Origin: Halostella pelagica
GTDB taxonomy: Archaea; Halobacteriota; Halobacteria; Halobacteriales; Natronoarchaeaceae
Assembly: GCA_005954745.1 (NCBI GenBank)
Contig: CP040678.1
Coordinates: 2,108,001 to 2,172,000, forward strand
Length of the DNA stretch: 64,000 nt
Reading direction: 5' to 3'
The notes beneath the pieces were generated by a model. The model ran no database searches, had not been told where the DNA came from, and saw only the letters and a list, made by a program, of their open reading frames with translations. The position numbers were made by a program, and so were the translations under genes. Positions 1 through 64,000 of this stretch are shown piece after piece; the first letter of the stretch is position 1; each line of letters opens with the position of its first letter.

Positions 1-50
1 GTTTCACGACGCACTGAGAGGCGGCGAGATCCTTTACAACAGCCTATGAG

Positions 51-1655
51 TCAATATATCGAGTTTACAGTCAGAACGAGCGCGCGAGCGGCTATCGTCT
101 CGGTCGTGTCCTCTCGCTCCGCGACCGTTATCGTCGCCTCGATATCCGTGTCGTCCGACACTACGCCATGAGAGTACTCGCCGGTCGACGCGTTCTCAGC
201 GACCCGCGTCGTTAGATCGACCGTCCGCGGCTCTCCGGCGTTTAGTCTGACGTACTCACGGTCGGCCACGGCGTCGTCGAACCGGTATTCCACCCACTGG
301 CCTCCCGGTTCGTTGCCCGCGTTCGTCACCGTCGCCTCGACCGTGACGTTCTCACCGCGCGCCACTTCGTCGGGAGCGTCGAGCGACGAGAGGGTGAAGT
401 CGGCCCCGCGGACGGAGACGGTGTAGCCGTCAGCGTCGAACGTCTCGGTCGCCGTGTCGGTTCGCAGGCCGCGGACGGGTACGGTCCCGGGATCGTCGAA
501 CGTCACGTTCACCGTCCCGTCCGCGCCGGTTGCGTGGGTCGCGTTACCGACGGACAGTGAGCCGTCGACCGGTTCCCCGGTGTCCTCGCGGGTCAGATCG
601 AACCGAACCACCGCACCCTTCTCGACGCGAGTCCGGTTCGCCGCGAGCGCCAGCGACACCGTCCGGCGGTCGACTGCGACCGTCAGTGCGGCGTCGTCGA
701 ACGTGACCGCGGGCGTGTCGGGCGCGCTGGCGGTGAACGCAACCTCGCCAGCGGCTTCGACGGTGACGTTGACGATGCCGTCGTCGTCCGTCTCGTACGT
801 CTTCCCGTCGACGGTAACTGTCGCGTTGGCCGGGCCGCCGGTGTCGTCGCGGGTCACACGAACCCGGACCGGTTCGTGGGCAACGGGGTCGTCCTCGACG
901 GTGAGCGAGAGCGACGCTCGCCGGCGAGTGACCGATACGTCGACCGAACTCCGGTTGAATCGCGTCGTCGGAGTCCGGCCTTTGCTCGCCGTCGCGGTGA
1001 ACTCGCCCGCTCGCTCGAAGATGACGACGACGGTGCCGTCCGCGCCGGTTGTGTGTCCCTTCCCGGCGACTTCGACGGTCCCCTCGACCGGATCCGTCCC
1101 GTCCGTGACGGTAAATCGGACCGCATCGCCGGCCGTCGCACGAGACGCGTTCGCCCGGATGTCCAGGTCGGTGACGTACCGCTCCACCATGACCGTTCGC
1201 CGCGCGTCGATGAAGTTGATCCCGTCAGCTGACGCCGTTGCCCTGACCGTGTACTCGCCGCCGCGGTCGAACCGTACTGTGACGGTCCCGTCGTCGCCGG
1301 TTCTGTACCGTTCCCCGCCGACGCGCAACGACGCGTTCGCGACCGGGTCATTCCCCGCGCGTTCGACGGTGAACGTAACGGCGTCGCCGGGTCTGCTCGT
1401 CGACCTGTTCGCGTCGATCCGAAGTTCGACGGCCGTCGCCGAGTCGCCGTCGTCGAGGTCGGGGAACGGGAAGACCGGCCCGCTCTCATTTCCAGCCACC
1501 GCACCCGGACCGCCCAGACCGATAACCATGGCGACAAGCGTGCCACAGACGATGCCGACGAGGATCACGATCGTCGGGTCCCGGAAGGCGCTGTACGGGT
1601 CCTCGCCGCCGGTGAGCGCGTCTTCGTCCGGTTCGCCGGGCGATCGTCCCTTCAC
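51..1655 (-). CDS. Membrane-anchored protein with tandem Ig-like repeats
   Basis: A 534-residue protein with a charged N-terminus, one membrane helix at about residues 28-50, and an outward-facing remainder. From about residue 70 it carries four tandem beta-sandwich repeats of about 85-90 residues, each with a phrase like GDDGTVTVRF, TGADGTVVV, TDDDGIVNVTV or TGADGTVNVTF. A CARDB-like domain follows at about residues 425-515. This is typical of haloarchaeal cell-surface proteins; several NxS/T sites fit N-glycosylation. I see no enzyme motif. It lies upstream of nothing obvious on its strand, and a TATA-like TTTTAAAC about 30 bases before the ATG suggests a leaderless transcript. Adhesion or envelope function is inference. 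Confidence 0.7.
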   Translation of the reverse strand: MKGRSPGEPDEDALTGGEDPYSAFRDPTIVILVGIVCGTLVAMVIGLGGPGAVAGNESGPVFPFPDLDDGDSATAVELRIDANRSTSRPGDAVTFTVERAGNDPVANASLRVGGERYRTGDDGTVTVRFDRGGEYTVRATASADGINFIDARRTVMVERYVTDLDIRANASRATAGDAVRFTVTDGTDPVEGTVEVAGKGHTTGADGTVVVIFERAGEFTATASKGRTPTTRFNRSSVDVSVTRRRASLSLTVEDDPVAHEPVRVRVTRDDTGGPANATVTVDGKTYETDDDGIVNVTVEAAGEVAFTASAPDTPAVTFDDAALTVAVDRRTVSLALAANRTRVEKGAVVRFDLTREDTGEPVDGSLSVGNATHATGADGTVNVTFDDPGTVPVRGLRTDTATETFDADGYTVSVRGADFTLSSLDAPDEVARGENVTVEATVTNAGNEPGGQWVEYRFDDAVADREYVRLNAGEPRTVDLTTRVAENASTGEYSHGVVSDDTDIEATITVAEREDTTETIAARALVLTVNSIY

Positions 1656-1767
1656 GGATGTTACAACTGGCGTACGTATCAGACGTTTAAAACGTTATCG
1701 TCGATCCGCCGCGAAAACGTGTAGCGTGCTGGAAAAAGCGGTTCGCCTGCGAGAGCCGACGGTCGGC

Positions 1768-3993
1768 CTACTGGAATCCGATGCGACCGCCGGCTTTGTC
1801 GTGTGCAGGGTCGCCGGTGCCGCCCTTGAACTGGTCTTCCATCCGCTCGTAGTAATCGAGGATGTCCTCAGTTATCGTCGGCCGGACGTTTTCGAGCGCC
1901 TTGCGGAAGTGGCGCATCTCGACGGTTTCGGCGTCGTCGTCCTCGCGAAGCGCCTCGATAGCGGCCTCGCGCGCGATGCTTTCCAGGTCGCTCCCGACGT
2001 AGCCGTCAGTTATCTCCGCGATTTCCGGCAGCGACACGTCCGCGGCCAGCGGCGTGTCCGCCGTGTGGATGTCGAGGATACGCTCGCGACCCTCGACGTC
2101 GGGCTGACCGATCATCACCATCCGGTCGAACCGCCCGGAGCGGATCAGCGCCGGGTCGATGATGTCCGGCCGGTTGGTCGCGCCGATAACCATGACGTCC
2201 TCCATGTCTTCGAGGCCGTCGAGTTCCGTCAGCAGTTGGTTGACGACGCGCTCGCTGACGTTGCTCCCCATCTCACCGCCGCGACCCGGAGCGAGGCTGT
2301 CGAGTTCGTCGAAGAAGATGACCGTCGGCGACACCTGCCGTGCCTTCCGGAAGGTCTGCCGGATCGCCTTCTCCGACTCGCCGACCCACTTCGACAGCAG
2401 TTGCGGGCCGCGCACCGAGATGAAGTTGGCGTTGGTCTCGTTGGCGACGGCTTTCGCCATCAGGGTCTTCCCGGTTCCGGGCGGGCCGTACAGCAAGACG
2501 CCGCTCGGCGGGTCGATGCCGAGGCGCTCGAACTTCTCCGGCGAGGTGAGCGGCCACTCGACGCTCTCTTGAACCTGCTCTTTCGCCTCGTTCAGGCCGC
2601 CGACGTCGTCCCAGGATATCTTCGGGAGTTCGACGAGGACCTCCCGTAGCGCGGACGGTTCGACCTCGTTCAGCGCGCCGCGGAAGTCCTGGCGCTTGAC
2701 GATCATCCGGTCGATGAGGCTCGGCGGGATGTCCTCCTCGTCCAAATCGATCTCGGGGAGGTATCGCCGCAGCGCCTTCATCGCGGCCTCTTTCGTCAGG
2801 CTCTCGATGTCCGCGCCGACGAAGCCGTGAGTCTCATCCGCGAGGTGACCCAGGTTGACGTCGTCGGACAGCGGCATGCCGCGCGTGTGGATCTGGAGTA
2901 TCTCCTCGCGACCCATCTCGTCGGGGACGCCGATCTCGATCTCGCGGTCGAAGCGACCCGGCCGGCGAAGCGCGGGGTCGACCGAGTCGACGCGGTTCGT
3001 CGCCGCGATGACGATGACCTGACCGCGCGATTCGAGGCCGTCCATCATCGTCAGCAACTGGGCGACGACGCGTCGCTCGACTTCGCCCGTCACGTCCTCG
3101 CGTTTCGGCGCGATGGAGTCGAGCTCGTCGATGAAGATGATAGAGGGAGCTTCCTCCGTCGCGTCCTCGAATATCTCCCGGAGTTGCTGTTCGGATTCGC
3201 CGTAGTACTTCGAGATGATCTCCGGACCGGCGATAGAGAAGAAACTCGCAGACGTCTCGTTAGCCACCGCCTTCGCGAGGAGGGTCTTCCCGGTGCCGGG
3301 CGGGCCGTGGAGCAACACCCCCTGGGGCGGTTCGATCCCGAGTTTCTTGAATATCTGCGGGTGTTTCATCGGGAGCTCCACCATCTCCCGGACCCGCTGG
3401 ATCTCCGACTGGAGTCCGCCGATGTCTTCGTACGTGATCCCGCCGCCCGTCTTCTCGAACCCGCTGATCGGCTCCTCGCGGAGTTCGACGTCGGTGTCCT
3501 CGGTAATCAGGACGACGCCCTCGGGTTCCGTCTCGACGGCGATGAGCGGGATCGCCTGTCCCGGCGAGCGCATGAACGGGTGGTTCGTCGACGACATCAC
3601 CGGAACGATGTCGCGCTCGACGACCGGCCGCTTCAGTATCTGCCGTTTCACCATGCCGGCAGCGTCGCTGCCGAACTGGACGCTCGCCTCCTCGGGCGGC
3701 GCGAGCACCAGCGAGTCGGCCTTCGTCGCCTCGGCCTTGCGGATCGTCACGCGCTCGCCGATCCCCACGTCCGAGTTCTGTCGCGTGAATCCGTCGATAC
3801 GAACTGTGTCCGTGTTCCAGTCCTGCCGGTCGGCGCGCCACACCTTCGCCGCGGTCGTGTCAGCACCCTCGATTTCGATGATGTCGCCCGGACTCAGCTT
3901 CAGGTGGAGGAGCGTGTCCGGGTCGAGGCGAGCGATACCGCGCCCCGAGTCGTTCGGGTACGCTTTTGCGACCTCGAGTTGAACTTCGTTCAT
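1768..3993 (-). CDS. cdc48: Cdc48/VCP-type AAA+ ATPase
   Basis: A 741-residue double AAA+ ATPase of the Cdc48/p97/VAT family, a hexameric unfoldase that extracts and unfolds proteins for the archaeal proteasome. The N-domain (about 1-190) has the double-psi barrel seen in VAT. D1 has Walker A GPPGTGKT at 230-237 and Walker B FIDELD near 287. D2 has a second GPPGTGKT at 503-510 and FFDELD near 565. Both have SRH arginine fingers ([16 protein letters not shown]). The length is normal for the family. It stands alone on the minus strand, divergent from larC. The C-terminal tail ends in IGFQ and lacks the aromatic hydrophobic ending expected for proteasome docking, though this was not compared with homologues. 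Confidence 0.97.
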
Positions 3994-4056
3994 GATTTCA
4001 CAGCGGTAGAGATGGTTTGCATTCAGACGCCGGTCCCGATATGTCTTTTGTTATGG

Positions 4057-4069
4057 GGGGGTCACCCCC
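4057..4069. repeat. G5/C5 hairpin in the cdc48-larC divergent region
   Basis: Five Gs (4057-4061), a three-base loop (TCA) and five Cs (4065-4069) form a small hairpin in the 190-bp space between the divergent starts of cdc48 and larC. It is preceded by two more Gs. It could be a structural or regulatory site, or chance in GC-rich DNA. Confidence 0.35.
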
Positions 4070-4183
4070 GCTGTTTACCCTGTCTCGTGTCATATGGTAC
4101 CACTTGATATTGAACCGGGGAACACAAAGGCGTGACGTTCCCGGACCCGAACTTTGACCAGCCGTCACTTCCGAACGTGTGAT

Positions 4184-5647
4184 ATGCGAACGCTCGCCTT
4201 CGACGGCCGGATGGGAGCCAGCGGCGATATGCTCCTCGGCGCTCTCGTCGCGGCAGGTGCCGACCCCGACGCGCTTGCTCCCGTAACGGCCGCTCTCGAC
4301 GTTGAATACGCGGTCGACGAGCGAACGGAACACGGGATCGGAGCGACCGACGTCCGCGTGCTCGTCAGCGACGGACGGGACGACGACGATCAAACCCGCG
4401 ACAGCGATGAACACGACCACAGTCGCGATCACGAAGAGACTCACAGCCACGACCACACCCACGACCACGAACACTCCCATACTCACGACCACGACCACAC
4501 TCACGACCACTCTCACACCCACGACCACAAGCGATCCGCCGAGGGTCGCGGCCCCGCCCGAACCTACCCCGAGGTAATCGGGATCGTCGAGGGGATGAAT
4601 CTCCCGGCCGGCGTCGCGGCGGACGCGAAAGCCGTCTTCGAGATCCTCGGCGAGGCCGAAGCGGCGGTCCACGGGACCGACCTCGCCGAGACGCACTTCC
4701 ACGAGGTGGGCGCTGACGACGCCATCGCCGACGTGGTCGGGGCGGCGCTGCTGGTCGATGACGTAGGGGTCGACAGGGTTGTCACCACGCCGGTCCGGAC
4801 CGGCGGCGGGACCGCCGAGATGAGTCACGGCGTGTATCCGGTTCCCGCGCCGGCGGTCGTCGAGATAGTCGAACGTGCGGACTGGGCGATTCAGGGCGGC
4901 CCGGTCGACGCTGAACTGCTCACGCCGACGGGTGCGGCGATACTCGCGCACTTCGCCGACGGTGTCGGCCAGTTGCCGCCGCTGGACGTGACGGCGTCGG
5001 GGTACGGGGTCGGCGGCTACGACTTCGACGAACGACCGAACGTGCTGCGCGCGTTCGTCGGAGCGGAGCGCGAGGCGGACGCGGCGGACGATGGCCACGG
5101 TCACGCACACGGCGCGGACGACAGGCACTCTGTCTCGGACGCGACGGACGACCGACACGGCGTTGCGGATGCGACGGACGACGGACACCTCGTCGGCGAC
5201 GACGTTGCAGTTCTGGAGACGAACATCGACGACGTGACGCCGGAGGTGCTGGGAAGCCTACAGGAATCGCTCTCGCAGGCAGGCGCGCGAGACGTGACGA
5301 TACTCCCGACGACGATGAAGAAGTCCCGCCCGGGCCACCTCGTGAAGGTGATCGCGAAACCCGAGGACGCGCGGGCAGTAGCGCGCCGCCTCGCGGAGGA
5401 GACGGGAACGCTCGGCGTCCGGCAGAGCGGGGCGACCCACCGCTGGATCGCCGAACGCGCCTTTCTGACTGCGACTCTCTCGGTGGACGGCGACACCTAC
5501 GATGTGGACGTGAAAGTGGCGAGCGACGACGCGGGCGAGACGTACGACGTGAGCGCCGAGTACGACGACGCGCTCGGGGTCGCGCGGGAGACGGGGCTCG
5601 CGCTCCGCGAGGTGTTGCGGCGGGCGGAGAACGCGGTGAAAGAATAG
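4184..5647 (+). CDS. larC: Pyridinium-3,5-bisthiocarboxylate mononucleotide nickel chelatase LarC
   Basis: A 487-residue LarC-family protein, which inserts nickel into the pincer cofactor (NPN) used by lactate racemase-type enzymes. The N-terminus (FDGRMGASGDMLLGAL), the segment ETHFHEVGADDAIADV and the later ETNIDDVTPEVLG are family hallmarks. The ATG at 4184 is chosen because it begins the conserved N-terminus; an upstream ATG adds ten unrelated residues. Two histidine/aspartate-rich inserts stand out: about residues 70-116 (HD, HT and HS pairs) and about 300-345 (DGHGHAHG, then repeats of DATDDRHGV type). Such inserts fit nickel storage or delivery. LarB, LarE and a LarA-like enzyme are not in the window, so the client enzyme is unknown. 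Confidence 0.9.
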   Translation: MRTLAFDGRMGASGDMLLGALVAAGADPDALAPVTAALDVEYAVDERTEHGIGATDVRVLVSDGRDDDDQTRDSDEHDHSRDHEETHSHDHTHDHEHSHTHDHDHTHDHSHTHDHKRSAEGRGPARTYPEVIGIVEGMNLPAGVAADAKAVFEILGEAEAAVHGTDLAETHFHEVGADDAIADVVGAALLVDDVGVDRVVTTPVRTGGGTAEMSHGVYPVPAPAVVEIVERADWAIQGGPVDAELLTPTGAAILAHFADGVGQLPPLDVTASGYGVGGYDFDERPNVLRAFVGAEREADAADDGHGHAHGADDRHSVSDATDDRHGVADATDDGHLVGDDVAVLETNIDDVTPEVLGSLQESLSQAGARDVTILPTTMKKSRPGHLVKVIAKPEDARAVARRLAEETGTLGVRQSGATHRWIAERAFLTATLSVDGDTYDVDVKVASDDAGETYDVSAEYDDALGVARETGLALREVLRRAENAVKE

Positions 5648-5669
5648 AAACGGTGAACGCACTCGTGCG

Positions 5670-6488
5670 TTATTCGGATTCGGGCTCGTTGTTCGTCGTC
5701 GGGTCGGCCGGACCGACGCCGGGAGATCCGCCGCCGGGCTGTTCAGCCAGGAACGAGAACTCGCCTTTGCCGTCCGGAGCCTCGCCCTGGGTCCACGGCG
5801 TTGCAGGGTCCTCGTGCGGGTCTCTCGCCGTCGACATGAACGAGTAGTTGAACTCCTGGTTCTCCTTCTCCTGCGGGAAGCTCGCGGGGATCGGCAGATG
5901 GTCCTCGAACGTGTCGAGAACCGTCAGCCACTGGTTCTGATGCATCGTGTCGCGCGCGATGAGATACGCGAGCATGTCTTTCATCCCCTCGTCGTTCGTG
6001 TACTCGTACAGGCGGGTCGCCAGCAGTCGCCCGGTCGACTCGGCCATCACGTTCGCGTACATGTCGGCCGCGAGGTTCCCCGACGCGACGACGTAGTTCC
6101 CGCTAAACGGCGTGCCGTTGCTGTCGACCGGCATCGCGGACAGCCCGGACGACAGGAAGTGACGTGGGTTCTGTCCCGTCATCGCCGCGGCGACGGCGGC
6201 GTCCTCCTGTGCCTCCTCGCGGAGTTCCTGGGGCGCGCCGCGCAAGTTCTTCGTCACCGCCGTCGCCAGCATCTCGATGTGTCCGAGTTCTTCGGCGGCC
6301 GTCTCCATCAGCATGTGCCGGAAGTCGCTGTGCTCCTCCGGAAGCGCCATCGCCTGGAACATGTACTGCATCGCCACGCGCATCTCCCCCTCGACGCCGC
6401 CGATAGCCTGCTGAAGCAGTTTCGCGAAGTGCGGATCCGGTTCCTCGACCTCGACCTCGTACTGTAGTTCGTCGTTTTGGAAAAACAC
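5670..6488 (-). CDS. Manganese catalase
   Basis: A non-haem dimanganese catalase (ferritin-like four-helix bundle) of about 272 residues that disproportionates hydrogen peroxide in the cytoplasm. Metal-ligand patterns of the family are visible: GEMRVAMQYMFQAM, ETAAEELGHIEM, and in the second half ADMYANVMAESTGRL and RDTMHQNQW. The C-terminal tail is Pro/Gly-rich and disordered (AEQPGGGSPGVGPADP), as in other haloarchaeal homologues. The start is set at GTG 6488 (protein begins FFQNDELQYEVEVEEP) because a GGAGGT sequence lies seven bases before it. The longer reading from 6536 would translate the TATA box. Convergent with larC, 22 bases apart. Confidence 0.93.
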   Translation of the reverse strand: MFFQNDELQYEVEVEEPDPHFAKLLQQAIGGVEGEMRVAMQYMFQAMALPEEHSDFRHMLMETAAEELGHIEMLATAVTKNLRGAPQELREEAQEDAAVAAAMTGQNPRHFLSSGLSAMPVDSNGTPFSGNYVVASGNLAADMYANVMAESTGRLLATRLYEYTNDEGMKDMLAYLIARDTMHQNQWLTVLDTFEDHLPIPASFPQEKENQEFNYSFMSTARDPHEDPATPWTQGEAPDGKGEFSFLAEQPGGGSPGVGPADPTTNNEPESE

Positions 6489-6494
6489 TGTGTG

Positions 6495-6532
6495 ACCTCC
6501 GGACGCTATAGCCACGAGCAGAGGTATAAATT
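6495..6532 (-). promoter_or_regulatory. Promoter and Shine-Dalgarno of the Mn-catalase gene
   Basis: Read on the minus strand, a TATA-like AATTTATA (6525-6532) is followed by GGAGGT (6495-6500) seven bases before the GTG at 6488. Transcription would start near 6502, giving a leader of about 14 bases that begins close to the ribosome site. This decides the start codon and is a leadered exception among mostly leaderless genes here. Confidence 0.6.
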
Positions 6533-6674
6533 CCATGAGGGTGAACTGGAATGTTATTACACTTTCTCCGGATGTTTCCCGATGAAAGCCGAAAACAACC
6601 CGCTAGGTACTCCCCGCTAACCGGTCCGTACCTTTTTCGCACCGACAGTGGGGAGATGCCTGCGGTGATTCAGA

Positions 6675-6836
6675 ATGGGTGATCATCACTCGGATACGAC
6701 ACTTGGGGCGTCACGATGAACGTTCCTGTCCACCGCGCCCGACGCCCTCCCGGACGGGCAGAAGTACGTGATTCGGAGGCGGGACGACGGAGTCTCGGAG
6801 CCCGGTCCGCTGGCGGATATCACGGTAGACCCGTGA
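6675..6836 (+). pseudogene. Short ORF interrupted by an in-frame TGA; gene remnant?
   Basis: The 356-base gap between the catalase start and the next gene holds no intact gene. One reading frame starts at ATG 6675 (MGDHHSDTTLGASR), meets TGA at 6717-6719, then continues open for 38 acidic, haloarchaeal-looking codons (TFLSTAPDALPDGQK..., ending LADITVDP) to a second TGA at 6834. It may be a decayed small gene, or the distal part may start elsewhere. I do not recognise the protein. Haloarchaea are not known to use selenocysteine, so recoding is unlikely. Confidence 0.3.
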
Positions 6837-6844
6837 AATGAACG

Positions 6845-7591
6845 CTACCTGTCCCCGTGTTCGTCGAGCGCTTCGTCGATAGTGAGGTCGCCGCTCGCGA
6901 CGCGCCGTGCCAGCGCCTCGTCGATAGCGCGGTTCCGGGCCGACTGCTCGCGCGAGCGGTTCTTGATCACCTTCAGTTCGCCCTCGGTCGGTTCGACCTC
7001 GCGTTCGTCGACGATGTCGCCCTCGATGCGGGCGATGTTGACCGCCGCGAGCACGTCGCCCATGCCGCGAGCGCCGGTGCCGAGATACGGCGTCGTCCCC
7101 GTTTCGTCGACGAGTTCGACCCGAACGTCGTCCAGGTCGTTGACGATAGTCGCCCCCTGAAGGCGCGCACCGTTGCCGACACGGACGACCGGGTCCGGCG
7201 CGTCTGCGACCTCCTCCCGGATGACCTCGACCGCGTCCTCTAACGGGACGTGGAACGCGGCGACCACCGTCTCGCCCGTCAAAACGGCGATTCCGGGGCG
7301 CGTGCCGGGGTCGACGCCGACGATAGTCCGACCCCCTTCGCCGCGGACGGCGGCAAGCGCCGACTCGACGGCACGGCGGGGGCTCTCCGGGTCGGCGGTG
7401 ATGACTGCCACGTCGCTCGGGACCGACTCGTCGCCGCCGGCGATCCCTCCCTGAGCGTCCGTGACGAGAACTGTCGTCGACTCGGGGATCGGGTCCCCCG
7501 GTTCGATGGTCGTGAACGTCACGCCCCTGTCGCGGAGTTCGTTCACGACGCCGTGGTACAGTTCGAAGTTCTCGGTCGCGACGACTATCAC
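6845..7591 (-). CDS. RuvC/RNase H-fold-like protein, divergent from radB
   Basis: A protein of about 248 residues with a central segment GVDPGTRPGIAVLTG, which matches the first beta strand and catalytic Asp of RuvC/YqgF-type RNase H-fold nucleases. VRVGNGARLQ and later GMGDVLAAVNIAR continue that domain. The N-terminal 90 residues look like a separate Rossmann-like domain. The C-terminus (about 200-248) is basic and helical (VIKNRSREQSARNRAI). GTG 7591 is preferred because residues before it are Pro/Thr-rich and lie in the probable promoter. Only 81 bases separate it from radB on the other strand, so a role in recombination or repair is plausible. Nuclease activity is not shown. Confidence 0.6.
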   Translation of the reverse strand: MIVVATENFELYHGVVNELRDRGVTFTTIEPGDPIPESTTVLVTDAQGGIAGGDESVPSDVAVITADPESPRRAVESALAAVRGEGGRTIVGVDPGTRPGIAVLTGETVVAAFHVPLEDAVEVIREEVADAPDPVVRVGNGARLQGATIVNDLDDVRVELVDETGTTPYLGTGARGMGDVLAAVNIARIEGDIVDEREVEPTEGELKVIKNRSREQSARNRAIDEALARRVASGDLTIDEALDEHGDR

Positions 7592-7672
7592 TAGGCGATC
7601 GTTCGCAGTCGTCGGAGTTAAAGTCTTCCGCGGACCGGGGGCTTTTTCCCCGAAACCCGCCAAGCGACGGGT

Positions 7673-8371
7673 GTGAACGACGAGACGCCGATCCCGACCG
7701 GCTGTTCGCCGGTCGACGACCTGCTCGGCGGCGGGTTCGAGCGAGGCACCGTCACGCAGGTGTACGGTCAGCCGGCGGCCGGCAAGACGAACCTCGCGCT
7801 CTCGGCCGCCGTCGACGTGGCGGCGGACGGTGGTCTGGCGGTGTACATCGACACGGAGGGGCTTTCGCTCGACCGGTTCGAGCAGATAGCGCAGGGGCGT
7901 ACCGACGGTGACGCCGAGTCAGTGACCTCTCGGATCGTCGTCGAATCGGCCCACGACTACGAGGAGCAGGCGGAGGCAGTTCAGGACGCCAGCGAGTTCG
8001 CCGAGGAGGCGGACCTGATCGTGCTCGACAGCGCAACCGGGTTCTACCGCCTCGAACGAACGAAAGAAAGCGATAACGGGGAGTCGCTTCGGGACGTCGC
8101 CAGGCAGGTGACGCATCTGCTGTCGCTCGCCCGCCGGCACGACCTCGCGGTCGTGATCACTAATCAGGTGTTCACCGACCCCGAGTCGGACCGAACGCGG
8201 GCGCTGGGCGGGCACACCCTAGAGCACTGGACGGGAACGGTTCTTCGAATCGACCGCTTCCGCGGCGGAAACCGCCGAGCGACGCTTGAAAAACACCGGT
8301 CGAAGGCCGCCGGAGAGACGGCCACGTTCCGGATCACCGACGAGGGCCTGGCGGCGGCCGACGAGCCCTAG
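7673..8371 (+). CDS. radB: DNA repair and recombination protein RadB
   Basis: A 232-residue archaeal RecA/RadA paralogue. It has the ATPase core with Walker A GQPAAGKT at residues 32-39, Walker B LIVLDSATGFY, and the conserved VITNQVF near residue 166. It lacks the N-terminal helix-hairpin-helix domain of RadA, as expected for RadB. RadB assists RadA in homologous recombination. The start is GTG at 7673. The TAG stop shares the CTAG bases with the convergent CBS-domain gene, an overlap of four bases. It shares an 81-bp divergent promoter region with the RuvC-like gene. Confidence 0.95.
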   Translation: MNDETPIPTGCSPVDDLLGGGFERGTVTQVYGQPAAGKTNLALSAAVDVAADGGLAVYIDTEGLSLDRFEQIAQGRTDGDAESVTSRIVVESAHDYEEQAEAVQDASEFAEEADLIVLDSATGFYRLERTKESDNGESLRDVARQVTHLLSLARRHDLAVVITNQVFTDPESDRTRALGGHTLEHWTGTVLRIDRFRGGNRRATLEKHRSKAAGETATFRITDEGLAAADEP

Positions 8372-9528
8372 ATCTCGCCGAGTTTCCGGAGCAACTGGCC
8401 CCGGTACTCCTCGTCGCTCTGGATACCTTTCTGTTCGAGCACGTTCCGTTCGAGTTTGTCGAGGGCGACGTGGAAGCCCTGCTTGGCTCCGTACCCCTCG
8501 CCGCTACCCATCATCTGGCCTCTGTTCGTCCGCATCCGGATCTGACAGAGAATGAGCGGCGTGCCGCGGAGTTTCTCCTGGTGTTCCTGGAAGCGGACGT
8601 GAGCGTGTCGGACCTGCATCTTGCTGTACTTGTCCGAAACCTGCTCGATGCTCTGGCGGATGTCCTGCCGAGAGATGGTTTCGAGGAGTTCGATGTTGGT
8701 GATCTGAACGTCCATGTGTTCCTCCTCGGTGTACGTCAGCGCACGGAGAACGTCAGTTCTCGTGAGGACGCCGCCCACGATGCGGTCGTCGTCTTCGGGC
8801 GTGACGACCAGTCCGGAGTAATCGTTGTCGAGCATCCGTTCGACGGCGTCGCGGACGCTCTCGTCGATGGACGTCGTCGCGACGGGACTGGACATCACGT
8901 CGTACGCGGGGATGTCGAGCATCCGGTCCAGGTCGCCGGCGCGGTCACCTTTTCCGGTGATGCGTTGCTCGTTACGGGTGGCGAAGTCGATGATGTCGTG
9001 GGTCGTGACGACGCCGGAGAGCATCCCGGCGTCGTCGACCACGGGGAGACGCGAGATGACGTTCTCGCGCATGAGGTTGATCGCCTTTCCGATACCGTCT
9101 TCCTCGGTGATCGTGATGACGTTTTCAGTGTATATCTGCCCGACATCGAGGGCGTCGAGGTTCTCCAGTACGGCGGTCAGGATCGCGTCTTCCGTGATGA
9201 TACCCCACAGTTCGCCGCCCTCGAAGACCGGGGCGACCTTCGTCCCTCCCTCGACGAGCACTCGGGCGGTTTCGCGGATGTCTTCAGTTCGTTCGACCGT
9301 CGGTGCGGGTGCGTTCTGGCTCGGTTTGACCAGCGCCGCGACTTTCGTATCGTCCTCGACATGCGATTTGAGGAGTTGCCGTTCGCCGACGACCCCCTCG
9401 TACTCGCCGTTTTGCATGACAATGATCCCCTTCGGGTTCTTCTCCTCGAACAACGACCGGACTTTCCCGAGGCGCGTGTCAGCGTCGACTTCCACGTACT
9501 CTCGGGTAGCGATGTCAGCAATATCCAT
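8368..9528 (-). CDS. Four CBS domains fused to a C-terminal HPF/RaiA-like domain
   Basis: A 386-residue protein. Residues 1-270 hold four CBS motifs (for example ISRLPVVDDAGMLSGVV and YSGLVVTPEDDDRIVGGV), which usually bind adenine nucleotides. The last 110 residues start MDVQITNIELLE and contain AHVRFQEHQEKLRG and YGAKQGFHVALDKLERNV. This pattern resembles the beta-alpha-beta-beta-beta-alpha ribosome-binding domain of HPF/RaiA hibernation factors. The ATG at 9528 is chosen over one 22 codons earlier because the CBS domain begins there. A nucleotide-sensing ribosome hibernation or stress factor is my inference from the fusion; the HPF match is by eye. Convergent with radB. Confidence 0.75.
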   Translation of the reverse strand: MDIADIATREYVEVDADTRLGKVRSLFEEKNPKGIIVMQNGEYEGVVGERQLLKSHVEDDTKVAALVKPSQNAPAPTVERTEDIRETARVLVEGGTKVAPVFEGGELWGIITEDAILTAVLENLDALDVGQIYTENVITITEEDGIGKAINLMRENVISRLPVVDDAGMLSGVVTTHDIIDFATRNEQRITGKGDRAGDLDRMLDIPAYDVMSSPVATTSIDESVRDAVERMLDNDYSGLVVTPEDDDRIVGGVLTRTDVLRALTYTEEEHMDVQITNIELLETISRQDIRQSIEQVSDKYSKMQVRHAHVRFQEHQEKLRGTPLILCQIRMRTNRGQMMGSGEGYGAKQGFHVALDKLERNVLEQKGIQSDEEYRGQLLRKLGEI

Positions 9529-9631
9529 CGTACTCACACCGGAATCTTCTCGTCCGACTGACTTCAAACTTCGTCCCTTGTCAAAGTGTACCACATGTGT
9601 GCCTTAGGACGAGGGCGCCTAACGTGAGATC

Positions 9632-9943
9632 GTGTTTCCGGATATCAGCGTTTTCGGTCCGTACACCTATCTGGTGACGGAGATCGCTTTCGGTAGCGTC
9701 GCGTTCGCGTTACTCGTGTACGCCAACGCTCTGGGCCGCGCCGCCCGTACCATCGCCGCACTGTATCCCGTAGCGTACGTCTGGGACTGGTACACGCTCC
9801 GGGTCGGGGTGTTCGCTATCGAACTACGAACAGGCGTCGACCTCCTCGGGATTCCGGTCGAGGAGCACCTGTTTATCCTGGTTGTTCCGGGGCTCGTTAT
9901 CGGAATTCACGAGACGCTTCACGGGTCTGCCGGCGAGCAGTGA
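9632..9943 (+). CDS. Single (half-size) lycopene cyclase domain membrane protein
   Basis: A 103-residue protein with about three membrane helices. The segment GIPVEEHLFILVVPGLVIG matches the PxEE-containing motif of CrtY/CarR-type lycopene cyclase repeats, and the preceding YVWDWYTLRVGVF matches the strand before it. Full haloarchaeal CrtY has two such repeats in about 230-250 residues; this has one, like the small subunits of heterodimeric CrtYc/CrtYd enzymes. The start is GTG 9632. No other carotenoid gene is nearby, so it could act with a partner elsewhere or have drifted to another role. Confidence 0.65.
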   Translation: MFPDISVFGPYTYLVTEIAFGSVAFALLVYANALGRAARTIAALYPVAYVWDWYTLRVGVFAIELRTGVDLLGIPVEEHLFILVVPGLVIGIHETLHGSAGEQ

Positions 9944-10001
9944 CCCCGTTTTTCATCTCAGTAACAACAGAAACGTCTCAGCATTCGGACTCACGAGAAG
10001 A

Positions 10002-10009
10002 ATTTAAGA
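10002..10009 (+). promoter_or_regulatory. TATA-like box of the uORF/winged-helix transcript
   Basis: ATTTAAGA centred about 25 bases before the ATG at 10030, the spacing of a leaderless haloarchaeal promoter. It predicts that the transcript starts at the 16-codon upstream ORF rather than at the regulator gene. Confidence 0.5.
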
Positions 10010-10029
10010 CTGAACGTTGTACTGGGGGC

Positions 10030-10080
10030 ATGAACCAACGAACCCAGAGACAGCGCGAGGCTGAGTGGGGGATCAGCTGA
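10030..10080 (+). CDS. 16-codon upstream ORF before the winged-helix gene
   Basis: ATG 10030 opens a 16-codon frame (MNQRTQRQREAEWGIS) ending with TGA at 10078-10080. One base separates it from the ATG of the regulator at 10082. It sits where the leaderless start is predicted, so ribosomes would read it first and could reinitiate downstream. It is basic and glutamine-rich, unlike local proteins, so a coupling or leader-peptide role is more likely than a stable product. Its translation is inference. Confidence 0.4.
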   Translation: MNQRTQRQREAEWGIS

Positions 10081-10081
10081 G

Positions 10082-10453
10082 ATGTCAAACGGAAAATCGG
10101 ATGTCGAGTTAACACCGGAAATCACCTTCGAACTGCTCTCGAACCCCCGGCGGCGCTACGCGCTCGCGTATCTGAGCAAGCGCGGCCTGCCGATAACCGA
10201 CAGAGAACTCGCCGAGCAGATCGCCGCCTGGGAGGAAGACAAGGCCGTCAGTGAGGTCGACGACGAGACAGCGGAGCGTATTCAAATGACGTTGCATCAC
10301 AATCATCTCCCGAAACTCCACTCCGTCGGCCTCGTCAAACGGTCGGAACGCGGTGACGGGTACGTACTCGAGCCGACGGACAAGGTGAGTCAGGTCGAAG
10401 CAGAACTGAGCGTCGGTCTCGACGGCGGACCGACGAAACACTACACGACGTAG
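10082..10453 (+). CDS. Haloarchaeal winged helix-turn-helix regulator
   Basis: A 123-residue protein. The opening ITFELLSNPRRRYALAYL is the signature of a large haloarchaeal winged-helix family (DUF7344-like), which I recall as DNA-binding regulators of unknown targets. Helices follow at ITDRELAEQIAAWE and MTLHHNHLPKLHSVGLV, then a wing (RSERGDGYVLEPT). It probably binds DNA as a dimer. It is preceded by the 16-codon upstream ORF and its 3' end overlaps the convergent zinc-finger gene by 13 bases. The target is unknown. Confidence 0.7.
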   Translation: MSNGKSDVELTPEITFELLSNPRRRYALAYLSKRGLPITDRELAEQIAAWEEDKAVSEVDDETAERIQMTLHHNHLPKLHSVGLVKRSERGDGYVLEPTDKVSQVEAELSVGLDGGPTKHYTT

Positions 10454-10641
10454 TCGTCTTCGGCCGGACCCTGCTCGTCGTTCCATCTTTCGACGCACTC
10501 TGATTCGCAGAAGGGGAGAATTTCGACATCGTCTTCGTCGCTTCGGACGGCTCGAACCGGATGCCACTCGCTAGTCTCTATTTCGCCTTCGCAGTACGTG
10601 CACGTTTCAGTGGAAGGAGTATCCATTTTCTGTCCGTTCAC
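10441..10641 (-). CDS. Small CXXC zinc-finger protein
   Basis: A 66-residue acidic protein with CTYC at about 14-17 and CESEC at about 45-49, a likely treble-clef type zinc site. Such small zinc-finger proteins are abundant in haloarchaea (DUF7576-like) and mostly unstudied. The start at 10641 overlaps the stop of the HalOD1 gene as ATGA, implying translational coupling; an alternative ATG lies five codons in. No partner or DNA target can be read from the sequence. Confidence 0.65.
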   Translation of the reverse strand: MNGQKMDTPSTETCTYCEGEIETSEWHPVRAVRSDEDDVEILPFCESECVERWNDEQGPAEDDYVV

Positions 10642-10934
10642 GGAGTCGCACCCGTCTTACGAGACGGGGACGTAACCGCCGCTGTTGCGGTTCCGTCGGC
10701 GTAAACGACGACGGAACAGTCCGCCATCGTGAACTCAACTTTCGCCGGGGCAACCGTCCGCTGGTGTTCCTCTCCAAACAGTTGGTCGAGCGCATCGGGG
10801 TCTATGACGTCGTTGAGTCGGGTTTCGAGTTCGGCCGCGTCGACGCCTCGTTCCTCTGCGACGGCCAGTACCGCCGCTGTACTGGGTTTATCGGCGTCGT
10901 GACGCGTGCTTCCGTCTGCGACCTCTCGTTGCAT
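10638..10934 (-). CDS. HalOD1 output domain protein
   Basis: A 98-residue protein of the HalOD1 type: an N-terminal helical part (STAAVLAVAEERGVDAAELE) and a C-terminal strand region (VEFTMADCSVVVYADGTATA). HalOD1 was named as a putative output domain of haloarchaeal signal transduction, but its activity is unknown. It forms a two-gene unit with the zinc-finger gene through a four-base overlap. A TATA-like CCTATACA lies about 25 bases before the ATG, consistent with leaderless transcription. Confidence 0.65.
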   Translation of the reverse strand: MQREVADGSTRHDADKPSTAAVLAVAEERGVDAAELETRLNDVIDPDALDQLFGEEHQRTVAPAKVEFTMADCSVVVYADGTATAAVTSPSRKTGATP

Positions 10935-11235
10935 ATCCGTTCTGAAGCACTACAGATGTATAGGCGACCCAGCTAGCCTCGTACCCTCGTGTAGAGAGAG
11001 GGGCTATTAATCTAGATGCCGGGAGGCGGTACGAATCAGTCCGAACCGTCGCCATCGGACAGCGACGACCCCACGTGTGTTCAGCAATTAGATCTGCAGA
11101 GACGGCCCGTTCGTATCAGCACACCGTAGTCTGGCCCGCGGCGAGCGATGAAGCCACTTGTCTCGAATCCGTCCGAAGGAGAGCCTGCTGTCACGCTCGG
11201 GGTCGAGCGTCGTGCCGTCGTGTCGGGTCCGGAAC
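10935..11235. other. Intergenic, about 300 bases, promoter only
   Basis: Apart from the HalOD1 promoter at the left end I see no convincing gene, repeat or RNA here. The open frames on both strands have basic, shadow-like compositions. Confidence 0.5.
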
Positions 11236-12480
11236 CTACTGTTCTTTCTGGGGCGCTTCGAGTTCTTCGAGGTCGACTTCTTCTTCGAGGAGAACGTCCG
11301 TCTGTCCGCTGACGTCTCGCTCCTCGCGAACCAGTTGTTTGAACGCGCTCTGGGGGGCGAGGTCGCCGATGAGGACGCCGCCGATTATCTTCCCGTCCTT
11401 GAGCGCGAGGCGTCGCCACTCGGTGTCGCTGTACTTGCGCTCGATGTGGTTGTCGCCGAGTGTCGGGTGGCCGAAGGAGAGAAACGGGAAGTCGAAGTGA
11501 GTGATAGAGTACGAGGATACCCAGCGGAACGCCTCCGATTCGCCGTCCGCAACCATGTTTTTCGCCGCAACCTGCCCCTGTTCCTTGGCGCTGCCCCAGG
11601 ATCCGTTCTGACCGTGATCGTTGAGGATCGTGTCGTAAAAGCGTGTGAGGTCGCCGGCCGCGTAGATGTCGTCGACGTTTGTCTGCATGTACTCGTCGAC
11701 GACGACGCCGTCGTCGGTCTCGACGCCGGTCCCTTGGAGCACCTCGACGTTGAAATCGAGACCGATGGCGACGCCGACGAAGTCGCTGTCGTGTTCCTCG
11801 CCGTCGGGCGTGACCGTCGCCGTGACCTTGCCGTCGTCGTCCGTGACGAACGCGTCGACGCCGCTATCGAACACGGGCGTGACGCCCTTCTCGCGCAGGC
11901 CGTCGTGGATGATCTCCGCGCCCTCCTCGCTCAGGGCGTAGCGCCACCAGCGATTACCGCGCATGAAGTAGTTCGCGTCGATGTCCTGGGCACCGCAGAT
12001 GGCCGCGAGGTCAATGCCGAGCAGGCCCGCGCCGACGACGGCACCGGTGTCCGCTCTCTCGGCGTGTTCGGCGATATTTCTGGCGTCCTGAAAGGTCCAG
12101 AAGTGGTGGATACCGTCGGCGTCGCTGTTGTCGACGGGCAGTTGGGTCGGCGTGCCGCCCGTGGCGACGAGCAGTTTGTCGTACTCGTACGTGTCGCTCT
12201 CGTGAGTGTGGATAGTGTGAGCGTCGGGGTCTATCTCGGTGACGTGCGTGTTCAGGGCGAGGTCGATCTCGCGTTCGGCGTACCAGTCTTCCTCGTGGAT
12301 GGAGATGGGGGCTTCCGGAAGTTTCCCTTTCGCGAACTCCTTGATCAGGATACGATTGTACAGGGCTTCTCCTTCATCGGTGATGACTGTGATGTCGGAC
12401 TCGGGGGCTTCCTCCCGGAGGGTCTCGGCCGCGGAACTCCCCGCGATACCGTCACCGATAATTACGTACGACTGGGTCAT
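11236..12480 (-). CDS. NAD(P)/FAD-dependent oxidoreductase
   Basis: A 414-residue pyridine nucleotide-disulphide-type flavoprotein resembling rubredoxin/nitrite reductase NADH-dependent reductases. An FAD-binding motif is at the N-terminus (YVIIGDGIAGSSAAETL), a second NAD(P)-binding GAVVGAGLLGIDLAA near 150, and DDIYAAGDLTRF, the C-terminal FAD motif, near 280. The last 30 residues are acidic and coil-forming. The ATG at 12480 leaves one more ATG two codons upstream; either is possible. It stands alone, divergent from a DUF6149-like gene, so its electron acceptor is unknown. Confidence 0.85.
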   Translation of the reverse strand: MTQSYVIIGDGIAGSSAAETLREEAPESDITVITDEGEALYNRILIKEFAKGKLPEAPISIHEEDWYAEREIDLALNTHVTEIDPDAHTIHTHESDTYEYDKLLVATGGTPTQLPVDNSDADGIHHFWTFQDARNIAEHAERADTGAVVGAGLLGIDLAAICGAQDIDANYFMRGNRWWRYALSEEGAEIIHDGLREKGVTPVFDSGVDAFVTDDDGKVTATVTPDGEEHDSDFVGVAIGLDFNVEVLQGTGVETDDGVVVDEYMQTNVDDIYAAGDLTRFYDTILNDHGQNGSWGSAKEQGQVAAKNMVADGESEAFRWVSSYSITHFDFPFLSFGHPTLGDNHIERKYSDTEWRRLALKDGKIIGGVLIGDLAPQSAFKQLVREERDVSGQTDVLLEEEVDLEELEAPQKEQ

Positions 12481-12566
12481 GTGCATGGAATTCGGAACGA
12501 GGGTTGAAGTGGATTGCTATCTCACCTGTCGCGGGGTTCAATAGGATCCTCTCCTAACGACAGCGT

Positions 12567-13157
12567 ATGAAGATCCGCCAGAACGTCCGCCACTGGGCCG
12601 CGAAGAAATCGCTCACTACGCCGGTCGTCGGCGACGTCGTGCGGAGCAGACTCGTGGACATGCACACGGGCATCTTCCTCGACAAGGCCGACGAGACCCG
12701 CCGCGAGGAACGGCGAGACCACCTCGACGACTTCTTCGACGCCACGTTCGATACGTACGTCGCTGCGCTCGACGCCGGATTCACCGAGGCGCAGGCGCGT
12801 GAGATAACGCACATCCAGGCCAACTTCGACTTCTACAACCACGGCTGGACCGAGATGATGGAGTTCCCCGGCGACGAACTGTCCGACCACTACGACCGCT
12901 ACGCGGCCTTTTTCGAGCGTCACGGCATCTCCATCGACGACCCGCTCGGCGAGTTCCACCCACAAGAGGGCATCGCCGACGCGCCGTCGACGCCCGAGAA
13001 ACTCGACGACCCCGACCACCCCCACGCCGAGGGCGGGTTCGCGGACGACGTGTACGTCGAAGACGCCGAAGGCAACCTCGTCGTCGGCGGCCAGGACGAA
13101 CCCGAGGACGTCGACGTGAGCGAAGCGCCGGGCGTCGAGGACGAGGGCGAGACCTGA
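12567..13157 (+). CDS. Conserved haloarchaeal protein (DUF6149-like)
   Basis: A 196-residue acidic protein starting MKIRQNVRHWAAKKS. The first 140 residues are mostly helical (DDFFDATFDTYVAALDAGF, ITHIQANFDFYNHGW); the last 50 are disordered and acidic. I recognise it as a protein family widespread in haloarchaea (DUF6149, from memory), but no function is known and no catalytic or membrane motif is visible. It is divergent from the FAD reductase and convergent with the siderophore synthetase gene, six bases apart. Confidence 0.7.
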   Translation: MKIRQNVRHWAAKKSLTTPVVGDVVRSRLVDMHTGIFLDKADETRREERRDHLDDFFDATFDTYVAALDAGFTEAQAREITHIQANFDFYNHGWTEMMEFPGDELSDHYDRYAAFFERHGISIDDPLGEFHPQEGIADAPSTPEKLDDPDHPHAEGGFADDVYVEDAEGNLVVGGQDEPEDVDVSEAPGVEDEGET

Positions 13158-13163
13158 CGGTCG

Positions 13164-15332
13164 CTACTCGGACCGCGGTTTCGCTCCGGCAAGCGGGTTC
13201 GACACCTCGCTCGTGACGTACTCGTGACGCTTGCCGCGGAGTCGCATCGCCGTCAGCGCCTTGTGGACGGTCGGGTCCGCGAACAGTGCTCGCTCGTCGC
13301 GGCGGACTCGCTCGTCCGCGACGGCGGGGTCCGACCGGGCGGCGTCGAACCCGTGCTCGCACGCCGCGCGGATCCGCGCCCAGCACGCGCCCTCGTCCAC
13401 GTCGAGTTCGGTCGCGATCACCGCGACGAGTTCGGCGAGGTGGTTCTGAAACAGCGCGTAGTACAGTTTCCGGTAGAGGTCGGTCTCGCCGTCGGCGTCG
13501 AGGTCGGACTCGGGATACGGGTCTATCGAGCGGCCGCGGTCGGCGATGCGGCCGCGGTGGACCCGGATGCCGCCGAAGTCCCGAACGAGCGTTGCGACGG
13601 GACGGGGGCCGTCAAACGCGACGAGGCTGTTCTGGAGGTGACTCTCGAGCGCGATTCCGTACTTCGAGAGGAGAAACACCTGCTCGGGCACGACGACGGA
13701 CGCGTAGTCGGCGACGAACGAGAGCGCGGCGTCGGCCGGGTCCGTCGTTTCGGTCGCTGACGCGTACTCGTCTAACAGGTCGCAGACGAGCGGCCGTCCC
13801 GTGACGGGGGAGTCGGCCACGAGGCTCGACGCGACCACCGGATGCGCTCCGTCGGCGACGAGCGGGTGGTCGTACGGGTTCGCCCGGAGCAGTCCGGAGA
13901 GGTGGCGAGCGTCGTCGAACTGGTCGCCGTCGAGGTGGGGTCCGCCGGGCGCGAAGTAGCAGGTCGCCGATAGTTCGTCGAGGAAGCCGAGCGTCTCGAA
14001 CGACTCCGCCCCCGCCACGTCCGAAAGCAGGTCCGTCACCTGCGGGCCGTTCGTCACCGCGTGCGGCGACAGGGTCCGCTCGACGTTCGTCGTCTGGACG
14101 GCGATGGCTAACTTGACGTGCGGCGGCGGACCGCCGTCGATCCGCTCGGTGTCGTACGGCACTACAGTCCGGAGATTGAGGCCCGGCGTCGCCGGATGTG
14201 AGAACTCGGATATCGGCACGACGCGACCGTCGCGACGCTGTTCGGCGTATCGATCCGGGATCGTCCGGGCGTACTGCCAGGGGTGGACCGGGACCACAGC
14301 GTACTCGCCGGGGTCTCGCCCGTTCGGGAGCTGATTCCCCAGCGCGTCTCGGAGCCCGTCGAATGCGGCAAGGATCCGGCTACTGAACCGCTCGGCGTCC
14401 GCCGCCCGGGTTTCGCGGGCGTACGCCCGGTCGACGGCGACGAAGCGGAGGTCGATCCTATCCGTGAACTCCGGCGCGTAGGCGAGGCCGTCGGCGGCCG
14501 TCATCCCGCGCCGAATCTTGCCGCCGTAGTGAAACGGGTGGCCGTCGGTCGTGATCCGCTCGAACGCGGCGACGGGATCCGCGGCAGGAATCCCGTCTGC
14601 CACAGCGTCGAGTATCGACCGTCCGGCCGCGCCGGGTCTCGGTGCCGCGGCCGCATCGATCTCCTCCGCGTCGACTGTCTCCGCAGTAAGCCCTTCGGCG
14701 TCGACCGCCTCGGCGTGAATCCGCTCGGCGAGTCGAGCGAGCGCGAGGTTCGCGACGCTCTCGGCGAGTTCGCCGCGGACCCGCTCGGCCTGTCTCGTGT
14801 CGGCGAATGCGCCTGCACACTCGACGAGCGGGACCAGGTCGACCGGATGGCGAACCGTCGCTGCATCCTCCTCGCCGCAGTTCCACCGCCGTACCGACCC
14901 GCAGAGTCGGGCGCGGTCGTAGCCGTGGACGTTCGCAACCTGCGCGACGACGACGCTCCCGGCGGCGGGAAACGGCAACAGCGCGAGGCGCTGACAGTCG
15001 TCCGCGAGGGGGCCGACGGCCGCGAGTAGTCTCGGGCCGTCCAGGTCCGAGAGCGGGACGGGTGCGTCCGGAACCGACGGCGACGACGCCGAGACGAACT
15101 GCGGGTCACAGAGCCCGGCCGGCGACCCGCGCATGATCCCGCGGACGAACCGAAAGAGGATCTCTCGCCGAGCGGCGGGAAGCGCCTCGGCGTACGACCG
15201 CTCGGGCGGCGAGCCACGGTCGTGGCTGCGGGTGTAGTGGACTGCCGCCCCGAACGCGTCGCGCTCGGCGGCGGTCCGCGGCGTCGCCGTTTCCGGCCGG
15301 CCTGAGTTGGCGTCTCCGGACACGATAGTCAC
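13164..15332 (-). CDS. IucA/IucC-family siderophore synthetase (NIS synthetase)
   Basis: A 722-residue NRPS-independent siderophore synthetase, which adenylates a carboxylic acid such as citrate and condenses it with an amine. Family motifs are present: KIRRG near 280, VHPWQYAR near 350, ESHLQNSLVAF near 565, and RDFGGIRVHRGR near 590. The length is at the long end of the family because of an N-terminal extension of about 90 residues. The usual partners (decarboxylase, hydroxylase, acetyltransferase, ferric uptake genes) are absent from the window. The substrate cannot be predicted. Confidence 0.88.
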   Translation of the reverse strand: MTIVSGDANSGRPETATPRTAAERDAFGAAVHYTRSHDRGSPPERSYAEALPAARREILFRFVRGIMRGSPAGLCDPQFVSASSPSVPDAPVPLSDLDGPRLLAAVGPLADDCQRLALLPFPAAGSVVVAQVANVHGYDRARLCGSVRRWNCGEEDAATVRHPVDLVPLVECAGAFADTRQAERVRGELAESVANLALARLAERIHAEAVDAEGLTAETVDAEEIDAAAAPRPGAAGRSILDAVADGIPAADPVAAFERITTDGHPFHYGGKIRRGMTAADGLAYAPEFTDRIDLRFVAVDRAYARETRAADAERFSSRILAAFDGLRDALGNQLPNGRDPGEYAVVPVHPWQYARTIPDRYAEQRRDGRVVPISEFSHPATPGLNLRTVVPYDTERIDGGPPPHVKLAIAVQTTNVERTLSPHAVTNGPQVTDLLSDVAGAESFETLGFLDELSATCYFAPGGPHLDGDQFDDARHLSGLLRANPYDHPLVADGAHPVVASSLVADSPVTGRPLVCDLLDEYASATETTDPADAALSFVADYASVVVPEQVFLLSKYGIALESHLQNSLVAFDGPRPVATLVRDFGGIRVHRGRIADRGRSIDPYPESDLDADGETDLYRKLYYALFQNHLAELVAVIATELDVDEGACWARIRAACEHGFDAARSDPAVADERVRRDERALFADPTVHKALTAMRLRGKRHEYVTSEVSNPLAGAKPRSE

Positions 15333-15427
15333 CGGAATAGTACTGTTTCGACGCGCGGCGTGATAATACTCGGTAGCGGTCGGCCAGAGAGGTCAGCCCC
15401 GCGTCGAGCGGCGACCGCCAGACCGGA

Positions 15428-16768
15428 TCAGCGTTGCGGCGGCCGCTCCCGTCGCGTCCCCTTCTCGGCTATTCGGTCCGCCGCCTCGAACCCGGCGACG
15501 ATACCGCCGTTGAGGCTGCGTTCGGGATACTGTGCCTCCGACGCCATCCCGGCGTAGTAGAGACCGTCGGCCACCTCGTCAGCCAGATCGTACGGTATCA
15601 CCATGTCAAGATACCCCCGTTCGTACACGGGCGCAGTTCTCGGTTTTCGCGCGGTCCGGACCCAGTTCACGTCGTCCCGGCTGAAATCCGGAAAGAGGTC
15701 CGCGATGCCGTCCCGCCACGCGTCCTCGACCTCGGCGTTCGACAGTTGCCACAGTTCCTCTGCGGGGTCCTGTACGTAGCTCGCGGTGTAGTAGAGGTGT
15801 TCGCCGCCGTAGCGCTCGGGCGGGACGAAGTTCGTGTGTTCGATGAGCACGCCGAACGGCGCTTCGTCGGCGATGTTGAGCCAGTAGGCGTCCGACAACG
15901 ACCGGTCCATGCTCCACACCGAACAGACGGTCCCCTGGAAGTCGATGTCGCAGGCGTAGCCGGTCAGGTCCTCTAGCACGTTCGGCATCGCCGCCACGAC
16001 TACCGAATCGACCTCGTAGGTCGCCGAGCCGTTCTCCGTCTCCGCGGTGAGCGCTCGGACGGTGCCGCCGGTCGTGTCCACCCCCGTCACACGCGCCCCC
16101 GTGGTGACGTTCTCCCGGCCCACCGCGTCGAGCAGCGCGTCGATCAACACCGCAAAACTCCCCCGGAAGTAGCCGAGTTGCTCCCCGCGCAGGAGGTCGC
16201 GCTCGCCGCGGAACTTCACGCGTCCGAGCAGCCACGCGGCGCTGACGTCCTCTTTCCTGCTCCCGAACTTGGCGTCCAAGAGCGGGAGCCAGAACCGCTC
16301 GTACACCTGGTCGGTGGTATGTTCGCGCAGGAACTGCTCGACGGGAACGTCCTCGTACGCTTCGATGTCGTCGTAACTGTCCGTCGACGGCGGGAATGTA
16401 GTGCAGTCCACCTCCATCGTGAGCATCCCCAGCCGGAACTTGTCGTAGAGGGAGAGATGGGGATAGGCGGCTATCTCCCATAGTTTCTCCAGCGGGTGGA
16501 CCACGCCGTCGACGTAGTAGGCGTCGGTCTTGTACCGCCACTCCACTCGGTCGCTCAGGCCCAGTTCCTCCGCGAGGTCGACGATAGTCTCTTCGGCCCC
16601 CGAGAGGTGGTGATAGAACTTCTCGATGGGGTCGCCCGCCGTCTCGTACACGGCCGCGAGACCGCCCATCTCCTCGTTGGCCTCGAACACGTGAACGTCG
16701 TGGCCGCGTTCCTGCAGGCGGTACGCCGCCGCGAGTCCAGCGACGCCGCCGCCGACGATACCGATCAT
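15428..16768 (-). CDS. FAD-dependent amine oxidase/protoporphyrinogen oxidase-like protein
   Basis: A 446-residue flavoprotein with an N-terminal dinucleotide-binding motif MIGIVGGGVAGLAAAYRL followed by FEANEEMGGLA, the GG motif of the amine oxidase superfamily. The C-terminal GLYYAGMASEAQYPERSLNGGI is the matching FAD motif. Members include protoporphyrinogen oxidase, phytoene desaturase and UDP-galactopyranose-mutase-like enzymes. The substrate is unclear; UDP-sugar or isoprenoid substrates are both possible. ATG 16768 starts the Rossmann fold directly; 15 upstream residues are rejected. It follows the siderophore gene by 95 bases on the same strand but a shared function is not indicated. 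Confidence 0.8.
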   Translation of the reverse strand: MIGIVGGGVAGLAAAYRLQERGHDVHVFEANEEMGGLAAVYETAGDPIEKFYHHLSGAEETIVDLAEELGLSDRVEWRYKTDAYYVDGVVHPLEKLWEIAAYPHLSLYDKFRLGMLTMEVDCTTFPPSTDSYDDIEAYEDVPVEQFLREHTTDQVYERFWLPLLDAKFGSRKEDVSAAWLLGRVKFRGERDLLRGEQLGYFRGSFAVLIDALLDAVGRENVTTGARVTGVDTTGGTVRALTAETENGSATYEVDSVVVAAMPNVLEDLTGYACDIDFQGTVCSVWSMDRSLSDAYWLNIADEAPFGVLIEHTNFVPPERYGGEHLYYTASYVQDPAEELWQLSNAEVEDAWRDGIADLFPDFSRDDVNWVRTARKPRTAPVYERGYLDMVIPYDLADEVADGLYYAGMASEAQYPERSLNGGIVAGFEAADRIAEKGTRRERPPQR

Positions 16769-16933
16769 GTCCGTGCGTTGTGGGGGGGCCGAGATGGGTC
16801 TTTTGCATGTCACCGTCGGGATCCCTGTTTTGGTATACGTCGCGGGAACGTCACCGAACTCTCCGACGACGCGCGTCTGTCAGGGGATTCTCGGTCCGCT
16901 ACCTTTTTGCGTTCACTACGGCAACTGACGCGC

Positions 16934-17812
16934 ATGCTTACCGTCCGCGCTCCCGCAACCAGTGCGAACCTCGGGAGCGGGTTCGACGTGTTCGGGGCCG
17001 CACTCGACCGGCCCGCCGACATCGTGCGAGTCGAGCGCGCCCCGGAGACGACTATCGAAGTCACCGGCTCCGGGAGTCACTTCATCCCGGAAGACCCGGA
17101 GAAAAACACCGCCGGCGCGGTCGCCAAAGCGCTCGACGCACCCGCCCGGATCGAGATAGATAAAGGGGTGCGGCCGGCCTCCGGTCTCGGGTCCTCCGCG
17201 GCGAGTGCGGCCGGTGCGGCGCTCGCACTGAACGAACTGTACGACCGTGGCCTCTCGCGGGAGGAACTCGTACCGGTCGCCGCCAAAGGTGAGGCGCTCG
17301 TCTCCGGCGAGGCGCACGAGGACAACGTCGCGCCTTCGCTGCTGGGGGGCTTTACGGTCGCGACCGGCGACGGCGTCACGCAGGTCGACGCCGACATCCC
17401 GCTGGTGGTCTGTCTGCCCGACATCGTCGTCTCGACCCGCGACGCTCGTCGCGTCGTCCCCGAGACTACGTCCGTCGACAAGGTGGTCGACACCGTCGGC
17501 CGCGCCGCCACTCTCACTGTCGGCATGGCTCGGGACGACCCGGCGCTGGTCGGCAAAGGGATGGAAGACGAGATAGTCACGCCGGCCCGGGCGGAACTAA
17601 TCGACGGGTACGACGCCGTCCGCGAGGCCGCCCTGAACGCGGGGGCGACGGGCGTCACGGTCAGCGGCGCAGGACCCGGCGTCATCGCCGCGTGCCGGGA
17701 GAACACGCGGCGGGACGTCGCCAGCGCTATGTTGGACGCGTTCGACGACGCGGGCATCGACAGCCGGGCGTACCAGAGCCGGATCGCCGACGGAGCGGAA
17801 CTGTTCCGCTGA
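16934..17812 (+). CDS. thrB: Homoserine kinase
   Basis: A 292-residue GHMP kinase that phosphorylates homoserine in threonine biosynthesis. The N-terminus VRAPATSANLGSGFDVFG and the ATP-binding loop RPASGLGSSAASAAGAAL (about 80-97) are typical of ThrB, as is the C-terminal VSGAGPGVIAAC. The ATG at 16934 is the only start compatible with the conserved N-terminus. It stands alone; the 284 bases after it hold an inverted-repeat element and no gene. Confidence 0.95.
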   Translation: MLTVRAPATSANLGSGFDVFGAALDRPADIVRVERAPETTIEVTGSGSHFIPEDPEKNTAGAVAKALDAPARIEIDKGVRPASGLGSSAASAAGAALALNELYDRGLSREELVPVAAKGEALVSGEAHEDNVAPSLLGGFTVATGDGVTQVDADIPLVVCLPDIVVSTRDARRVVPETTSVDKVVDTVGRAATLTVGMARDDPALVGKGMEDEIVTPARAELIDGYDAVREAALNAGATGVTVSGAGPGVIAACRENTRRDVASAMLDAFDDAGIDSRAYQSRIADGAELFR

Positions 17813-17835
17813 TAGAGGTAGGTGAGGGTTAGTTC

Positions 17836-17945
17836 ATACTGTCGGCTGTAATTCATCGAACAGTGATTAGACAGCAAACTGTGTGTAAGCAAGTAATACG
17901 GCCATACTTGCGTCGCAGTCTTCACGTACTTACAGCCGACAGTAT
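17836..17945. repeat. 110-bp element with 16-bp perfect terminal inverted repeats
   Basis: ATACTGTCGGCTGTAA (17836-17851) and its exact reverse complement (17930-17945) bound 78 bp of AT-richer DNA without an ORF. The form is that of a MITE, a short non-autonomous transposon remnant. I find no clear target-site duplication. Single copies of nearly the same motif occur at 34679 and 34756, so it could also be a regulatory site present in several promoters. Confidence 0.5.
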
Positions 17946-18096
17946 CAGTCGTTGGCCGACGCCGGGTCGGCGAACACCGGTACGCGGTTACGGCAGTCCC
18001 GATGAGAACTGTCGGCGCTGTCCGGTCGGACTCCGATGTGCCCCGAACCGGTTCGGTTCCGTGCTTTTATTCGTGTGTGTGAGTAACTACCAAGAT

Positions 18097-18408
18097 ATGG
18101 CTGGGCGCAGGCCGAACCACCGGGAACCGGCCCGCGAGAACCCGTCGCTTGTCGCTGTCGGGCGGCGGGCCGTAGCCGTCGGCGTAGCGGCGGTCGCGCT
18201 GAGCGCTCCGGTCGCGCTACTCGCCGGCGTTTCGCTGTTCGGCGGAACGGCACCGGCCGGAATCGTCCGCGGCGCGGACGCGCTCCTGCGCGCGGACGCC
18301 GCGTCGCTTTCCGGCGTAGAACTGGTTTTCCACGTCTCCTCGCTCGTCGCTCTCGTCGGAGCGTGGGTGCTCGGCGCGGGTCTCGTCGTCGAGGGGGTGT
18401 TCGAGTGA
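18097..18408 (+). CDS. Small membrane protein, first of an overlapping pair
   Basis: A 103-residue protein with two or three membrane helices (AVGVAAVALSAPVALLAGVSLF, VELVFHVSSLVALVGAWVLG) after a basic N-terminus. I do not recognise the family; haloarchaea have many such proteins. The gene after it starts at a GTG overlapping this stop (GTGA), so the two are probably made together and may form a complex. Confidence 0.6.
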   Translation: MAGRRPNHREPARENPSLVAVGRRAVAVGVAAVALSAPVALLAGVSLFGGTAPAGIVRGADALLRADAASLSGVELVFHVSSLVALVGAWVLGAGLVVEGVFE

Positions 18409-18815
18409 CACGCGAGGCCGACCGACGGAAGGCCTCGGATGGAGCGAGCGGGGAGGAACGACCCGCGGGCCGCGAGGCCGTCGTGGACGCCGCGAGTGCC
18501 CTCGCCGTCGGTTCCGTCGTGGCCGCCGTCGTCCGCTGGCGCGATATCCCGCTCTCGCCGCGAGCAGTCGCCGTCGGAGCAGTCGGCGCGCTCGCGCTGG
18601 AGGGCGCGCTTTTGCGACACCGCGACCGCGTGAGAGCCCTATGGGAGCGACCGAGCGTTCGGTGGGGGACGACGATAGGCGGCGCGGGAGCGGCGGCAGT
18701 CGCGGCCCCGCGAGCACCGGGACGAGTGCTGTGGGCACTTCTCGGCGGCGTCGTGTCGTATCTGACGCTGCTCGCGGTCGTGACAGCGAGAAAAACGACG
18801 AACGAATCCGGCTAA
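18405..18815 (+). CDS. Small membrane protein, second of an overlapping pair
   Basis: A 136-residue protein with a charged N-terminus and two to four weak membrane helices (AASALAVGSVVAAVV, AVAVGAVGALALEG, APGRVLWALLGGVVSYLTLLAVV). The start is GTG 18405, overlapping the preceding stop by four bases; the longer frame from 18363 is rejected because its extra residues are a basic shadow of the first gene. No known domain or function. Confidence 0.55.
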   Translation: MTREADRRKASDGASGEERPAGREAVVDAASALAVGSVVAAVVRWRDIPLSPRAVAVGAVGALALEGALLRHRDRVRALWERPSVRWGTTIGGAGAAAVAAPRAPGRVLWALLGGVVSYLTLLAVVTARKTTNESG

Positions 18816-18859
18816 CTGCTGCGACCCTGCACCGCTTTACTTCGCGGCCTCGAACCGCC

Positions 18860-19768
18860 TCAGACGCCGCGACCCTGAAGCTTCTCTTCCTCGGGGAGGT
18901 CGGCGTTGGCGTCGCCGCGCATGCCGCTGCCGACGTTTTTGCTGATGTCGGCGAGTTCGTCGGAGTCGTCCCAGCTGTTGGTCGCCTGAACGATGGCCTC
19001 TCCCATCTGTTCGGGGTCTTCCGCGCCGAAGATGCCGCTGCCGACGAAGATGCCGTCGCAGCCGTGATGCATCATCAGAGCGGCGTCGGCGGGCGTTGCG
19101 ATGCCGCCGGCGGCGAAGTTGACAACCGGAAGACGGCCCTGTTCGGCCGTCTCGTGGACGAGTTCGGCGGGCGCTTCGTTCTCGCGGGCCCACTTTTCTC
19201 GCTCCTCGTGGGTCATCCCCTCCAACTTGCGGATGGACCCTTTGATGTTGCGCTGGTGGTGGACGGCCTGGTTCACGTCGCCTGTGCCGGCCTCGCCCTT
19301 GGTGCGGATCATCGCCGCACCCTCGTTGATGCGCCGGAGCGCTTCGCCGAGGTTGCGCGCGCCGCAGACGAACGGCGATGTGAACTCCCGCTTGTCGATG
19401 TGGTAGCGGTCGTCAGCGGGCGTCAGCACCTCGCTCTCGTCGATCATGTCGACGCCGACCGACTCCAGGATCTGCGCCTCTTTGGTGTGGCCGATGCGGG
19501 ACTTGCCCATCACCGGGATCGATACTTCGTCGATGATCGCTTCGACGTCGACTGGGTCCGGCATCCGGGCGACGCCGCCGCGCTTGCGGATGTCCGCCGG
19601 AACGGCCTCCAGCGCCATCACCGCGACGGCACCGGCATCTTCGGCGATGCGGGCCTGCTCGCGGTTGACAACGTCCATGATCACGCCGCCTTTCTGCATG
19701 CGGGCGAACCCCCGCTTGACGAGTTCCGTCCCTCGCTTGAGTTCCTCCAGATCGGTCTCTTCCGCCAT
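18860..19768 (-). CDS. pdxS: Pyridoxal 5'-phosphate synthase, PdxS subunit
   Basis: A 302-residue (beta/alpha)8 barrel subunit of PLP synthase that builds the vitamin B6 ring from ribose 5-phosphate, glyceraldehyde 3-phosphate and ammonia. The start [18 protein letters not shown], the lysine segment [14 protein letters not shown] and [18 protein letters not shown] are strongly conserved. The ATG at 19768 is used; fifteen upstream residues do not match the family. PdxT, the glutaminase partner, is not adjacent. Confidence 0.96.
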
Positions 19769-19891
19769 GCGAGTGGCTTGGAACCGCCAGCACTTACCGC
19801 TGTCCTTTCGCACACTCCCTTCCGGATCGACTGTCGGCCGCCCGCGCCGAAACCGCTACCGTTTTGCTACCCCCATCCGTGGTCCGTCCCG

Positions 19892-20623
19892 ATGCGTTCG
19901 CTCCCCGAACGGCCTGATCTCCCCCGGTACGTTGCTCCCGTCCCGCAACGACTGGAGGACCTTGGCCTCCGGTACGCGTGGGTGGTCGTCGCTGTCAACC
20001 TCCTCGGCACCGTCTTCGGGTTCTGGTACTACGGCTTCCATCCGCTGCCGCTGTCGGACCCGCTCATCACCGGGCAGTTCGCCATCGAACCGCTGTCGAT
20101 GTGGCCGCTCGTCCCCGACAGCCCCGTTGCGACGCTGTTTATCGCCCTCGCAGTCGCGTCGTGGAAACTGGGCGAGTCCCGGGAGTGGCTCAACGCGCTG
20201 GCGTTTTTCGGCTGCCTCAAACTCGGTTTCTGGACGCCGTACGTCCTGCTCGTGTTCAAAGCCGACTTCTCCTATCTCCACTGGGCGATGTACAACTTCC
20301 TCTTCTGGAGCCACCTCGCGATGGTCGTCCAGGGGTTCGTCCTCTACCGCTTCGCCGACTTTCCGGTGCGGGCCGTCGCCGTTGCCCTGTTCTGGTACGG
20401 CCTCAACGACATCGTCGACTACTTCGTCCCCATCCTCGGAACGCCGCATCACACCCTCGTCCCCGCCGAAGAGATATCGGCAAGCGGCGTCATCCACACC
20501 TCTCCTGCCCACGAGTACGCCGCCGCGGGCGCGGTGGTACTGACACTACTTGCGACGTTCCTGTCGCTTGCGACGCGAGTGAAGAAAGGAGAGACCGGCG
20601 CTGTCGAATCTAACTGTGGCTAG
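19892..20623 (+). CDS. DUF1405-type multi-pass membrane protein
   Basis: A 243-residue protein with about six membrane helices (for example YAWVVVAVNLLGTVFGFWYYGF and VATLFIALAVASW). Trp/Tyr/His-rich loops and HWAMYNFLFWSHLAM match the DUF1405 family found in Bacilli and haloarchaea; its function is unknown. It is divergent from pdxS. Its stop overlaps the end of a convergent hydrolase pseudogene by two bases. Confidence 0.75.
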   Translation: MRSLPERPDLPRYVAPVPQRLEDLGLRYAWVVVAVNLLGTVFGFWYYGFHPLPLSDPLITGQFAIEPLSMWPLVPDSPVATLFIALAVASWKLGESREWLNALAFFGCLKLGFWTPYVLLVFKADFSYLHWAMYNFLFWSHLAMVVQGFVLYRFADFPVRAVAVALFWYGLNDIVDYFVPILGTPHHTLVPAEEISASGVIHTSPAHEYAAAGAVVLTLLATFLSLATRVKKGETGAVESNCG

Positions 20624-21099
20624 AGATTCGACCGCAGGAACTCGGCGGTTCGGTCGACGATATCGTCGTCCCAATCGTTGCGGAACGGGACCACGTGGTC
20701 GCCGCCGTCCGCGACGAACAGGGCCGTTTCGACGCCCAGGCCCGGCAACCGGTCGTGGTACCGTTCCGACTACGCCACCGGCACAGTCTCGTCGTCGGAC
20801 CCGTGAACGAGAAGCGTCTGCGGCGCGTCCCCGGTGGCCACCTGACGCGGCGACGCGCGGCGGTACCGCTCCGGCAACTCCTCGCTCGTCCCGCTCAGAA
20901 ACCGCCGGTAGATGTCCGGACCCCCGTCGGTGATCGTGAGGTCGTACACTCCGGAAATGCCGACGACCGCCCCGACTACAGTAGACGCCTCGCGGCGCTT
21001 GCCGAACGCCGCCTTCCTAACGCTCGCGAGGGCCGCGAGATGCGCGCCCGAGGAATGCCCCATCGCCGCGATGCGGTCCGGGCCCGCACTCAGTTCCGC
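20620..21099 (-). pseudogene. Truncated alpha/beta-hydrolase with an in-frame stop
   Basis: On the minus strand, frame-consistent codons read LSAGPDRIAAMGHSSGAHLA (nucleophile elbow GHSSG), then VVGISGVYDLT, LLVHGSDDETVPVA (acid-residue loop), a TAG at 20770-20772, and then, in the same frame, SERYHDRLPGLGVETALF and GGDHVVPF (catalytic His region) to a TAG at 20620. A normal esterase would run on through this stop. Everything before the nucleophile elbow is missing because the valS 3' end occupies that place. It is therefore a broken, N-terminally deleted esterase/lipase of the alpha/beta-hydrolase superfamily. Confidence 0.8.
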
Positions 21100-23735
21100 A
21101 CGATGACGATGGCCGATTCGGTCTCGATCATCTCGCCCTCACCGGAGTAGGTGCGTTCGCGCTCGATCTCGAACAGGTCGGAGCCGAGTTCCTCCCCGGC
21201 GACGTGCAGGGTGCCGTCCTCGATCTCGAACTCGCCGCTCTCGATGGCGGCGTCGATGTCGCCGACCGTCTCGCCGTACTGCGGGCCGACGGTCGAGTAG
21301 TCCAGGTCGACGCTCGTGATCTCGGTGGTCGTCTCGGGCTCTGCGTCTAGAACGTCCAGGTTCCGAACGTGCATGACCTCGGCGACGGCGTCCTCCATCC
21401 CGGCGACGTTGCCGTAGACGGAGACGGCGTCGAGCTCTTCGTTCAGCGCAAGCTGGTGGTCGGTCTTGTACTTGCGGAGCGCGGAGACGGTTTCCATCGC
21501 CGTCTCACCGGCCTCCAGGTCGGCCTCGTAGCCGCGCGGCTCCGGCCAGTCGGTGCGGTGGACGCTCCCGCCGTCGTGCATCTCGCTCCACAACTCCTCC
21601 GTGACGTGCGGGAGCAGCGGCGCGAACAGCTGGCAGAACGTCCGGTGAGCCGTCCGAAGCGCGTACGCCGTCGACTCCGTCTCCCGGCTCTTCGCTATCT
21701 CGAGGTAGTCGTCGCAGAACGTGTTCCAGAAGAACGTCCGGAGGTTGTCCCGAGCCTTGGCGAACTCGTACTCCTGGAACTGCTCGGTCGTCTCCGCGAC
21801 GACCGCGTCCAGTTTCGCCAGCAGCCACTCGTCGATCGGGTCGAGTTCGTCGGGTTCGGCGGCCTCGGCGGGCGTCAACTGGTCGACGAGCTTCGAGGCG
21901 TTCCAGAGCTTTCGCAGCAGTTTCTCGCCGGCGACGATGTCCTTGTCGTGATACGGGAAGTCGTCGCCGACCGCCGACGACGCCGCCCAGTAGCGGATGG
22001 CGTCGACGGGATACTCGTCGACGACCTCCTCGGGCGCGACGATGTTGCCCTTGGACTTGGACATCTTCTCGCGGTTCTCGTCGAGGACGTGGCCGTGGAT
22101 CATGACGGTGTCGAACGGCACGTCTCCGGTATGCTCGTAGCACTTGACGACCGTGTGGAACAGCCAGAAGCTGATGATGTCGTGGGCCTGCGGGCGCAGG
22201 TCGAAGGGGTACAGTTCGGGGTTGTCGAGGTCACCCGCGGCGAGTTCACCCTCGCCGATCGACTCGGGGTCCCAGCCGGCGTTGATAAGCGGCGTCAGGC
22301 TGGAGGTCGCCCACGTGTCGAACACGTCGTCCTCCGGTTCGAACGCCTCGCCGCCGCACTCGGGGCAAGCGTCGACCGGCGGATCGTCCGCGAGGGGGTC
22401 GACCGGCAGGGCCTCGCGGTCCGCCATGACCTCCTGACCGCAGTCCTCGCAGTACCACACCGGGAACGGGATGCCGGAGTCGCGCTGGCGGGAGATGAGC
22501 CAGTCCCACTCCAGTCCCTCGATCCAGTGTTCGTACCGCGTGAACATCTTCTCGGGGTACCAGTCCATCTCCCGGCCCGCTTCCAGATACTCCTCCTTGT
22601 GGTCCAGGATCTCGACGTACCACTGCTCGGAGACGCGGAACTCCACGTCCGTCTCACAGCGCTCGTGGACCTGAACGGTGTGAGTGTGCTCCTCGCGGTC
22701 GACGAGGTGACCCGCCTCGTCCAGGTCCTCGGAGATGGCCTCGCGGGCCTCCGTCGTGCTCATGCCCTCGTAGTCGCCGGCGAGGTCGGTCATCGTCGCG
22801 GACTCGTCGATAGCGACCCGTAGCGGCAGGTCGTGTGCCTGGTACCACTCGATGTCGTTCTGGTCGCCGAAGGTACAGCACATGACGACGCCGGTCCCCG
22901 TCTCCAAGTCGACGCGGTCGTCCTCGATGATCGGGACGGTGTGACCGAACAGCGGCACCTCGGCCTCCTTCCCGATCAGTTCGCGGTTCTCGTCGTCCTC
23001 GGGGTGGACGAAGACGGCGACGCAGGCCGGAAGCAGTTCGGGACGCGTGGTACCGATGACGAAGGAGTCGCGACCGCTCTCGGTCGGCTCGGCCAGGTCG
23101 AACCGTACGTCGTTAAAGTGGGTGTGGCGCTCGGCGTCCTCCTGTTCGACCTGCGAGATAGCCGTCTCGCAGTCGGGACACCAGATCGCGGGAGCCTGCT
23201 TGCGGTACTCGCGACCCTGCTCGTACAGGTCGAGGAAGGATAGCTGGGAGATCCGCTGGACCTCCGGACTGATCGTCTTGTACGTCCGGTTCCAGTCGAT
23301 CGATATCCCGAGACCCTGCATCTTCTCCGTGAACTCGGCCTCGTACTCGCGGCAGACCTCGCGGCACTTCTCCTGAAACTCCCGGCGGGAGAAGTCCTGA
23401 TGCCGAATGCCGAGTTCCTGTTCGGTGAGCCGTTCGGACGCGATGCCGTTGTCGTCGTAGCCGAAGGGAAACAGCACGTCCTCGTCGGCCATCCGGTGGA
23501 ACCGGGCAGCGAAGTCCTGGAGCGCCTGACCGTACATGTGGCCCATGTGGAGGTTTCCGGAGACGGTCGGCGGGGGCGTGTCGATGCTGTACACCGTGTT
23601 CGGGTCCATTTCGGGGTCGCCGTCGTAGGCGTACGTGTCGTGTTCGACCCAGTGCTCTTGCCACTTCTTCTCGACCGCCTCGGCGTCGTAGTCGCCGTCG
23701 GGGCCGTCCTGTCGTTGGTTCGTTTCTGCGCTCAT
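21090..23735 (-). CDS. valS: Valyl-tRNA synthetase
   Basis: An 881-residue class I aminoacyl-tRNA synthetase charging tRNA-Val. The HIGH motif appears as GNLHMGHMYG near 60 and KMSKSKGN as the KMSKS motif near 550. A CP1 editing domain lies between (TTRPELLPACVAVFVHPED). Zinc-type CXXC pairs (CPDCE near 185; CEDCG and CPECGG near 430-460) are present. The C-terminal anticodon-binding domain is complete. The 3' end overlaps the hydrolase pseudogene by ten bases. A leader of about 200 bases is possible upstream. Confidence 0.97.
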   Translation of the reverse strand: MSAETNQRQDGPDGDYDAEAVEKKWQEHWVEHDTYAYDGDPEMDPNTVYSIDTPPPTVSGNLHMGHMYGQALQDFAARFHRMADEDVLFPFGYDDNGIASERLTEQELGIRHQDFSRREFQEKCREVCREYEAEFTEKMQGLGISIDWNRTYKTISPEVQRISQLSFLDLYEQGREYRKQAPAIWCPDCETAISQVEQEDAERHTHFNDVRFDLAEPTESGRDSFVIGTTRPELLPACVAVFVHPEDDENRELIGKEAEVPLFGHTVPIIEDDRVDLETGTGVVMCCTFGDQNDIEWYQAHDLPLRVAIDESATMTDLAGDYEGMSTTEAREAISEDLDEAGHLVDREEHTHTVQVHERCETDVEFRVSEQWYVEILDHKEEYLEAGREMDWYPEKMFTRYEHWIEGLEWDWLISRQRDSGIPFPVWYCEDCGQEVMADREALPVDPLADDPPVDACPECGGEAFEPEDDVFDTWATSSLTPLINAGWDPESIGEGELAAGDLDNPELYPFDLRPQAHDIISFWLFHTVVKCYEHTGDVPFDTVMIHGHVLDENREKMSKSKGNIVAPEEVVDEYPVDAIRYWAASSAVGDDFPYHDKDIVAGEKLLRKLWNASKLVDQLTPAEAAEPDELDPIDEWLLAKLDAVVAETTEQFQEYEFAKARDNLRTFFWNTFCDDYLEIAKSRETESTAYALRTAHRTFCQLFAPLLPHVTEELWSEMHDGGSVHRTDWPEPRGYEADLEAGETAMETVSALRKYKTDHQLALNEELDAVSVYGNVAGMEDAVAEVMHVRNLDVLDAEPETTTEITSVDLDYSTVGPQYGETVGDIDAAIESGEFEIEDGTLHVAGEELGSDLFEIERERTYSGEGEMIETESAIVIVRN

Positions 23736-23970
23736 GTGTTGTGTTCCGTGTGTCTGACTGCGTCGCGTTCTGGTCGTCTGTTGGTCGATACTGCCTGGTC
23801 GGTTCTCCGCTTTTCCGCGTCTGGAACGACCGTAACCGGACGAAGAATGGGTGGTGGTGGGGCTAGGACGCCCCTACACGTACCAGTCTCACAGCGGCGG
23901 CCGACGCCGACCGCTCGACTGCGACGCTCCGGCTCATTACTGGTATCGTGTCGCGCGTTCGGATTTAACT
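23736..23970 (-). promoter_or_regulatory. Possible long leader of valS with a hairpin
   Basis: Between valS and the oxidase gene there is no gene. The best TATA-like sequence on the minus strand (GAGTTAAATC, about 23962-23971) is some 230 bases before the ATG. If used, it would give a leader of about 200 bases. Within it a 5-bp G/C hairpin with a six-base loop lies at 23868-23883. Leader-based control of valS is inference. Confidence 0.3.
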
Positions 23971-24006
23971 CTTGCGAGACTCGGTTCCTGGCCGGGGAGA
24001 GCCCGA

Positions 24007-25755
24007 CTACTCCGACTCCCCGTCGCTCGCCTCGCCCCGCCGTTCGGCCAGTCTGCGTTCGAACCACTGCCACTCCCGGGAGAACTGCCCAGTCTCCTTG
24101 AGGTCCCACACGTCGGCGTCCCGCACGGGACGCCCGATCCGGAACGACTGGATCATGTTCACTATCCAGAGGATCACCCCGATCCCGATGAGCAACGCCC
24201 CGACCGAGGAGACGAACTGGAGCGGGCGGAACATCTCGGGGTACTCGGCGTACCGCCGCGGCATCCCGGCGTTGCCCATGACCAGCATCGGCATGAACGT
24301 CAGGAACGCCCCGACGATCATCGCGAACGCCTGTGTCTGTGCGAGTCGGCGGTTGTACAGGCGACCCGTCAACAGAGGGAACCAGAAGTAACTCGCCGCG
24401 AACATCGAGAACGGGATGATCGCCATGATGATGAGATGGAAGTGGCCGACCACGTACAGCGTATCGTGGACCCGAACGTCGTAGGGGACCACGGCGACGA
24501 ACACGCCAGTGACGCCGCCGATGATGAACAGCCCGACCCCGCCCGCGACGAAGAGAAACGGCGCGGAGAGGCGGATCCGACCCTGCCACATCGTTGTGAG
24601 CCAGTTGAACGTCTTGACCGCGCTCGGCACGGCGATAGTGAGCGACGTCATCATGAACGCCGCGCGGAGTTGCGGGGCCATCCCGACGACGAACATGTGG
24701 TGAGCCCAGACGCCGAACGAGAGCACGCCGATAGCGAGCGACGAGTAGACGACGAACCGAAAGCCGAACAGCCGCCGGCCCACCAGTTTCGGCAGCATGT
24801 AACTGATGAGTCCGAAGGCGGGCAGGACGAGGATGTACACCTCGGGATGGCCGAAAAACCAGAACAGGTGTTGCCACAGTTCCGGGCCGCCGCCCGCCAC
24901 CGCGAAAAAGGAGGTGCCGAAGTTCCGGTCCAGCAGGAGCATGACGATAGCGCTCCCGAGGACCGGAAACGCGAACAGGATGATGCCGCTGGTGGTGAGC
25001 ATCGCCCACGAGAAGATGTCGAGGTTGCTCCACCCGACCTCCTCGTCGCGTTCGACGAATATCGTCGCGATGAAGTTGATCGCCGACATCGTCGTGGCGA
25101 CCCCGGACAGGTGCAGTCCGAGAAGCGCCATGTCGATCTGCGGGTTCGCCATCTCGATAGTCATCGGCGTGTACATCGTCCACCCCATCGCCACCGGTTC
25201 GAGTTCGAACAGGAGCGGGACGGTGTAGCCGACGAACTCCAGCCCCTTCGCGAACACCTCGGTTATCAGGCCGCCGCGGACGAGCGCCAGCCCCGGCGGC
25301 AGCAGCCAGAACGCCAGCGCGTTGATCCGCGGGAACGCCATGTCGTCAGCGCCGATCAGGATGGGGAGAAAGTAGTTAGCGATCCCGGTAAACACCGGCG
25401 TGACGAAGAAAAACAGCATCGTCAGCCCGTGAGTCGTAAACAGGGCGTTGTACGTTTCCAGGTCCCAGACCGTGGCTTCGGGTGTCAGCAGTTCCGTTCG
25501 GATCATCATTCCGTCGACGCCGCCCCACAGCGCCGCGACGGTGCCGAGAACAAGGTAGAGTACGCCGATGTCGCGATGGTCGACCGTGGTGAGCCACCGG
25601 AGAACGACGTTCGTCGGCTTCTCCGTTCCAACCTCTAACCCGGTGACGTACCCGCCGTCGCGCGCGCGCCGCCTCGGTCGGCCGTACGCGAGCGCGGCGA
25701 CGGCGAGTGCGAGCAGTACTCCTCCCGCGATGACGATCCCCGGTATTTGCCCCAT
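24007..25755 (-). CDS. coxA: Cytochrome c oxidase (haem-copper) subunit I
   Basis: A 582-residue subunit I of a haem-copper oxidase with about 13 membrane helices. It carries the low-spin haem ligand in FTTHGLTMLFFF and the active-site motif FGHPEVYILVLP, with the His-Tyr cross-link pair and the Glu of the A1-type proton channel. The copper-ligand histidines are in WAHHMF, and HDTLYVVGHFHL holds the high-spin haem ligand. It reduces oxygen while pumping protons. The ATG at 25755 skips 33 non-conserved residues. Subunit II and III genes are not adjacent. Confidence 0.93.
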   Translation of the reverse strand: MGQIPGIVIAGGVLLALAVAALAYGRPRRRARDGGYVTGLEVGTEKPTNVVLRWLTTVDHRDIGVLYLVLGTVAALWGGVDGMMIRTELLTPEATVWDLETYNALFTTHGLTMLFFFVTPVFTGIANYFLPILIGADDMAFPRINALAFWLLPPGLALVRGGLITEVFAKGLEFVGYTVPLLFELEPVAMGWTMYTPMTIEMANPQIDMALLGLHLSGVATTMSAINFIATIFVERDEEVGWSNLDIFSWAMLTTSGIILFAFPVLGSAIVMLLLDRNFGTSFFAVAGGGPELWQHLFWFFGHPEVYILVLPAFGLISYMLPKLVGRRLFGFRFVVYSSLAIGVLSFGVWAHHMFVVGMAPQLRAAFMMTSLTIAVPSAVKTFNWLTTMWQGRIRLSAPFLFVAGGVGLFIIGGVTGVFVAVVPYDVRVHDTLYVVGHFHLIIMAIIPFSMFAASYFWFPLLTGRLYNRRLAQTQAFAMIVGAFLTFMPMLVMGNAGMPRRYAEYPEMFRPLQFVSSVGALLIGIGVILWIVNMIQSFRIGRPVRDADVWDLKETGQFSREWQWFERRLAERRGEASDGESE

Positions 25756-25918
25756 TCGTTCCACCCCGGTCCAATATCCAGTGGATCGACGTGCATCCGG
25801 AAATACAGGCGGGACACCTCTCGTCGGAGCGAGCGGTCGCGAGCGCGGCGGCACGTAGCGTAGATCCCTCCGCGCACACTGTGGTCGGGTCCCCGTCAGA
25901 ACGGTCGTGGACCGTCCG

Positions 25919-26371
25919 CTATCCCGGCGTTTGGTCTCCCCGAGCGCGCGGCGTTTCCCCGGTCAGGTAGCCGTACACCGCACCCATCGTGAACCCGTAC
26001 GCCCAGTGAGCGAGCAGGGTGAACACGAGATAGACGATCAGGATCGCCCCGTCGAGGTCGCCGCGCCCCGTGATCGCAAACACCACCCATAGCGCCGTGG
26101 CGAAGACTGCGCCCTGCGCGGCGGGGTCCGGTCCGCGCGGCAGATACGGCCGTAACACGAGAAAGATCAGCGGCCAGACGACCGCGCCGGCGAACGAGTA
26201 GATGACGAACCCGAGAAACGTCTGTCCTGGGAGACCGACGAACCGCGCGACCGCGTCGAACAGGTGGAGGACGTCCCGCATCTGCACCTCCAGCATGACG
26301 AGGATCCCGGATATGACGGCCGTCCCCGCCACGCCGCCGACGATGGCGCTTCCCGCTCGCTCGGTGTCCAT
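25919..26371 (-). CDS. DUF6789-like membrane protein
   Basis: A 150-residue protein with four membrane helices (IVGGVAGTAVISGILVML, FLGFVIYSFAGAVVWPLIF, GAVFATALWVVFAIT, ILIVYLVFTLLAHWAYGF). It resembles small haloarchaeal membrane proteins found near respiratory oxidase genes. It is upstream of coxA on the same strand (163 bases), which hints at but does not prove a link. The ATG at 26371 begins just before the first helix; the longer frame is rejected as a basic shadow. Confidence 0.6.
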   Translation of the reverse strand: MDTERAGSAIVGGVAGTAVISGILVMLEVQMRDVLHLFDAVARFVGLPGQTFLGFVIYSFAGAVVWPLIFLVLRPYLPRGPDPAAQGAVFATALWVVFAITGRGDLDGAILIVYLVFTLLAHWAYGFTMGAVYGYLTGETPRARGDQTPG

Positions 26372-26442
26372 ACGCCGTCGTACCACCTCCGCGGGCAAAA
26401 AGGTCTCACAGCCCCGGACGGTGCCCGAGCGGCGCTCGGCGT

Positions 26443-27354
26443 TCAGCGCTCCAGTTCCCCGTCGGAGTGCGCGCGCACCCACAGTTCGCCGATGCGTGAC
26501 AGCCGCGTCCGGTAGGACTTGCCGTGTGACTCCTGTTCGATGTACCCCTTCCCGCCCGGCCCGAGTCTGTCGACGTTGTAGATGACTTTCGACCGGAAGC
26601 TGTCGGTGTATTCCTCGTTGAGTTCGTCGGCGAGCGACTCCGCCAGTTCCGAGACGGATTCGAACTCGCCGCGCTCTCCGAGTTTGTAGAGGATAAGCTC
26701 CTCGAACGGTTTGACGTTCGAGAACGACGCCACGGGGAGTTCGACGATGTGGCCGCCGCCTATCTCCTTCGCTCCGATAGTCGTGCCGCGCTCGTCGAAC
26801 TCCGAGAGGAGGTCCCGGGCGCTCTCTAAGCGTTCCGTGACGCGGTCGTCGTCGACGGCGTCACCGCCGTTTTCTTCGCGAAGGTCCGCAAGCAGGTCGA
26901 TCTGGGTCCGCAGTTCCTCGGCGAGTTCCGTCTCCAGATACTTCTCCGGGACGGTGTAGTAGGTGTGGATCTGGTCGCGGTCGCCCTCGCGCTCGACCAT
27001 GATCGAGTGGGCCGCCGTCGCGAACGCGAAACTGACGGTGCGGGGCATCGCGCTGATGTTCACCCACACCTCGTTTCCGTCGTCGAGTTCGGCGTTTATC
27101 AGGTCGAACGCCTGCTCGAACGCGTTGTCGTAATCGTACACGTCCTCGATGACGAACCGCTCGGTCGTCGCCCCCAGGAGGTTCTCGAAGTCCGTCTCCA
27201 ACTTCTCCGAGAGGTTTCGGGAGTACTCGACGTTGGCCTCGCTCCCGACGGCCCCTTCCAGCAGGATCACGTGGTCGACGTCCAGTTGATCGCGCACCAG
27301 CGGCGCGATCAGCCGGTCGTAGTCGAACCCGACCGGGACGATGTGCGTTTGCAT
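26443..27354 (-). CDS. CARF-like domain plus winged-helix regulator (HFX_2341/DUF6293 type)
   Basis: A 303-residue protein. Residues 1-130 form a Rossmann-like alpha/beta domain (THIVPVGFDYDRLIAPL..., VWVNISAMPRTVSFAFATA) laid out like CARF domains, which sense cyclic oligoadenylates in CRISPR-associated regulators such as Csa3. After a helical linker, residues 200-300 form a winged helix (FEELILYKLGERGEFESVSELA). It matches what I recall as the HFX_2341/DUF6293 family. There is no CRISPR locus in the window. The ligand and targets are unknown. A TATA-like ATTAATAA lies about 27 bases before the ATG, consistent with leaderless transcription. Confidence 0.75.
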   Translation of the reverse strand: MQTHIVPVGFDYDRLIAPLVRDQLDVDHVILLEGAVGSEANVEYSRNLSEKLETDFENLLGATTERFVIEDVYDYDNAFEQAFDLINAELDDGNEVWVNISAMPRTVSFAFATAAHSIMVEREGDRDQIHTYYTVPEKYLETELAEELRTQIDLLADLREENGGDAVDDDRVTERLESARDLLSEFDERGTTIGAKEIGGGHIVELPVASFSNVKPFEELILYKLGERGEFESVSELAESLADELNEEYTDSFRSKVIYNVDRLGPGGKGYIEQESHGKSYRTRLSRIGELWVRAHSDGELER

Positions 27355-27425
27355 ACGCTATACTCCGTGGGGACGTTTATTAATCCCCTCAAGTGGAATA
27401 CCGTTCGACTGCGCATCGTTCGTCC

Positions 27426-27818
27426 TTACCGGTCACCCCCGGGAGAGGTTTCCCGTTCGATGCGCGCTATCGTCGCCGGGATCAGCGACAGGTCGCGGTC
27501 CACGCCGACGAACAACATCCGCCGGTCACCGATCCGACAGAGGAGATTTATCCCCCGCTCGAACACTCTGATGGTGTATTCGAGTTCCCCGCGCTGAACG
27601 AGGTCTTCCTGCCGCTCGCACATCAGCGCCTCGAGGATCGCGCCGTCGAACAGTTCCCGCCGGTCAGGTGGAGAGTACTGCTCGGCGATGTCGTCTCGTA
27701 TGTACTGTATCTCGAACTCGTCGGCAGCACCGTCTCCGACGCCGATTAATCGAAGCGCGTCTCCGAAGTCCGTGACGAGAGTGGACGTGCACTGATCGAT
27801 GGAACTGTTGAACGTCAT
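27426..27818 (-). CDS. Haloarchaeal protein of unknown function
   Basis: A 130-residue acidic protein (MTFNSSIDQC..., DDIAEQYSPPDRRELFDGAI, RIGDRRMLFVGVDRDLSLI). The pattern matches a family common in haloarchaea, often beside signalling genes, with an alpha/beta fold like a roadblock or sensor domain; no function is established. A TATA-like TTTTATTA (27843-27850) lies about 28 bases before ATG 27818, favouring that start over ATG 27830. It is divergent from thiC. Confidence 0.6.
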   Translation of the reverse strand: MTFNSSIDQCTSTLVTDFGDALRLIGVGDGAADEFEIQYIRDDIAEQYSPPDRRELFDGAILEALMCERQEDLVQRGELEYTIRVFERGINLLCRIGDRRMLFVGVDRDLSLIPATIARIERETSPGGDR

Positions 27819-27885
27819 CGTTTCTGTCATCAGCCGGCGCAGTAATAAAATCGCGGTCGCCGCTCCGACCCGCGTCCCCCCGAGA

Positions 27886-27915
27886 TTTATAATGCAGTAA
27901 TATGACCTAGTTATT

Positions 27916-27916
<1 letters not shown>
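27886..27916 (+). promoter_or_regulatory. thiC promoter and candidate ThiR operator
   Basis: A TATA-like TTTATAA (27886-27892) is centred 27 bases before the thiC ATG, so the message should be leaderless. Between them, TAATA-N9-TATTA (27898-27916) forms an inverted repeat ending on the A of the start codon. A repressor there would block transcription start. The adjacent thiR gene is the obvious candidate. I see no TPP-riboswitch-like sequence. Confidence 0.5.
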
Positions 27917-29352
<1,436 letters not shown>

Positions 29353-29447
29353 CCGCGGTCGGCTCACCGAAGGAGGCTCGAACGAACAGTACTGACGCCC
29401 TCGCCCTTGCCGGGATACTTATTCCTCCGCCCGCCGAAACGACGGCC

Positions 29448-30383
29448 ATGTCGCTGCGGCTTCCGAGCGAGATAGTCGTCGACCGGTTCCTGCCGACCGC
29501 GAGGGCGATGCTCGCGGCGGAACTCCACGAGCACGACCTGACCCAACAGGAGATAGCCGACCAGCTCGGCGTGACGCAGGCTGCCGTCAGCAAGTACGTC
29601 GCCGGCGACAGTGCGCTGAACGAGCGGTTCAGCGATAACCGCCGGATGAGAGAGACGATGTCGGCCATCGCCGACGGGCTTGCGACGGGCGAACTCGACC
29701 AGTACGAGGCGCTCGCCGAACTGCTCGACCTGATCCGCGAGTTCGAGGACCGAGGGCCGATCTGCGAGGCCCACGAGGAGGCGATGCCCTCGTTGCAGGG
29801 GCTCGGCTGCGACCTCTGCGTCCGCGGGCGCGACGACGCCGTCCTCGCGGAGCGAGACGTGCTCTCGACGGTCCGCGAGGCGACCCGCGCGCTCGAGAAC
29901 GAACCCGCTATCGTCGACCACGTTCCCAACGTCGGAACGAACGTCGGCACCGCACTGCCCGGCGCAACCGACGAAACCGACGTGGCGGCGATCCCGGGCC
30001 GGATCCACGCGATGCGGGGGCGGATCAACGTGCCGGCGAACCCCGAGTTCGGCGCGTCCCAACACGTCGCGGAGACCGTTCTGGCCGCGAGCGCAGTCGA
30101 CCCCGACGTCGGCGGCGCTCTCAATCTCGCAACGTCCGAGGCCCTGCTCGCCGCCGCCCACGAGGCAGGGATCGACCCGCTGGAGTTCGACGCGGAGTAC
30201 GACACCCGGCGCGCGCGCCTTCGCGAGCGGTTCGAGGAGCGAGGCAGCGTACCACGGGTGATCTACCACCGCGGCGCGTTCGGCGTCGAACCGATCACCT
30301 ACGTTCTCGGCGAGACGGCGGTCGAGGCCGCCGCACTCGCCACGTCTCTCACGGCCAGCGCGCAGACGGAGACGCGCGAGTAG
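29448..30383 (+). CDS. thiR: Thiamine biosynthesis regulator ThiR (HTH plus ThiN domain)
   Basis: A 311-residue protein. Residues 26-50 form a helix-turn-helix (LTQQEIADQLGVTQAAVSKY). A Cys-containing linker (GPICEAHEEA, GCDLC) follows, and residues 145-300 form a ThiN-like domain (VPNVGTNVGTALPGA, IPGRIHAMRG, YHRGAFGVEP). In archaea ThiN domains fused to HTH regions are described as thiamine-phosphate-responsive repressors of thiamine genes, whereas ThiN fused to ThiD makes thiamine phosphate. The position directly after thiC supports regulation. Whether its ThiN part is still catalytic cannot be read from sequence. Confidence 0.85.
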   Translation: MSLRLPSEIVVDRFLPTARAMLAAELHEHDLTQQEIADQLGVTQAAVSKYVAGDSALNERFSDNRRMRETMSAIADGLATGELDQYEALAELLDLIREFEDRGPICEAHEEAMPSLQGLGCDLCVRGRDDAVLAERDVLSTVREATRALENEPAIVDHVPNVGTNVGTALPGATDETDVAAIPGRIHAMRGRINVPANPEFGASQHVAETVLAASAVDPDVGGALNLATSEALLAAAHEAGIDPLEFDAEYDTRRARLRERFEERGSVPRVIYHRGAFGVEPITYVLGETAVEAAALATSLTASAQTETRE

Positions 30384-30468
30384 ACGCGCGGAAAAATACA
30401 CCGACGACCGGTCGCTATGCTGTGTGTACGGCCGACCGTATATTCCGCTGGTCCGCGTACCCCCAGAT

Positions 30469-31188
30469 ATGCGAACGGCAATCCAGCTGTACACGCTTCG
30501 CGACGTAGACGGATCGACGAGCGACCTCGTCTCGCTGGTCGCGGAGACCACGTTCGACGGCGTGGAGTTCGCCGGGACTCCCGACGAGGAGGTGTCCGCT
30601 GCCCTGACCGAGACGGGGCTAGATGCGGCCGCAGCCCACGTCGGCATCGAGCATCTGGAGGGACACCGCGGGAGCGTCCTCGATGCCTGCGAGGCGGCGG
30701 GCGTCGACACCGTCGTCGTCCCGTGGCTCGACGAGTCCGAATTCGAATCCCGCGCCGCCGTCGAGCGAACGGCGAACCGACTGGACGGTATCGGGGACGC
30801 CCTCGCGGACCGCGGGTTTCGCCTGGCCTATCACAACCACGACCAGGAGTTCACGGCTCTCGGCGAGACGACTGGGTACGAGCTGCTTCTTTCGGAACTC
30901 GGCGACAGCGTCTCCATCGAACTCGACACGGGGTGGGCCCTCGCAGCGGGCCGCGACCCCGTCGACCTGCTACGGCGCATCGACGACGCGCCACTCGTTC
31001 ACCTGAAAGACGTCGACGCCGAGACGAAGACGCCCGTCGAACTCGGCGAGGGTGACCTGGACGTGGAGGGATGCGCCGAAGCGGCACGGGACGCCGGGAC
31101 GGAGTGGATCATATACGAACACGACGAGCCGTCGAACCCCCGTACATCGCTGGGCCACGGCGGTGCGGTCCTCGACGCGCTCAGGTAG
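30469..31188 (+). CDS. Sugar phosphate isomerase/epimerase (xylose isomerase-like barrel)
   Basis: A 239-residue TIM-barrel protein of the AP-endonuclease-2/xylose isomerase-like superfamily. Metal-ligand segments AYHNHDQEF (around 120) and SIELDTGWALAAG with HLKDVD are typical of sugar isomerases/epimerases and inosose dehydratase-like enzymes. The substrate is unknown. ATG 30469 is used because a TATA-like GTATATT lies about 30 bases earlier; the longer frame crosses the promoter. It stands alone between thiR and dnaG. Confidence 0.75.
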   Translation: MRTAIQLYTLRDVDGSTSDLVSLVAETTFDGVEFAGTPDEEVSAALTETGLDAAAAHVGIEHLEGHRGSVLDACEAAGVDTVVVPWLDESEFESRAAVERTANRLDGIGDALADRGFRLAYHNHDQEFTALGETTGYELLLSELGDSVSIELDTGWALAAGRDPVDLLRRIDDAPLVHLKDVDAETKTPVELGEGDLDVEGCAEAARDAGTEWIIYEHDEPSNPRTSLGHGGAVLDALR

Positions 31189-31393
31189 TTGATTCGCCGT
31201 TGTCAGCAGACGTTGACAGGCCTCATCAGGACTCGATGCCCGCGTCAGGCTCCGGCGGCCTCCGGACGCCGTCCGTTTTCCCGTCTCCTTCCTTTCAACC
31301 CCAACAGGTATTTGAGGGATCCTCAACAATTACAATGTAGTCCATGGACGCGCATGGAGTCACGGTTCAGCCCGACAAACGGGCAGATCATCT

Positions 31394-32758
31394 ATGGAGG
31401 ACACATCGAAATATCTCATTCACGCCGAAATCTCCGCCGACGGGGTGGTAGAGCGGAGTGACGTCGTCGGTGCGATCTTCGGTCAGACCGAGGGGCTCCT
31501 CGGCGACGAACTCGACCTGCGAGACCTCCAGCAGTCCTCGAAGGTCGGTCGTATCGAAGTCGAGATAGAGAGCGCCAGCGGCCGGTCGGAAGGCACGGTA
31601 ACCATCGCCACGAGCGTCGACAAAGTGGCGACGGCGACGCTCGCGGCCGCGCTGGAAGCGCTCGACCGGATCGGCCCCTGCCGAGCCGAACTCGAAGTCA
31701 CCGACATCGAAGACGTCCGGGCGGCGAAACGCCGCCGGATCGTCGAGCGCGCGCAGGAACTCCTACACGACTCGTTCGACGACGGCGTGATGACGAGCGA
31801 GGAGATCCTCGACGAAGTGAGACAGAGCGCCCGCGTCGGTACCGTCACCGACCACGAGGGGCAACCGGCAGGCCCCCGCGTCGCGGACAGCGACGCCGTC
31901 GTAGTCGTCGAGGGACGTTCGGACGTCCTCACGCTCCTGCGCTACGGGGTGAAAAACGCCGTCGCCGTCGAAGGGACGAACGTCCCCGACGCGGTCGCGG
32001 ATCTCACGGCCGACCGGACGGTGACAGCGTTTCTCGACGGCGACCGCGGCGGACACCTCATCCTCCGAGAACTGGGGCAGGTCGCTCAGATCGACTACGT
32101 CGCGTTCGCGCCCGACGGCAAGTCCGTCGAAGACCTCTCTCGCGAGGAAGTGTTTGCGGCGCTCCGCGAGAAGGAACCGCACGAGACGGTGGCCGACCGC
32201 CCCAACTCTCAGGACACCGTCGCCACGGACGGGAGCCGGTCGCCGTCCCCGCCGGTCGACGAGAACGCCACGACGGCAGAAACCCCGGTTTCACCGGAGA
32301 CGCTGGAGTCGCCAGGGCCGGACGACGCCGACACGACGGAACCGCTCCGACGCGGCGCCTCGGACGGGTCGGCAGCGACGGACGCGAACACGCCGGAATC
32401 GATGCCCGACGAGGCTGAAGCGGCGGAAAACGCCGAGGAAGCGGTTTCGACGGAGGCGGTCCCCGAGACGCTCCGCGACCACGTCGCCGAGGTGATCGAC
32501 GAGGGACGCGGGGTCGTCCGTCTGCTGGACGCCGACCACTCGCCGCTGTCCGAGGCACCGGCCGACGAGGCGGTCGACGCTGTCGACGACGCTGACCCGG
32601 TGCCGACCGCCGTGGTTCGCGACGGGGACGTCACTCAGCGACTCGCAGACGTGGCGGCCGACCGCGGCGTCGACCGTGTCGTCGGGAGCGACCGCGGGGA
32701 GTTCACCAAGCGCCCGACGAGCGTCCGCGTCCACGCCGCCGCCGACATCGAACTGTAG
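31394..32758 (+). CDS. dnaG: Archaeal DnaG-type primase
   Basis: A 454-residue archaeal DnaG. The N-terminal conserved region (GLLGDELDLRDLQ, RIEVEI) precedes a Toprim domain at about 168-250, with the catalytic Glu in VVVVEGRSDV and the acidic pair in AFLDGDRGGHLI. In archaea DnaG is a core part of the RNA exosome, giving poly(A)-rich RNA binding, and has some primase activity. A long, low-complexity acidic linker (about 275-360) is inserted before the conserved C-terminal region, as in other haloarchaea. Confidence 0.95.
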   Translation: MEDTSKYLIHAEISADGVVERSDVVGAIFGQTEGLLGDELDLRDLQQSSKVGRIEVEIESASGRSEGTVTIATSVDKVATATLAAALEALDRIGPCRAELEVTDIEDVRAAKRRRIVERAQELLHDSFDDGVMTSEEILDEVRQSARVGTVTDHEGQPAGPRVADSDAVVVVEGRSDVLTLLRYGVKNAVAVEGTNVPDAVADLTADRTVTAFLDGDRGGHLILRELGQVAQIDYVAFAPDGKSVEDLSREEVFAALREKEPHETVADRPNSQDTVATDGSRSPSPPVDENATTAETPVSPETLESPGPDDADTTEPLRRGASDGSAATDANTPESMPDEAEAAENAEEAVSTEAVPETLRDHVAEVIDEGRGVVRLLDADHSPLSEAPADEAVDAVDDADPVPTAVVRDGDVTQRLADVAADRGVDRVVGSDRGEFTKRPTSVRVHAAADIEL

Positions 32759-32768
32759 CGAACGCGCG

Positions 32769-33200
32769 CTACAACGGCCGCCGCATGAGCACGGCGGGAC
32801 CGCCGTCGTCGTAGTACGACTCTATTCGCGTTTTCTCCTCGAACCCGAACTCCTCGTACAGCCGTCTGGCCGCGTCGTTTCCCGGTTCGACGGCCAGTTC
32901 TACCGATGTCGCCTCCGTCTCGCGCAGGCGGGCGAGCGCCGCGGCGAGCAACCGCCGGCCGCGCCCCTCCCGTCGGTGCGACGGTGCCACGACGAGTTCA
33001 GCGACGTGGGCCGTTTCGGGGCCGTTCATCGCGAGGATGTACCCCACCGGAACGCCGGTATCGTCCGGCCCGTCGACTGACGCGAGCACCACGCCGGGTC
33101 CGCGGAGCGCGGTCGTCAGGAGCTGCGGACTCGACGCGGGGAGAAGCGACTGGAGCGCACGAAGCACGGGCATGTCGGCGGGCGTCGCCGCTCGGATCAC
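32769..33200 (-). CDS. GNAT-family N-acetyltransferase
   Basis: A 143-residue GCN5-related acetyltransferase. The acetyl-CoA loop RREGRGRRLLAAAL follows the strand VAELVVAPSHR, and the final part has ARRLYEEFGFEEK. It resembles RimI-type protein N-terminal acetyltransferases, but the substrate is not determined. Its ATG overlaps the stop of nothing on its own strand upstream; its start (33200) overlaps the end of the DUF92 gene by four bases, so the two are transcribed together with DUF92 first. Confidence 0.8.
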   Translation of the reverse strand: MIRAATPADMPVLRALQSLLPASSPQLLTTALRGPGVVLASVDGPDDTGVPVGYILAMNGPETAHVAELVVAPSHRREGRGRRLLAAALARLRETEATSVELAVEPGNDAARRLYEEFGFEEKTRIESYYDDGGPAVLMRRPL

Positions 33201-34537
33201 GCGACGGCGGCGATGCCCAGTCCGCTCGCCAGGACCGCCCCGACGGCGCCGCCGGACAGGGTGGCGAGGAAGTTCACGCTCTGGTTGCCGAGACGACCGC
33301 CCTCGACCGTCGCACCGAGGAGGCTATCGACGGTCATGCCGGCGACGCCGGCGACGAGGATGACGCCCGCGCCTGTCGGCCCGACCGAGTCGAGCAACGC
33401 GACGGCGACGAGCGCGATGAGCGTCGCCCCGGCGGTGCCGGCGAGTTCTCCCTGCCAGGTGACGGCACCGTCAGTCCCGGGGTCGACTGGTTTGAGCGTC
33501 GTGATCAGTCGTGGCCGGTCGAACACGCCGCCGATCTCGCTGGAGAGCGTGTCGCTCATCGCCGTGGAGATGGAGCCGGCAAACGCGTAGAGGAAGAGTC
33601 CCCCGGCGATCCCCGTGCCATCGCCGACCGGGAGATGGATCGGCGCGGCCGCGTACGCGAGGACGGCCGCCAGCGCGACCGCTGCGTTACTGAACACGTT
33701 TGAACTCCCACGCGCGCCCTCGTTTTTCTCCGCGACGCCGCGTTGGGCCTTCTCCTCGTACCGGAACTTGGTCGAGAGGCCGCCGATGCCGAAAAAGACG
33801 ATGATGACGGCGAACCACCCGATCCCGCCGAGAACGATCGTGAGCAGGCCGAGGAACACGCCCGATAGCATTCCGGAGACCGACGCGGTGTCGAGAGCGT
33901 AGGAGGCGTATCCGACGGCGACTGTCACCGCGAGGGCGATCCCGACATCGTGTACCGTCCCCGGGTCCGTCAGTTCCCAGAGGAACCAAAGCAGGAGTCC
34001 GACCGAGAGAACGACGACCGGGTCATCGCGTTCGAACAGGACCGACCGAAGCAACGCGCCGAGTAACGCGCCGCTTGCCGAGAGGAACACGACGAACGCG
34101 GGGGCCACCCCCGAGTCACCGTTCAGCAGCGCCGTGGCGAGAATGCCGATCCAGCAGCCGACGGCGCCGCCGAGGACGAATCCGACAGCGCCGACGACGG
34201 GGTCGGTCGAACGCCGGCGGACAACCTGTGCGGCCAGATTGCCGTACACGAGCGTCAGTACCGCACCGACGAACGCGAGTGTCGGCATCGCCTCGACGGT
34301 CGACAGGAGTCCGAGACCGGTCGCAGCGAGTGCGAATCCGATCAGTCCGTGCAGGCGGCCCTCTTCCCAGTCGCCGGGCCGCGCAAACAACTCGAACACC
34401 GGCCCGTCATCGACGAGCACGGCGATTCCCGCGACCACGGCGAACGGGACGGCGGCCGCCCATCCGAGCAGGGGTGCGACCAGTGCGAGGCTGCCGACCC
34501 CCGCAAACGCCCCCGCTCGCCGTACAGTCGATGTCAC
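33197..34537 (-). CDS. DUF92-family membrane protein
   Basis: A 446-residue protein with about twelve membrane helices. The C-terminal half has the family pattern: GIGGLSTKFRYEEK, SSNVFSNAAVALAA, DTLSSEIGGVFDR and VTWQGELAGTAGA. DUF92 includes plant VTE6 phytyl-phosphate kinase, which makes phytyl diphosphate. In archaea a CTP-dependent polyprenyl phosphate kinase role is possible but unproven. The start is GTG 34537 with a TATA-like GGTTAAG about 32 bases earlier. It is the first gene of a pair with the GNAT gene. Confidence 0.8.
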   Translation of the reverse strand: MTSTVRRAGAFAGVGSLALVAPLLGWAAAVPFAVVAGIAVLVDDGPVFELFARPGDWEEGRLHGLIGFALAATGLGLLSTVEAMPTLAFVGAVLTLVYGNLAAQVVRRRSTDPVVGAVGFVLGGAVGCWIGILATALLNGDSGVAPAFVVFLSASGALLGALLRSVLFERDDPVVVLSVGLLLWFLWELTDPGTVHDVGIALAVTVAVGYASYALDTASVSGMLSGVFLGLLTIVLGGIGWFAVIIVFFGIGGLSTKFRYEEKAQRGVAEKNEGARGSSNVFSNAAVALAAVLAYAAAPIHLPVGDGTGIAGGLFLYAFAGSISTAMSDTLSSEIGGVFDRPRLITTLKPVDPGTDGAVTWQGELAGTAGATLIALVAVALLDSVGPTGAGVILVAGVAGMTVDSLLGATVEGGRLGNQSVNFLATLSGGAVGAVLASGLGIAAVA

Positions 34538-34678
34538 GCTAACGCGTCCGTTTGTAGGTAGGTCACTTAACCTTCCCGAAGCGAATCACCGCCGACGGCG
34601 ACCCGTACCACTTATACCGTCGGCCGTATCCGGTTGTGGAGTGCACCGGATCGGTCCGGCGAACGTCCACAAGGACGG

Positions 34679-34772
34679 ACAGCCGACAGTGTATTCTGGC
34701 GTCTGTTCTCTCGCGAGAATAGTCGAACCCGGAGCGTCGAAACCGGCCAGCGTCTCACAGCCGACAGTATTA
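34679..34772. repeat. Two copies of an ACAGCCGACAGT motif in a promoter region
   Basis: ACAGCCGACAGTGTAT (34679-34694) and ACAGCCGACAGTATTA (34757-34772) occur in the same direction. The second ends in a TATA-like sequence about 29 bases before the GTG of the prenyltransferase-like gene at 34799. The same motif makes up the terminal repeats of the 17836 element. It may be a shared promoter element or the trace of small transposons. Confidence 0.45.
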
Positions 34773-34798
34773 GGCCATCCGCCTGACAAGCGATTCGT

Positions 34799-35407
34799 GT
34801 GGGTCTCTACGATAGATATCTCGCCGCCCGTCTACGCTTCGAGGACGACGTTCGCCCGGACCGCGTCGCGATCGTCATCACGGAACGCGACCTGCTGGAG
34901 CAGGGAGCGTACGACACCTTAGAGGACGCCTTCAACTGGGCGTTCGAATACGACGCGGAACGGGTTACCGTCTCCGTGAGCGTACTCGACGAAGCGGCCG
35001 TTCCGACGCTGAAACGACAGTTCGACGACATCGACGTTCCCCGTACCATCGACGTTCGCGGACCGGACGACGACGTTCGCGCGGACGCCCCTATCCAGGT
35101 GAGCATCGGCCTCGGCGGCAAACACGAGTTCACCACCGCCGTCCGCGGCCTGGCCGAGGAAGTACAGGAGGGGGAACTGGACCCCGATGAGATAGACGCC
35201 GACGACATCGAGGACCGACTCGTCTTCCCCGAAGAACCCGACCTGGTCATCAAGACCGGCGCGGAGCGCCTCTCGGATTTCATGATCTGGCAGTCCGTCT
35301 ACTCCGAACTCTACTTCACCGACGTGAACTGGCGGGACTTCCGGAAGCGCGACTACCTGCGAGCGCTCCGGGAGTACGGGAAGCGAAACCGTCGATATGG
35401 GCGGTAG
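34799..35407 (+). CDS. cis-Prenyltransferase homologue lacking the N-terminal catalytic motif
   Basis: A 202-residue protein related to undecaprenyl diphosphate synthase (UPPS). The C-terminal half is well conserved: DLVIKTGAERLSDFMIWQ, SELYFTDVNW and a terminal RRYGR (RXG-like). The N-terminal DGNRR phosphate-binding motif is missing; VAIVITERDLLEQ stands in its place. This matches non-catalytic partners such as yeast Nus1/NgBR. A catalytic homologue faces it 56 bases away. The start is GTG 34799, preceded by a motif-containing promoter. A stabilising or activating partner in dolichol-type lipid carrier synthesis is inference. Confidence 0.7.
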   Translation: MGLYDRYLAARLRFEDDVRPDRVAIVITERDLLEQGAYDTLEDAFNWAFEYDAERVTVSVSVLDEAAVPTLKRQFDDIDVPRTIDVRGPDDDVRADAPIQVSIGLGGKHEFTTAVRGLAEEVQEGELDPDEIDADDIEDRLVFPEEPDLVIKTGAERLSDFMIWQSVYSELYFTDVNWRDFRKRDYLRALREYGKRNRRYGR

Positions 35408-35463
35408 CCTCGACACGGCACTGACGGAAAACGAACCGACGAGCGCTCGCCCGACGAGACCCG

Positions 35464-36411
35464 TCAGTCCGCCGGCTTCGGTTCCTCGTCCGCGGGCGGC
35501 AGATCCTCGGGCGCGACCTCGTCGACGGTCGAGCGCTCGCTGCTCGGTAACGAGTCGCGGAACCGCCGGACGACCGACCGGGCCTCGTCGAGTTCGACGC
35601 CGCCGAGCGCGCGCAAGAGCGCGAGGCCGCGGCGGGCGCGGGTGCGCCGCCACGACCGTTCCCGGTGCTCGTAAGTGCGGATTCCCCGCAGGAAGTCGAC
35701 GCGGGAGAACTCCGGCCAGTACGGCGTACAGAAATAGACGGCCGCCTCGTTTCCGTTCGCGTGCCACGGGAGGAAGTTGCTCGTCCGCTCGTCGCCGCCG
35801 GTTCGGAGGATGAGGTCGACGTCGCGAACCGGGCGGTCGTACAGCCTTTTCTCGACGGTTTCGACGTCGACGTCGTCGGTGCGGAGGTCCCCGTCGTCGA
35901 CCTCCCGGGCAACGCTCTGTGCGGCGGAGAGTAGCTGGGCCCGGCCGCCGTACGCGAGCGCGATGTTCAGAACGAACCGGTCGTAGCCGCGGGTCCGGTC
36001 CTCCGCGTACTCGACCGCGTCCCGGACGCGCTCCGGCAGGCGGTCCACGTCGCCAAGCACTCGAATACACACCTCGCCGTCGTGGACGCGGTCGGCGTCA
36101 GCGAACTCGTGGAGTTTCTCCTCGAGGAGGTCGAACAGCGGTTCGCGCTCCTCCTCGGGACGGTCGAAGTTCTCCGTCGAGAAAGTGTAGAGCGTCAGTT
36201 CGTCGATGTTCATGTCCCGGCACCAGTTCAACACCTGTTCGGTCGTCTCCGCGCCGGATCGGTACCCGTCGTGTTTCTCTGTGCCCTGCTTTCGGGCGTA
36301 TCGTCTGTTTCCGTCCTGAATCACGGCCACGTGCGACGGTGTTCCCGATATTTCGCGTTCGAGCAGTCGCTCGTAGGCATCCTCGGCGCGCTCGCGGAGA
36401 CCAGACAGCAT
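35464..36411 (-). CDS. uppS: cis-Prenyltransferase (undecaprenyl diphosphate synthase family)
   Basis: A 315-residue cis-prenyltransferase that elongates allylic diphosphates with isopentenyl diphosphate, here probably for dolichol-type carriers of N-glycosylation. The catalytic motif HVAVIQDGNRRYARKQG is intact (about 28-44), as are YTFSTENFDR and DLILRTGGDERTSNF. The C-terminal region where most UPPS proteins have SELYF and RXG is altered (NEAAVYFC, RERSWRR). This complements the neighbouring short homologue, which has those motifs but lacks the catalytic one. The last 60 residues are extra and partly disordered. Confidence 0.9.
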   Translation of the reverse strand: MLSGLRERAEDAYERLLEREISGTPSHVAVIQDGNRRYARKQGTEKHDGYRSGAETTEQVLNWCRDMNIDELTLYTFSTENFDRPEEEREPLFDLLEEKLHEFADADRVHDGEVCIRVLGDVDRLPERVRDAVEYAEDRTRGYDRFVLNIALAYGGRAQLLSAAQSVAREVDDGDLRTDDVDVETVEKRLYDRPVRDVDLILRTGGDERTSNFLPWHANGNEAAVYFCTPYWPEFSRVDFLRGIRTYEHRERSWRRTRARRGLALLRALGGVELDEARSVVRRFRDSLPSSERSTVDEVAPEDLPPADEEPKPAD

Positions 36412-36493
36412 CTACGTACGGCGACAACGGCGGGGATAATGTGTCTTGTGTGTCGGTAAGTGTCGTATTCTGATGGACGTGCCTGTTTCAGAT

Positions 36494-36519
36494 ATTTCGC
36501 GGGAACGTCCCCGCGAAAT
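36494..36519. repeat. 10-bp inverted repeat with six-base loop
   Basis: ATTTCGCGGG, six bases (AACGTC), then CCCGCGAAAT. The repeat is perfect and lies in the 231-bp gap between the divergent uppS and cold-shock genes. It could be an operator or a hairpin. Confidence 0.6.
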
Positions 36520-36610
36520 TCTTCACTGACTTCCGTCCGTCAGTATCAGTACGCGTCTGCGGGCCGTGAAAGCAGATCTCGGCCTCCACGACGACCGCGA
36601 GTCGCATAGC

Positions 36611-36617
36611 TTATATA
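36611..36617 (+). promoter_or_regulatory. TATA box of the cold-shock gene
   Basis: TTATATA lies about 29 bases before the ATG at 36643, the canonical leaderless spacing. Confidence 0.6.
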
Positions 36618-36642
36618 GGCGGAGCCACTCTCCAGAGTTGCA

Positions 36643-36837
36643 ATGGCGAAAGGTACGGTTGACTTCTTCAACGACACGGGCGGTTACGGTTTCATTGACA
36701 GCGACGACTCCGAGGAAGACGTGTTCTTCCACATGGAGGACGTCGGCGGTCCTGACCTGGAGGAAGGTCAGGAAGTCGAGTTCGATATCGAGCAGGCCGA
36801 CAAGGGCCCGCGCGCGACGAACCTCGAGCGTCTGTAA
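36643..36837 (+). CDS. cspA: Cold-shock-domain protein
   Basis: A 64-residue CspA-type OB-fold protein that binds single-stranded RNA or DNA. It has RNP1-like GGYGFI and RNP2-like DVFFHMED, and the expected acidic haloarchaeal surface. The usual KGFGFI lysine is replaced (NDTGGYGFI). It is probably an RNA chaperone. The gene has a clear TATA box and probably a leaderless transcript. Confidence 0.93.
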   Translation: MAKGTVDFFNDTGGYGFIDSDDSEEDVFFHMEDVGGPDLEEGQEVEFDIEQADKGPRATNLERL

Positions 36838-37048
36838 ACCGGTTTACAGCCCAATTCGCATCCGGGCGCTGTCAGGCGGCGCGGCGACGCGCATCTCTGG
36901 GGGTCCACCCCTCTGCAGTCCGCCCGTGCATCGTTTCTCCGTTTTTTCACACACGCCAGCGACGGCTCCGGCCGCACGCGATGACCGGAAACCGCTCGCT
37001 CGCGCGGAAACGGGTACCATAAGGGGACGCGACACGTTCGTCCCGCTA

Positions 37049-37447
37049 ATGAGCGACGCTCTCGACGACGACCTGTACCGGCGGACCAAGCAGTTGCTCG
37101 AACCCGGCGAGATAGAACTCAACGGTGCCGTCGTCCACACGGACATCGAGTCCCAGGACGACATCGCGATGACGCAGGCGACCATCGACATCGGCGAGGT
37201 CATCGCCGACCACGCTACGGACGAGGAGGCGTACGTCTACTCCGGCTCCGACGACCCCGAGTTCGCGTCGAATCAGCATCAGGGGCTCACGCTCGACGAC
37301 GACGAGTTCGTCTGGGAGTGCCAGCAGCTTCTCCGCAACGGCACGTTCGACGTTGTCTTCTACTACGAGGCCACCGCCGACCACGAGGCCATTCTGGAAG
37401 ACATTCGCGAGGCGGGCTTCGACGTGACGGGCGTCCGCGGCGACTGA
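37049..37447 (+). CDS. Conserved haloarchaeal protein (DUF5778-like)
   Basis: A 132-residue acidic protein, MSDALDDDLYRRTKQLLEPG, with strands TQATIDIGEVIADH and TFDVVFYYEATADHEAI. I recognise the family only as a conserved haloarchaeal protein (DUF5778 from memory) of unknown function. The ATG at 37049 is chosen over the longer upstream frame, which crosses the region after the cold-shock gene. Confidence 0.65.
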   Translation: MSDALDDDLYRRTKQLLEPGEIELNGAVVHTDIESQDDIAMTQATIDIGEVIADHATDEEAYVYSGSDDPEFASNQHQGLTLDDDEFVWECQQLLRNGTFDVVFYYEATADHEAILEDIREAGFDVTGVRGD

Positions 37448-37531
37448 TCACGGCAGTCGGAACGGCGGTATCGAGAGACGCCGCCGTCGCGCCTCGCATT
37501 GCTTATACGCCCCCGGTCCTCAGTTTCGACT

Positions 37532-38683
37532 ATGAGCGAGACGGACGTCGACCTGGACGAGCGGGACCGCGCGGTCGTCAACGCCTTTCAGGGCGGGTTC
37601 CCGGTCGTCCGCGACCCCTTCGAACCGGCGGCCGCGGCGCTGCGGGACCGGGGGGTCGATGTGGATGCCGACGAACTGTTGGAGCGGGTCCGGCGACTGG
37701 ATGACGACGGCGTGCTGACGCGGTTCGGCCCGCTGATCAACGCACAGGAGATCGGCGGCACAGCGACGCTGGTCGCCATGCACGCGCCGGAGGACCGGTT
37801 CGACGAGGTGGCCGAACAGGTCAACGCCCACCGCGAGGTGGCGCACAACTACGAGCGCGAGCACCCGCACCTGAACATGTGGTTCGTCGTCTCGGTCGCG
37901 GACGGCGGGACTCCGGAGGGGTCCCAGTCGAGCGGTGAAACCGCGAGCGACCGCGTCGAAGAGGTTCTGGCCGCTATCGAGGACGAGACCGGCCAGGAGA
38001 CGTACAACCTCCCCAAGCAGCGGGAGTTCCGCGTCGAAGCGAAGTTCTACGTCGACGGGCCGATCCCCGAGGGCGACGTGGACCTCTCGCATCTCGGTCC
38101 GGACGTGGCCCCGACCGACGCCGACACGCTGACGCCCGCCGAGCGGGACCTGGTAGTCGAGATACAGGACGGGCTCCCGGTCTCCGCGACGCCGTACCGG
38201 GACGTCGCGGACGCGCTGGACGCCGACGTCGACTGGGTGCTGGAGACGATCAAGCGGTTCGACGCGGAGGGGAAGATCCGACGGGTCGGCGTCATCCCGA
38301 CCCACTACGCGCTCGGCTACACGGAAAACGGGATGACCGTCTGGAACGTTCCGGACGACATCGTCGACGAGGTCGGCCCCGAGATAGCCGCCCTCCCCTT
38401 CGTCACGCACTGCTACCGGCGGCCGCGCCACGAGGGCGTCTGGCCGTACAACTTCTTCGCGATGACCCACGGCCGGAGCGAGGAAGAGAGCGAGCGGCGC
38501 ATCGAGCAGGTGCGCGAGCGCATGGCGGAGTTCTGGGACGTCGACGAAGAACCGTCGTCGGCCCGCCGGACGGAGCCTGACGGCGTCGACGAGGGCGACT
38601 GGGACACGCTGTTCTCGACGCGCATCCTGAAGAAGACCGGCATCCGAATCGAGGAGCGCGCGAGCGCAAACACCGTAGAGTGA
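37532..38683 (+). CDS. ahbAB: Siroheme decarboxylase, AhbA-AhbB fused
   Basis: A 383-residue protein built of two Lrp/AsnC-like halves, each with a helix-turn-helix and an alpha/beta domain (first: VDADELLERVRRLDDDGVLTR and MHAPEDRFDEVAEQVNAH; second: VSATPYRDVADALD and MTVWNVPDDIVDEVG). AhbA and AhbB together decarboxylate siroheme to didecarboxysiroheme in the archaeal haem pathway. The gene begins a cluster with precorrin-2 dehydrogenase and hemA, which supply siroheme and ALA. ATG 37532 follows a TATA-like GCTTATAC. The possibility of an ordinary Lrp-type regulator is much less likely given the neighbours. Confidence 0.85.
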   Translation: MSETDVDLDERDRAVVNAFQGGFPVVRDPFEPAAAALRDRGVDVDADELLERVRRLDDDGVLTRFGPLINAQEIGGTATLVAMHAPEDRFDEVAEQVNAHREVAHNYEREHPHLNMWFVVSVADGGTPEGSQSSGETASDRVEEVLAAIEDETGQETYNLPKQREFRVEAKFYVDGPIPEGDVDLSHLGPDVAPTDADTLTPAERDLVVEIQDGLPVSATPYRDVADALDADVDWVLETIKRFDAEGKIRRVGVIPTHYALGYTENGMTVWNVPDDIVDEVGPEIAALPFVTHCYRRPRHEGVWPYNFFAMTHGRSEEESERRIEQVRERMAEFWDVDEEPSSARRTEPDGVDEGDWDTLFSTRILKKTGIRIEERASANTVE

Positions 38684-38690
38684 ACCCCGA

Positions 38691-39350
38691 ATGATCCCGC
38701 TACTCCACGACTTCTCGGGCGCGACGGTGCTCGTGTTCGGCGGCGGCCCCGTCGGCGCGCGGAAGGCCAGACGGTTCGCACGCGAAGCAAGCGTCGTCGT
38801 CGTCGTCAGCCCCGATTTCGCCGACGCGGAGTTCGGCGGGAGCGAGCGAGTGCGGGCGGCCCCCGCCGAAGGGGACGTTCCGAACTGGCTCGACAGGTTC
38901 GACCCGGCGCTGGTCGTCGCGGCGACCGACGACGCTACCGTCAACGAGGCGATAGCCGAGGCGGCCCGGGACCGCGGCGTTCTCGTCAATCGGGCGGACA
39001 GCCACGGCGACCGCGACCCCGGGAGCGTGGTCGTCCCCGCGACGGTCCGCGACGATCCAGTGGTGGCCGCCGTGGCGACGGGCGGCGCGAGCCCCGCGTT
39101 GAGCAAGCATCTCCGCGAAACTATCGAAGCGGAGATAGCGGGAGCGGGAGCGATGGCGACGGTGACGGCCGACCTCCGCGACGAACTGCGCGACGAGGGC
39201 GTGCCCGAGGGGGACCGACACGACGCGATCCGAGCCGTCGTCAGGTCTTCCCGGGTTTGGAAGGGTTTACGTAGGGGGGAGTCCAAGGGTCGGCAAGTGG
39301 CTCGCGACGTGATCAGCGACAAACTACACTCGTCCGGTGATACTCGATGA
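38691..39350 (+). CDS. Precorrin-2 dehydrogenase/sirohydrochlorin ferrochelatase
   Basis: A 219-residue siroheme synthase of the CysG N-terminal/Met8 type. The NAD-binding motif VLVFGGGPVGARKARRF is near the start, then VVAATDDATVNEAIAEAA and LVNRADS. It oxidises precorrin-2 and may insert iron. It lies seven bases after ahbAB, and its stop overlaps hemA (ATGA). The three genes together feed the Ahb haem route. Confidence 0.93.
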   Translation: MIPLLHDFSGATVLVFGGGPVGARKARRFAREASVVVVVSPDFADAEFGGSERVRAAPAEGDVPNWLDRFDPALVVAATDDATVNEAIAEAARDRGVLVNRADSHGDRDPGSVVVPATVRDDPVVAAVATGGASPALSKHLRETIEAEIAGAGAMATVTADLRDELRDEGVPEGDRHDAIRAVVRSSRVWKGLRRGESKGRQVARDVISDKLHSSGDTR

Positions 39351-40699
39351 TCGCAAGCACCGGCGTCATTTCCGGCGTAAGCGTCTCGCACGAACGGGCG
39401 TCCGTCGACGTGCTCGCCGAGGCGAGCGGCCCCGACCAGCGGACCGTCGTCTCGGGTCTGCTCGGCGGTGCCGAGGAGGCGTTTGCCCTCCAGACGTGCA
39501 ACCGCGTCGAAGCGTACGTGGTCACCGAATCTCCTGTGACCGGACGGGCCGTTCTCGACGAGTTGGTCGCAGACGTTCCCGACGATAGCGTCGTCGAGAT
39601 GGATCACGAGGAGAGCCTTCGCCATCTGCTCCGGGTCGCCTCCGGACTCGAATCGCTCGTCCTCGGCGAGGACCAGATCCTGGGCCAGGTCCGGACTGCC
39701 TACGAGGAGGCCCGCGGCGCGGGCGGTATCGGCCCCGTGCTGGAAGACGCCGTCACAAAGGCGATCCACGTCGGCGAGCGGGTTCGCACCGAGACGGCCA
39801 TCAACGAGGGGGCCGTCTCGCTCGGCACCGCGGCGGCGCGGCTGGCCGAGACGGAGACCGACCTCGGTAACTCGACGGCGCTCGTCGTCGGAGCCGGGGA
39901 GATGGGAACGCTGTCGGCCCGGGCGCTCGCCGCCCACGGTTCGGACGAGATGATCGTCGCCAACCGGACCGTCCCCCACGCCGAACACGTCGCTACGGAA
40001 GTCGACGCGGACGCGCGGGCTATCGCCTTGCCCGCCGTCCCCGCCGCGGCGGAGCGCGCCGATGTCATCGTCACGGCGACGAGTACGGAGGGGTTCATCC
40101 TCGACGCGGACACTCTCACCGACACCGGCGGGACCGTGGTTATCGACCTCGCCCAGCCGCGAGACGTCGCGCCGGCGGCCGACGACCTCGACGCGGTGGC
40201 TGTGTACGATCTCGACGAACTGGAGTCGGTGACTGACCGGACCCGAGAGCGCAGACGTGAGGCGGCCGAACGCGTCGAGAGCACGATAGACGAGGAGTTC
40301 GAGCGCTTGCTGGACCAGTACAAACGTAAGCGGGCCGACGAAGTCATCGCCGCGATGTACGAGAGCGCGGAACGGGTCAAATCCCGCGAGATCGAAACCG
40401 CGGTCTCGAAACTGGAGGCGGAGGGCGACGTTTCCGACCGCCAGCGCGAGATACTCGAATCGCTCGCCGACGCGCTGGTCGGCCAGTTGCTCGCCGCGCC
40501 CACGAAGAGTCTCAGAAACGCCGCCGCTGACGACGACTGGACGACTATCCACACCGCGCTCCAGTTGTTCGACCCGGAGTTCGCCGGGGCCGACGGTCCG
40601 CCCGACTTCGTTACCGAGGCGATGTCCGACGAGATGCCGGCGGACGCGCGTGACGAACTGCCGGCCGACGCGCTCGTCAGCCCGTTCGACGACGACTGA
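39347..40699 (+). CDS. hemA: Glutamyl-tRNA reductase
   Basis: A 450-residue enzyme reducing glutamyl-tRNA to glutamate-1-semialdehyde, the first committed step of tetrapyrrole synthesis. The catalytic cysteine is Cys51 in LQTCNRVEAY; VLGEDQILGQVRTAYEEA follows. The NADPH domain has VVGAGEMGTLSARAL. The C-terminal dimerisation helix is present, followed by about 60 extra residues. It is translationally coupled to the preceding gene through ATGA. Confidence 0.96.
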   Translation: MIASTGVISGVSVSHERASVDVLAEASGPDQRTVVSGLLGGAEEAFALQTCNRVEAYVVTESPVTGRAVLDELVADVPDDSVVEMDHEESLRHLLRVASGLESLVLGEDQILGQVRTAYEEARGAGGIGPVLEDAVTKAIHVGERVRTETAINEGAVSLGTAAARLAETETDLGNSTALVVGAGEMGTLSARALAAHGSDEMIVANRTVPHAEHVATEVDADARAIALPAVPAAAERADVIVTATSTEGFILDADTLTDTGGTVVIDLAQPRDVAPAADDLDAVAVYDLDELESVTDRTRERRREAAERVESTIDEEFERLLDQYKRKRADEVIAAMYESAERVKSREIETAVSKLEAEGDVSDRQREILESLADALVGQLLAAPTKSLRNAAADDDWTTIHTALQLFDPEFAGADGPPDFVTEAMSDEMPADARDELPADALVSPFDDD

Positions 40700-40743
40700 A
40701 GCGGGCACAACGATTATCTTGCTGGCCTCGGGATATCTTCTCC

Positions 40744-41028
40744 ATGGCCGACCTGCTTTCCGACGACGAAGTCGAGGAACAGATCCCGGATGAATGGCAC
40801 CGCGAAGGTGACGAGATAGTCCGGACCTACGAGTTCGACGACTACCTACGCGGCGTCAACTTCGCGCAACTCGTCGGCGAGATCGCGGAGGCGGAGTTCC
40901 ACCACCCGGAGATCCGGATCGGCTACGAGGAGGTCGAAGTCCGGTTCACCAGCCACGAGGAGGGCGGCATCACGGACAAGGACGCCGAGATGGCGGAACT
41001 CGTCGAGACGGAGTCAGGCCACGAGTGA
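40744..41028 (+). CDS. 4a-Hydroxytetrahydrobiopterin dehydratase (PCD/DCoH-like)
   Basis: A 94-residue PCD-family protein. The family motif EFHHPEIRIGYEEVEV has the paired histidines (H53, H54). The family recycles pterin cofactors after aromatic amino acid hydroxylation. Haloarchaeal members may serve molybdopterin metabolism; this is only suggestive here, as moeA genes are nearby. Downstream of hemA by 44 bases. Confidence 0.9.
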   Translation: MADLLSDDEVEEQIPDEWHREGDEIVRTYEFDDYLRGVNFAQLVGEIAEAEFHHPEIRIGYEEVEVRFTSHEEGGITDKDAEMAELVETESGHE

Positions 41029-41064
41029 GAGACCAACTACAACGATGAAGGGGCCTTACGCCTG

Positions 41065-41445
41065 ATGGATGCAGAGTACGTGTTCCGCGTTCGGGTCCGG
41101 ATCGATCCGGCGGGCGAGCGCGTTCGCGTCGACCCCGCTACGTTCGAGACGACGCTGTACCGCCGCGCTGACCCGCCCGGCGATGAGGGGTGGCTGTTCT
41201 TCCGCGACAACCTGTGGCGGGGCGAGGTAAACGACGAGAAGCACCACCGGGCGATGGCCGAGGAGGCCCTCGACGTTCCGGTAGACAGCGTCGCGTTCAG
41301 CGCGCTGCGGACCGACGAAGCGTACTTCGACGGTATGAAAGCCGAGATCGCAGAGTCACTGGACCTGTTCAATGCGGATTCGGTCTCCGAGGTGATCTCG
41401 AAGTATCTCGGCAGCAGCGTCGAGGTACAAGAGGGTGACGCGTAG
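41065..41445 (+). CDS. LWR-salt protein
   Basis: A 126-residue protein containing the DNLWRGEVND motif, the signature of the conserved haloarchaeal LWR-salt family. It has a compact alpha/beta appearance, with RVRVRIDPAGERVRV early and the acidic C-terminus. Function is unknown. It lies 36 bases after the PCD gene on the same strand. Confidence 0.8.
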   Translation: MDAEYVFRVRVRIDPAGERVRVDPATFETTLYRRADPPGDEGWLFFRDNLWRGEVNDEKHHRAMAEEALDVPVDSVAFSALRTDEAYFDGMKAEIAESLDLFNADSVSEVISKYLGSSVEVQEGDA

Positions 41446-41551
41446 GTCGCACTGGCCGTATTTTGGCTCCGCTTAGGCCGATCCGAACCGTGTTAACACG
41501 GCGCGTAGGGGCAGAATACTTATTCTGCTACGGCCTCTATTTTTGCCTCCT

Positions 41552-42175
41552 ATGGTCCCGGAGTACGACTACTGGCTGTTCGATCTCGACGGGACGTTAG
41601 TCGACGTCGAATCCGACTATCGCCACGAGGTGATGGCCGGCGTCGAAGACCGACTCGGCCTTGCGTTTACGGACGACGAGCGGTATCTCCTCTGGCACGC
41701 GACGGACGACCTGCGAACGGATATTCTACCGCCCGAACTCACTGTCAGGGAGTTCTGGGAGGTGTTCGACGAGGTGGACGACCCCATTGCGCGAGCGGAG
41801 TCGACGTACCTCTACGACGACGCCGACCGTATCACGAACATCGACACGCCATCGGGCATCGTCACGCACTGTCCAGCACCGGTCGCCGACGTCGTGTTCG
41901 ACCACCTCGACATCCGGGACTGGTTCGAGACGGTCGTCTGCTGTTCGGAAGACCTGGGTTGGAAGCCCGACCCCGCGCCCGTGGAACACGCGAAAGAGAA
42001 GATGGAGGTCGCGTACAACGGTCACGAGGGCGTCCTCGTCGGCGACGGTGCCTGCGACATCGGCGCCGCCTGGAACGCCGGCCTCGACGGCATCCACGTC
42101 GAGCGTCACGACCCCGACCTGCTCGGCCACAGCGTGCTCGGGGACTACCGACTCTCCTCGTTCGCCGACCTGTAA
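41552..42175 (+). CDS. HAD-superfamily phosphatase
   Basis: A 207-residue HAD hydrolase, phosphoglycolate phosphatase-like. Motif I is DLDGTLVD, the Lys of motif III is in LGWKPDPAP, and motif IV is VGDGACDIGAAWNAG. The small helical cap suggests small-molecule phosphates such as phosphoglycolate. The substrate is uncertain. ATG 41552 is preferred to a TTG three codons upstream. The 3' end overlaps the convergent moeA gene by 31 bases. Confidence 0.85.
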   Translation: MVPEYDYWLFDLDGTLVDVESDYRHEVMAGVEDRLGLAFTDDERYLLWHATDDLRTDILPPELTVREFWEVFDEVDDPIARAESTYLYDDADRITNIDTPSGIVTHCPAPVADVVFDHLDIRDWFETVVCCSEDLGWKPDPAPVEHAKEKMEVAYNGHEGVLVGDGACDIGAAWNAGLDGIHVERHDPDLLGHSVLGDYRLSSFADL

Positions 42176-44094
42176 CCGGGTAGGTCTGCGGCAAGATCGG
42201 GCACCCGGTCGAGCGCCGTGATCAGTTCCGTCACGCCGGTTTTTTCGGTCCGGTCGGGGTTGCCGTGGACCCGCACTCGCTGCTCGCCGAGCGGGACGAA
42301 ACCGAGTCCCAGTTTCTCCGCACTCGCCCGTAATCCGACGCCAGCGTCAGCACCGCCCGCAGCGACTTTCCGCGCCGGGCTCTCGTGGGCGCGCACGGCA
42401 AGTTCGAACCCGTCGATAGCGTCGACCAGTTCGCGGCGGTCGGCGCCGCGCTCCTCGGCGAGTGCGGCTACCGCCTCGCCGAGGCTCGTCCGCAGGCCGG
42501 AGTCGGTCGTTCGGTTGACGAACCGCAGGTCCCGGTCGACCAGGTCGGCGAGTCCGTCGACCCTGTCGGGATCGCCCGTGGAGACGATCAGCCCCCACTC
42601 ACGGGTCCACTCGCCGAGCGGTTCGGCGTCGACATCTCGCTCGACCGGCCCGGCGGTCACCGCGGCGTCCGGCGTGCCGTCGCGTAGCCGGCGCAGTCCC
42701 TCGCGGCTCCCGAGTGACAGGTATCGGGGGTTCGACAGGTCGTCGAGTAGCCGGGAGAACAGCGGGTCGTCTTCGCCCACGCCGAACAGCGACGGCGGGC
42801 GCACGTCCGGCGAGAACAACTCGACGGTAACCGGCTCTCCCTCGGCGAGGTAGTCCGTGTCGGAGTCCACGGCGACGACGCCGTCCGCCTCGACGAGACT
42901 GGTCGTCGCGCCGCTTCCCTTGTCGACGGGATAGACGAGCGTTTCGCCGTTCCCGTCCGCTCCGATGGTGTCACCGTTTCCGCCTCGCTGGTCCTTCGGC
43001 CCAGCCGTGACGAGGCCGACGGGCATGTACCGGAGACGACCCTCCTGATACCGCTCGCGGCGAGCCATCCGGCCGGTGACGGTCGCGGTCCGCGGTTCGG
43101 GGCGGCCGGCAGCGTCGCGGACCGCCGGCGCAACGAACGTCCGGAAGATGGTGAGCGCTGAAACCGGGTAGCCGGGGAGGCCGACGTACGCCGAGTCAGC
43201 CAGCCGACCCACGAGCATCGGTTTTCCCGGCTTCACCGCGACGCCGTGGAGCAGGAGTTCGCCCTGGTCTTCGATCACCTGATAGATGACGTCGACGGCG
43301 CTTGCGCTCGTCGACCCCGACGAGAGGACGATGTCGCACTCGTCGGCGGCGGTCGTCAGGATCCGCTCCATTTCATCGTAGTCGTCGCCCGCGTGGGGGT
43401 AGGTGACTGCTTCGCCGCCGGCCTCTTCGACGGCGCTGGCGACGGTGTAGGAGTTCACGTCGTAGATCTGGCCGCGCTCGCTGTGGAGGTCGCCGCCGGG
43501 CCGGACGAGTTCGTCGCCGGTCGAGATGATCCCGACTCGGGGCGTCCCGCGGACGGGCACCTCGTCGACCCCGAGCGCCGACAGTAGGCCGATCTCGCGG
43601 GCGGTCAGTCGGGTTCCGGGGCCGAGCGCTCGCTCGCCCGCCGCGATGTCCGCGCCGGCGAGCATCACGTTGTCGCCGGGCGCGACGGAGGTCCGGACGA
43701 GGACCCGATCCCCGCTCTCGTCCGTCTCCTCCACCATCACCATCGCGTCCGCTCCGGGCGGCATCACCGCACCGGTCGATATCTCGACGGCCTCGCCCGT
43801 TTCCACGTCGACGCCGGGTTCCTCGCCCGCGTGGACCGACCCGACCAAGTCGAGGGCAACGGGGTCAGCCTCGTCCGCGCCGAACGTGTCCCGTGCTCTG
43901 AGGGCGTACCCGTCGAGCGACGCGCGGTCGAACCCCGGTACGTCGATACCCGCGTCCACGCGCTCGGCGAGAACGCGGCCCCGGGCGTCTTCGAGCGACA
44001 CCGTCTCCGGTTCCGGTTCGAGGTCGAGCGAGTCGATGGCCTCCCGGGCGCGCTCCGGGGACGCGAGGTCGCGGAACTCCTTACGGTCGTTCAT
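42145..44094 (-). CDS. moeA: Molybdopterin molybdotransferase MoeA with C-terminal substrate-binding domain
   Basis: A 649-residue protein. The first 405 residues are MoeA, which ligates molybdate to the AMP-activated molybdopterin (VPGFDRASLDGYAL, MPPGADAMVMVEET, SSGSTSASAVDVIYQV, LPGYPVSALTIF). The rest is a periplasmic-binding-type (LysR-substrate/PBP-like) domain (TAGPVERDVDAEPLG, DGFELAVRAH, RASAEKLGLGF). This fusion is known in several archaea. The domain may bind molybdate or a related ligand; this is inference. It follows the second moeA by 31 bases on the same strand. Confidence 0.93.
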   Translation of the reverse strand: MNDRKEFRDLASPERAREAIDSLDLEPEPETVSLEDARGRVLAERVDAGIDVPGFDRASLDGYALRARDTFGADEADPVALDLVGSVHAGEEPGVDVETGEAVEISTGAVMPPGADAMVMVEETDESGDRVLVRTSVAPGDNVMLAGADIAAGERALGPGTRLTAREIGLLSALGVDEVPVRGTPRVGIISTGDELVRPGGDLHSERGQIYDVNSYTVASAVEEAGGEAVTYPHAGDDYDEMERILTTAADECDIVLSSGSTSASAVDVIYQVIEDQGELLLHGVAVKPGKPMLVGRLADSAYVGLPGYPVSALTIFRTFVAPAVRDAAGRPEPRTATVTGRMARRERYQEGRLRYMPVGLVTAGPKDQRGGNGDTIGADGNGETLVYPVDKGSGATTSLVEADGVVAVDSDTDYLAEGEPVTVELFSPDVRPPSLFGVGEDDPLFSRLLDDLSNPRYLSLGSREGLRRLRDGTPDAAVTAGPVERDVDAEPLGEWTREWGLIVSTGDPDRVDGLADLVDRDLRFVNRTTDSGLRTSLGEAVAALAEERGADRRELVDAIDGFELAVRAHESPARKVAAGGADAGVGLRASAEKLGLGFVPLGEQRVRVHGNPDRTEKTGVTELITALDRVPDLAADLPGYRSANEESR

Positions 44095-44125
44095 GCGTTC
44101 ACCTCCGCAGCGGCGTCTGCGTCCG

Positions 44126-45340
44126 TCACGCCGACCACTCCCAGTCCTGTACGGCGACGGTTTCGCCCTCCGCGACGCCCTCGCGGTCGTCCGGGATCAC
44201 CACCCAGCCGTCGGCCTGCGCGACGCTCGACAGGATCCCCGACCCGCTCGCCCGCGTCGGGATGGCGACGCGCTCGCCGTCTCTCGATTCGAGTGTCACG
44301 CGGGCGAACGTCCGCGTGCCGGGTTCGCTCGGTATCTTCCGGTCGAGGCGGGCCTCAGTCGTCGGATGCGGCGGAACGGCCGCGTTCTCGGTCCACTTCA
44401 TCGCGGGCCGGAGGAACTGGACGGCGTTGACGATGCAGGCCACGGGATACCCCGGGAGCATGAGCACGGGCGTTTCCTCGACGACGCCGAGCGCGACGGG
44501 ATGGCCCGGCTTCAGCGCGACGCCGTGGACGAACACTTCGCCGAGGTCGTCGACGACGTCAGGGATCAGGTCGCGCTCGCCGACCGAGGACCCGCCGGTC
44601 GTGACGACGATGTCTTTCGTCAGGTCGCGCTGGACGGCGGCGCGGAGCGCATCCCGGTCGTCCGTGACGACGTTCCGGTACTCGGCGCGCCCGCCCCAGC
44701 GCTCGACGTAGCGAGAAACCGTCAGCCCGTTCGTCTCGATCACTTCGCCGGGGTCGGGGTCGTACTGGACGAGTTCCTCGCCCGTCGGGATCACGCCGAC
44801 TGACGGGCGGTCGTAGGTCTCGACCTCGTCGACGCCGACCGATTTCAGCAGTCCCAGGTCCGACGGGCGTAGGCGGTGGCCCGGTTCGTACAACACGTCG
44901 CCCTGCTCGACATCTTCGCCCACGGGGGCGACGTTCTCGCCCTCGGCGACGGCGTCGAACACTTCGAGGTCGTCGCCGACCGCCTCGACCTGCTCGACCA
45001 TCACCACCGCATCGGCTCCCTCCGGGAGTTCGCTACCGGTGTGGACGCGGGCCGCACGCTCCGGCCCGACAGCGTCGTCGGCCCGGAGGACCGACGGCGA
45101 GCGGTCGCTCGCGCCGAAGGTGTCTGCCGCCCGCACCGCGTAGCCGTCCATCGCGGCCCGCCGGTAGTGAGGGACGGACCGTTCCGCGGTGATTCGCTCG
45201 GCCACAACCCGTCCGTCGGCCGCGGTCAGCGGGACCGACTCCGTGCGGTCGATCCCGGCGACGGCCTCGCGGAGGGCGTCGCGCGCCTCGTCGACCCGGG
45301 TTCGGTCCTTGAACCCGGCGTCAGTTACTTGATCGCTCAT
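44126..45340 (-). CDS. moeA: Molybdopterin molybdotransferase MoeA
   Basis: A 404-residue MoeA without extra domain. Motifs VPHYRRAAMDGYAV, LPEGADAVVMVEQV, TGGSSVGERDLIPD and LPGYPVACIVNAV are conserved. The ATG at 45340 begins the MoeA N-terminus; a 26-residue upstream extension is rejected. It forms a two-gene unit with the longer moeA. Two MoeA proteins in tandem are common in haloarchaea and may handle molybdenum and tungsten separately, but I have no evidence for this here. Confidence 0.92.
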   Translation of the reverse strand: MSDQVTDAGFKDRTRVDEARDALREAVAGIDRTESVPLTAADGRVVAERITAERSVPHYRRAAMDGYAVRAADTFGASDRSPSVLRADDAVGPERAARVHTGSELPEGADAVVMVEQVEAVGDDLEVFDAVAEGENVAPVGEDVEQGDVLYEPGHRLRPSDLGLLKSVGVDEVETYDRPSVGVIPTGEELVQYDPDPGEVIETNGLTVSRYVERWGGRAEYRNVVTDDRDALRAAVQRDLTKDIVVTTGGSSVGERDLIPDVVDDLGEVFVHGVALKPGHPVALGVVEETPVLMLPGYPVACIVNAVQFLRPAMKWTENAAVPPHPTTEARLDRKIPSEPGTRTFARVTLESRDGERVAIPTRASGSGILSSVAQADGWVVIPDDREGVAEGETVAVQDWEWSA

Positions 45341-45483
45341 ACCACCACGTTCGGACTGCCGCGGGAAAAGTGGGGGTACTCGACGCCGGCGGTGCTGACT
45401 GACGGGGCGGCTAATCACCAGACCGCCGGGACACCGTAACGGCGAAATCGGTTTCGACGGACGGTGTCGCTACAGCAGAACTC

Positions 45484-47157
45484 TCACAGGCGGCGACGCC
45501 ACAGCACTACCACGCCGACGGTCGCGAGTGCCGCGGCGACGGCGACACTGGCGGGGACGATATCGACGGGAAGTCCGTTTGTCCCGTCAGCGGTCGCCGG
45601 TCCCGTCGTGGCGTCGTCCGTCTCCGCGGAGCCCCCGTCTCCGCCGGTTTCGGTCCCGTTCGCTGAGCCGTTCTCCGTCCCGTCCGTCCCGTTTCGGGCA
45701 CTGTCCGTACCGTTTCCGTCGCCTGTCGTCGCGTTCTCGACCGGCGAGGTGTCGACGGCGCACTCTCCCTCCAGGAGATAGGCGTGGCCGGTGACGTTCG
45801 TCGTGTTCTCGTGCGGTGCGCCGACCAGCGCGTCCCTGGTTTCCCCGCCGGTCGCGTTTGCGACCAGTGCCAGGCGGTAGCCGGCGAAATCGCCCGCGCT
45901 CTCGCCGGTCAGCAGCTGCGCTGCGTCGCCCCCGCCACCGGGGACGACGTACGCAGCGCCGGCCTTGTCCTCGGCGTAGGGCGCGCCGACGAGCAGGTCG
46001 GGGCGGTCGTCACACGTCACGTCGCCGGCCGTCACGTCCCATCCGGCGCGGTCGCCCGACGAACCGACGAAAACCGGGTCCCTCTCGGAGAGGTCAGTCG
46101 ACTCTACGGGGCTGACGTACACCGCTCCGGAGTTGCTCCCGTCCCGGTTCGCGCTCGGTGCGCCGACGACGACCTCTCCGCCGTCGTCCGTCCCGACGAT
46201 ATCGACGCTCTGGCCTGCTCTGTCGCCGGACTGCGCGCCGCGGACCACGATGTCAGCGTCGGCGAGCGAATGGGTGCCCGACCAGTTCGAGGAGACGACG
46301 TACGCCGCGCCTGCCGCGTCGTCGACGCCGCGCGCACCCACTGCGATCTCGGCCGATCCGTTGCCGTCCGCGTCGGCACCGGCGACGTCCCACCCGGCGG
46401 TGTGGCCGGACTCCGCGCCGACCAGTCGCAGGTCGGCGTCGGCGGTGGTCACGTCTGTGGACGGCGATTCGAAGTAGTACGCGGCACCGGCGTTCTCACC
46501 GCCGACGTCGCTTCGCGGCGCGCCGATGACCAGTCCCGCGCCGCTCTCACGCTCGACGGGATCGACAGCGAGGCCGAGTTGTTCGTCCTGGTCGACGCCG
46601 CTCAGCACGACATCGGCGTCGTCGGGAGTGAGAGTACCGGACAGGGACGGGCCGCCGTAGAAGACGTACACGTACCCTTCCTCGCGAAGCGGCGCGCTCA
46701 CTATCAGGTCGCCGTAGCCGTCGCCGTCGACATCGTCGACGTTCACGTCGTACCCCGTCCACTGTCCGCCGGCACTGCCGCGGATCGTGAGATCGGCGTC
46801 TTCGATGTCGTACTCGCCGCCCTCGACCGGGCCGTAAAACAGGTGCGCCGCGCCGCCGTTCTCGCCCGCTTCGTCGTTGAACGGTTGGCCGACGAGAACG
46901 TCGGCAGACCCGTCGCCGTCGACGTCGCCGCCGCCGATATCCTCGCCGGTGGAGGGGCCGCCGCGAACCGTCGCGTGGGCCGAGAGCGAATTCCGTGCGT
47001 TCGTTTCGTTTTCTTGTACGTCCGTCTCGTTTTTCGTCAGCGGGTCGATCGGTCCCTCCACCGCCGCGGCCGTCGCTGCTACCGTGAACGCTCCGACAGT
47101 CGCGACAGCGAGAAACAAGATGGATCCGAGGACCACCAAGGGAGTCCGTCTGTTCAT
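45484..47157 (-). CDS. Secreted FG-GAP repeat protein with C-terminal anchor
   Basis: A 557-residue surface protein. A Sec signal peptide occupies about 1-33 (VVLGSILFLAVATVGAFT). About six or seven FG-GAP beta-propeller repeats follow (GGDVDGDGSADVLVGQP, DDVDGDGYGDLIVSAP, AGADADGNGSAEIAVGA, TAGDVTCDDRPDLLVGAP), with calcium-binding DxDGDG motifs. A Thr/Gly-rich linker (about 470-525) leads to a terminal membrane helix with a RRRL ending, an archaeosortase-like or simple anchor arrangement. Likely an extracellular adhesion or matrix protein; the ligand is unknown. Confidence 0.85.
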   Translation of the reverse strand: MNRRTPLVVLGSILFLAVATVGAFTVAATAAAVEGPIDPLTKNETDVQENETNARNSLSAHATVRGGPSTGEDIGGGDVDGDGSADVLVGQPFNDEAGENGGAAHLFYGPVEGGEYDIEDADLTIRGSAGGQWTGYDVNVDDVDGDGYGDLIVSAPLREEGYVYVFYGGPSLSGTLTPDDADVVLSGVDQDEQLGLAVDPVERESGAGLVIGAPRSDVGGENAGAAYYFESPSTDVTTADADLRLVGAESGHTAGWDVAGADADGNGSAEIAVGARGVDDAAGAAYVVSSNWSGTHSLADADIVVRGAQSGDRAGQSVDIVGTDDGGEVVVGAPSANRDGSNSGAVYVSPVESTDLSERDPVFVGSSGDRAGWDVTAGDVTCDDRPDLLVGAPYAEDKAGAAYVVPGGGGDAAQLLTGESAGDFAGYRLALVANATGGETRDALVGAPHENTTNVTGHAYLLEGECAVDTSPVENATTGDGNGTDSARNGTDGTENGSANGTETGGDGGSAETDDATTGPATADGTNGLPVDIVPASVAVAAALATVGVVVLWRRRL

Positions 47158-47276
47158 CGTCCCATCTAACCCCTTCCGGGTGTTTTGTTATCCTCCACCC
47201 AAACCGGGGCTTCGAACGGTAAGTTACCCTTATTCAGCGACGGAACGCTTATTTCCTGGGGTTCTCAACCGGAAGC

Positions 47277-48044
47277 ATGGCACTGCTCTCGGCCGCGACT
47301 GCTCTCATCGCGGTACTCGTCCTCGTTAGTCTCCTCTTACTCGGGGACGCCGGCAGACACGGCGCACGGGCATACCGCGTCTATCGGAACGATCCCATAG
47401 ACGTCGCGTCCGCGGCGAACGTCTCCGGAATCGTCGAGATCGAGGGGTCGGTCGGGATACACGAGTCGTCGCTCCGTGCGCCGTTTTCGGGAACGAAATG
47501 CGTAGTCTGCGAGTACGAAGTACAGGAACTGCGGTCGTCGGGCAAGAACAACCACTGGGAGACTATCCATTCGGGGAGCGGGCGCGTCCCGTTCGTTCTG
47601 GACGACGACACCGGGGCGTTACTCGTCGATCCCGACGGCGCGGCCCTGGCGCTCGACGACCACACCACCCGCGTCGACGGCGGAAAGGCTCCGCCCGAAC
47701 GGATCCGACGGTGGATCGAGGACACTCCGGATGTCGGCTCAGAGGAGAAGTCGTGGGACCTCCGCGTGATCGAGATAGCGACCGGCGACGACCGCAAGTA
47801 CATCGAACGCCGCCTCGACCCCGGCGACCCCGTCCACGTGTACGGCGGAGTGGAGTACGAACCGTGGTCGAACGCCGCGGGGACCGTCAACGCCGTCGTC
47901 CGCGACGGCGAGACGGCGCTCTTCCGGATCACCGACGGCGACGAGGGGGAGGCGGTTCGACGCCTCGCGATGCCCGCCCTGTGGCGAATCGCTGGCGCGG
48001 CGGTTGTTCTGACCGTTCTCTGGGTCGTGGTTTCACCGGTCTAG
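47277..48044 (+). CDS. GIDE/MULAN-like domain membrane protein
   Basis: A 255-residue protein with an N-terminal helix (ALIAVLVLVSLLLLGDAG) and a C-terminal helix (LWRIAGAAVVLTVLWVVV). Between them lies a domain starting VSGIVEIEGSVGIHESSLRA, with PFSGTKCVVCEYEVQEL and RRLDPGDPVHVYGGV. This resembles the GIDE/BAM domain of eukaryotic MUL1, but no RING finger is present. The function in haloarchaea is unknown. It is divergent from the FG-GAP gene. Confidence 0.65.
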   Translation: MALLSAATALIAVLVLVSLLLLGDAGRHGARAYRVYRNDPIDVASAANVSGIVEIEGSVGIHESSLRAPFSGTKCVVCEYEVQELRSSGKNNHWETIHSGSGRVPFVLDDDTGALLVDPDGAALALDDHTTRVDGGKAPPERIRRWIEDTPDVGSEEKSWDLRVIEIATGDDRKYIERRLDPGDPVHVYGGVEYEPWSNAAGTVNAVVRDGETALFRITDGDEGEAVRRLAMPALWRIAGAAVVLTVLWVVVSPV

Positions 48045-48088
48045 GCTGGATCGCGGCCTTTTTCGCCACGGACTCCGTACGACCGCGT

Positions 48089-48451
48089 ATGTCAGCGCTG
48101 CGTGATGCCTTGCGCGACCTACCCGACGCCGTGTTCGCCGATCTGCTGGAGAGCGACGACGAGTATCTGCTCGTCGTCGATCTCCCCGGTGTCACTGCAG
48201 ACACGGTCGACATCGCCGTCGATGGCTCTGCGCTCGAGATCGAGGCGCGGCGCGAGAAAAACCTCCCACCGGAGTTCCAGTACCGGACTGAAGACCGGTC
48301 CCTGTTTCTGGACGCCGATATCCCGCTCCCGCCGGACGCGACCGACGCCGGGGCGTCTGCGACGGTCGACCGGGGCGTCCTCGAACTCCACCTGCCGAAA
48401 CGCGGTTCGGAGTCTACTGGCACGTCGATAGAGGTCACCGAGGGCGCGTAG
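48089..48451 (+). CDS. Hsp20/alpha-crystallin-type small heat-shock protein
   Basis: A 120-residue protein with an alpha-crystallin-like domain (EYLLVVDLPGVTADTVDIAV, DRGVLELHLPKRG). The N-terminal arm is very short. It is a likely ATP-independent chaperone. The ATG at 48089 is preceded by non-conserved frame only. The stop is followed by the GTG of the kinase gene six bases later, so the two are probably co-transcribed. Confidence 0.8.
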   Translation: MSALRDALRDLPDAVFADLLESDDEYLLVVDLPGVTADTVDIAVDGSALEIEARREKNLPPEFQYRTEDRSLFLDADIPLPPDATDAGASATVDRGVLELHLPKRGSESTGTSIEVTEGA

Positions 48452-48457
48452 CGCGAG

Positions 48458-50137
48458 GTGGTTACGCTGGTCAACCTCCGGGCCTACTGGCGCTTTTTCG
48501 TCGTCGTGCGTCAGTTCCTACCGCTGCTGGTCGCCTACGCGAGAGACCGTCACAGGTTCCTGATCGTCGGCGGTCGCCGCCGCGTCGACGCCGAGATGCG
48601 TCGCGAGCGCGCGGACCGCCTGCTCGACTCGCTGCTCACGCTGGGGCCGACGTTTATCAAACTCGGTCAACTGCTCTCGACCCGGCCCGACATCCTCCCG
48701 CCGGAGTACATAGACGTCCTCACGCAACTCCAGGACGAGGTGCCGCCCGCGCCGTGGTCCGACGCCCGGACGGTGGTCGAATCGGAGCTCGGACCCGTCG
48801 ACGAAGCGTTCGACGGATTCGACACCGAGCCGATAAGCGGAGCAAGTCTCGGGCAGGTGTACACCGCCGAGTTCCAGGGGTCGGAGGTGGCCGTGAAGGT
48901 CCGCCGCCCGGACATCGAACCGCTCGTCGAGGCCGACCTACGGGTTATCCGCTGGTCGCTCCCGGTCCTGTTGACGTTCATCGACGAGTCGCGGGCGTTC
49001 TCGCTCGAAAACCTCGCCGACGAGTTCGCCAAGACGATCCGCGAGGAAATGGATTACGAGCGCGAAGCCGAGATGCTCCGGGAGATCCGGTCGAATTTCG
49101 ATGACGACGACGCGATCGTCGTTCCCCCCGTCGTCGAGGAACGGTCGGGGGCGCGAGTGTTGACGATGGAGTACATACCGGGGACGAAGATAAACGACCT
49201 GGAGACGCTCGCGGAAAAGGACCTTAACCGCACGGAAATCGCCGAGAACCTCCAACGCGCGTACCTCCAGATGATCATCGAGGACGGCGTCTTCCACGCC
49301 GACCCCCACCCGGGGAACCTCGCGGTGACCGACGAGGGCCGCATCATCTTCTACGACTTCGGGATGAGCGGCCGCGTCGACGACTTCATCCAGGACAAGA
49401 TAGTCGACTTCTACGTCGCCGTTGCGAACCAAGACATCGACGGCATCCTCGACGCCCTCATCGAGATCGGGACGCTCTCGCCCGAGGCCGACCGACAGGT
49501 GATGGGCGAGGTGATGGAACTCGCCATTCAGGACGTCCGCGGCGAGGACATCGAGCAGTACCGCGTCCAGCAGATCGTCGGCCAGATCGAGGACTCCATC
49601 TACGAGTTCCCGTTCCGCCTGCCGAAGAACCTCGCGCTCGTCCTGCGGGTCGCCACCGTCGTCGAGGGCGTCTGCGTGACGCTCGACCCCGATTTCGACT
49701 TCATCTCTATCGCCACCGACTATCTGACAGAGCAAGGGTATCGCGAGGAGAGCGTCCGGCAGTACATCGACGAGGCGGGCGACCAAGTTCAGCAGTCGGT
49801 GCTCTCTGCTGTTCGCGTACCGCCGAAACTGGAGCGCACGCTGGACCGCATCGACCGCGAGAACCTCCACGTCCGCGCCGAGATAGAGGACTCGAACGAC
49901 GTGTTCGACACGCTTGCGAAGCGGATCGTCTACGGCCTCCTGCTCACCGCGGGCGTCCTCTCGACCTCGGTGCTTTACTCCTTTGCTACTATTCGGTCGA
50001 CCGCGATCGCAGCCGCGTTCTCCGTCGGCGTCGGCCTGTTGCTCTACCGCTCGTTCCGGGCCCGCAAGGGGATCCGTGCGAAACCCCAGTTCACCCGCCA
50101 GAATCTGAAACAGCGCCGCCCGGGCGAGGGCGACTGA
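48458..50137 (+). CDS. ABC1/AarF/UbiB-family kinase-like protein
   Basis: A 559-residue atypical kinase of the UbiB/COQ8 family, tied to quinone synthesis and isoprenoid lipid homeostasis. The KxGQ-type motif is FIKLGQLLSTRPDILP, the Ala-rich loop is GASLGQVYTAEF, the lysine is in VAVKVRRP, and the catalytic region is DGVFHADPHPGNLAV with FYDFGMSG. Two membrane helices close the protein (VYGLLLTAGVLSTSVLYSF, IAAAFSVGVGLLLY). The start is GTG 48458. Confidence 0.92.
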   Translation: MVTLVNLRAYWRFFVVVRQFLPLLVAYARDRHRFLIVGGRRRVDAEMRRERADRLLDSLLTLGPTFIKLGQLLSTRPDILPPEYIDVLTQLQDEVPPAPWSDARTVVESELGPVDEAFDGFDTEPISGASLGQVYTAEFQGSEVAVKVRRPDIEPLVEADLRVIRWSLPVLLTFIDESRAFSLENLADEFAKTIREEMDYEREAEMLREIRSNFDDDDAIVVPPVVEERSGARVLTMEYIPGTKINDLETLAEKDLNRTEIAENLQRAYLQMIIEDGVFHADPHPGNLAVTDEGRIIFYDFGMSGRVDDFIQDKIVDFYVAVANQDIDGILDALIEIGTLSPEADRQVMGEVMELAIQDVRGEDIEQYRVQQIVGQIEDSIYEFPFRLPKNLALVLRVATVVEGVCVTLDPDFDFISIATDYLTEQGYREESVRQYIDEAGDQVQQSVLSAVRVPPKLERTLDRIDRENLHVRAEIEDSNDVFDTLAKRIVYGLLLTAGVLSTSVLYSFATIRSTAIAAAFSVGVGLLLYRSFRARKGIRAKPQFTRQNLKQRRPGEGD

Positions 50138-50201
50138 GACTGACGAGCGTCGTCTGCCGGAGATCCCCGCCGGCTTTTACCTTCGCTCGCTATCGACCAC
50201 T

Positions 50202-51272
50202 ATGAACGTCGCCGACTTCGGTCTGGAGCGGTGGTTCGCCGAACACGAACACGAAGCCGATATCATGCTCGCTGAGAGCGGCATCCGTAGCCTCGACGCT
50301 GACCGGTTCGACACCGACCCCGGCGAACTCGGCTACGTCATCCCGACCAACGGTGACCCCGAGTTCCGCGCCGAGGTCGCACAGCGGTACGACCGCACCG
50401 CCGACGAGGTGCTTTTCACCTGCGGCGCGCAGGAGGCGAATTTCCTCACTTTCCTTTCGCTGCTCGACGCCGACGACCACGCCGTCGTCGTCACGCCGAC
50501 GTACCAGGCGCTCCACGCCGTCCCCGAAGCCGTGGCCGAGGTGACGCGCGTCCCTCTCTCGTCGCCGGAGTGGGAACTCGACATCGATGCGGTAGCGGAC
50601 GCCGTCCGCGAGGACACCGAGGTGATCGTCGTCAACAACCCGAACAACCCGACGGGACAGTATCACTCCGAAGAGAAAATCCGCGCGCTCTACGACCTCG
50701 CCGAGGACGCGGACGCCTACCTGCTCTGCGACGAGGTGTACCGCCTCCTTGCCGAGGAACCGATCCCGCCGGTCGCCAGCATGGGCGAGCGCGGCATCAG
50801 CACGTCTAGCACGACGAAGTCCCACGGCCTCGCCGGCCTCCGGTTCGGCTGGGCCGTCCTTCCCGAGGAACTGGTCGAGACGGCGTGGAACTGGAAGGAT
50901 TACACGACTATCTCGCCCTCCGTCTTCGGCCAGCACGTCGCGAGGCAGGCGCTCGGGGCGGAGGAGGACGAGATACTGCACGAGAACCGAGAGCACGCCC
51001 GGCGCAACCACGAGCGGGTGCAGGCGTTTCTCGACGACCACGGCCTCGACTGGCACGAACCGGTCGGCGTCAACGGGTTCGTGACGGTCCCCGACGGGTT
51101 CGCGGACGCGCGGGATTTCTGCACCGCCGTCGTCGAGGAGGAGAGCGTCGTCCTCGCGCCCGGCGACCTGTTCGGTCATCCGGACCGCTTCCGGATCGGC
51201 TTCGGCCTGCCCCGGGACGAACTGACTGAGGGGCTGGAGCGCGTCGGGCGAGTTATCGAGCGTCGGAGGTGA
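50202..51272 (+). CDS. PLP-dependent aminotransferase, class I/II
   Basis: A 356-residue fold-type I aminotransferase. The PLP lysine is K206 in STSSTTKSHGLAGLRFGW, with NNPNNPTGQYH and CDEVYRLL before it, and a C-terminal RIGFGLPRDEL region. The amino acid substrate is not clear; capreomycidine synthase-like or aspartate-type members are both possible. A TATA-like CTTTTACC precedes it by about 25-30 bases. Confidence 0.88.
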   Translation: MNVADFGLERWFAEHEHEADIMLAESGIRSLDADRFDTDPGELGYVIPTNGDPEFRAEVAQRYDRTADEVLFTCGAQEANFLTFLSLLDADDHAVVVTPTYQALHAVPEAVAEVTRVPLSSPEWELDIDAVADAVREDTEVIVVNNPNNPTGQYHSEEKIRALYDLAEDADAYLLCDEVYRLLAEEPIPPVASMGERGISTSSTTKSHGLAGLRFGWAVLPEELVETAWNWKDYTTISPSVFGQHVARQALGAEEDEILHENREHARRNHERVQAFLDDHGLDWHEPVGVNGFVTVPDGFADARDFCTAVVEEESVVLAPGDLFGHPDRFRIGFGLPRDELTEGLERVGRVIERRR

Positions 51273-51315
51273 GTGTGTGCGGCGGGTCCGCCGGAATGGA
51301 CCGTGCCGGTTCGGG

Positions 51316-51777
51316 TCAACAGGGCTGTCGCTCGGCGACGACCACTTCTATTTCGTCGGTCGGTTCGACGTTGACGTTCACGCCGGTCACGTCTTCGACT
51401 GAGTCCGGTACGTCCCACGCCACTGTCTCCGACCCGGCGTCGCCGGCGTCGACCTCGACGGTGTACGCTCCGCCAGCGTTCACGACATTCTTCCGCCGGT
51501 CCCGCTCGTCCGGTTCGAGAGAGACGTCGGCCGAGAACGGTTCGTCGCCGTCCGGGCCGCGAACGGTCACGGTTATCTCCCGGCTCTCGTCGCCGTCGTT
51601 GCGCACGCAGACGTAGAAGTCGCCGTGGTCAGGGTCCGAGATGGAGGGGACGCCAGTCGTCTGTACGGGGGTGGGTTCCGTCGAGTCGTCGCTGCTCAGA
51701 CAGCCGGACGACAGCACGACGCAGGCGGCGGTCGCCCGAAGCGCTCGGCGACGCGACAGGGAAGGAGGACTACCCAT
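51316..51777 (-). CDS. Tat-exported lipoprotein, small
   Basis: A 153-residue protein with a twin-arginine signal (SRRRALRATAACVVL) and a lipobox (LSSGC) at about 25-29, so it is probably exported folded and lipid-anchored. After a Thr/Pro-rich linker, the domain (DFYVCVRNDGDESREITVTV) is a beta-sandwich. I see no enzyme motif. Haloarchaea have many such small Tat lipoproteins, often redox or binding proteins; the role here is unknown. Confidence 0.75.
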   Translation of the reverse strand: MGSPPSLSRRRALRATAACVVLSSGCLSSDDSTEPTPVQTTGVPSISDPDHGDFYVCVRNDGDESREITVTVRGPDGDEPFSADVSLEPDERDRRKNVVNAGGAYTVEVDAGDAGSETVAWDVPDSVEDVTGVNVNVEPTDEIEVVVAERQPC

Positions 51778-51938
51778 ACAATTCCATCATGAAACCGGGG
51801 GAAAAAAGTGTCGACGATCGATTCCGTCCCGACGCCGCCCGGAGAGGGAGAACGGAACTGCGCAACTCCGCCCAGAACTGATTGCGGCGTCATTCGGCGG
51901 ATTTAGCCCCGGAGAGACCGGTTACACGCTTCCAAATC

Positions 51939-51946
51939 GTTTATAC
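51939..51946 (+). promoter_or_regulatory. TATA box of the aIF5A operon
   Basis: GTTTATAC lies about 27 bases before the ATG of the aIF5A gene at 51970, fitting a leaderless transcript. Confidence 0.55.
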
Positions 51947-51969
51947 TGTTACGTTGATTAAGCCGCCCT

Positions 51970-52347
51970 ATGGCGAAACAGCAGAAGCAAGTTCGCGACC
52001 TTCAGGAAGGCAACTACGTGATGATCGAGGACACGCCGTGCCAGATCAATGCGTACAGCACGGCGAAACCGGGCAAGCACGGCAGCGCCAAGGCACGTAT
52101 CGAGGCCGAAGGCGTGTTCGACGGGAAGAAGCGCTCGCTGTCGCAGCCGGTCGACGCGAAGGTATGGGTCCCGATCATCGAGCGAAAGCAGGGGCAGGTC
52201 GTCAGCGTCGAGTCGCCCACCGTCGCGCAGGTAATGGACCTCGAAACGTACGAGACGATCACGATCAGCACGCCCGAGGATGCAGACCTCTCGCCCGACG
52301 ACGACATCGAATACCTGGAGATGGAAGAGCAGCGCAAGATCATATAA
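51970..52347 (+). CDS. eif5A: Translation initiation factor aIF5A
   Basis: A 125-residue archaeal IF5A, which helps ribosomes pass difficult sequences such as polyproline. The hypusination loop [12 protein letters not shown] is intact, with the modified lysine at K36. Its stop codon overlaps the ATG of an agmatinase-like gene by one base (TAATG). In haloarchaea the modification uses agmatine with deoxyhypusine synthase, so the downstream agmatinase-like enzyme and DHS (55138) are functionally linked. Confidence 0.97.
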
Positions 52348-53144
52348 TGTTCCCCGGAGCCCGCGCCGACCGCGACGACGTGTCGTACGTGGTCGTTGGG
52401 GCTCCGCTTGACGTCTCGACGACGTTCCAACCGGGCGCACGATTCGGCCCGGACCGCGTGCGTCGCTTCGCGGAAACGTACGACGACTTCGACCGTCGAA
52501 CCGACCTCCGTTTCTCGGAACTCTCAGTTCACGACCACGGCAACGTCCGCGCGTGGGACGACGCCGCCGAGTACCTAGAGTATCTCGAAGGGGTCCTGAC
52601 CGACGCGGTGTGGGACGGAGCCGTCCCGCTCACGATCGGCGGGGAACACACCGTCTCGGTCGCCGGCGTCAGGGCCGTCGACCCCGACGCCGTCGTCGTC
52701 CTCGACGCGCATCTTGACCTGCGAGAGGAGTACGACGGCAACGAGTTGAGCCACGCCACGGCGACCCGGCACGCGTTAGACGTGGCCGACGAAGCCGTGA
52801 TACTGGGCGCTCGCACCGGAAGCGAGGCCGAGTGGGAGCGCGCCGACGCGGACGACGTGACCGTCGTCCCGCCTGCAGACGTGCCCGACTGGTCACCGGA
52901 TTTCGACGACGAATCCGTCTATCTCAGCGTCGACGTAGACGGTGCCGACCCGGGGTACGCCCCCGGCACCGGCACGATGGAACCGTTCGGACTGCACCCC
53001 CGCGAGATGCGCGACGCCGTCCGCGCCGTTGCCCCGCACGCCGACGGGTTCGACGTGGTCGAAGTGAACGACCGCGACGACGGCCAGGCCGCGGCGCTCG
53101 CCGGCAAACTCCTCCGCGAGTTCGTCTACGAGCACGCTCGGTAG
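52347..53144 (+). CDS. speB: Agmatinase-like ureohydrolase
   Basis: A 265-residue arginase/agmatinase-family protein. Manganese-binding motifs are present with small variations: LTIGGEHTV (usual GGDHS), VVLDAHLDLRE (DAHxD), YLSVDVDGADPGYAPGTGT (SxDxDxxDP). In haloarchaea the homologue next to aIF5A is reported to act on aIF5A carrying an agmatine adduct and to be needed for hypusine formation; I infer the same here. Its ATG overlaps the aIF5A stop by one base, so they are co-translated. Confidence 0.9.
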   Translation: MFPGARADRDDVSYVVVGAPLDVSTTFQPGARFGPDRVRRFAETYDDFDRRTDLRFSELSVHDHGNVRAWDDAAEYLEYLEGVLTDAVWDGAVPLTIGGEHTVSVAGVRAVDPDAVVVLDAHLDLREEYDGNELSHATATRHALDVADEAVILGARTGSEAEWERADADDVTVVPPADVPDWSPDFDDESVYLSVDVDGADPGYAPGTGTMEPFGLHPREMRDAVRAVAPHADGFDVVEVNDRDDGQAAALAGKLLREFVYEHAR

Positions 53145-53213
53145 TCAGTGCTGTCCGTCGAGCGTCGACCGCCAGGGGGAGGTTTTTACCGCGTCGCGGT
53201 GAGTGTTGGAAGC

Positions 53214-54110
53214 ATGACCCTCTCGTCGTGTTACTTCTGCGGGACCGCAATCGAGGAACCGCTCTCCGAGTATCCCGTCGTCCCTGACGCCTTCGCACCG
53301 TCTCCCGAGGAACAGGGGACCGTCGTCCTCTGTCCCTCCTGTCACCGAAAGCTCTCCCGCGTGATGGACCACGTCGTTACCGCCGTCGACGACCGACAGC
53401 AGCGTCTCGACCGGACAGCAGGGTCGGTCGAATCCGACCGTGCAACGGCGTCGAACGACGCGGACGCCGCATCGCCGTCCGCGGACTCGGCGGCAGACGC
53501 GGCCGGAACGTCGGACGGACTCGGCGTGGACGACCCGCCGTCCATCGACGACGACGTGGCCGAGGACCTGCTGGGAACGGAGTCGTCGAGCGACGCCGGC
53601 GAGTCGGCCGATACCGGTCCCTCGGACGAACCGCGTGAGAACACTGATCCGACACACGCGGACGAAACGCGCGAGTCGACCGGTCGGGCACACGCCGACG
53701 AGACTGAGGTGTCCGTCGAGGTAGAAACGCCGGACGAGACGCCCGGCGAACCGCAGGCTGACGACGGGATAACCGTCGACGACGGGGGCGCGTCGGGCGA
53801 ACGCGCCGGTGACGCCGGTGGCGGGGAGTCGAACGGCGACAGCGCCGGTGGTCCCGGAACAACTGGCGGCAGCGCCGACGATTCGGGAACGAGCGCCGCG
53901 GGGAGCAGTAACGGCCCGCCGCAGGCGACGTACAACCGCGTCGTGCGCCTACTCCAGAACCGCGAATTCCCGGTCGAACGGGGAGAGATAGCGACCGTCG
54001 CATCGAACGCCTACGAGATACCGCCGGAGGACTTCGACGCCGTCATCGAAACCGCCGTCGACCGCGGCGTGTTGGTCGAAGACGGGCAGTACCTGAAGCA
54101 ACCGGAGTAG
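53214..54110 (+). CDS. Zinc-ribbon and winged-helix protein with long acidic linker
   Basis: A 298-residue protein. An N-terminal zinc site (CYFCG at 6-10 and CPSCHRKLS about 25 residues on) is followed by a disordered linker of about 170 residues rich in Asp, Ser and Thr. A C-terminal helical winged-helix-like part (YNRVVRLLQNREFPVERGEI, FDAVIETAVDRGVLV) ends the protein. I do not recognise a named family. It could bind RNA or DNA. It lies between the agmatinase and Nif3 genes. Confidence 0.65.
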   Translation: MTLSSCYFCGTAIEEPLSEYPVVPDAFAPSPEEQGTVVLCPSCHRKLSRVMDHVVTAVDDRQQRLDRTAGSVESDRATASNDADAASPSADSAADAAGTSDGLGVDDPPSIDDDVAEDLLGTESSSDAGESADTGPSDEPRENTDPTHADETRESTGRAHADETEVSVEVETPDETPGEPQADDGITVDDGGASGERAGDAGGGESNGDSAGGPGTTGGSADDSGTSAAGSSNGPPQATYNRVVRLLQNREFPVERGEIATVASNAYEIPPEDFDAVIETAVDRGVLVEDGQYLKQPE

Positions 54111-54288
54111 CGCGCCTGACGGGGGCGACGGCCCGCCTCGTAGGGACTGTTGTAACTCCGCCTCGCGATGTCGCCGCTCCCGTGTCGGTGAACTACCGAA
54201 CTGACGTACAACGTCCCCATCAGGGGAAAGCAGGCGGCCGAAGCAAGAGAGCGCAACGCATACGGTGCGGCCGGCGGTACGGCTTCCC

Positions 54289-55056
54289 ATGGACCTCTCC
54301 GAGTTCTGCGAGCGCTTCGACGACCGACTGCGAATCGAGGAGTACGCCGACCTCGACGCCGCCGCGAACGGCCTGCAGGTGGGCCCCGACGAAGCGTCCG
54401 TCGAGCGTGCCGTCTTCGCCGTCGACGCCGCCACCGAAACTATCGAGGCCGCGTCCGAGGCGGACGCGGACGTGCTCGTGACCCACCACGGCGTCTCCTG
54501 GGGCGGGTTCGACCGCGTCACCGGGCGCAAGTTCGACCGCATCGCCCCGCTCATCGAGAACGATATCGCGCTGTACGCCGTCCATCTGCCGCTCGACGGC
54601 CATACGGAACTGGGCAACGCGGCCGGCGTCGCAGACCGCCTGGAACTGACCGACCGCGAGCGATTCGCCGAGGTCGGACCGGAGTACATCGGCCTGCGGG
54701 GGACGGCGTCCAAGCCGTTCACCGCCGACACTCTCGGTGAGAGGTTGGGCGACGCACTGGACACCGGCGGACAGGACGTTCAGGTGCTCGACTTCGGCCC
54801 GGAACCGATCGAAGACATCGCAGTCGTGACAGGTAGCGGCACGGACTGGATCGCCGAGGCTGACGAGAAAGGCGTCGACGCGCTCGTGACCGGAGAAGGC
54901 AAGCAGAAGGCCTACCACGAGGCGCGGGAGGCCGGAATCACGCTCGTTCTGGCGGGGCACTACGCCACCGAGACGTTCGGCGTCCGGTCGCTCAAGTCGG
55001 CGGCCGAGGAGTGGGGACTGGAGACGGAGTACGTCGACCGCCCGACTGGACTGTGA
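54289..55056 (+). CDS. Nif3-like dinuclear metal protein
   Basis: A 255-residue NIF3/GTP cyclohydrolase I type 2-like protein, with metal-binding histidines in VLVTHHGVSWGGFDRVTG and GHYATETFGV. The family is widely conserved with an unclear role. The ATG at 54289 begins the conserved N-terminus (MDLSEFCERFDD). It stands between the zinc-ribbon gene and deoxyhypusine synthase, 82 bases before the latter. Confidence 0.9.
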   Translation: MDLSEFCERFDDRLRIEEYADLDAAANGLQVGPDEASVERAVFAVDAATETIEAASEADADVLVTHHGVSWGGFDRVTGRKFDRIAPLIENDIALYAVHLPLDGHTELGNAAGVADRLELTDRERFAEVGPEYIGLRGTASKPFTADTLGERLGDALDTGGQDVQVLDFGPEPIEDIAVVTGSGTDWIAEADEKGVDALVTGEGKQKAYHEAREAGITLVLAGHYATETFGVRSLKSAAEEWGLETEYVDRPTGL

Positions 55057-55137
55057 CACTGCGGTAGCCGGTCCGGCTGGCCGCGCTGGCGAGCGGTGAT
55101 CGCGGCGTTCAAACCCCTGGCACGCGCAGGCGAACAC

Positions 55138-56160
55138 ATGTCCGAGGACCACGAGCCGGCGGAGGACCACGAGCCGGAGCGCGAGGAGTTCTCTCACGAC
55201 CCTGTCGCCCACGCGGCGGTCCGGGCGGGGATGACAGTCGACGAACTCGTCGGGGAGTACGGCGACGCCGGGATCGGCGCGACGGATATGCACGAGGCCG
55301 TCGACGTGTACGCGGAGATGATCGGCGACGACGACGTGACCAACTTCTTCGGCCTCGCCGGCGCGATGGTGCCCGCCGGGATGCGCCGCATCGTCGCCGA
55401 CCTGATACGGGACGGCCACATCGACGCGCTGGTGACGACCGGTGCGAATCTCACCCACGACGCTATCGAGGCTATCGGCGGGAAGCACCACCACGGGCAG
55501 GTCCACGGCGAGGGGACCGAACGCGAACACGACGAACAGCTCCGGGACGAGGGCGTGGATCGCATCTACAACGTCTATCTTCCCCAGGAGCATTTCGCGC
55601 TGTTCGAGGACCATCTTCGCTCGCGAGTGTTCCCCGAGTGCGAGGGCGTGGTGAGCATTCAGCGACTCACCGAGGAACTCGGCCGGGCGAACGCCGCCGT
55701 CAACGAGGCCGAAGACGTCGACGAACGGCCGGGTATCGCCGCGACCGCGTACGAACACGACGTGCCGATCTACTGTCCCGCGGTCCAGGATTCCGTGCTC
55801 GGCCTCCAGGCGTGGATGTACTCCCAGACGAACGAGTTCTCGCTGGACGCGCTCGCCGACATGACGCCGCTGACCGACAAGGCGTTCGACGCCGAGAAGG
55901 CCGGCGCGATGGTCGTTGGCGGCGGCGTCCCCAAGAACTTCGTCCTCCAGACGATGCTCGTCGCGCCGGGCGCGTACGACTACGCTGTGCAACTGACGAT
56001 GGACCAGCCGAACACCGGCGGCCTCTCCGGTGCGACGCTCGACGAGGCGCGGTCGTGGGGGAAAATAGAGAAAGCGGGGCGCAACGCGAGCGTCTACGCC
56101 GACGCAACGATCACCCTGCCGCTGGTTGTCGCCGCCGCCCGCGAACGGGTCGGCGAGTAG
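55138..56160 (+). CDS. dhs: Deoxyhypusine synthase
   Basis: A 340-residue deoxyhypusine synthase, which transfers the aminobutyl group of a polyamine (spermidine, or agmatine in haloarchaea) to the lysine of aIF5A. The NAD-dependent barrel has VTTGANLTHDAIEAIGG and VVGGGVPKNFVLQ, and the catalytic lysine is K309 in EARSWGKIEK. An acidic N-terminal tail of about 20 residues is added. Its substrate aIF5A is encoded about 3 kb upstream on the same strand. Confidence 0.95.
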   Translation: MSEDHEPAEDHEPEREEFSHDPVAHAAVRAGMTVDELVGEYGDAGIGATDMHEAVDVYAEMIGDDDVTNFFGLAGAMVPAGMRRIVADLIRDGHIDALVTTGANLTHDAIEAIGGKHHHGQVHGEGTEREHDEQLRDEGVDRIYNVYLPQEHFALFEDHLRSRVFPECEGVVSIQRLTEELGRANAAVNEAEDVDERPGIAATAYEHDVPIYCPAVQDSVLGLQAWMYSQTNEFSLDALADMTPLTDKAFDAEKAGAMVVGGGVPKNFVLQTMLVAPGAYDYAVQLTMDQPNTGGLSGATLDEARSWGKIEKAGRNASVYADATITLPLVVAAARERVGE

Positions 56161-56272
56161 GGGCCGGACTAGCCGCCAGCGCCGGTGTTCCCGGGCTGAC
56201 GACCAGTCAAGCCCGGAAACCGTTCGGTTCGCTCATACGGGTACCTATCCCGCTCGCCGTCGAACCACTGGT

Positions 56273-56677
56273 ATGGCACAGTTCGACTTCGACGACCCGA
56301 CCGCCGGTCTATCGTCGGACGCCGACCGGACGCTCGTCGGCGACGAGGGGGCGGCGATACAACGGATGCGAGCGGTGAGTACGGTTCTCGACGACGCTAT
56401 CAGGGTCCCCGGAACCGACTTCCGCGTCGGCCTCGACCCGCTCGTCGGGATCCTTCCCGTCGCCGGTGATTCGGTGATGTTCGTGGTTTCGATGTACATC
56501 GTCCTCGAAGCCGCCAACCTCGGGGTTCCCGCACCGGTCGTCGCGAGGATGATCGCGAACATCGCCATCGACGCGGTGGTTGGCTCGGTCCCGCTACTCG
56601 GGACGCTGTTCGACGCCGCGTGGAAGGCGAACCGCCGGAACGTCCGCCTCGTCGAGGAACACGTCGACGCGGTGTAA
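56273..56677 (+). CDS. DUF4112-family membrane protein
   Basis: A 134-residue protein with the DUF4112 pattern: LDPLVGILPVAGDSVMFVVS, then IAIDAVVGSVPLLGTLFDAAW. It has about two or three membrane helices. Function is unknown, and the family is widespread in bacteria and archaea. It is the last gene on this strand before a convergent glycosyltransferase. Confidence 0.85.
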   Translation: MAQFDFDDPTAGLSSDADRTLVGDEGAAIQRMRAVSTVLDDAIRVPGTDFRVGLDPLVGILPVAGDSVMFVVSMYIVLEAANLGVPAPVVARMIANIAIDAVVGSVPLLGTLFDAAWKANRRNVRLVEEHVDAV

Positions 56678-56704
56678 CGGACCCGTCGGTCAAGACGCTC
56701 GCGG

Positions 56705-57397
56705 TTAGTAGTCCGTCGTCACCCGACCCCAATCGAGCCGCAAGTAGTGATACAGCGTTCCGGTCAGTCCCACGTCCGCGATCCGCCGGCCCGAACTCTC
56801 GACCAGCACTCTCGGACAGTACCCCGTCTCGGCGACCCTTCCGAGGCGACGACTGAACGCCGTGTCCTCGTTCGGAACGTCCGGAAATCCTCCTGCGTCG
56901 CGGTACGCCTCTCGATGCACGAAACAGTTGAATCCCGGCAGGACCGGGCGCAGAAGACGCGGGAAAACGTAGTTTATCGTCCACTCCATCGGCTTCGCCC
57001 GCCGCGGTCCGGTCAGTCGACAGCGCGAGGACGCTCCATCGAGTCCCTCGCGTTCGACGAAGCCAAGCATCGCGTCGAGATACTCCGGGCGGACGACGGT
57101 GTCGGCGTCGACGAACGCGAGCCAGTCGCCGCGGGCATGGGTTGCACCCAGATCGCGAGCGGGTCCGATCCCCCGCCCGTTCTGATGGTAGACGCGAGCG
57201 CCCTGCGCTTCGGCCACATCGACAGTGCAGTCATTGCTCTCGCCGTCGACGACGACGACCTCGTACGGTTCGTCGGTCTCTAACTCGCGGATGCTCGCGA
57301 GCGTCGCGGGAAGGTAGTCGGCCTCGTTGCGCGCCGGGACGACGAAACTCGCCGTCGGAGAGCAGTCGCTCGCTGTCGAGGCCCGTCCGTCGGCCAT
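56705..57397 (-). CDS. Family 2 glycosyltransferase
   Basis: A 230-residue GT-A fold glycosyltransferase. SFVVPARNEADYLPATLASI and VVVVDGESNDCT open the fold; LAFVDADTVV is the DxD motif. NEDTAFSRRLGR holds the catalytic acid region (ED). A membrane helix is not evident. The acceptor is unknown; cell-surface polysaccharide or N-glycan roles are possible. It is the last normal-composition gene before the AT-rich island. Confidence 0.85.
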   Translation of the reverse strand: MADGRASTASDCSPTASFVVPARNEADYLPATLASIRELETDEPYEVVVVDGESNDCTVDVAEAQGARVYHQNGRGIGPARDLGATHARGDWLAFVDADTVVRPEYLDAMLGFVEREGLDGASSRCRLTGPRRAKPMEWTINYVFPRLLRPVLPGFNCFVHREAYRDAGGFPDVPNEDTAFSRRLGRVAETGYCPRVLVESSGRRIADVGLTGTLYHYLRLDWGRVTTDY

Positions 57398-58042
57398 CGT
57401 TCGTCACTGCATCGGAGACGCTGTTAGTTCTTGCGTCGCTCCGGCTCTACCGCCGTCAGTTCCGGTGACAGCCGCACCGACACGAAAGATTATTATATAT
57501 GGCGGAGAAGGGGTACGTATCCGATGACGCTGGTCGTACCCGTACGCGCCTGATTCTCTCGACCGTCGTCCAGTGCCGCGACTGCTCCGATTCGACTCAC
57601 CTTCGATGTACACCAAAACCACGCGATCCGATTCAAGCACAGACTCCGAAACGCCGTCGTCCTCGACTCCCTCACCCGACGCTTCGACGCTCGACGGGTC
57701 GCCCGAAACTCGCTCCGCAAGCGACGACGCACCCGCGACGTTTTCACCGTTTCGCACGTCGAGACTGCCGAATACGACGGACGAAGACAACCAGGCGCTG
57801 CCGGACCCCGCCGACGCCTCGTCGGAACCGTGATAACGCGGAGGACCGTACGTCCGCCCGGCCGATGACGAGGGCACCGGACCGAGTCGGGGTGGCACCC
57901 GGCGGTGACGAACCCTATGAGTGCCGAGGCCCAACTATTACCGACTATTCATTTCTCTCGCTCATTCTGGAACAGTAGAATTCAGACGGCAACGCACAAC
58001 GTTAGTGCTGAACTCGAACGGATAGAAAATTGGCGATATTAA
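57398..58042. other. 645-base weakly coding junction before the accessory island
   Basis: There is no confident gene. Two opposed Ser/Thr-rich open frames share 57400-57980, and neither has a clear family. A TATTATATAT stretch at about 57490 is a possible promoter. GC content falls sharply near 57,980, marking the left edge of the AT-rich island. I see no tRNA or obvious attachment site. Confidence 0.5.
57606..57833 (+). CDS. Possible small Ser/Asp-rich disordered protein
   Basis: A 75-codon frame (MYTKTTRSDSSTDSETPSSS...) of acidic, Ser/Thr/Pro-rich composition. It may be a small disordered haloarchaeal protein or a chance frame; the opposite strand also has an open frame here. No domain or start signal supports it. 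Confidence 0.2.
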   Translation: MYTKTTRSDSSTDSETPSSSTPSPDASTLDGSPETRSASDDAPATFSPFRTSRLPNTTDEDNQALPDPADASSEP

Positions 58043-58777
58043 TCAGGGTAAGAATTCCTGCAAAATTTGGCTGGATGTGATTTCACCAACAGTCAGAGGT
58101 TCGATGAACAGACGAATTCCAGTCACAATCAAGATGAGTATTGCAAGACTAATTGCTGGTGAGAGAACGGTTCCAATGATACGCATCTCGGTTGTTTTGG
58201 GATAGTAATCGGCGTCCCTGTGTCGGAACCAGATTATTCCTGTAATCACTATTGAGGTTGCTGCGATAAGAAATTGCCCTGAAGAACGCGGGTAGCCGAG
58301 AATCGAGATTATCGCTAATCCTCCCCAGACGACGATGAGTAGCCAGAACGCTAGTTGTAGCTTCTCGACAGCCCACTTTCGACGCTTTTCGGCATACTTG
58401 ACGTAGCTTCCTCGGCGGTCATCGAATCGACTGAAGTCGAACAGGTGGCCCGAGAACTCCTGAATCGTCTCGGAGTATACCTCAAAATCATCATTGCTCT
58501 CGCTTATCAGGTCATCCAGTTCGTCGATTTTGTTTTGGAGTTGCTTGACTGTCTGGTCCTGTGTTTGGATGAAAGGTGCGCTGCTGTCCCGATACATCCG
58601 GGCTTCCTGAATCAGGTCGTAGAGGTACCGGCTGAGGCTGGACCCTTCATGTTCGGCTTCTTCCCACCATTCCTCTTTGTGCTGTTTGGCGGGGAAGAGT
58701 TCGGCTCTGGTCGTATTCTTGTGGAGCGTTTGGAAGTCCCGTTCGTCGCTGGGGCTGTCCGCAGATGTCTCTGTCAT
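58043..58777 (-). CDS. RHH-like domain fused to coiled coil and three membrane helices
   Basis: A 244-residue protein. Residues 24-62 (FPAKQHKEEWWEEAEHEGSS then LSRYLYDLIQEAR) closely match the small ribbon-helix-helix-like protein encoded just upstream. Residues 68-105 are predicted coiled coil. Three membrane helices follow at about 142-161, 168-184 and 200-224. It has a GGAGGT ribosome site before the ATG. The layout suggests a membrane-bound protein with a cytosolic DNA-binding or dimerisation domain. No family function is known to me; it may be an island accessory, toxin or sensor component. AT-rich codon use matches the Hachiman genes. Confidence 0.65.
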   Translation of the reverse strand: MTETSADSPSDERDFQTLHKNTTRAELFPAKQHKEEWWEEAEHEGSSLSRYLYDLIQEARMYRDSSAPFIQTQDQTVKQLQNKIDELDDLISESNDDFEVYSETIQEFSGHLFDFSRFDDRRGSYVKYAEKRRKWAVEKLQLAFWLLIVVWGGLAIISILGYPRSSGQFLIAATSIVITGIIWFRHRDADYYPKTTEMRIIGTVLSPAISLAILILIVTGIRLFIEPLTVGEITSSQILQEFLP

Positions 58778-58783
58778 ACTAGA

Positions 58784-58817
58784 ACCTCCGAATAGTCATT
58801 AGGTTGTTAGGTTAATG
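58784..58817 (-). promoter_or_regulatory. Ribosome site and candidate RHH operator
   Basis: Upstream of the membrane-RHH gene there is a Shine-Dalgarno complement (58784-58789), then tandem TTAGGTT repeats at 58799-58805 and 58807-58813, eight bases apart, enclosed by CATTA...TAATG (58797-58801, 58813-58817). RHH dimers commonly bind tandem short repeats at such spacing, so one of the neighbouring RHH proteins may bind here. Confidence 0.4.
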
Positions 58818-58885
58818 ATATTACCGGTAAAAACGCGGTCTATGTCCCGGTTTCGGAGGAAAACGATGTTTCGGACTTCGCCGTC

Positions 58886-59089
58886 TCAGTCGTCGTTATG
58901 TCTCTGCCAGCGAGCTTCTTGAACGAGTTCGACCAGATAGCGACTCAGGCTGATTCCTTGTTCGTCGGCCTCTTGCTGCCATTGGCCTTTGTGCTGGCGG
59001 TGACAGTAGATATCTACGCTGGTCATCCCCTCGCCCAATCCCTTGTTGTCGTCCATCGGTCGACGGGGCGCTAATGGTGCATCAGTCAT
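58886..59089 (-). CDS. Small ribbon-helix-helix-like protein
   Basis: A 67-residue protein. The strand TSVDIYCHRQHKGQWQQEAD followed by the helix ISLSRYLVELVQEARWQRH has the layout of RHH DNA-binding proteins and strongly resembles the N-terminus of the downstream membrane protein. Similar small proteins occur beside integrases and in plasmids of haloarchaea. It is probably a regulator or antitoxin-like partner of the next gene. An alternative ATG lies eleven codons inside. Confidence 0.6.
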   Translation of the reverse strand: MTDAPLAPRRPMDDNKGLGEGMTSVDIYCHRQHKGQWQQEADEQGISLSRYLVELVQEARWQRHNDD

Positions 59090-59240
59090 CGAGAATCGTC
59101 ATTTAATTGCATGGCTATCAGGATATCAATGATACTGAATTGTTTATTTCGTGGTCTGTAATTATATTCAGCCCTGTCGGTGGTGGATGCACGAATTCCT
59201 GACCATCGGTATGCGAGATCCGTATCTCAGAAACAGAGAA

Positions 59241-61775
59241 TTATTCTTTTGTGTTTTCCTCTTTGGGAATCACGCCATTTCTGAGGAGGTGTCTTCGATA
59301 CACTGGTGAATGCTGACTCATCTGTTCGCGGAGAGATGAGCGAAGTTCATCTTCGTCATCAGACTCTGGTACATCTAAGTCTAAGGCAATCGAACGGTCA
59401 ATCCCCAGATCCATAAGTTGGAGTCGACCAGAGTCATACGATCCGCGTTCTAGCCGTTTATCAAAGTTCAGCATAAAGTAGTTCTCATAGTCGTCAATCT
59501 CTCCTAGAATATCACATAGGATTTTATAATATTTTACTAGCGCATAGCGAACGTCAGTATTAATTATTCTCATTAGTTCTTTGATGACTGAATTTATGTT
59601 GTCCTGCTCAAGTGCCTGCTTTCGCAATTCAATCATCTCACTATAGTTCCGCTCACTCAACCAATGATATGCTGTATATGAAAGATGATTGAAATTATAT
59701 GCGCGGGTTTCTTCAGCTGGTGTTGATTCAATTCCCTCCTCTGGATCAGCAACAAAATTGAAGATAATGTTTAGTCTTCGAGTGACTTGGAAGAAAGTTT
59801 CTCTGAGGTTATTAGTTTCCACTTCCCAAGGGCTTGGACTCGACAGGACATTCTCATACAATCTATTCTGTAGAACTGGATCGACTGTAGGATTCTTTTT
59901 GAGAATCTTCTCAGGAATCCCAAGCTTGGGAAGTCCTGAATCGAGCTTACTGACAATCTCTTCTGCTTCCCGTTCCTGAACCCCCTTTTGTCTAAGGTAT
60001 GGCTTGACAGATTCTCGATCCTTGATATACCGATTTCGGAGTAGAATAGTAGTATATCTGAGCCCAGCGTCGTCGATTTCATTTGTGTTAGCTGTGGCTA
60101 TTTTCTCACGTAGTTCGTCTTGCTTTTCCAAAAGGGCACTAGAAGTGGCTGATGTCACTTCCTTTTCAACTGTTTTGTCAAGCTTCCCCTCAGACCACTC
60201 ATCATCTTCTCTGTCAATATAATAGATTGTCCCATAGAGTTTACTTCCGACTCGACCTACTCGACCAATGAGATTCTGCAGCTCGAAATCGGAGAGCGTT
60301 TTGTTTCTCCCCATCCCTGGATCAATTATGTACATCTTCTCTGCCGGGAGGTTCACTCCTTGTAGAAGCGTAGATGTGCATGCAATGGTGTCTAATTCTT
60401 CATTTCGGTATAGATTCTCGATCTCATCCCGAGCAATCTGAGGTACGCTAGCATGATGGAACGCTACACCACGCTGGATTGTGTCGACCAGTGCGTACTC
60501 CTTGTGAATCGAACGGCGGAGATATTCGAGAAGTCCTTCTGTTTCAGGGCTTGATTGGTTCGAGCGAGACTCAGCAATCCCTTCGGCCATATTTTCTGCT
60601 GCTGCCTGTGATTTCGCGTATACCAGTGATTGATCCTCGCGACCGAATGTCTCTATGAACTTCCTTATCGTCTGCTTTTTGTTAGTTTTTATAGTACTGT
60701 AACTTAGCCCAGTCGGTCGATCCACTTCGAGATTTAGGATACTTCCAGAAGCACTCTTTACCTCTACATCGATAACGTCGGAATATTTACGAAATGTAAA
60801 TCGCGCTTGGAGCTGGAAGACAGGATTAAAGATCGTCTTAATGTCCGACGCATCCCCGTGGACAATCTCTTCGAGGGCACTTGACGGATTATCAATAAAC
60901 GGACCTGCAGCGATAATTTGTGCATTTTGCCAAACTGACTCTAAGTTTTCAAGGACATTTTCGAATAGTGGTCCTCTTCCTCCGTCTTCCAATTGTTGTA
61001 TTTCATCAAGGAAAATCAAATCAATATCTACCTTGTCAGATTGCTCGTAATCAAATAATTGGAGACATCGCTCTGGAGTCAGTACGAGTAAAAAACTCTC
61101 GCCTGCGTCATCCAAGTGAGCGTTTGTTCGAACGTCTATCTGATCGCCGATTTCCTCTCTGAAGTCTGCACTAACTTCTGAAATCAATGCTCTCGAAGGA
61201 ACCAAATATATTGCCTGGAAAGTGTCATCATTAGTAACGCGGTGCTCAATATATCGGCGCATCAAGAACGATTTGCCAGAAGAAGTCGGACCTGAGAAAA
61301 CAACATACTTTTTGTCGAGATTGTTCCAAATCTGTTGCTGGAACCGAGTGAGCACAGTTCCGTCATCCAACCTATGGTACTCCTCTGCAGCGTCTAACTC
61401 GGCATCTAGAAGAGTTCCTTCAAAGTCCTGAATAGAGTCGACATCTTCTTTGGCAGTACCATCTGTAAGCGATTGAGCACTGGGTAGACTCCCTAAGCGT
61501 GACAGAACCGTATAGAGAAATTTGCGATACAACTGTCTCTGACCCTCATCTTGAGTGATATACAATAGAACTGCTGTGGCTAACGCCTTTTTTTGATGTT
61601 CATCATCGGGACTTCCAGCTAATACTGAACTCGCCCAAGCCGCTTTTTTCAATTCTTTATCACCAAGCTCTGGCGTGTACTCACTACCAATATCAGAGTA
61701 AAAGACGTGTTTTGTGAGCTCATCTAGTGTATGATTGAGAAAGTCAGCATCTGCAGCAGCATCATAAGTGCTCAT
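59241..61775 (-). CDS. hamB: Hachiman defence helicase HamB
   Basis: An 844-residue superfamily 2 helicase of the Ski2-like type. Walker A GPTSSGKS is at 162-169, motif Ia LVPSRALISEV near 191, motif Ib LTPERCL near 232, DEIQ at 257-260 (motif II), VYAKSQ near 385, TSTLLQGVNLP (motif V) near 467, and QNLIGRVGRVG (motif VI) at 500-510. It is preceded by a helical N-terminal domain of about 150 residues. In Hachiman, HamB senses damaged or unusual DNA and controls the HamA nuclease. Its ATG overlaps the hamA stop (ATGA). Confidence 0.88.
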   Translation of the reverse strand: MSTYDAAADADFLNHTLDELTKHVFYSDIGSEYTPELGDKELKKAAWASSVLAGSPDDEHQKKALATAVLLYITQDEGQRQLYRKFLYTVLSRLGSLPSAQSLTDGTAKEDVDSIQDFEGTLLDAELDAAEEYHRLDDGTVLTRFQQQIWNNLDKKYVVFSGPTSSGKSFLMRRYIEHRVTNDDTFQAIYLVPSRALISEVSADFREEIGDQIDVRTNAHLDDAGESFLLVLTPERCLQLFDYEQSDKVDIDLIFLDEIQQLEDGGRGPLFENVLENLESVWQNAQIIAAGPFIDNPSSALEEIVHGDASDIKTIFNPVFQLQARFTFRKYSDVIDVEVKSASGSILNLEVDRPTGLSYSTIKTNKKQTIRKFIETFGREDQSLVYAKSQAAAENMAEGIAESRSNQSSPETEGLLEYLRRSIHKEYALVDTIQRGVAFHHASVPQIARDEIENLYRNEELDTIACTSTLLQGVNLPAEKMYIIDPGMGRNKTLSDFELQNLIGRVGRVGSKLYGTIYYIDREDDEWSEGKLDKTVEKEVTSATSSALLEKQDELREKIATANTNEIDDAGLRYTTILLRNRYIKDRESVKPYLRQKGVQEREAEEIVSKLDSGLPKLGIPEKILKKNPTVDPVLQNRLYENVLSSPSPWEVETNNLRETFFQVTRRLNIIFNFVADPEEGIESTPAEETRAYNFNHLSYTAYHWLSERNYSEMIELRKQALEQDNINSVIKELMRIINTDVRYALVKYYKILCDILGEIDDYENYFMLNFDKRLERGSYDSGRLQLMDLGIDRSIALDLDVPESDDEDELRSSLREQMSQHSPVYRRHLLRNGVIPKEENTKE

Positions 61776-62743
61776 GCGCTTCCCTCCTCAGCTTCCGACT
61801 TTTCATCGGCGTCCGCTTCTCTGTCGAATAGGTGTCTTAGCCCAGGATCAATAGACACGAGCATTCGCTCACGAAAATCGTCCAGGCTGGGGACCGGCAA
61901 AAAGAGGAACAACAGATATGCCCGCCTTAGCCTGTCTGTTCCGTTGCCTACCTGTGTCTGAGTTTTCGACAGTGGGTCGATGTCCTCTAAGCGACTTTTG
62001 ATTTCCTCTCTGATCTTTTCATTATCTTTAGTAACATCTTCTACAGACCCCAAATCCCCATCCTCATAACATATAAATACGGGGTGTAGGATTGGGTATT
62101 GTCCTGGATCACTAACAAGAACCTCAGCCAAATAATCGAACTGCTCTGGCTCAAGGTTGTTAGTAAGATTCTTAGGAGCGACATTTAGTTCTTGAGTGAG
62201 ATACGTTTTCGACTGCTCCTCATGAAACTCTGAAATGCTGCTTACAGCTTCCCGAATCCCGTCTGTGATATTCCCATAAACTTTGGCTTCACCGATGCCG
62301 ATACATTCCTCATCTTTGAATTCTCCGAAGAAAAGGTTGTCACACCCATAAACCTCGTGACTGTAGCTTTGCTTATTCGATATTTTGTGTGATATCATCG
62401 GTATATCAAGGAACCCATCCGTAAGAAGAAATAGTAAGAATTCTCCAAGCGTCCCATCTTGGCGAAATTGCTTACCAATCCCAGCCATTTCTTGAGCTTT
62501 TATACTTGGAGACTTGCCGCTTTTTCGCAGACGTTCAACCTCTTTTTTAGAGAATACATAGTAGGCAAATCGATTCCGCAAGAATTTGCCTAACCCATCG
62601 AATGCGAATCCGGCTGGCTGTACCTGTACACAGTAATTTGTTAGGTGAATATTATCAACCTCATCAGTGTCAACTTCATAGACATATTCTCCGAGAGAAT
62701 CCTGGTCAATTACTGTAGCTTTGGACCAGTCGAATCCGCCCAT
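61772..62743 (-). CDS. hamA: Hachiman defence nuclease HamA (DUF1837)
   Basis: A 323-residue DUF1837/HamA protein. The nuclease-like core reads GEFLLFLLTDGFLDIPMIS (Glu101), GCDNLFFGEF (Asp135) and IGIGEAKVYG (Glu152, Lys154), a PD-(D/E)xK-like set. In Hachiman HamA degrades DNA once HamB releases it, protecting against phage by abortive clearing of DNA. A TATA-like TTAAGTAATT lies about 25-30 bases before the ATG, so hamAB likely has its own promoter. AT-rich codons indicate transfer. Confidence 0.88.
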   Translation of the reverse strand: MGGFDWSKATVIDQDSLGEYVYEVDTDEVDNIHLTNYCVQVQPAGFAFDGLGKFLRNRFAYYVFSKKEVERLRKSGKSPSIKAQEMAGIGKQFRQDGTLGEFLLFLLTDGFLDIPMISHKISNKQSYSHEVYGCDNLFFGEFKDEECIGIGEAKVYGNITDGIREAVSSISEFHEEQSKTYLTQELNVAPKNLTNNLEPEQFDYLAEVLVSDPGQYPILHPVFICYEDGDLGSVEDVTKDNEKIREEIKSRLEDIDPLSKTQTQVGNGTDRLRRAYLLFLFLPVPSLDDFRERMLVSIDPGLRHLFDREADADEKSEAEEGSA

Positions 62744-62837
62744 GTATCTGTCACTCTGTGCTATGGAATTACTTAATCCTTTATGATAGTTGAAAAGTAG
62801 CAGTGATAATTCGATTTCAGTTTATCGAGGGTGCAAG

Positions 62838-63548
62838 TCACACTGGTTGTGTTTCCTCTACTGCATCCGCTAAATCATCAAGAAACTCCGAGTTGTACTC
62901 CTCCTCGGTGTGGTTCACATTCCACAGCCCGGATTTTTGGATTTTCTTGCTCCGGCTATGGTAACCGAGCCAATCATCTGAGCGAGCGTCAACGGCCTCT
63001 CGCTGGTAGTTACTGAGGAGCGCAATCGTGTTTCGTTCGATGTAGGCCCGTTCACTCTCGGCGCTTGGCTCGTCGTCAACGTTCAACCAGAGGAACGGCA
63101 GGTCCCGAAGATAGTCGCTTACTCCCCGCTCCATCTCGAGTTCATCAAGTCGGCGTTCCCGCTTCGCGCTTGAGCCCTTGCCCCAATGAGGATACTCACC
63201 ATTCAGGGAATCACGCTCAACGAACGCTTCGCCGACTCGTTTCCGGAAGACGGAGCCTCGGTGGTTCCCGCCGCCTTCGTAGGTTCCCCGCTTTGCTCCG
63301 CGATGTGTTCTGAGTCGGTCCCAGAGCGAGGTACTGCTTCCCTCGGAGACTGCGTGAGTCCCGATGCGAGTAATCCGAAGCTGGTCGCCGGCGTCGCGGT
63401 GTTCGCCTGATGCAAAGAAGAAGTAGACGCCTCTGTCGGGCCAGTCCATATAGCCGGTACAGTCCTTGAGCTTCTGTTTCCCGCCGACGGTCTGCTCTAA
63501 CTCGTCAAGGAGTTCATAGAGTCGGGTAATATCCTCACGTCGTGCCAT
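62838..63548 (-). CDS. GIY-YIG-like nuclease family protein
   Basis: A 236-residue protein. WPDRGVYFFF (residues 36-45) matches the GIY strand, RITRIGTHAV (58-67) the YIG strand, LRTHRG the conserved Arg helix, GGGNHRGSVFRKRVG a family loop, and AYIERNTIALLSNY the catalytic Glu171. The order and spacing fit a GIY-YIG nuclease fold. I recall similar orphan proteins in bacterial genomes. It is 95 bases upstream of hamA on the same strand, so it may be an accessory of the defence island. Confidence 0.7.
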   Translation of the reverse strand: MARREDITRLYELLDELEQTVGGKQKLKDCTGYMDWPDRGVYFFFASGEHRDAGDQLRITRIGTHAVSEGSSTSLWDRLRTHRGAKRGTYEGGGNHRGSVFRKRVGEAFVERDSLNGEYPHWGKGSSAKRERRLDELEMERGVSDYLRDLPFLWLNVDDEPSAESERAYIERNTIALLSNYQREAVDARSDDWLGYHSRSKKIQKSGLWNVNHTEEEYNSEFLDDLADAVEETQPV

Positions 63549-63631
63549 CGTTGTTGCTTAGCATATGATTCTCAGGTACGTCCACAAAGAGTTTCGTTCT
63601 CTGAGTAGTCATTCAGAATAAGAATACACAA

Positions 63632-64000
63632 ATGGGATTGGATGTGCTCATTATCTCACCTTGTTCAGGAACGAAGCGATTTGATGCTGTTATTGGTCCC
63701 GAAGAGATAGACTCGCGGGAGCGGACAGAGTTACTGACCGAGCATCCTAATTCAGTCGCTTCGGCGGCTGAGATGTACACGGGACGCGAGCACGAGCATA
63801 TCGAATCAGCTGTACAAGAGCTTTCGGAGTTCGCTAATGTGGATTGGCGTATCATCTCTGCCGGGTTTGGTGTCCTCTCTGCTGGAACAGAGATTCCGTC
63901 CTATGAATGTACATTCAGCGAGATTGAGCAGGTTCGTCAACGGGCAGAACGGATGAACCTCGACGTAGATACGATGACCAACAACGAGTTAGTAGCGGCT
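63632..64000 (+). CDS. Partial gene, DUF6884-like protein (N-terminus)
   Basis: A frame from ATG 63632 that stays open to the window edge (123 codons). Motifs are LIISPCSGTK near 6-15, AEMYTGREHEH, WRIISAGFGVLSAG and IPSYECTFSE. This is the layout of DUF6884-type proteins (Cys-Ser-Lys start, LYTG-like, SA-G-L, PY-T motifs), whose role is uncertain; some lie near DNA-modification or defence genes. It is divergent from the GIY-YIG gene. The C-terminus is outside the window. Confidence 0.55.
   Translation, partial: MGLDVLIISPCSGTKRFDAVIGPEEIDSRERTELLTEHPNSVASAAEMYTGREHEHIESAVQELSEFANVDWRIISAGFGVLSAGTEIPSYECTFSEIEQVRQRAERMNLDVDTMTNNELVAA

Follow-up and report, generated by a model that had tools for sequence, protein, structure and literature searches.

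A convergent gene pair in Halostella pelagica probably encodes the two subunits of a heteromeric cis-prenyltransferase

Two neighbouring genes of the haloarchaeon Halostella pelagica very probably encode the catalytic and accessory subunits of one obligate heteromeric cis-prenyltransferase (cPT). We refer to their products as the long and the short protein. The genes are convergent and lie tail to tail, with stop codons 56 bp apart, in the window, by which we mean the whole 64,000-nucleotide stretch of contig CP040678.1 that was analysed (Table 1). These positions, strands and spacing had been given in an earlier note made from the DNA letters alone, and both ORFs were confirmed.

Results

The gene pair

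The long protein matched the PF01255 profile at positions 1-217 (E 6.8e-67), and the short protein matched the C-terminal half of the profile alone (116-219, E 1.6e-25). A genome-wide search returned exactly these two PF01255 genes. Since there is no third, one or both proteins must make the long polyprenyl diphosphate of the cell. The short family is 201 or 202 residues long in nearly all of 86 haloarchaea. No relatives of the pair were found among viral contigs.

Table 1. Features of the cPT locus, with positions counted from the first letter of the window.
Feature	Position	Strand	Remark
PF01940 (DUF92) membrane protein, divergent neighbour of the short gene	33197..34537	-	Relative of the dolichol kinase/cytidylyltransferase group
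Gene of the short (NgBR/Nus1-like, predicted non-catalytic) cPT subunit	34799..35407	+	GTG start, 202 codons plus stop
ITERDLL, short residues 27-33, replacing the DGN pyrophosphate-binding loop	34877..34897	+	E29, D31, L32 and L33 invariant in 86 haloarchaea
C-terminal RYGR, short residues 199-202: RxG and one residue, then the C-terminus	35393..35404	+	Proposed to complete the active site of the partner in trans
Gap between both stop codons	35408..35463		56 bp
Gene of the long (DHDDS-like, predicted catalytic) cPT subunit	35464..36411	-	315 codons plus stop
C-terminal extension, long residues 256-315	35467..35646	-	Mainly helices by prediction (to 268, 275-283, 290-296)
S253-W254-R255 instead of RxG (R242-F243-G244 in E. 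coli)	35647..35655	-	From alignment
RTGGDERTS, long residues 203-211, IPP site R203, R209, S211	35779..35805	-	Equivalent to R205, R211, S213 of DHDDS
STENFDR, long residues 78-84 (E80, N81, R84)	36160..36180	-	Equivalent to E81, N82, R85 of DHDDS
DGNRR, long residues 33-37, Mg-pyrophosphate site	36301..36315	-	Equivalent to D34-R37-R38 of DHDDS

Division of motifs between the two proteins

In the human enzyme structure, residues D34, R37, R38, E81, N82, R85, R205, R211 and S213 of DHDDS either bind substrate or support the site (PMC7573591). Among 98 haloarchaeal long proteins, D33, G34, N35, R36, R37, E80, N81, R84, R203, R209 and S211 were invariant where covered; in the named loci, seven long sequences had no DGN, being either truncated at a locus end or read in a wrong frame. 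The earlier note had described the long protein as having DGNRR and an altered C-terminus, in agreement with DGNRR at residues 33-37 and Ser-Trp-Arg instead of RxG. Ser253 and Trp254 occupied the RxG position in 95 of the 98 sequences. A search of the C-terminal 91 residues of the long protein against PDB gave no match. As a separate observation, residue 50 of the long protein (36262-36264, minus strand), at the position of H43 in E. coli UppS, is Tyr; it is His in 89 of the 98 haloarchaeal sequences, and Tyr is common to nine genomes from several families.

At the DGNRR position the short protein has TERDL, and a conserved TERDLL replaces the DGN loop in the 86 haloarchaeal short proteins. 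R199 and G201 were invariant in these 86, and all 80 short proteins from the named haloarchaeal loci ended in R-[FY]-G-x. Considering that D33-R37 are invariant in the 98 long proteins, and R199 and G201 in the 86 short ones, the motif partition is not due to chance. At the N-terminus the short protein has one charged helix (residues 3-14). Here MGLYDRYLAARLRF directly precedes the cPT fold, and neither a membrane anchor nor a hydrophobic segment was found.

That the short protein lacks DGNRR and carries RLSDF, SELYF and RRYGR, as previously noted, proved correct. The further claim that the two proteins together make up one full set of motifs stood as regards a complementary set but not an even split, since the long protein keeps R203, R209 and S211. 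Because these IPP-site residues are its own, the short protein would be needed for the RxG tail (perhaps with E170) and not for RLSDF.

Distribution and co-occurrence

Haloarchaea were represented by 194 genomes from 65 genera, each at least 90% complete. At least one long-type and at least one short-type match were found in 193 of these, mostly as exactly two PF01255 matches. The exception (G071) is a draft of 120 contigs in which the short type was present and the long type was not found. Six haloarchaea (G060, G067, G097, G104, G147 and G148) and, outside this group, G211 had two long types and one short type, while two short types were seen in none of the genomes inspected in detail. This suggests that a single accessory subunit may serve two catalytic subunits. 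G002 has a third PF01255 match, divergent and lacking DGN (G002:C1:478925-479599; L195, L295), within an open frame of 622 residues.

The same pattern extended to a phylum-wide sample of 110 genomes, 20 of them haloarchaea. PF01255 was present in 108, nearly all with exactly two matches, of which one was full-length and the other lacked the N-terminus of the profile yet reached its end. Among 35 pairs from many families outside the haloarchaea, every long protein and no short protein had DGNR. The short proteins of these pairs ended in RxG plus one residue, with one KxG variant, in G211. RxG-like strings near the C-terminal end occurred in 4 of the 35 long proteins (G212, G245, G253 and G281); we take them as sporadic, as relatives in the same families are without them, with a caveat remaining. 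Whether the genes co-occur had been set as a check by the earlier note, and they do so in all but one of the haloarchaea and in almost all other sampled genomes of the phylum. Two genomes of one genus, G200 and G208 (91% complete, 180-270 contigs), had no PF01255 match, through either missing sequence or real loss.

Gene order and neighbourhood

Positions of both genes were listed for 108 haloarchaeal genomes, in which related genomes are not independent samples; the pair lay within 7.2 kb in 85, always convergent, and was distant or on separate contigs in the other 23. In the 80 named haloarchaeal loci, the long gene was found within 4 kb in 68, all convergent, with gaps often below 100 bp. 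Outside the haloarchaea, the genes were convergent neighbours in 23 genomes from ten families and apart in others, including the family of the genomes with three cPTs. The complementary set was also kept in the 23 haloarchaeal genomes with distant genes. Since both genes are also present when far apart, their co-occurrence is independent of gene order. The convergent order is old but dispensable.

A PF01940 (DUF92) gene stood beside the short gene, divergent to it, in 72 of the 80 haloarchaeal loci (L203-L282). The link between DUF92 and uppS and a possible kinase role have already been published (PMC5898192), and this neighbour fits a lipid-carrier neighbourhood. A Toprim gene of the archaeal primase-like kind lies near the DUF92 gene, at 31394-32758, often with a GNAT gene in between. 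The ORF at 36566-37447 (plus strand) is listed longer than its gene: PF19090 (DUF5778) covers residues 166-290 only, and the start of the ORF overlaps a cold-shock-domain-like protein beginning near 36643.

Relation to known cis-prenyltransferases

Methanosarcina mazei encodes MM_0014 together with a heteromeric cPT made of MM_0618 and MM_1083 (Emi et al. 2019), three cPTs in all, and the C45-50 products of the heteromer are presumed to be the glycosyl carrier lipid (PMC8131916). The Methanosarcina heteromeric enzyme mentioned in the earlier note thus exists. MM_0014 was studied singly and is active; it is without RxG and ends in TLGG (PMC8131916). The three-cPT genomes G283 and G211, which belong to the phylum of H. 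pelagica, each contained a DGNRR long type, one short type and an MM_0014-like gene ending in TLGG. As the third gene of G283 ends like MM_0014, its other two types would be the MM_0618/MM_1083 heteromer, which by elimination appears to correspond to the haloarchaeal pair. The genes of this pair are tail to tail in haloarchaea, whereas in the three-cPT family they lie apart and the C-terminal tail of the long protein differs. Activity of the M. mazei heteromer has been demonstrated, while the haloarchaeal pair is known here from sequences and single-chain models.

We inferred a maximum-likelihood tree for 110 sequences, with two bacterial UppS as the root. In it, one clade comprised all 53 short proteins (bootstrap 79) and another all 53 long proteins (bootstrap 96), and the non-MM_0014 cPTs of the three-cPT genomes fell in the same clades as the haloarchaeal short and long. 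MM_0014-like proteins, which belong to the same Pfam family and likewise have no RxG, were placed outside both, as a separate clade with the TLGG end. Since each type forms its own clade, the split is ancient. The simplest reading of the tree, in which the root and deep nodes have only moderate support, would be that a single duplication, no later than the base of the phylum, gave both types. We are doubtful of a wider scenario, in which the types split a single time, no later than the phylum root, the split persisted in essentially every lineage and the tail-to-tail order in many families, and the eukaryotic DHDDS/NUS1 pair goes back to this event and not to an independent one. The N-terminal half of the short protein showed no special affinity to NUS1 in PDB comparisons, and therefore lends no support to shared ancestry with it.

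AlphaFold2 single-chain models were built from 61 short and 54 long sequences. The short model (mean pLDDT 86.4) has a cPT fold, confidence in the monomer being low for the tail (199-202) and for residues 165-167. It matched UppS and other cPT chains first in a structure comparison with PDB, and UppS chains outscored NUS1 for both the whole short profile and its N-terminal half. The long model (mean pLDDT 77.3) has helices at 237-268, 275-283 and 290-296. Its best PDB match was human DHDDS (E 4e-18, 295 aligned columns), with a poor overall rmsd and a C-terminal part that was not well superposed.

Human DHDDS/NgBR and yeast Rer2 or Srt1 with Nus1 likewise divide DGNRR and RxG between subunits. 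The NgBR chain ends with R290-L291-G292-K293, and this tail reaches over to form the site (PMC7573591). NgBR and the archaeal short protein both end exactly one residue past RxG, with tails equal in length and motif, and DHDDS and the archaeal long protein both have a helical C-terminal extension. Unlike NgBR, the archaeal short protein is without an N-terminal membrane segment, and by sequence and fold it is nearer to bacterial UppS than to NgBR/NUS1. The homodimeric UppS of E. coli resembles the archaeal long protein in fold and substrate-site residues, but has DGN and RxG within one chain, which neither haloarchaeal protein combines. In yeast, two catalytic subunits, Rer2 and Srt1, occur with one Nus1, and the archaeal genomes with two long types and one short type resemble this arrangement.

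Discussion

We infer the physical complex of the two proteins, its activity and its product, and suggest the following mechanism. The long subunit would hold the allylic substrate and Mg2+ through DGNRR and STENF-R, and isopentenyl diphosphate through R203, R209 and S211, and would also contain the hydrophobic tunnel. It would be unable to complete its own active site, as Ser-Trp stands in for the RxG triplet and a helical extension comes after it. The short subunit, which has a cPT fold but no pyrophosphate site of its own, would form a dimer with the long one through the usual interface and insert its C-terminal Arg-x-Gly-x tail into the active site of the long. The product would be a long polyprenyl diphosphate leading to dolichol phosphate, which serves as carrier in N-glycosylation and in the assembly of other glycans.

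The long protein could instead be a self-sufficient homodimeric synthase, with the short one a regulatory or diverged paralogue that catalysis can spare. Every residue whose side chain contacts ligand is indeed present in the long chain, and the archaeal MM_0014 is active despite having no RxG (PMC8131916). However, the short tail has been kept throughout the phylum, in every case with a single residue beyond RxG, and in the haloarchaeal long proteins RxG has been swapped for a conserved SW rather than left to decay. One type occurred alone in just one sampled genome, the 120-contig draft, and the M. mazei counterparts are reported to form a heteromeric enzyme (PMC8131916). We therefore consider a self-sufficient long protein quite unlikely.

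It is highly improbable that the two are separate, unpaired enzymes, the short one having a different activity such as another prenyl transfer. Enzymes with altered reactions do occur in this family, and the conserved ITERDLL of the short protein is what a new function might require. Yet neither the Asp nor the Arg of the pyrophosphate site survives in the short protein, and conservation is highest in the latter half of its fold and in the C-terminal tail, the part that acts in trans in this family. Equally hard to credit is an accidental proximity of the genes, with each protein pairing with another partner: the opposite strands mean that no operon links them, but the genome has no other PF01255 genes, and both types are present even in genomes that carry them at distant loci. 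An obligate heteromer of catalytic and accessory subunits thus remains by far the most probable reading.

Heteromeric cPTs of this kind are already known. Added here are the near-universal presence of the pair in the sampled phylum, its conserved tail-to-tail order and the apparent single origin of both subunit types. On family assignment alone, both proteins would pass as undecaprenyl diphosphate synthases. Should the two pair as proposed, neither haloarchaeal protein would work properly alone, which bears on the reconstitution of archaeal dolichol synthesis. Mutations in human DHDDS and NgBR cause glycosylation disorders, and Haloferax and Halobacterium would then offer soluble, genetically tractable models of a DHDDS/NgBR-type enzyme. 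The genomes with two long types would likewise be natural cases of one accessory subunit beside two catalytic ones.
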